NCBI GenBank assembly: GCA_964023275.1
Contig: OZ029914.1
Span: 33,829,924-33,893,923 of the forward strand
Direction: 5' to 3'
Origin: Norana najaformis
Lineage: Eukaryota > Annelida > Clitellata > Crassiclitellata > Hormogastridae
Length of the DNA stretch: 64,000 nucleotides
The notes beneath the pieces are model-generated. The model had not been told where the DNA came from and ran no database searches. It saw only the letters and a program-made list of their open reading frames with translations. A program made the translations under genes and the position numbers. Positions 1-64,000 of this stretch are shown here, piece after piece. The first letter of the stretch is position 1, and each line of letters starts with the position of its first letter.

Positions 1-479
1 ATGCAGTTTGTTATTGTTATCAGTAGGGGTATGTCTTTGTTCTTGTACAGGAATGATATATGTATGGAAAATAGGAATGTCTTTGTTCATATACAGGAAT
101 GAAATATGTGGGGAAATGGGAATGTGTCTTTAATGTATTGGAGAGCTTTTTGTGCTCAGTATACATTTTCAGTCTAGTTTTAAAAAGTAAGATAGCCATG
201 TGTCCAGTGTTTTGAAAGGTTCTTAAAAGGTGCTATATAAGTAACTTATTGCTACATATATACATTAATATATACGTACATACATACATACATATTTGTA
301 TAAATACATGCATACATACATGATTACGTTCATACATATTCCACATCATAAAAATTTTGAAAGATGATCAGTGCTATGATGATGATGGAACAAGGATGAC
401 CTTGATCATCTCCTAATATGGTGACAGGGGTGATGTTGTTGACAATAACAATTTGTTTAATAATTTGTTTATGTTTTAG
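1..479. other. 5' flank/intron of the IAP gene
   Basis: No exon is recognised here. The segment is AT-rich and includes a CATA/TACA-type microsatellite at about 262-322. It ends in a good 3' splice site (pyrimidine-rich stretch and ttttag at 474-479). The first recognised IAP exon begins in coding phase 0 with no start codon, so this stretch is read as the end of an intron whose upstream exons lie before the window. Confidence 0.6.
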
Positions 480-3400
480 CCAGATGTTACACCCTACGAA
501 AGTAGAAACTCCCTCAACTTTGATATGCATTTTGCTGACTTGAATCAAAGATTACATTCGTATGAAAATAAGCCGTTGCCTAAGGGTCAAGAAAAAGAGG
601 CACTTGCTGAGGCGGGATTTTATTATGTCGGTAAGTAAGCCAAAGCTGGTAAAACATTGTTATTTAATATACAATAATCATGCATTTGCTATGTCCCTTT
701 ATCCTTAGTTATGTAACAGCAGCAATTTAACTCAGAATTCCAGGAGCAGTGGCTTTCACCAAGCAACTTGGGTGAAGTTTGTTGTTATTGTAATTCCAAA
801 TTTATATAGCAGCACTTAAGAGAAATTCATCAGAGGCACTTCCAAACTGACAACACAGAACCGCAATCAAATACTTGGTATTCAAGCGCTAAATGATAAA
901 AGTCTATAAAGAGACTCTTCTTTCAGTTTTCTAGTTTCTGTTCATTGTATTGCTTCATCATCCTCCCAAACTCTACTAAGACACCTCCTTCATACTCAGC
1001 CACTCCTTGTTCTGTTACGTCTTTCCTTTCCCGCGTATCGCACCAACCCTTGACTAATTCCAAACCTCTTAGACAAATGCAAGCCAACCAAAATTAAAAC
1101 AACTGTCTTAATTGTTTTGACTGTATGATCAGTAAAAGTGTACGTGATTATATGTTTGAGATGACTGTGACAAGTTACCAAGTTACTCAACAAGTTACTC
1201 AGCGCGTTACAAATTACGGTAGCACGTCAGCAAAAACATAGCAGTGATGAGCAGCTGTACTGATACCGCATGAACATTAGTCTTAACAGAATTGCAGCTG
1301 AGTTCCTTCGTGGTAACATCAGTATGTTTTATAATTAAAATTAGACTGACCCTGTTTTGATGGGTAATGTTTACTTGTAAGCAATAATTTCTATCAACTT
1401 ATGATGTATGGCAGTTGATTTGTTAATTCTTTTGACTGATCCAGGTCCTGGAGACAGTGTGAAATGTTTCCAGTGTGGTGGAGTCTTAAAGAAGTGGTCA
1501 GCAATGGATGAGCCGTGGATCGAGCATGCCAGGTGGTTTCCACACTGCATCTTTCTCTTGAGAGTGAAAGGTCACAAGTTCATCAATGACGTCGAACAAC
1601 GGTTTAATGGACCAGGTGTAATGGTAAGGATTTATGGATTTTCAAGGTTATGGGTGTGGGATAATCTGTTGATTAGCATTCTGGGCTGTTAAACCAGAGG
1701 TAAGCTTTCAAATCCCCACCAGTGAATTTGAAAGATATTTCAAGATTTCTCTTCTACTAGCTTCCTCCAATGAATTCAGATATAAACTGAGTACATAATC
1801 TGTATGCTGTTGGGAAGAAAATCAGATGGTGAGATGGAGGACTGATCACCCACCCTCACACAAACAGGCGAAGAAAATGAAATTGCTGATGCTTAATACT
1901 GTGCCGCTTTTTGAGTTTAGCTTAAGGGACTTCCTAAAGGTTATGGAACTTAATGAATATTAAAGTAATAAAGCTGAAATGGTAAAGGCAACACTCTTGT
2001 ATATGTGCTGTTATAAAAATTCCTCTGATGTGTGGTACTCAGTTTGAAGTATCTTTCAGCTAAAGTTCAAACATGACTTCAACGATCCATCAACAGTCCT
2101 TAATAAATAGCAACGTTGTTTGTTATGTGGCAGCGTGTTTAATAACCATTTATGTCCAACAATATTGTTGCTGCCTAATAACTGGACCATATTGTATGTG
2201 TATGCAGGCTTACAGTTAGGCTTTAAAGGCTAACTGTTAGTCAGATGACAAGTTCAAATTAACATTTTCATTTGTGAAAATGTGATTGAACGGCTTAAGT
2301 TACTGGCCAATACCAAAATTCACTGGTGGCTGAAGCTATTATTCCTGCAAGTTGTAGCACTGAAACTGAATTTCAGTCTGCCTGTGTGTTGTTTTATGTA
2401 TGTATGTATCTGTGTATGTGTGTGTATGTGTGTGAGTCTGTGTGGGCCTGAGTTTTTCTATAGCATCTGTTAAAAACCTCACAAAAGTGCTTCTCAGCAG
2501 GCTTACTGTTGCCATAAATTTGCCACAAAGTGCAAAATGAATGATATATAAAATTTTTGAAGTTTAATTTCTTGTATTTTGTAAGAACTAGTTTGGATGT
2601 TTTAACGTTATTGCTAACTGAAGGCATGCTTTGTTCTCCTGACATATTTGCTACATTGACACTGATTTGTTTAGAAATGCACAAAATATTAAGACATAGT
2701 TCTGTTTTGTTTTATTAGGAGACGGAACGAAATTCTGGTATGTGGATTTCTACTATTGCAGAATTTGTTTATGTAAGCAAAACATTGTGAAAAAATGATA
2801 AGTTGTTGCTGCAGTTAAATATCCAACTGGTTGAAATCGGATGTTTGCCTTATGTTATACTTACCCCCTTACCATCAGTTGTGTTGATAATTGCAAAGAA
2901 TTCAAAAATTTCATAGAATTGTAGGATTAGCTTGGTAATTTTATGTAATTGCTTTTCATGATGAGCAAAATTAGCCAGTGGTGCTCAATAGCCAAACAAA
3001 ATATACATTGTAACCTTGTGTGTACATTTCGTAATCGTAATCGTAATCTCGAGATTTCTACAGCGCTCAACGAAAGCTAAGTCGCGGGAACCAGCTTATT
3101 CACAGGCGCTCAGTCAAAACAAAATCGATAGGCAAAAGGGTCAACATTTGAACCTCCTCTGAGATTATGACAAGATAGGAACCTTCAGCAAGTCCGTTAC
3201 AATCAATTGCATAGTGGTATTTGCTTTGTGAATCAGCTAATAGTGCTATATAACTTCAAAAATAAATCAGTATTCACTTGAAAGAAAATGGGTGTCAGCT
3301 CAATAATCTAAGCTGGGCAAAACTGGGGCCTTTCTCTCAGCCTGACCAGCTAGCCAACTGACAGATCCCATTTTGGTTAATTAAATGTTTTATTTCTAGA

Positions 3401-6024
3401 GAATCCTAGTCTAGCGGAGTTCGGCAATGAGGACACGATACCAAAAATAAGAATGGAGGAGGCAGAACAAGAAGAGTCAACATCGCTTAAACAGGAATTT
3501 CTACCCAGCACCATTTCTGCGAGTAGTCCCTCGGGTAGGCCATTTTTTTAGAGGTCCTTAAAGAGTGCTTTACAGAAGCTCACTGCACACATACATACGT
3601 ACGTACATACATACAGTATTATTAAACTGCAAATATTGATAGTCATATTTAGTTGTGAGGTTCTTATAAGAAAATCACATTCGTTTCGTCATTGCCTGGA
3701 ACTCGGGGGCTTTGACCAGTTCTGCACATGGAGACAGGTATTGACTTAAGCACATGTCTGGCAGGCTGTTGTGCAGGTTATGCAACAATACTTGTTTACA
3801 TTTGTTACATTTGGTTAAATTTTTGGCCTGAATTTTCAAGATGGACAAAAATTGGGTTTTGATGTTTTGAATAATCAATAAGTAAACATTATGTAATTTT
3901 ATTGCCTTGTTTGACACATAGGTTTATCAATAAGACAGTATTAATTAATTTTATTGCCTGGTACATGCAGTTTGTAAGATGTAAATTTTGATTCAGGTGA
4001 AACGGTCTTCACTGTTAATTTGAAAATTTTGCAAACAGTTTGTAAGCATGAAATGCCTGAAAATAAGTAACAGTATTTTAATTAAATATCAGATTATTTT
4101 AGCAAATTTAAACAGTACTCCAGTTCTAATATTATTTTGTGTCATTTTTGCTTATATGCCCATGATTCCCATGTCTGGCAATAATTATGGTGACATCATG
4201 AAAAAACGTTGGTGTATATATGGAATTTGGACAAATACTTACTTACTTAGGAGGTTTAACATTTACTGGTACTAAATATGTGTAATGTATAGTTGGCCAA
4301 TGTAAATTTTAGCTTTTCTGTTGCACCGTTGTAAACTGCAAAGTCTTCTATGTTTTGAAATAAGTTTCAGGTGCATCATCAGGCGCCACGAATGTTCAGC
4401 TTCCTACGAAGGTAACGTATCCACCGGAAATGCCTTCATCATCATCAACAGTACTATCTTCATCATCATCGTCACCACCAACAGTACCAACTTCATCAAC
4501 AACTTCTGTTAAGCCTTCAAAGGCTGATGATGAAGGTATTGTCATTTGATTTTTATTAAATTTTTCTTTTCTTGGTTTGTAATATGTGTTGAAGAATTTT
4601 CTCTTGTACGTATCACACTTTAGAGGTTTAATTTCTTGTTTACCCACATTTCTAAATTATTCTTGTGTACTGTTTATTATCCTCGTTGATTCTGACTAGG
4701 TCTTAAGCAGTGATTTCCTGTATTTATGGCCTCTGATTACATTATGTTTAGTCATGATGTTTTCTGTATATGGTACTAGATTTGGGTAGTGAAACTTCTT
4801 CCCTTGGCATTCTTAATAGAGTTTAGCTGAATGTTTTAAAACTTGTTGTGGAGATAGCAGACAAATTCTATGCCTGGAATGCCAGAGTTAATTCATAGGT
4901 GCCTGGGAAACATTGAACCCTGAGATCAGATGGGTGGCTTGTGACAAGATGCTGAATCCTATGAAGTTCTAGAGTTCTGAAGATGGCTCAGGGTTTATAG
5001 AGAGTCATAGGGGAATGTAAACTCTGTAAACCCGTATCAGTATTGTCATATAAAACAAAAATCTTAGAGGGTAATCAATAGTCATGGAGACCTCGCAAAA
5101 AAGACTCAGCATTTATTGGATGTCATAGGGGAATCTCACAGTAGCAGTTGAGCTAGGGTATTTTAGTCCTTGGGCTTTAATGGGTTGAATAGTTTCAGTG
5201 TTTGAATATTGACCCAGATAAGTCTTCAGAGGTATTCTTCATTTCCTTGAAACATTTGGCTTTTCCTCCTCCTCTTCCTCCCCCTACCAGGTGCTTGTAT
5301 TCAGAGCGGTTTGTGTGATGGCCTAGTGGTTAGCGTACTGGACTGTCAGCCGAGAGACTGGGGTTTAAATTGACTGGGGCAAAAATGCACCTCCTAGCAA
5401 ACTCTGCTGTAAGATGAATACACACTGACCATACATTGTCAGTGGAAGGATCAGGAGATGAGGGAGAGGATTGGCCGGCCCTGCTCTCGTGTGTTGAAGC
5501 TAAGAAAAAAGAGTAGTAGTTCTACCCATGGCTGCCTCTTATGGTTAGCTTAAGGGACTGCACTTATTCTTCTTTGTTTCAGAGATAGCAGTCGTGGCAC
5601 AGGAAACTGCACTTATTCTTCTTTGTTTCAGAGATAGCAGTCGTGGCACAGGAAACTGCACTTATTCTTCTTTGTTTCAGAGATAGCAGTCGTGGCACAG
5701 GAAACTGCACTTATTCTTCTTTGTTTCAGAGATAGCAGTCGTGGCACAGGAAACTGCACTTATTCTTCTTTGTTTCAGAGATAGCAGTCGTGGCACAGGA
5801 AACTGCACTTATTCTTCTTTGTTTCAGAGATAGCAGTCGTGGCACAGGAAAACCAACGACTGAAGGATGCTGTACTGTGCAAAATCTGTATGGACGAAAC
5901 GGCAAACACTGTGTTTCTGCCTTGTGGACATCTTCTCTGCTGTGAAAACTGTGCACCAGCGATTCAAGATTGCCCTGTTTGCCGAGGAATCATCAAAGGA
6001 ACCCTTAAGGTGTACATATCATAG
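480..6024 (+). CDS. Inhibitor of apoptosis protein, BIR + C-terminal RING (5' partial)
   Basis: The proposed join is 480-630, 1445-1623, 2719-2737, 3400-3534, 4371-4535 and 5828-6024 (stop TAG). All phases agree and give 281 codons. Exons 1-2 encode a BIR domain: LAEAGFYYVGPGD, then CFQCGG, then a D-E-P-W-x-x-H-A-R-W-F-P-x-C stretch, which supplies the Cys-Cys-His-Cys zinc ligands. The 19-nt third exon and exons 4-5 encode an acidic then Ser/Thr/Pro-rich linker. The last exon encodes an XIAP/cIAP-type RING (CKIC, CGHLLCC, CPVCRG) ending in IKGTLKVYIS at the extreme C terminus, as in RING IAPs. In this family BIR domains bind caspases or adaptors and the RING is an E3 ubiquitin ligase. No UBA or CARD is seen between them. 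Upstream exons, possibly with more BIRs, are missing. The position usually held by Trp in the BIR N-P-type turn is Lys (YENKPL). Which IAP paralogue this is cannot be told. Confidence 0.93.
772..893 (-). repeat. Dispersed SINE-like repeat (family with ctatataaat tail)
   Basis: Reading attgtaattccaaatttata, it continues with strong similarity to 25001-25117 (conserved aaatttatatagc, ctcatcagag-like and cagaaccgcaatcaaat-like blocks). In reverse complement the tail resembles plus-strand copies at 28795-28872 and 56748-56812. Confidence 0.6.
1805..1935 (+). mobile_element. SINE body fragment, same family as 5315-5561
   Basis: This segment carries the gggaagaaaatcag...actgatcacccacc body and ends in gtttagcttaagggac, matching the 3' halves at 5390-5561 and 32755-32935. 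The tRNA-like head is absent. It lies in IAP intron 2. Confidence 0.5.
2719..2737 (+). other. 19-nt microexon of the IAP gene
   Basis: The segment is flanked by ttttattag and gtatgtgg, both good splice signals. Exon 2 ends in phase 0 if it uses the atg|gtaagg donor at 1623. Exon 4 needs one preceding base (phase 1), and exactly 19 nt satisfies this, encoding ETERNS plus the first base of the next Glu codon. Skipping it would require a weaker donor (accag|gtgtaa at 1615), which also happens to keep frame, so the microexon may be alternative. Confidence 0.6.
3029..3140 (-). mobile_element. 3' end of a non-LTR (LINE-like) element with ATTACG-type tail
   Basis: The segment begins with cgtaatcgtaatcgtaatct and continues with blocks (cagcgctcaacgaaagctaa, ccagcttattcacaggcgct, aaaatcgataggc). 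The reverse complement of these blocks recurs at 48440-48560 and, more diverged, at 47090-47200. At 48 kb the same tail follows a LINE ORF2 C-terminal remnant. Confidence 0.6.
5315..5561 (+). mobile_element. tRNA-derived SINE copy in the last IAP intron
   Basis: The head looks like a tRNA: an A-box-like ggcctagtggttagcgtac near 5321-5339, then a B-box-like ggggtttaaat near 5361. The body (acctcctagcaaactc, then a segment like cagtggaaggatcagg) and the end gcttaagggactgc match copies at about 1805-1935 and 32755-32935. The 3' end abuts the 49-bp array. Confidence 0.65.
5557..5850 (+). repeat. Six perfect 49-bp tandem copies containing the RING-exon splice acceptor
   Basis: Six identical 49-bp units run from 5557 to 5850. 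Each contains a pyrimidine-rich stretch, tttcag, and then the first 23 bases of the IAP RING exon. Candidate exon starts therefore fall at 5583, 5632, 5681, 5730, 5779 and 5828. Because 49 is not a multiple of 3, only the last acceptor joins the upstream exon in frame to the RING. Use of acceptor 3 keeps frame arithmetically but meets a TAG two units downstream. The array starts inside the last bases of a SINE-like element (taagggactgc). Perfect identity implies very recent expansion, or an assembly problem. Confidence 0.97.
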
Positions 6025-6489
6025 GGGTTGTTGAATTTACCTTTGTAATTTGTATAAATTTGGTGTTCATTGTGCATGTATGAAGAATGTCCCTAAGGAC
6101 ATTTACCACGGCTAATGAACCCCTCAAGGGCACCCCCACAAGGCTTCAAGATGCCATTGTTTTGAGCAAGAATGGAATACAGTTTCATCTGCAGGTGATT
6201 AGTGTCCAAAAAGTATGAAAAATCTATCGGATGGCTCTCATACATGCAGAAAACCTTACCAGTGGATTAACAGACAGGAAGTTCAGAGTTTTACATTACT
6301 CATGATTGCCATATCTTGTATGGTTTAAAGCCTGTTTTTACTTAGCAAAGCTTTTTCATGCTTCATTCTGCTTTTAAATTGATTTGCATGAAGTAAAGTC
6401 GGTATATCGTTGTTGTAATTTGTTATCAAAACAGGTAACAATGAGAGCCATTGTCGTTTCATTTAAATGTAAAGCTTTGATTTTTGTGC

Positions 6490-6495
6490 AATAAA
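6490..6495 (+). other. Candidate poly(A) signal for the IAP gene
   Basis: AATAAA lies 466 bases after the stop codon. A second AATAAA at 6836-6841 could give a longer 3' end. No transcript evidence is available. Confidence 0.45.
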
Positions 6496-7267
6496 AGGAG
6501 GTGATGGTAGCAGTTAGAAGATGGTGCAGAGTAAGAGATGTAAGAAACTTCAACTTGTTTTGTAGCGTGTTTTAGAATTTGGACCTTTAGGCACAGCTAC
6601 ATTTTTATGTTAGATCTAGGTTAGACAAGAATAAGTATTCGATTTGGTTAATAGGATTCGCTGTTTCGTGTTACATAGTTGACAGTATTAGAAAGAGCTT
6701 TTGCTTAGAGCATTATTGTATTCTACACTTGCTGTTTATATTTGAGGGATAGCTTGCACTGACAAAACTTAATTCAGACTTGTAAATATCGTCTTTTTAG
6801 CACATATTCAGTTGTACAAATAATCATTTTATCACAATAAACAATCGATATTCGTACATGTAGATGCACAAAATTTGTAAACAAAATCTGCCCTTAAAAT
6901 TTCCAAGTTTCGTCTATAGGTTAAATTTCTTTGGGTTGGCAACTCTAACTGCGTATTATACACACATATTAAAAACGTTCTGTATGTGCGTGCGTGTGCT
7001 TGCACGTGCGTGTGTGTGTATTTCTAATATATTCTATATGTAATGTCAAAAGAGAAAACGGAGCATGAATTGGTAGGATGCCGTGTTATGGATGTTTAGC
7101 TATGGTGGGTGTGGCTGTGGAAACTGTAGCTGACTTCAGTAATATGCTGGTATCTGACTGATACCAACCACTTGATGGTGCAAATCGTGTAGTATTCTGG
7201 GCTAAATAGGTTTATTTATTGTGAATATTGACATTCCGTGCAGTTTGGCAGCCAAAGTTAAGCATAA

Positions 7268-7910
7268 CATCGTAATTGAAACTCCAAAACTCCTAAAGCA
7301 CTACTGAGCAATTAAGTGCAGGGCAGCAGCTTGCTGACAAGCATTGTGGGAAGTCAGAAGTTTTCCAGATATGCCATGCGAAGAACAAGATCCGGTTGCA
7401 AGGGACAATTCCTCCATTGCCATGTGGTGCCAGTCCCAAGACTGGACGTAGGAGGAGGAGGAGGGCGACGATAATCATCTTCGTAATGACATGACGTCTC
7501 AGAACAAACTACCCCGCATAGGACATGCTTGCCTAATATGGCGGATCCAAAGGACGCATGAATGTAACTTCAAAGTTATCGCAAATTCGTGTAGGTTTTA
7601 GTCTTCTGGAGTCATTCCAATGTCGAACAGAAATAGTTTCATTAAAAGGAGGATATGCATAACTTGTGCCACAGGCTCCCCTTGATTCTCAAGAAACCCG
7701 TTATCCAAATGTGAATGTACACGGCTATATACAGTGACCGTATGGTCTCGATTTTGCTCAGTTTTCAATGAACTGATTGGATGAAATCCTTCACCACCGC
7801 TGCCCGTTTTGAATGGGCGCCACGCAGTTTAGGGTCTCTGCGCACGGACCATGCTAGCCCAAGATTCAAATTTCTGCAATAAGTCACAATCGGGGCAAGA
7901 TGACCCTGCC
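7268..7910 (+). repeat. Diverged copy of a dispersed ~0.65-0.87 kb element
   Basis: The 5' block (tcgtaattgaaactcc, ctaaagcactac, agtgcagggca, aagatccggttgc) and the 3' block (cagtgaccgtatggtctcga, then a gaaatccttcaccacc-like block and a haccatgctag-like block) occur in the same order at 35250-36118. Partial copies are at 27228-27370 (5' block), 43552-43625 and 47972-48030 (3' block). Confidence 0.55.
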
Positions 7911-8099
7911 ACCTGCTTGCGCTTATCTGCTCATCAGTTTAGTCTTGATTGAGCGCCTATAGGTAGACATTAGAGCCAACAGAAATATGGTTTACATCGA
8001 TTTTACTAACTGGTTGCTGAAGACAAGCGGAGTTTACCATAGCCCAGCGCTATATGAGCTTGACGCCGGCGCTTTTCAATTCTCTGGACCGACCTTAAT

Positions 8100-8529
8100 G
8101 TATGAAGTGTGCCGCCGTCATTGGTCACGTGACGTTGTCTTCATCCGGACTAGGTTATAATGGGAGTCGGCCAGACGTTGTAATGTCGCCAATTTCCCGC
8201 TTTTCCACGACGATCCCAATCATGGATAAGTGATCGAAGCACACAATCAGACGATCTTGGACACGTCCGGCCGGTCTCCGGTCGTGTAGAGTGGTTTCAT
8301 TAGACGACGAGAGCTGTCTTCTGCTGGCCGTTTGTTAGAATTGTCTACTTGTTAGTTCGTGCGTTCGTTCGTTCGCTAGTTCAAGGAGCAGGATTTGGCT
8401 TCGTTTGTTCGTTCGACGGGTTCGTAAATCTCCGACCATAACTGCCTGTTACCGTCCGTCGGGGCTGTAAACCCGGCTGCTGGCCGGCCGAGGAGAATTC
8501 TTCACGGATCGTTGCGTTTGAATGTCGAG
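8100..8529 (+). promoter_or_regulatory. CMIP: CpG-rich promoter/5' UTR region of CMIP
   Basis: Base composition shifts from AT-rich to clearly G+C- and CG-rich between about 8060 and 8900, spanning the presumed first exon. A GTTC-type short repeat (gttcgtgcgttcgttcgttc, 8354-8373) lies in the likely 5' UTR. No TATA box stands out. The exact transcription start cannot be fixed. Confidence 0.55.
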
Positions 8530-28397
<19,868 letters not shown>

Positions 28398-28794
28398 ACC
28401 AGGAACTGAAATGGTACAGCGGACCACAGAAAGGGTCAGAGGTTAGCTGCTATACTTCTGACCTCTGACCTGACCCAGTAAAGCAGCTTATTCTACAACC
28501 ACTGAAGTCGCCTTGGCATTTGATGAGCTATTCCATTTTTATTCATGAAACTTTGACAGAGGGGTTTTCCTAGTAGAGTGGGATACCACTGTGTGCCACA
28601 GCATAGAGGACTCAGACGGTCAAGTTTAAATTAATCGAGGTGTCTTATTGAAATCATGAACAAGTGTTACCGTGAGAGGTGGAATGATGGTGGCATGAGT
28701 GCCTAATCATTTTTTATTTAAAAGGTGGTTTTAAAAAGTAGAGGTTTTGCTAAATGTGATGTTTCTACATCATTGTTCCCAGTGGTTCTGGGTT

Positions 28795-28872
28795 GTCTGG
28801 TCAGGAGCGTCTCTGACGAGTTTATCTTGAAGTGGCGCTTTATAAATTCTTGATTATGATTACGATTGGAGG
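28795..28872 (+). repeat. SINE-like 3' end
   Basis: The segment has gtctctgacgagttt, then gtggcgctttataaattc and a gattatgattacgatt tail. It matches the reverse complements of 772-893 and 25001-25117 and the copy at 56748-56812. Confidence 0.55.
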
Positions 28873-29124
28873 TACACACAAGTATTGCAGTTTAGGAGTT
28901 GTGGAAGACTGCCACTTTGTAACCACTCGGAGATCCAACTATGAGAAAAGCTTGGCACTTTGTATTCGCTGCCACCTTTATGGATGGCAGAACTGTAAAT
29001 CTGATATATGTAAGTTAGGTCATATTTAATCTGATAATGTTGCATTTATCACCGGTATTACCAATTCCCCATGCTGTGCAGAATCAAATTTGGCTGCAAA
29101 AATTGTATGGGAAACTGGTGATGT

Positions 29125-29190
29125 TAAGAAGTTAGGTTGAGAAGTTAGGTTGAGCAGTTGTCTGATGAAGCTAGGTTAAGCAGTTGTCCA
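29125..29190 (+). repeat. Short tandem duplication
   Basis: agaagttaggttgag is repeated, followed by two variants reading gcagttgtc next to taggttaag. It is small and local and lies in the probable CMIP 3' UTR or spacer. Confidence 0.6.
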
Positions 29191-31179
29191 ACTTTTTACT
29201 TATTTCAGCTGTTGCTTAAATGTATTGCAGCTACAGAGAACTATCCTACTGAATGCTGTTTGTTTACTGTAAATGACAAAACTAGCAGATTTGATGTCCT
29301 AGGTTGGTTTTGATGAATCTCGGGAATCCTCACTCACGCTGGAAATTTTCACTTTCATTTGAATACTGCTGGTACTTTTATCTAGAATGCTATTTGAATA
29401 AGTGTCTAAATCTGTCTTTGGCTGTATTCAGTTGTTAAAATTAGTTAATGGCGAGGCTACATCCCTCAAATTAGATCATTGTAATTCCAAGTGACATTTC
29501 ATTGCACTGGAGTAAGCCCTTAAGCTGATTACAATATGGACACATCTGTGGTGGATCATCGAAAAGCTGGCAATGTTGAAAGATGAACAAGAGAAAATTT
29601 CATATATTTGTATATATTGTCAAGTTGTTTCTTCTTTCACGAGTCATTTCTTGTGCTGGATTTACTGCTTATGCCACGACTCCATCTGCAACTTAAAGTT
29701 TATACTCTTGGCCCTGGAGCTTTTGCGCTTTAGCTCTGGCACCATTTAGTTGGTGAGGATTTTAAATAAGCAAGGTTGGAGGAAGCATGGTTTTATTCAG
29801 TCGAGCATTTGTGTTTCTTGTTTCTATATGATTCTGATATTTGAGGTGACAATTAGAAAAGGAGTCCTTTTGGAAAACTGTGAACATGAATGTTTGTCAT
29901 GTTGCTCTGCACAACTCCAATGGTGCAGGAAACCCTCACTGCTGAGCATTGTGAAAATGGCCAACATATTGTCTTTTTACAAGCATTTTAGTAAGTGCTA
30001 AATATGTATAATTCATGTTAACTTATAGAATTACCGGTGTATGCACATATATGTATATATGTTTGTGTATACATATATCAAACTTGTTTGCATAAGCTTG
30101 TTTCGCTAGATTAAATCCAGTCAGTGGTGTTAAAAATTTTTGGGGGCATCATATTTGGAGAGCAAGTTTTAAGACTCTGTTAAATGGTTTGGTTTTTGCA
30201 TTTTATGGCTATTTGGAATCAACTCAGATTTGTTAAAGATTGCAGCCGTTACTTTGTAAAATGTCTGTTAGATGTTTTGTTCATGTAAAGTTTGTTATTG
30301 TGTTCCATTTTCAGTAACCTCTCTAATGACATGCAAATCTGTCCTCGAAGGGAACATGAAACATGGCCGTGTCAGATAACATTTTGCATAAATGAGCTTT
30401 ATTTAAAGCTGCATGTCTCAGGTGTTGTTACTTGCAAACTTCTTTTTTTCCATGAAAACAAAGAAGTTCAAAATTGAGGAAAGTCAAATTTTAAATGGAT
30501 TTTTATATTCCCATTATTACAGGTATAGATTACTGTATGAAATTCTTACTGGAACACTTTATTCTTACATAAATTGTTAAATTTAAACTCAAAGAAAACT
30601 TTTAAAGTTTGAATAGGGTTGGTTTGAATGGGCATGATCTCTTGAATTTCATGCCTAATTTAATTTTTATACAATCTTGTAACGGGAAGTTTAAAAATTG
30701 ACCTAGCACATTTCAAAGTATGAAAAGTAAGTACAAACTGTACCTGCACATTTCACGTCTTGCCATGAATTCCATGCACATTTTCTCATTTGTGCAAAAC
30801 TGTGATCTGACACGGCCCTTACAACTTTTACCAATTGTCTCAGGAAAAGTGTATCATTGTAACCGAGAGGAAATATAAAATTTTGTAACATTTCGTTAAT
30901 ATTTAAGAAAGTATTTTTCTGTTCAAGTTTCTGCCTGGAACATTTTATATTATCTAATTGTTGATTTACTTTCAAGATAGATAGATACAATTTCAGGCTC
31001 CAAGAGTTAAGAATTTTATTTAGTAGAATAAGTCAAGGTACAATCAAGAAATAACTTAATTAGAATTGCCTAGAGCTGTGTACAATCCGGGATAAAATTT
31101 TCATTGTATACAATTCTCTATAAAATTCTTATTCGTTTATTGGCAGGTAAAAATGACACGGAAGCCAACATGGTGTGTG

Positions 31180-31300
31180 CTCGCATTGTAGCACGAAGTA
31201 TATAGGTTCAAGACCACAAGAGAGTTTCTGTATAGGGTCCTTCATGCACAATTACTCAGCACCATCAGTTGATGCTTAGTCATTATACAGTGGCACATAA
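31180..31300 (+). mobile_element. tRNA-derived SINE fragment (second family)
   Basis: A B-box-like ggttcaagacc (31205-31215) is followed by tagggtccttcatgcac, aattactcagc and gatgcttagtcatt. Blocks shared with 46671-46800 and, in reverse, with 52480-52640. Confidence 0.55.
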
Positions 31301-32099
31301 TATATAAATAATAATAAAATCAAGCAGTAGTTTAGTATACTAAACGACAAGAATAGCATATCATAACACTTAGTGCAATATACATGTATTGATAACCATA
31401 AACAAAGATTTTTATACTTTTTGAATTATTTTGTTTAAGAAGTGTTTGAAAATTGAATTAGTAAAATTTGACTTGTCATTCAGACATGCTGCTTGCAAGC
31501 AAACTGTAGTAAAACAGTGAATATTACGTAAAAATTGGCAAAATTTGTATTCATACCAAGACAGTGGCAAAAATGTGAACATAAATTTGTATTTGTTTGA
31601 CCATTTGAAATATCATTATTTTAGAAATAAAAAATTCATTAGACAACTGTTGAACTGTGCAAAACTGAGGTTAGCATATTCACTAATAACCAACAGCATC
31701 AGTCATTCAGGGCTTAAACTTTAAACACAGGTTTTAATGCAAAACTGTTATTAAACGGCTGTTTTGTGTGCTTGTGACATTCTTAAACTTTCATCTAAAT
31801 GTCATGGTGCCGCAGGTAAAGATTTAAGTTCTGAGGAGCTGGTGTTTTCCAGTTCTAGTCACATGGGTTTCATTATTCTGCCATTACATTGCATTCATGT
31901 TACATCATCTGATAGGAACAGAGAACATTATGCATAGAAGTCCATGAGGTTAGCAACATAATCCTGAATAAATTTCAGTCCTTGTGCAAATAGCAGAAAG
32001 AGATCTTGTTTACTTTAAGCCTTATGCAAGTCCTGATAAATTATTGTTAATCAGCAACTACTACGCCACCAACCAGTGACACACCACACTCAAGCTGCA

Positions 32100-32330
32100 G
32101 TCAGGTCAACACTCATAAGTCAGTCCACCAATAGAGGCAGCCCACGGTGTATGCCCTAACCGAAAAATGGAAGTTGAATCGAGACCAAAATGATGCACTA
32201 GGCTGAGCAGAAAGAACAGATACAGGAAGAGAGTTCCAAAATTTAAGTCCAGTGACTGATGAAAGCTTGTTCAACAAGAAATCTCTAATTTTTAGCACAA
32301 CCAGAGAAAGGAATTGAATATGCTTATGTT
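32100..32330 (-). mobile_element. LINE ORF2 C-terminal remnant
   Basis: The minus strand encodes GLKFWNSLPVSVLSAQ followed by a degraded SFxxxxxxHF stretch, the standard end of LINE reverse-transcriptase ORFs. Upstream domains are absent and downstream sequence decays. It is a sister copy of 22150-22335. Confidence 0.75.
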
Positions 32331-32754
32331 AGAATTACATCTCGGGTCCGGGTTGGCCCAATGGTCGGTCATCAGTCCAGTGCATTTCGCCATCTCCAAG
32401 CCAGCATCAGAATGCCACATGCAACTCTGAGCTGCTTAAAGATGACACAACCAACATATCAGTTGTGTTCAAGACCCCTGCACTTTCATCATTTGACCTA
32501 TATCCTGCTACTCTTCTCAGCTCCTTCATTTGGTTACTGCAAATTAAAGGCACTACCAACTGTCCAAACAAATTAACGTCCCAACTACAGAATGCCTGCT
32601 AACAAACCCATATTAGTTCCCATGCACCAAAACTTTAATTTGAACTTGTCTTCAAATCTCATATTCCCAGCTGTATCTTCCTTATATCTGCACTTTTGCT
32701 TGAAACACATTTCTCGCTTTGCCCTTACGACTGACTTTTGGCCTTGTTACAGGC

Positions 32755-32938
32755 TCCACTTGAGCCCCCTAGCAAACTCCACTATGATGAGTATACTGAC
32801 CATAGTCAGTGGGAAGATCAGGCAGTGAGGAAAAGACTGGCCACCCACTCCCGAGATGATGCCAAGAGTGAAGTTGCAACATTTTATATCCATAGCCACC
32901 TCAGGGCTAGCTTAAAGGACTGCTCTTTTTGTTGCAGG
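32755..32938 (+). mobile_element. SINE body fragment, same family as 5315-5561
   Basis: ccctagcaaactccac, ctgaccatagtcagtgggaa, gactggccacccactcccg and the terminal gctagcttaaaggactgct match the element beside the IAP splice-site array. Confidence 0.65.
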
Positions 32939-35089
32939 ACACTGCTTTAAACCATGCAATTTGCCAATGTTGCTACCTACTTGGATCTAGCAATATATTC
33001 TAGGTATCTGACCATGTCCAAGAAATCCCAGTCAGAAAAAATTACAACTTGGTTTGATATGGCATTGGGCTTGCCTGACATTGCTGAATAGCCAGCTGAG
33101 AACCACATTTCTCTCTATCACAAATAGCAAAGTTAAAATTTTTTTAAATGTAGGTTTTTTAGCAGCTACTTTTTAGATGTTGTTTGTGACAGCTATGACC
33201 TGACCCAAGTCGCTGTGCCTAGAGATCATGAACGATACACCTCTGAGGCTGCATGATCAGTGAAATTCCCACATAATCTGGTTAAGGTGAATATTTATAT
33301 GACTTGGGTCATTTGAATAATAATAAATGCACACAACTTCAAAGTAGTTCACCAAGGGGACAGGTCAAGTTTTTGTTGCAGGGCATCATCAGAGATTTGA
33401 AAATAAAATACTTAGACAACAAAAACCTACAGGACTTTGCTAGCACAGGCAATATACATATACAAAGAACTCATTTTGGACCATTTTATGCTTACGTGCC
33501 ATATGAGCATGTTTCTCGCAAATTAACTTTTCTGACTTTGAGACAGTTACCGGTATCTCAGGCTTGGTCACATATCTAATGAATGCATAATATTACTTTC
33601 CCTACCCAACTTCTTTTAAAACAGTATCAGGAATAGCCCCGACTGATGTCAAAATATGAGCAAGTGTTTGGGAACCTGATCAGAAAGCCAAATCCCTGAA
33701 AAACCAAATGTTGGAATAATTCCTTCTGGGAACTCACATTTCCAATAGCTGGAGATCATATGCTAATACATTTCCAGCAACTGGCATAAATACATATATT
33801 TCAGTTGACATTCATTAACACAAGTGCAGCATTCATTGCTAGACCATTCTGGGCTGCTCTCAAACAAAGCTCTTTGGAAATTGTTATGGTAAGGATAGTA
33901 TTCCACCCAAACATAGCAGAGGGGTTTTTGCACTGCACTTCCCAGATTAAACTGTTTTATATTGGCTTCATGTTGATGAGAAAACAGCTGGATGACCAAA
34001 TTGGCTGTGATATGAAAATGAAAAACGCATCACAGCCATTTTGGCCAACTAAGCTTGTCGGCCACATGTCTGTCCTAATAAGATCAGCTACTTTAACTCG
34101 ACATAACTTAAACTGCATTATATAATTTCTTTTGGGTCATTTTGAAAAACCACAGATGACCAGAGAAGACTGTGATACGATTATGTTTGTTCACACATCA
34201 CAGTCTCTATGGCCGGCTTCAGTCTTTCTTTTCGCCTCCACAGTCGACCGATATCAATTGTTTCCCCACCTGTCTTTCTTATCAGGTTCCTAGCTTTTTG
34301 GTAAAGCATGCAATAATACATGTAAACCATGCAATAATCCAATAAACCATGCAATAATCTTATCTAATCTAAAAATTTCTATAACATCTCATAAGTTTGC
34401 CCAGACGTTATCTTCTTAATTTTAGGGAACCTGGATCGTACTTAGTAATCTATTTCTGGGGTCCGGTCGAAATTCGTTTCGGGATTCGCAACGCATCCTC
34501 ATGATTCAAGCTAACACCCCTCTCGCGTTCTAGCGCCACTCCGTATCAGCATAAATTTTACACCCGTATTCAAAAACCATTAATACTCCAAAATAAAATG
34601 AGTATAAACTAATTAGTTTGTTTTTACTAGGCTAAATTGACAAAACTTCAATGCAATTCGTAACAAACTTCGGCTTTATAAATTAAATCGCTACTCAAAT
34701 TGCACAACATTATCAAAATAAATGAAGCCATACTCTTACAACAGCATTATTAGCTATGCCAAAATAGGCGATAGGCTTAAGAATACAAAACATCATATTC
34801 CATGCATACTTATGCCATATTCCGCACGTGTACTTCTAACCGCTCAATCTATCCGCTCAAACAAATGGCGAAAGGACTTCCCAAGTAGACCACAAAAGAC
34901 TTTCGCCGCAAATTCTAGTCTACCCGCAAAATCACTTATTGTCGCTCACTCTGTCTGCGCTAATTTTATCACTAGCATCGGCGAAACCCTGCAGCTGCAG
35001 AGAAAAGCGCATATTTTTCTCGAAAAAAGTATCTTTCACTGACTAGTCAAACGTGATCATTGTTCGTTTGGCCAGCTCAAAATGACCAC

Positions 35090-35180
35090 CACCACTCTTA
35101 CTGACCACAAAACAAAAGACTATGTTCCCGCGGTTTCCCGCCGCGTGGGATCACGAGGTCAAATAGGGTGTCACCCGTAA
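35090..35180. other. Isolated CpG/G+C-rich patch
   Basis: A patch around cccgcggtttcccgccgcgt (35128-35147) stands out in AT-rich spacer. No gene start is recognised on either strand. It could be the promoter of an unseen non-coding transcript, or the 5' end of a repeat. Confidence 0.35.
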
Positions 35181-35249
35181 TGGATCTCCAGTAAAATACT
35201 CTTCCATAGTTGTGAGTAAGTAGGCGAAAAGTTGATAGATGCACAATAT

Positions 35250-36118
35250 TCGTAACTGTAATTGTAAACTCGAAATCTCTAAAGCGATACTTAAAGGCTA
35301 AGCGCAGGGCACCAGAATATTCACGAGCGCTGTGTCAAGCCAGTGGGGCTGTCCGAAGATGTCATGTCAAGATTCAAGTTCGGTTGTCAGATGATCAGAG
35401 AGGAGCTACAAGGGTGGGTTGTGGTCAAGCTGAAAGAAATGGGAAGGCAGCAAAATCGATGGATCAGGGTGGGATTTCTTGAAAAAAGTGAGATTTCAGT
35501 TATTAATGGAATCCCTGAGGAGCAACAGGTAGAGGGACTTCAGACGATGGGTGAATGATGGGGATAGAGGAACAGAGAATTTGCAAAATTCAGGAGGGAG
35601 ATGGTTCAGGAGTCGAGGTGCAGTGTAGTTTATGGATCGGTTAGAGAACTTACGATGAGTGGTTACAGAGGGATGGGCAGAAGTGAGGTAAGAGGATAAT
35701 GGAGCAGAGCGGTCCGATTGGATGGTAGAGTTTTCGAAGATAAGTAGGTTGGGAAATTTTGAGAGTTATAAGTGAGCGAAAGAACTTTGAAATGAACGCG
35801 TTCCGTGATTTTCGGCCAAAGGAGTGACTTCAGGACAGAAGTGATATGGCGATGCTTGGGTGTCCTGGTGACAACTCAGGCAAGTGAATTTTGGATGAGA
35901 TGGAGACGCTTAATTTGCTAATTAAATGTTTATTCATAGCCGTTGCTATATAAATGTAAACGCAAACGTACACGGTGTGCTATAGGGACCGTATGGCCTC
36001 TAACTTACTCACTTTTCAATTAATTAGTCGGGCGAGGTCCTTCATCACAAGATCCTTGTGTACGAATCGTGCTAGACCGATTTTCAATTCTCTAAAATAA
36101 GCCACGACCGGGACGCGA
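35250..36118 (+). repeat. Most complete copy of a dispersed ~0.87-kb element
   Basis: It starts at taactgtaattgtaaactcg with the taaagcgatacttaaaggc motif. A middle segment follows (cagggaga-type, agaagtgaggtaagag, gtcctggtgacaactcaggc). It ends with gctatagggaccgtatggcc, ttttcaattaattag, gtccttcatcac and a cgtgctagacc block. Partial copies with the same order of blocks are at 7268-7910, 27228-27370, 43552-43625 and 47972-48030. No protein is evident. The element class is unknown. Confidence 0.6.
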
Positions 36119-37472
36119 ACTGAATTTTAAATCAAGGGAGAACTGGTGCAGGTGGGGCAGTATAAGTGTAATAATGCGTTTATAATAGCAACTATTTATA
36201 ATAATAAACCGTAAAAATTCTCGAAAATGCGCCAACTCTCTGACCAATGATTTGCAATTTCTGCTCAGGGCTTGCAAACAACCCTATCCTCAAAGATCTT
36301 AGCTATTCCCACACTTCCTCTTTTGTCTTCATTGCCGCTTCAACTCCATATGTCATCCACTATTACTGTCTGCTATCTATCTTTGGAATTTTGCTCAAAA
36401 CCAATCCGGACAAAATATGCTTTGCCAATTTGTATTGATTATTGCCTGACTAAACTGCATGGTTCTCACTACTTTTGGATGCTGAAGAAATGGGGAGATT
36501 ATGATCATAATCATTGGACTCCCACTAATTCGTGAAGCTAGGCCAGCATTAAAGTCGTATCAAGTGGAAAGATGTATATTCTATCCGGAAAGGTATCCTT
36601 TGCCAGTGAGATTTGGGAACATTGGCGATGTATTGGGATTCTGGTTACTGCCACACAGGCAAGATCACTCTTGAAGGACTGGACATGGTCGATCTGGGTG
36701 GCGGTCATTGTGAGTCAGAGATAGTTCACAATTTTTCACTGTGTAACATATGAAATATTGTGCACTGCAATATATTCTAATAAATCGGTATGGGTAACAT
36801 AAAAAAAACAACTTGAAAGTCCCATAAATGTAGAACCACAGAATGACCCAGAAAAAATTGGTTTTAAGTGAAGCATAAAGCACATCCATAACTACTGAAC
36901 CTGTTGCACTGATCAGTATGAAAACCCTTTAATATTTCATTGAAACTGAAAATTTATCACTGTTGTCTCAAAATTAGTTTGCTTTAAGGACCTTAAATAA
37001 ATTCATTTAACTTTGGAAACGAGTTATGCATTTTAAAACAGAACTACAACTTTAGGTGGCCAAGTAGCTAACGTTGCAGGTATACCTTTGCAACCCAAGT
37101 CCAACTACCTGGTACTATGTCACACACCTTGGTGGCCATTACAGTAGACATGAAAGCCTCCAATTTCCATGCACACAGGACTTTAGACTTTAAATAAATA
37201 AATTAATTAAATTCATTTAACTTTGGAAACGGCAGTTATAAACCGCCTCTAATTCCCAGGACTGCAATTTTTTGTTATGCCCTTAACACTCTTGCCAATT
37301 AGGTTTAACATTTATTATTCAGAAATATTCCAGTTCAATACGAAACAGATTATGCCACTAACATATTTTAAATGTTCAACAAAATAGTTTACTTACATAC
37401 TTGACTACATTTGGCTGATTAATTTGGATAATTCACACTGTCAATCCAAACAGATGATAGAACACCAGGAAC

Positions 37473-37478
37473 TTTATT
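37473..37478 (-). other. Possible poly(A) signal for the Ldh_2 gene
   Basis: The minus strand has AATAAA here, and another at 38342-38347 nearer the stop codon. Either could define the 3' end, and the motif is common by chance in AT-rich DNA. Confidence 0.25.
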
Positions 37479-39204
37479 ATTTTATAACATTATGACATTA
37501 CATGCAAATTTAACAAAAAATGTGGTATAATTCAAAAGCAATGAACACACTTGAAAATACATTTTGTAAATGAACAACCCGTAATACATAATTTCTGAGA
37601 ATAGTCTGTTTAACAGACTCACCAGTGAAGAAAGTTTTCAGAAAAACAGGAAATAACATGACATAAGCAACACAATTTAAACTTAGTTCAGATCCATCTG
37701 AAATTTGTTATTTCTCAATAACTGAAATTTTGAGAATTCCATAACTCTTAAACCAAGTACAGAAACAGCAAGCCAAAACAAGTCGAACTGCATTTCAGCA
37801 ATGTGAACAATTTAGCACCATTTGAAAATGTTCCTGCAGATGCAGTTCTAAACAGCATTACTGGTACTCATCTTGTGTGGCAATACTGTGTTCACACAGA
37901 ACAGCTTCTGAACACAGCAGCATAGTCAATTCATGAGACACGAGCTGAACAAACTTTTTCAACAGGCACTTTCAAGCAAGAGACATCAGAACAGAACATG
38001 AGTAAGAAAAAGTTCTCACAGGCATTCTATTTTAAAAATAGGAAACAAGACAAGACATTTAAGCTTCAGGTAAGAACTAAAACCATAGGATATTATTAAA
38101 TAAAAACCATAGTTATTCACTCCATGCTCAAAATGTGAAAGTTGGCAAGATTCATGACCTCATTAACACTGTGCAAACACCAGATGATTACACCCGCTTA
38201 CAAACTACTCTATACAGATACCAGTAACTGTTATTTTCAAAAATAAAAAAAATTCGCACCAATGTCAACACAAAATCTCTGGCAAGAATAAACTAACAGC
38301 AAGTCAAAACTTCTAATGTATCTGAAAAACTTCCAAAGCTATTTATTAATGCACTTTAATACATTCAAAGAAAAAAGCAGCAAGCCTAGCAATAAAGCCT
38401 CAATAAAGCTGTTTAAAGCTTCAAAGCAGTCCTATATAAACAGCTGTTAATAGGTTGATACACCATGACTAAGTTGTACAATATTATGAAAAATTCTCAC
38501 CTCAGTGACATGACCTTGACCATGAAATGGATCTCAAGTCACTTAATGGTCCTTAAAGGTCATTAAATCAAGTGTCATTTAAAGGTCATTAAAGAACTGC
38601 TTATGCTGCAGATGCTGAATATAGCAAATGTCAATGACTTAACTAATCTCAGCAACTACAATCAATCACTATTACTTTACCCATACATTAAAAACTCATT
38701 TAGAAAATCCACAGCCACAATGTAAGTTGGTCTTGAAAACGTTTTCCCTGAACTTTGCAGTTGAACAAAAAAGGTTTGGAGTGTAGACAGCAAATGGCTG
38801 GACAAATACTTATACTGGCAACTGATGCCCAACCAACCAACACTTAACAAGACTGCCAATAACTGGCAATAAGCCGAATATAATTCACTCAACATATAAT
38901 GCAAACACCATCCTAACATTAACTGGCACAAGCATTGCTTACTGGTTATATGTAATTCACACGCACACACACCTATATATAAAATATATTCATACATTCA
39001 CGGGCATAAATGTTTCTACTGCATGCAGTGCAATAGAAAAAGTTCTAAATAATATCTGAACCATAAAAGAAACAAACATTTAGCTATATGCCCTGGAGCT
39101 GAAACCTTGAGCGTTAGTTCCATTAATGTAATTATGTTTCATAACATGCATGCAGTTTGCACACATGTGTAAAGGCACTTGCCTATGTGAATACCAGATA
39201 CAAC

Positions 39205-42200
39205 TCAATCGACCGTTTTCATCTCTTTGATTTTCAGTCTGTTTGCCATTTTCTCCTAAAAACAAAACACAATTAATGGCTATTTGTTGAAAAAAATCTA
39301 AATCGCAGCACATTAAATAAAAGCAATAAATAGTGAAATATAAATCTAGAATGAAATACCTACAAAATGCTAAAAGCATTACTATTTTTATTTGACTTTA
39401 TAACAGAATACTAGTGTAGTGTTTTCTACGCAATTCTCAGATGTCTTAATCTACTCTTAATTTAACTGCAGGAAATCGAGATGTCGGGAAACTCTATACG
39501 GTGCTGTGGTAAGTTACAACAGTTAACAGCTTATTACTGAAGAAGTCTTATAATCTTTCCTACTTAATGCCATCTGTCCCTGGATTCTGTGTCAAATCAT
39601 CTGCATTAAGATTCAAGAATTTAAAACAAAAACTATAACAACTTAACTGAAATGTCACTCCACAAATCATAAACTATTTTCAAGCAGTACTTCTTGAAAA
39701 AACTTTTGAAATAATTCAGATCACAGACCAAAAAATGGTGTTGGAAACCGATCACCACGTTGGCTGTGAACATAATTTGATTTTAAGAAATAAATTAAAA
39801 GCTTTGTGAAAGTCACATTATTAGTTTTACCAGCAGTATGATGACATTTGGATGGTATCTAATCCCTCCCTCTTTGTCACACTTGGCTATATGCTTCTTC
39901 TCTGGATCTCCAGCCACAAGAATCTCCGTCTCCCCTTCCGCCTGCAAGAATACAATAGCCCCACATAAATAATTTCGACTTCAATAGAGAACTGGAAATG
40001 GGCAGCACTTCTTAGTGGTCCCTCCGTATTATCACTGGTGTTCTTTCAGAACATTCACACTATAGAGACTGGTTTAAATATGACAGTTTTTTCAAAACAT
40101 TTGCATAAAAACATAGACCAAAACCAGGCGCAAAAGCAAAGCTTTAACAGAAGGCATCACTACGCATACCAATTAAATTAAATCAACCTAGCAAAAGTCG
40201 TCATATGAGAAATTAACAGACATGAAAACAAAAACTACATAGCAATACATCATTTACCATATATAATAATTTCCACAAGCTGGCTTGGACAATATCAAGT
40301 TACCACACATGGGGATACTTCTTTCTTCATTCAGTGACCTTCTGATACAGTTCTTTAGAAACTCTTCCGCTTTTCCATGCACTTTCACCTCTATTCATTT
40401 TAGTTGTGTTCAGCAGGAGTAAATTAACACTGACCTTTCCTGATGATCTGCAGATATCAATTAATTCCTGCAATCTGCTTGGAAAACCTGGAGCAAACAT
40501 CTCGGGATTTATTGCTACGAAACACTGACCCTAGAAAAGAAATCACATCCAAGAGTTTATATAATACCTTGAAAAGATTTAAGGTATAAATCAAAGTGCA
40601 CAGTAATACATGTAAAACAAGTTGTGTCACAAACATTATGAAGCAGAAAATGGTTTAGAAGACGGTTTACTTGCAATTTACTTTTGTCTGTTGTCACTTT
40701 TAGCATCCATGTACAATGATTTATCTATAAACCATATTTAAAAACAAAAGTTGCAGAGTACTTGAGAGATAATAATCTAGATAAATAGGCCATCTTCACT
40801 TATCTACATGTGTTGTGCCATATATTATTGTATGCTGCTGGACAGGAAAACAACCATTCCTTTGTGCAATTTGCATGTTTATCTGCACGTTTTGCAAACT
40901 TATATGAACAAGCATAACTTTTTTCACATTTACTTCAACTACTGTCATTTAGAGTCTTAAATTGAAATTTTGCACAGATTTAAGATTCACAGATGTGCAA
41001 CAGTTGAATTTCTTTGTTATATGTAGCATTTTGCATAACTCTTCATTGCTTAGTTCAGACTGATCTCTCATACAAGAGAGTTAATTTAATCTTATTTTCC
41101 AACAATAATCATATCACATACACTGATAAAATTGTATTATCTCCACTACCATTTGTCGACTATCTCAACGAACTATAGCTCATTCTGAAGGCAACTGAAT
41201 GTATAATACACTTGTACTAGTATTTCAAAAGTGGAAAGACATAACATACAATTCATTTTGTGAAAGCCATGCACACATATTCTGCTAGACAAATACATGT
41301 CACATTAACCTTTACAACCAAAGTACAAGAAATCATTTTGCTGAGCACTCCTGTTTTGCAACCACTTTTCATTGCAGTTTGTCCCTCATCACCTTTGTTT
41401 CAATACTAGTCATTTATGCTGTTAAGAACTGATGTTTCTTGCAAAAATATCTTGTGCCTTCAACAATTACACACCAGCATAAAGAGATTTTTCGACTGCA
41501 GTAGTCAACACATCGTATAACCTGACCTTTAGAAAGAATGAAATGATGAACTTTTCTTTCACAACTGTCACTCCCAAAAAACGATTTCAATGACTTCATC
41601 AAAATAAACACTATGCACACAAAAAACAAGAAGTAACAGCAACAAAAACAACTGTCCAAGCATTAGCGGCACTGCACCTGAAGTCAACAGACTAACCAGA
41701 TTGGCAACGCGGTTCGTCTCTTTCCAACGCCTGATTTTTGGTCCAAACTCGGCTCCACCGAGGATGCCACAGAAGATTTCAACGAGCATTGCCAGACCAT
41801 AACCTTTGTATCCACTGCTACGTTCTGAGCCACCAAGCGGCAGAAGACCACCACCGCTGATGACAGCGCTTGGATTGTGAGTCTCCTGCAGAACCAACAG
41901 ATGCTCATACAACGAAGACCAACACAGCACACTTTAGAGAAATGTTTTTGTAAAGTTGCTAACAAGTTTCCAGACGAAAAATCTCTAATGAAAATCCTAG
42001 CAACATAGTTGGTTAAGTAATATAATTAATATATATTATTATATACAATATAATATAGTTAAGTAATATAAATAGTTAGCCAACTACAGGCAATTAGAAG
42101 GTGAGAAGTGAGATTTAAACACTAGATGGCCATAGTACCCTATGCCCTAAGCAGTTCATCTGTTATTTGGCTTCTTTTGAGCCCAGATACGAACTCAGTT

Positions 42201-45200
42201 AAAAATGATTTTATCGACAGGCATCATTCCAGCTCATTCACAGAGATCTTTAGGCATGAATTACAAAATCATCAAAACCAATTATCAGCAAAACTGTTAC
42301 CCCTGTCTTACCTTTCCTTTAGCATCTGCTCCCCAGCCTTTTGGAATTTCTTCCCGTTTGACATCTGCTAACTCAATCTGCAACAGCAATTTGAATATAA
42401 CAAACCTGAAATAAACCATATTAGGGGTATTTTGAGCATTTCAGCATAATGCTTACTCACGTAAAAACAACAAGCAGATGACTTTAAGCAGTTCAATGTT
42501 CCACTGACCGGTCAATTCACTGACCTCTTCAATCAGTTCAGTGAAGTCAATCAACCAAATCATTTAATCAAATAACGAAAACCAAATGAACAAAAGGTCA
42601 CAACAAATAATGGTAGCGCTAAACGAACAAGTCAAATTAGATCTTAGAAAACGATTTTCCAAATCACAATAATATATTATCAATTACACATAAATAACAT
42701 GAGACTAGATTGTACAGAACTGAGATAAATGATTTTAAATCAAAGTAATTCGCATCAATAAAATGCACTTTTAAATACATACCTTGCCAAGAGCAACAGC
42801 CGATGTAGCCATATCAAGGACAAAACTGTCACCATTTACTCCAGGTGCAGCCAAGCTTAGAGGGTTAGTTCCCAAGGTGACCTAGTCAACATATTGAAAA
42901 AAGTAAAATGAGGCATTAGTTATATTAGAGACCTAAACCATTTTTTAAAAATACAGAAATTAAGACTCTGAAACTTAACATCAAATGCAAAATACAACTC
43001 AATGAACTCTTTGTCAATAGCTAGAATCAACAAAATACAAAGAGTTCTTAAACTCAATGAACTCTGTCAAAAGCAAGAATCAACAAAATAAAAAAATTTC
43101 TTAATGTCAATGATCTCTTTGTCAATAGCTAGAATCAATAAGTTCCAAAGCAAACAACAAAACAGCTTAAAATTCCAAAAGACAGACAGAGTAAACAACA
43201 ATTATCAAACTGAATGCGACTAAAGCAAAGAACAACAAAAACAGATAGCTCCTTATACAAGATGACACAAAAGTTTTTGAAAGGCATATGTTTCTTGCTA
43301 CTTTGCAAGAGATGAATACATTTACAAAACAGTTCTCACTGTTCGTCCTCGAGTTGGCAAAACTAGCGGTGATGTGTTTGTGAAGGACATTCCCTAAAAA
43401 CATAAAATTGAGACAAAATTATCAGAACAATCCGCCTCTACTAAGCTGCAGACATTTTCATAAAGTACTTACAATAGAAAATAATCGCATCATTAACTAC
43501 TATATGTTTGCCACTTGTTCATTCATTAAATGTAAAAATTTAGAAGTTTTTCTATAGCAACCGTATGGCCTCGATGCTGCTTATTTTTTAATGAATCAAT
43601 CGGGTGAGATCACTAGGAAAGGAAAATTTCCAAAGCACCCGGAAAAGCTGCTACATTAGTTTTAACAATAATAATTTTAACTAGTGTTTTCATAATTTTT
43701 CAGCTGAGCCATAGACCAAGACACATCTCTTCTACAATTCCAGGTAATACAAACCGGCATAACAGGATAAGCCTATTAACATTTGTTACTGAGCCAACAG
43801 ATCAATGAAGCGCAACTCAAGAAATTTGGCCCAGTCATCAAAAACTACTCCTGCTTAGAATTCACCATGACCAGATCAGGGCAACCACAGGACCTTGTGG
43901 CAGGCACAGTGATGATTCTGAGAAGTACTGATACTTAACTTTTAAGTATGCTGCACAGTGCGCATAGTATACAGCAATTGACATGAATGCAATATTTCAG
44001 TTTGTACTCACCAGGTGACCAATATCACTGGCCTGCAAGCTGTAGAAACCAGCAATACCATAGTGATTTGAGCCTGACAAAAATTATTTAAAAATTAGAA
44101 ATTCAACAGATCTAAATGCAACCGAAATAACAGTACCACATGCACCTTTCTATTTTATAACAACTGATAGTAGTACTAGTTCTGGTTTAACCAGTCACCA
44201 GACACAGAACAGTTAACATTAAAGTTTAATTTCTCTGTTCAGAAACAAATTAATTTTAAAATATAATTCAGTAACTTCAAATGAAAAGCAGTATCTATCA
44301 AAATAACCAAGTTATTTTTCAAACACACTATTTACTATTTCAAACTAACATAAAGCACGGTAAATTTTTCACCATGAGAGGAAATTGATATAAGTAAAAT
44401 GGTTGTTACTTTAATTAAGATATGAATCTACACTGCACATTTTATTTAATTTTTAAATTTATTTTAAGCACTTACAATGCACGAAAAGTGAGTAAATCTG
44501 AATCTACGGTACTGATGAATGTTTGCTAGGGGCTGAGAAGGAGTCAGACAAAGGCCAGAGCAAAATAGTGGGATTAACAAGTGATTTAAGTGAAGGCAGC
44601 GAGTTGGCAAGTCGGGCCTTTGTGGCAGACGATTCCAAATACCAAAAAAAAATACAGCTTACCTTTGGCCACAACAAATCCAATTCCTACATCCTTGGAT
44701 TTTTTCAGAGCAATGTCCATGGAAAAGTTTCCAACCACAGGACCAAGAACGTTCTTTCCATCTACGTAGGCAGTTGCAGCCGTCTCTTTTAGGATCTCTG
44801 GCTCAACGTTGCTCACTGTTATTCCACTCTCAATGTCCTTCACGTACATCTCTGCACCACAAAAGACTTACTTTCACCTTGCAGTAAGAAGCAATGGGAA
44901 TACAGGAACATTTTTAAACACAAAACCAACAAGACCAACATGACCCAACAACACGCTGTTGACCCATGACCAATTGCCTCCAGACCACCTACCACTTGGC
45001 ATCCGTAACCATCAACAATGGATCAATTCAAAATAGGACACAATTCAGAATATGACTTAAAACAATGTTCCTTGAAGCTTGTCCACATGACTGAGCAAGT
45101 CCAGGCTGTAAGGACTGTAACATTAAAATGCCCATAAGATGATGATGACAATGACGATGATGATGATGAAGAAGAAGGTGGTGTTGGTGGTGGTGGTGAT

Positions 45201-46016
45201 GATGATGACAAATATGTAGATGTATAGGTTGTTAAAAGTTTATGATGCAATGTAAATACGGATATTTCTGGTATATACACTTAGAACACAGTTTCTTGAG
45301 CTGGCTCTCAAATCAAATAATTTTATTATGCAAATTTTGCTACATGATCGCCTGTTGCAAAGGTACACAGTGGAACTGACAAGAAAAATGCAGCCATTAA
45401 CAGTGACCTTGAGGTCAAAACCATCCGGCAACACACATATTTTGCAAACAGAAATTACATTACACTTTAACTTTTGTGTGGGAGTACTACATAAATTAGG
45501 CCCGCATTATGCTAAATATGTAGCATTACTAGGTGATTCTATTTGGGTCACATAAAATATCAGCCTCTAAAGCCGTAAACATGAACTCTGTGTACTATTA
45601 TATCAACACGGAAAGGTAGGCCTACTACATGTTGCATAGTTCCGTGACCGAACTGTAACGAAAATACGCAGAAGTGTAATAAAACATATTCATGTAAGAA
45701 GACACAATCTGCTGAAAACCGCTTTTAAACGCATTTTTGAACATTCCGAATACTTGCCCAGGCGATTGAGGCCATGGCTAAAGTGGCCTCGGTAGTCGGC
45801 CATGGTCAGGTTATCGGCCAGGGCTTTTGCATGCTGAGGCTTCGTCCCGACAGCCACCATCGAACGCTCGATAAAACTTTTGATCTCCGGAAGGGTCACA
45901 AGCACCCCAGGATGAACCGAGTCGCTCCCCACATCCCGACTCTGCGCCCGCTGGACAAGACGCCCCGCTACGCAAAGGCCCCTCAGTGGACGAAACCCAA
46001 ACAACGACGCAGCCAT
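39205..46016 (-). CDS. Ldh_2-family (malate/L-lactate dehydrogenase type) oxidoreductase, complete
   Basis: The exons in transcription order are 46016-45758, 44851-44663, 44073-44012, 43393-43340, 42881-42783, 42377-42312, 41885-41697, 40530-40435, 39941-39831 and 39255-39205 (stop TGA). All are in phase, giving 391 residues. The family uses NAD(P) to oxidise or reduce 2-hydroxy/2-keto acids. It has a fold distinct from classical LDH/MDH and is common in bacteria (YbiC/YjmC/ComC types). The family signatures are ADNLTMADYRGHFSHGLNRL, the GSNHYGIAGFYSLQASDIGH block with its conserved His, TLGTNPLSLAAPG, MATSAVALGK, GWGADAKGK, GYKGYGLAMLVEIFCGIL, QCFVAINPE and AGDPE. The first exon encodes a Ser/Arg-rich, acid-poor leader (MAASLFGFRPLRGLC) that could be a mitochondrial presequence. 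An in-frame ATG at 46136 could add 40 residues. Intron 1 appears to be GC-AG. The substrate cannot be deduced. Confidence 0.94.
43001..43145 (+). repeat. ~55-bp tandem repeat, about three copies, in Ldh_2 intron 4
   Basis: aatgaactctttgtcaatag...agaatcaacaaaata is followed by two diverged repeats (aatgaactctgtcaaaagca, aatgatctctttgtcaatag) spaced about 55 bases. Confidence 0.8.
43552..43625 (+). repeat. 3' block of the dispersed 35-kb-type element
   Basis: ctatagcaaccgtatggcct, cgatgctgct and ttttaatgaatcaatcggg match 35978-36045. It lies in the intron between Ldh_2 exons 3 and 4. Confidence 0.6.
45137..45213 (+). repeat. GAT/GGT trinucleotide repeat in Ldh_2 intron 1
   Basis: Runs of GATGAT, GAAGAA, GGTGGT and again GATGAT total about 75 bases. 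They produce a spurious Ser/Pro-rich open frame on the minus strand. Confidence 0.85.
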
Positions 46017-46670
46017 CTTGGATGTAAGCTGTCTCCAGCGCCCTTCAACCTTCACCTCGTTATTTAGTGGGTATTTCTGTAAAATCGCACTCGGATTTGT
46101 AAGAATCAAACTACAAACTAGTCGATTATACCTCATCAGCCTATTGTAAACGTTAACCTTTTTAATGTAAATCTAAACCTATTCCAAAACTTAATCTCTC
46201 TTAAACCTAATCCTAATTCAAATCCAATACTGAACCGATCCTAACTTCAACCCTTACTGCACCAGATGAGCTTATCCTATTCGCCTTTCATAGCATAATA
46301 GGTGCCTTTGGATCCTTGTATTCAAAGTCATATACATATCATATACATATTCTGTTGCGGAAGCTGCACAATTAAATTCGAACTGTAAGGTGGTCTGATA
46401 ACGCTCAGACAAAAATCGTAACTTCTTAAAAAAGATATCTAAATTCATAGCTGCGAACTTACCGCGCATAACAACGATGTAATAAATATGTTGAGGTTAA
46501 GCAAATGAAGTTTGCTTTAAAAATGTTAACACCGTGACTAGTTGGCATTAAAAGTGAAAACTAAAAACCACCATAAGAAGATTGCAGCTAATGGTGCTTT
46601 CGTTCGCGCCATCATTAAATCCCCAAACACCATCACTCATGTTCTAAAATCACATCACTGGCTTAAAAGG

Positions 46671-46800
46671 GCATGGTAGCCGATTGGTAAAAGGCTTAGA
46701 GCGGAAAGTACGGGTTCGAGCCTCCCCTAAGACGCTTAGGTCTCATGTGTAGGGACCTTGAGCAAGTCCTTCGCTCACAATTGCTCAGCGGCGTCACCAG
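46671..46800 (+). mobile_element. tRNA-derived SINE (second family) with A and B boxes
   Basis: An A-box-like tagccgattggtaa (46677-46690) and a B-box gggttcgagcctcc (46712-46725) are followed by tagggaccttgagcaagtcc and acaattgctcagcgg. The same body is at 31180-31300 (+) and 52480-52640 (-). The anticodon arm is not a sensible functional tRNA. Confidence 0.7.
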
Positions 46801-47089
46801 AATTACAATTATCTGGTCCATCCTACGAACTCACCAACAGGTCATTCAGTCGCTATGGAAACACATGTAGACCTACATGTATATTTCCATTTACGTTTTA
46901 CTGCACCTATGGAATCTCTTCGCAGGTCATTCACTCATAACTGAAAAGATTCCTCTTCAGCAAATCCTATCCTGATTCCTCCTCTTCATTTTACTTCTCT
47001 CGCCGCCCCAACTCTAAACACCATCCAACCTTTTGACTGTCTGCCTACTTGACCACTGACCTTGATATGAACTCATACATGCCAGTCGA

Positions 47090-47200
47090 TCTTGTTTTGA
47101 GTTAACGCCTGTGAATAAGCTGGTTTCTGGGACTTAGCTTTTTTGGGCGCTGTGAAACTCTTGAGATCAGGCCCACGATTACGATTACGATTGGGTGGAA
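47090..47200 (+). mobile_element. LINE-like 3' end with ATTACG tail
   Basis: cgcctgtgaataagctggtt, a gacttagctttt-like block and gggcgctgtgaaactct are followed by the tail acgattacgattacgatt. The layout is the same as at 48440-48560. Confidence 0.6.
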
Positions 47201-47329
47201 ATTAAAACTGGCATCAGGCGTGTGAAAATTGATATAGGATTAGCGTGGAAAGCAGCAAATATCATAAGGTCCGTACACAGGGAACTTAAATGGTGTGGCA
47301 CCTGTTCAAGTTCAACCATTCAACGGACT

Positions 47330-47547
47330 GTGGTGGCGAAGGATCTCACCAGCTTTGGAATTTACTGACCAGTTCAGTTCATTCTGACAATTCTTTGATG
47401 TCATTCATGTCTAAACTTAAGGCACATCTCTTCCAACTTGTTTACTCACCCTAGCCTGGCTTCTGGTTTCTCTGCCCTATCGGAATTCGACCTGGATTCT
47501 CCAATGGTTTAGATTTTTGACTGCAATTTTGACTTGAAGCGACCATC

Positions 47548-47550
<3 letters not shown>
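47330..47550 (+). mobile_element. LINE ORF2 C-terminal remnant
   Basis: The plus strand encodes SFMSKLKAHLFQLVY, the conserved terminal segment of LINE ORF2 proteins, after a frame-broken stretch. The degraded 3' region runs into a (CT)n repeat. Confidence 0.55.
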
Positions 47551-47604
<54 letters not shown>

Positions 47605-47625
47605 AGATTAGATTAGATTAGATCA
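47551..47625 (+). repeat. (CT)n microsatellite followed by TAGAT repeats
   Basis: About 52 bases of pure CT are followed directly by agattagattagattagatc. The same agattagattagatc motif appears at 63304-63325, and its complement at 52648-52662, which suggests a shared retroelement tail. Confidence 0.9.
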
Positions 47626-47971
47626 AATCATTGAAACTACGCAGGGTCGAGGCCATACGGGCGCTAGCAAAATGTCTACATTCACATTTTACATTTTAAG
47701 TTAAAGGAAAAACTGCGATGTTCACAAAATGAAATATAAAAGAATTTCAGAATTATTAAACTGTAAACCTTTGAGTAATTTGCTGAAATTTGCTTCTACG
47801 TGTGCTATAAAATTTGGACAATATTTAAGCGCTACAGATAATATTTCTTGATATTTACGTCACTTCCACCTTATAATCTTAACCGCATGAAACAATCATT
47901 TTGGATGCAACATGTGATGACGCAAGTGAACGGCGAACCATCGCTACCTAATGTAAATCAGACCCTTCACG

Positions 47972-48030
47972 GATTGATATAGCGAACGTATGGCCTCGAC
48001 CCTGCTCAATTGCAATGAATTCATATAATT
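47972..48030 (+). repeat. 3' block of the dispersed 35-kb-type element
   Basis: gatatagcgaacgtatggcc, tcgaccctgctcaa and caatgaattcat match 35978-36045 and 7722-7785. Confidence 0.55.
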
Positions 48031-48189
48031 AGCGTAAATGTATCAAACAAAATCCTTCATTGAACACGATTTTTACTGTACTTTAAATATGTGAAATATG
48101 CTTTCAAAGAAATAGGAATTTTATTCGTCTCATCAAAGCGAATCTCTTTTAAGTTATTAGATTTTTTATATTTATCTTCTTTGTGTTGT

Positions 48190-48565
48190 CTGCTACCCAA
48201 CAGGACCTAAATATTTGAGCTCCATCACTGTCTGTTCGTTCTGCCCAGTCAATTGTGGCGTTTCGTTCTCAACTTAAAACCACCCTTTTCAAATTGTTTA
48301 TCCACCGCAGGCTGCCTTTCTATCTTTTGGGCTGACTTTCAGGATTTGACCTGATTACGGCTTGACTATGGTGCGCCATCGGTTGATGGCTACCTTGTGC
48401 ATTGGGCACCGGCCCATTCGGTTACTGATTAATAACCGAACTCTTCTTGCCTATCGATTTTGTTTTGACTGAGCGCCTGTGAATAAGCTGGTTCTCGCAA
48501 CTTAGCTTTCGTTGAGCGCTGTAGAAATCTCGAGTTAACGATTTACGATTTTTTACGATTATTAT
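48190..48565 (+). mobile_element. 5'-truncated LINE: ORF2 end plus 3' UTR and tail
   Basis: One frame reads LSVRSAQSIVAFRSQLKTTL followed by FKL, the usual end of LINE ORF2. A 3' UTR then leads to tatcgattttgttttgactg, gagcgcctgtgaataagctg and an ATTACG-type tail. It is broken upstream, and this is the clearest copy of its family in the window. Confidence 0.75.
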
Positions 48566-48829
48566 TGGTTACAGATGACGCCCAAAAACAAAAACGTCAC
48601 TGTATATGGGTTGAATCTGTATTCCTCTAGCATCTGTTTTATTAATAAACAAGAAGGGTGGGGTGTACCGGAATGTAAATTTAATTGTGCTAAACATCTT
48701 ATAAGTACGCCGTTTTACTGTAAATGTCCATCCATCAAAACACATATACGATACAATTTTAGCGGAACTGCTATAGAAATAGCCTGCATTTGCTTAAAAT
48801 AGCAGGCAGCTTGAGTACTTAGGTTGCAT

Positions 48830-48982
48830 ATGTTCAGCTTATGTGTCGTCGTCCTACGCACTGCACGCTGCCTACTGGTTGACCGATTTAACACATCAGA
48901 GAACGACAAAAGCCGTCCCGCATCAGGATTTAGGGCAACATCTTGATCTGCTTTTTCAAATTCATCAGATTTTTTCTGTCAG
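48830..48982 (+). promoter_or_regulatory. RUNDC1: Possible RUNDC1 promoter/non-coding first exon
   Basis: A slightly CG-richer stretch (gtgtcgtcgtcctacgcac) is followed by a strong donor (gtcagg|gtgagtc) at 48982. If spliced to 52198, the RUNDC1 frame is closed upstream by TGA with no ATG between, so it would be 5' UTR. There is no direct proof. Confidence 0.3.
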
Positions 48983-51705
48983 GGTGAGTCTGATTGTTTT
49001 GTGTTAACAGACTTAATTGCATTTGTTTGAAGTTATTTTTAATGAATAATTTTCTTAGAGCAGAGTAGCGGCTACAACCGTTACATGTTTTTAGTTGTTG
49101 AGGGAACAAAAGTGGCTCAAATTGGTATAACTAAGAAGTCCTTAAGTGATTGTCTCCTGGAGCAAGGCTGACACGTTGTATATAGTGCAAGTTCTAAGGG
49201 AAGGAACAAGCAACTGCTCTTATATGGCAGAGGTAAGATATCTGTGATGTGAAAATGAAGAAACATTGGTGTATAAGGTACAGCAGGGCATAACCAACCA
49301 AGCAGTTTCACATGATTAACAAACTCTTATTATTCATTTAATCTCTGGAGACTGACGCAGCAAACAGTGTATATTTATGTTTCGTGAAACTAGATGTTTC
49401 CCCAGACCACATCTAACAGGCATAGTTGGTAATTATTTCTTACCATCTACAGATGTATTCGGCTGCCTTCATTAGCTTTGCTGGTTCTTCCTGCTGAGTG
49501 GCCTGGTATGCACACAGTGGCATAACTGAATTTAAAGCACTGAATATCAGCCTTCTGCTATGTTTTAATAGACTGCTAACCACCCATAGCCCTTTTCAAC
49601 TGTTGTGTTATTTTAACACTGCCTTTATATAGGACAGCAGTAGAATCTTTTATTGCGACTCTGTATGTGAAGCATAGTGACTTGCCAATTTGTTAATGAC
49701 ATCCGAATCATTCCTGTAGCTTTAAACACCTTAATATGTGTTTGAAACAATTAAATTAATCTGTTCACAGCCTAAAGTCAATGTTGCATAAAGCTTATCT
49801 TTAGAAACCCTCAGTATCTCTGCATTAAAATCTGTATTTTTTTGTGGAATTTGATTACTTCACTTCTTTTTTTCTGTTTGGAAATGTAAGCAGCAATGAC
49901 TGATAGTAATATCGGTAGGTGTCACTTAGTCAGCAGAGGTGTCACTGTAGTTGATTTGTAGATCAGCTGTGCCCAGTACATATTAGGCCGTGTTTTTCAC
50001 TAGTTGCCATACATAGCTGGAGGCATCCTTTGTTCATACTGCATGTTTACGTATTGAAACTGTTCCTTTGGTAAACATTTTGTAAGTGTTACATTTATTG
50101 ATGTTGCTATTTTCAATGGATACACTTCTGTTCCTTTTGATTGATACCTACTTGTCACTCTTTGACTGATATTCTTTTGACTGACGTGCTGTTGAGAAAT
50201 CTGCTTTTGGATAGACAGCCTTCTATTAATTGAAAGTTTTTATATACTTTTGTCATCTTGACTGATATCTATTTAGCTGAAAATTCTCACCATTACTTGA
50301 CAGTCATCTGTTAGATAATTAGATGTTACTCTTCTATTTTTTACCAATGTTATTCTTGCCTGATGCTATTTTGTCAGGTGTTGGATTTTGTTATTTAGAT
50401 TTTAGGTTTGCTAAGCGAAATTTTGACTGAATCTTCAGTCATAACAATAATACACCTAAGAAATTTATACCAGACAAAAAGGGTCTTGTAAAATTGGTTC
50501 AAAGATAAACTTAGTGTTATTTGTAGTTGTCCTTTGAGTAGTATTTTCTAAACCATCTAGAGTATATTGCGTAGTTTTTTATATTTTAAAATTGAGTTTC
50601 TTGTAGTCATTATTCACAATTTGTTTTAGTACTTATTTTATAATTTACTCAGTTATTCTGTGTTGTTTCCTGGGGTTGGATGTAGTGATGTTTTTAAATA
50701 CCTTGTGTCAACGCCATGTCCTTAATCTTCATACCCAAATATAACTGTTAATATGAGGTGCTTGTTTTAGTTTAGAAATGTTTGGGAGGTGTTACATCAT
50801 CATTTGGGACCTTTGTCTAACCCTGTACCTTTTCTTCTGCTTTATGCATATATTATTACATTTTACATTACATTTTACAGCAAATTGTATCATATTCCTT
50901 GGTCACCATGGTAACAAAATGATAGCATACTAACTGAAACCAGAGCACCTTGAGGTTTAAACTTAAGATTGTTGGGACTGTTGGGTAAGTGTTCTTAAAT
51001 ACCACTGTCACAAAGATTTACCACAGCGTAGTGGTAACTGAGCATAGTTTAGCCCTGAAGGACCCACTTGAGTTACTTCTCAACTTAAGTTGTTTGTGCT
51101 ACTTGATTAACTGATAACCAGGATGCCTTCTTCATCTTACGAGACCCACAGGCTTGCTGTTTGGATTGGTTTCTCAAGTGTTACTTAATGGTATTCTATG
51201 ATGCAATTCATAAATCAAAACAAGCTAGAGCACATCACTTACTTATTTGAAAAAAATGCCAAGCTGTTACTGGATGGTGGATAGTTCATAGTAAAAACAT
51301 CGCTTTGAGATTAGCAAACAATGGAAAGGTTGCCGTCTGTATGAAAGCACTTATAGCTGAGAGCAAGGCTACAGGTAGACGCCTAGTCACATAAATTGTT
51401 GAACCTGTTTGACACCTTTGACTTTTGGAAGTGAGAATGTTGGCAGAAGATCAGTCATCTGGAGAGCCCTATTTATTTATTATTTATTTATTTATTAAAG
51501 CACTTTAAGTGCTGAATATATTGAACTTGGCCTTGGTCTGTTTAACTAGCTAGTGCCTTTTGTTTGCTTTTTATTTTTGGCTTGGATATTGGTAATAGTT
51601 GTGAGTCCTAAAACTGTTCAGGATTATGTGTGCATTATAATGTTGACAGAGAGGCATAAATTTGGAACGTAGAGCTTGTGTTTTCATGTTTTCATGATAT
51701 GTTAT

Positions 51706-51739
51706 ACTTTGTTTAGTAGCTCATGCTACTAAACAAAGT
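51706..51739 (+). repeat. Perfect 15-bp stem hairpin, 4-nt loop
   Basis: The arms actttgtttagtagc and gctactaaacaaagt flank tcat. A second small inverted pair (ggctcattcatgagcc, 51744-51759) follows directly. Confidence 0.9.
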
Positions 51740-52197
51740 TACTGGCTCATTCATGAGCCTTATTGACGATTTGAATGTTTCTGTTGGAGGGAAAATAAAT
51801 ACCAGAAGTTGTGTAAACTCTTCAAGCTGATATGCACCAGTGGTGGTCAGATGCATATAGGCACAGACTGTCAGACAATAAAACACGTTAACTTGTCTTT
51901 TAATGAAGCACAACTGGAAATTTAATGTGGCCTTTCTTTTTTTTGTGATTTTGAAACAGGTGTCTAGCTTTGAGCCTTGTTTACAGAATTTAGTATTAAA
52001 AGAGCGTATATTTGTCTATTAGCATTGTGGCCACAGTACTTTTATGAGTACTGCCTTCATAGATTTAAAACCGATTTCTGTTTGCTTGCAATGGATGAGA
52101 AATTTTGATGAGAGATTGCTTAGCAAATAATGCATTAGTGATGTTGACTGATGGATGCCTACAAATGGAATTATTGCATGCCTTCATTTTGCTGCAG

Positions 52198-63551
<11,354 letters not shown>

Positions 63552-64000
63552 CCTCAAGTGTTGACCTCTGCATCTGACTTTGGCAACTTTGAGGTTCTTG
63601 TTGAATGCTGGCTTCATGGGCTTCACTGATGTTCGATGTCACGAGTAATCAAGTCACTGTGGCTGTTGACATCATCAGCAAATGAGCCGCTGGACAAAGG
63701 GCCCAGCGACATCTTTGCTAAAGAGTTTGTCAGATCCAAAGTTAATAGTATCTTCATAGTATGGGTTCAGGGTCAGGATATTTAATTTTAAAACATTCCG
63801 TGTATGATAAATCTAAACCCTATCCCTACGACATTGCCATTTTCCAAAATATTGTAAAAATGCAATGAAATTATCATGAATCTGTAAATGAAATAGGACT
63901 TATTTGCGATTGAGTCGGTCAGAGATAATCTACATGGATTTCCAGTATTCTGGAATTTGAGTGCTGCATTATTAGTTAAACATCTGATTTGCTTCAAGTT
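63552..64000. other. RUNDC1 3' UTR/flank
   Basis: The RUNDC1 3' UTR begins here. No AATAAA is seen before the window ends, so the 3' end is either beyond the window or uses a variant signal. The open frame at 63788-63997 on the minus strand has no recognisable motif. Confidence 0.5.

Follow-up and report, generated by a model that had tools for sequence, protein, structure and literature searches.

Introduction

Mobile-element sequence can provide the polypyrimidine tract of a splice acceptor, as in exonized SINEs such as antisense Alu elements. An acceptor can also be doubled in place: the human CBS 844ins68 allele carries a 68-bp duplicated intron–exon junction, the distal copy of which is reported to be strongly favoured, giving a normal mRNA (PMC2630376). 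Tandem duplication at an intron–exon border has further been described as a route to intron gain in a potato RdRp gene, with 24-bp exonic repeats of fission yeast cited as another case of intron gain (PMC4974935), and internal tandem repeats have been reported in human paralogues (PMC2812944). Among the matches listed from the openly licensed PMC literature, none names, in the parts available, a series of identical acceptors within an IAP gene, and the available part of PMC2891723, on intron gain, describes no closer case. The spliceosome is reported to favour strongly the first AG past the branch point (PMC7317903, PMC1431707), and AGs closer than 12-15 nt to the branch point may be bypassed (PMC1431707).

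Here we describe a locus in the window, the whole 64,000-nucleotide stretch of DNA analysed, at which six acceptors identical over 49 bases stand in one native intron. The locus amounts to a natural experiment on the choice among equal 3′ splice sites, for which the published splicing rules may predict opposite ends of the array.

Results

The last coding exon of a three-BIR IAP gene

The gene at this locus encodes an IAP with three BIR domains and a RING, the latter in the last coding exon. Two BIR stretches lie directly upstream of the window and the third spans two window exons. The RING exon matches Pfam zf-C3HC4_3 (E 2.2e-15) and its best solved relative is the RING of BIRC2/cIAP1 (6hpr, E 1.2e-21), which identifies a C-terminal RING of the IAP type. 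We set the exon borders by eye from AG, GT and frame. No stop is met in the exons read, and the RING exon is open and conserved; searches of the genome_contigs and viral_contigs collections returned no relatives of it. The parts of the gene are as follows.

L062 2687-3631: exon with two BIR stretches, directly upstream of the window
480..630, + strand: coding exon with the start of BIR3, phase 0 in and phase 1 out (borders by eye; the BIR Pfam match is to the translation joined to the next exon)
1445..1623, + strand: coding exon with the zinc-binding half of BIR3 (BIR match 1447-1557; the 3′ end may instead be 1615)
2719: candidate for a possible 19-base exon
3400..3534, + strand: linker coding exon, phase 1 on both sides (open frame with AG/GT; borders by eye)
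4371..4535, + strand: Ser-rich linker coding exon, donor GT at 4536
5828..6024, + strand: last coding exon (RING), read from acceptor 6, stop TAG 6022-6024
6490..6495, + strand: first AATAAA past the stop, a second lying at 6836

The exon of the same gene upstream of the window also holds a coding minisatellite between BIR1 and BIR2 (L062 2946-3215), with a 93-bp unit, a multiple of three, present in 2.9 copies at 87%. Further upstream of the gene, an open frame at L062 862-1242 resembles, by eye only, a fragment of a non-LTR reverse transcriptase. On the other side, an open frame at 8428-9153 of the window matches the C-Maf-inducing protein PH domain (PF23066, E 7.8e-19) and is perhaps part of the next gene downstream.

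A perfect six-copy array across the acceptor

The array is present in the assembly. Tandem Repeats Finder (TRF) reports period 49, 6.0 copies, 100% matches and 0 indels at 5557-5851, and a script found the 49-bp copies identical (6/6), the array consisting of six units plus one base. Self-identity across 246 overlapping bases is far above chance, and among the 22 TRF rows for the window this is the sole one combining at least three copies, a period above 3 and 100% matches. Each unit comprises 26 intronic bases ending in TTTCAG followed by 23 exonic bases, and the tandem copy therefore crosses the intron–exon junction and repeats the AG, as in a duplicated-acceptor allele of the 844ins68 type. 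The script places the first exon bases of acceptors 1-6 at 5583, 5632, 5681, 5730, 5779 and 5828, and these acceptors agree in every base from -26 to +23.

These results bear out the initial annotation on three counts: the Pfam and structural matches agree with its assignment of an IAP RING exon, TRF and the script recover its unit of a pyrimidine-rich stretch, the AG and 23 exon bases in six equal acceptors, and the copies show the lack of divergence that it had claimed.

A DNA search of the source genome with the array (608,420,607 bases in 17 contigs) returned a single place, the window locus, and no second copy of the unit elsewhere; very common words are skipped in this search, so absence of a match is not proof of rarity. 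RNA folding of 5500-5870 gave nothing special (z -0.47). Elsewhere in the window, perfect dinucleotide repeats of AG (49 units) and CT (27 units) occupy 17375-17472 and 47550-47603, respectively.

A SINE tail within the repeat unit

Immediately upstream, the array is joined to a dispersed element, and the following features are needed to describe the junction.

5295..5306, + strand: probable target-site duplication, left copy, TTGTATTCAGAG, which includes an acceptor-like TTCAG|AG with first base 5305 (from local alignment with the right flank)
5307..5573, + strand: tRNA-type SINE in sense orientation, its pyrimidine-rich 3′ tail entering the first array unit
5557..5851, + strand: 49-bp array, six identical units plus one base, each unit with 17 nt of SINE tail, an 11-nt target-site copy holding the AG, and 21 more exon nt
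5574..5584, + strand: probable target-site duplication, right copy, TTGTTTCAGAG, the first of six

A genome search with 5290-5583, in which 40 of 1193 candidates were scored, gave at least 44 matches including the query itself; of these, four short ones are second pieces of copies already counted, or adjacent to them. On the same scoring (40 of 1193 candidates), 20 of the 43 non-self matches reach window position 5573 or further, that is, well into the first unit, so dispersed relatives of the element cover the pyrimidine tract. Four aligned copies have the 3′ end GCTTAAGGGACTG in common, and in each a pyrimidine-rich tail comes after it. We compared the window copy with 20 others, two of which (L072, L075) were not anchored, leaving 18; judged by eye on the right flanks, the pyrimidine-rich tail follows the 3′ box in 18/18 of these. 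On this alignment, the unit opens with 17 bases, ACTGCACTTATTCTTCT, assignable to the SINE tail, and most of the intronic part of the unit is accordingly read as the pyrimidine-rich 3′ tail of an old SINE, a component absent from the initial annotation.

A probable target-site duplication flanks the SINE and appears to hold the acceptor AG. The pair TTGTATTCAGAG/TTGTTTCAGAG aligns with 11 matches and one gap, a score equalled by 80 of 19778 random 21-mers of the window; in a weaker control based on the longest shared word, of 7, as many as 531 of 19803 random 21-mers did as well. A wider search for duplications scored the window at 19 and the 18 other copies at 10-30, three of the 18 (L064, L071, L080) being higher; the higher score of L080 reflects a simple repeat, whereas the duplication of L071 is clear by eye, as is that of L075. 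The left copy is now a poor acceptor (2.5 bits), and a further AG lies 14 nt upstream of it. From the duplication it would follow that the SINE landed on the acceptor and that the surviving AG is that of the right copy. The assignment of the SINE tail as pyrimidine tract stands independently of the target-site duplication.

No near-perfect array of at least 40 bp with three or more copies was found by TRF in the 20 other SINE copies. Looser repeats do occur: a 95-bp unit in 1.8 copies at 78% over the 3′ part of L066 (positions 409-585 in a 600-base slice beginning at 1301), a 25-bp unit in 2.4 copies at 81% at the tail end of L070, and short tail repeats in L079 and L082. Tails of this SINE family therefore duplicate at times.

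The array appears much younger than the SINE

By a crude estimate, the window SINE departs at 23.6% of 259 sites from a consensus built on the 18 other copies. The other copies differ from the consensus at 14.8-21.6% of sites; values for L066, L077 and L081, which are anchored inside an element and compared over only 51-84 sites, mean little. The five extra units of the array differ from the first at 0/245 sites (95% upper bound 1.2%, rule of three). Since 0/245 stands against 23.6%, the array would be much younger than the SINE at equal rates, by our inference at least about ten times younger in the absence of gene conversion between units, a process that could mask its age. The SINE would thus have inserted first, with amplification of its tail, the AG and the exon start coming later.

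Acceptor strength and candidate branch points

We scored splice acceptors with a matrix built from 21 sites, comprising 16 paralogues, L021 and four other introns of the IAP gene, a set that is small and includes close paralogues. The six array acceptors tie at 12.3 bits each. The AG two bases past each array acceptor reaches 8.9 bits, and the best AG outside the array, among 105 AGs scanned in 4561-5850, 3.1 bits. The training sites of the matrix itself range from 5.7 to 23.3 bits, 12 of the 21 lying above the array's value. Given so small a matrix, with close paralogues in it and its own members among the sites scored (9/21 of them below 12.3 bits), the array sites are to be regarded on their scores as ordinary acceptors, none of them exceptional.

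A scan of 5401-5860 for yUnAy matches gave one match per unit, copy 1 being additionally served by A5541:

5541, + strand: candidate branch-point A (CTTAT) directly upstream of the array
5566, + strand: A of a CTTAT in unit 1, a branch-point candidate lying 16 nt ahead of the G in the unit's AG and recurring every 49 nt to 5811

With A5541 as branch point, the first-AG rule would lead to copy 1 and a RING-less protein, whereas six complete sites are predicted to compete if each unit's own A serves.

Recursive splicing, or later removal of the extra units, was considered and rejected: the three GTs of the unit match 2, 2 and 3 of 9 donor consensus bases, compared with 6 or 7 in six donors of the gene, two of which are alternatives or doubtful. 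Since the GTs of the unit match the donor consensus so poorly, later splicing-out of extra units is unlikely.

Predicted products of the six acceptors

A frame script followed each acceptor into the last exon. Acceptors 1-4 (shifts of 5, 4, 3 and 2 units) each meet an in-array TAG after 34 codons, the junction codon counted, at 5684, 5733, 5782 and 5831, respectively, and the tail past the junction codon is the same 33 codons whichever of the four is read. Acceptor 5, shifted by one unit, gives 55 codons including the junction codon and then TGA at 5943. Acceptor 6 (5828) is the sole one to yield the RING, ending at the TAG at 6022. The products predicted from these frames for acceptors 1-5, of either kind, would retain the BIRs and lack the RING, to the extent that the acceptors are used.

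The script agrees with the initial annotation that the last acceptor alone keeps the RING frame. That reading had also held that shifts of one or two units change frame and that shifts of three or more meet a TAG; the first and last of these stand, but a shift of two units does more than change frame, as it meets the TAG at 5831. It had further suggested that transcripts from upstream acceptors might undergo nonsense-mediated decay. This is unlikely, given that the stops lie in what appears to be the terminal exon (stop at 6022, AATAAA at 6490 and 6836). Under the exon-junction model of nonsense-mediated decay, stops without a downstream exon junction should escape decay. As the premature stops have no known junction downstream, junction-dependent decay is not expected, and on this gene model RING-less protein rather than decay should result, barring a 3′ UTR intron or a long-UTR mechanism.

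A single acceptor is usual in paralogous RING loci

Searched as protein against the genome, the RING exon has 35 matches; 14 other RING matches lie at E below 1e-15. Dense BIR and RING matches cluster at 58.88-59.31 Mb of G000:C1, a local IAP expansion in which some BIR matches hold stops (introns ignored). Our paralogue sample comprised 19 RING loci (L003-L021), the window's own being excluded. The script found a phase-matched YAG at most 45 bases upstream in 16/19, 13 of these 16 acceptors having at least 9 pyrimidines in the preceding 14 bases; L021 is a 17th by eye, and L017 and L020 have no phase-matched acceptor within 45 bases upstream. TRF found no array across any of the acceptors identified in these loci, L016 and L019 carrying short arrays 100 to 220 bases upstream. 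A single acceptor being usual in the paralogues, the six of the window are derived.

A second example may be L021 (G000:C1:58881795-58884929), where a diverged 22-bp array (9.9 copies, 76%) closes the intron before an IAP-like RING exon. Several of its units end in TTTCAACG or TTTCAACA, and the last ends in TTTCAG|ACG. On the reverse complement, no other AG occurs from 1226 to the acceptor AG at 1443 (array region 1226-1445). Over the 245 bases tested there are 3 AGs against 6.8 expected from shuffles, which is not significant, 5.6% of shuffles being as low. L021 could be an old acceptor array that has lost its upstream AGs, or a pyrimidine array that never had them.

We gauged the background of such repeats in 155,842 bases, made up of the window and L003-L031, a sample biased to RING matches and including the window array. 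Arrays with periods of at least 10 cover 3.3% of these bases, and those with periods of at least 20 and three copies or more cover 1.65%. Two arrays of period at least 20 and at least three copies are at least 95% identical, that of the window and a 39-bp array in L026 (253-607; 9.1 copies, 95% identical). At a density of 1.65%, a genome this large is therefore expected to have minisatellites at some of its acceptors by chance. What sets the window array apart is the perfection of its copies, its SINE-built tract and the gene in which it lies, none of which is in itself evidence of a function.

Discussion

We propose the following order of events. In an IAP gene with three BIRs and a RING, a SINE would have inserted at the last intron's 3′ splice site or a few bases from it. 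The CTT-rich 3′ tail of the SINE would have taken over as the polypyrimidine tract, probably with the branch point, while the AG would have survived in the right-hand target-site copy. The tandem duplication of a 49-bp segment, running from the SINE tail through the AG to exon base 23, would have followed much later, with one base of homology at the breakpoints, and slippage or unequal exchange may then have expanded the segment to six copies, giving six equal acceptors. The anatomy of the array is confirmed, and its origin is better explained than in the initial annotation. Such a history suggests how an acceptor, once rebuilt by the insertion of a SINE, could become prone to tandem amplification later on.

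The account we favour, with somewhat better than even confidence, is that of a young minisatellite at a SINE-built acceptor with most likely mixed acceptor use, its splicing part being predicted from sequence. Mixed use itself, which we hold to be about evenly balanced, would give RING mRNA from the last site and, from the upstream sites, BIR-only protein with one of two short tails. The reported preference for the first AG and the behaviour of CBS 844ins68 conflict, and mixed use is therefore the best single guess. Against it, a branch point at 5541 would, under the first-AG preference, direct splicing to copy 1 at the expense of most RING product, and the candidate branch-point A within the unit lies only 16 nt from its AG. 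This account need assume no function of the array, and nothing examined carries a sign of selection on it.

It is unlikely that the array is silent in splicing, the last acceptor alone being used and the five upstream copies acting as intron. The CBS 844ins68 allele, with its strongly favoured distal copy and normal mRNA as reported (PMC2630376), offers a precedent, and the open, recognisable RING suggests that a RING product was needed at least until recently; yet no base distinguishes the six sites between -26 and +23, copy 1 is served by an additional branch-point candidate, and the first-AG preference as described (PMC1431707, PMC7317903) disfavours the last site. The same preference, together with the service of copy 1 by A5541, would suit a gene that is turning RING-less. 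Acceptor 1 would then dominate and the array would act as a hypomorphic allele, tolerated thanks to the presence of other RING IAPs, consistent with the 14 other strong RING matches in the genome. We consider this a little less probable still, as the RING exon is open and conserved and the exons are read without a stop. It is improbable, too, that the rebuilding of the acceptor by the SINE tail has led to a copy-number-variable bank of acceptors, the size of which sets the share of protein without the E3 ligase domain.

Assembly errors usually collapse tandem repeats rather than expand them, which argues against an assembly artefact, that is, fewer units in the actual genome. The perfection of the copies, as they stand in the assembly, would fit such an artefact; the genome is, however, in 17 contigs and is therefore probably long-read based, and we regard this explanation as very improbable. 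Least probable of all is a regulatory rheostat, retained because the number of units governs how much IAP is made with and without the RING, for although the identical tail from sites 1-4 would make the product independent of copy number and alternative splicing is reported to vary the domains of IAP genes in oyster (PMC8917759), the array bears no sign of age or conservation, and with 1.65% of the 155,842 sampled bases in comparable arrays some would fall at acceptors by chance.

Comparison with known systems

The internal tandem repeats of human paralogues resemble the array in being young and in changing gene structure and splicing, and differ in that exonic repeats and new introns are described there (PMC2812944). 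The intron gained by tandem duplication in the potato RdRp gene likewise involves a duplication at an intron–exon border with branch site, tract and acceptor (PMC4974935). The 49-bp unit, in contrast, contains no donor-like GT, the best matching 3/9, and no new intron is therefore expected at the array. Exonized antisense Alu elements create a new exon, whereas here a sense-strand CTT-rich tail appears to have rebuilt the acceptor of an existing, conserved one. In CBS 844ins68, a tandem duplication over an intron–exon junction is likewise reported to double the acceptor and the first exon bases (PMC2630376). That allele is a known polymorphism with two 68-bp copies, and its splicing has been tested, whereas that of the array is predicted here from sequence; in place of two copies, the window holds six perfect 49-bp copies at a last coding exon, with a tract that we trace to a SINE.
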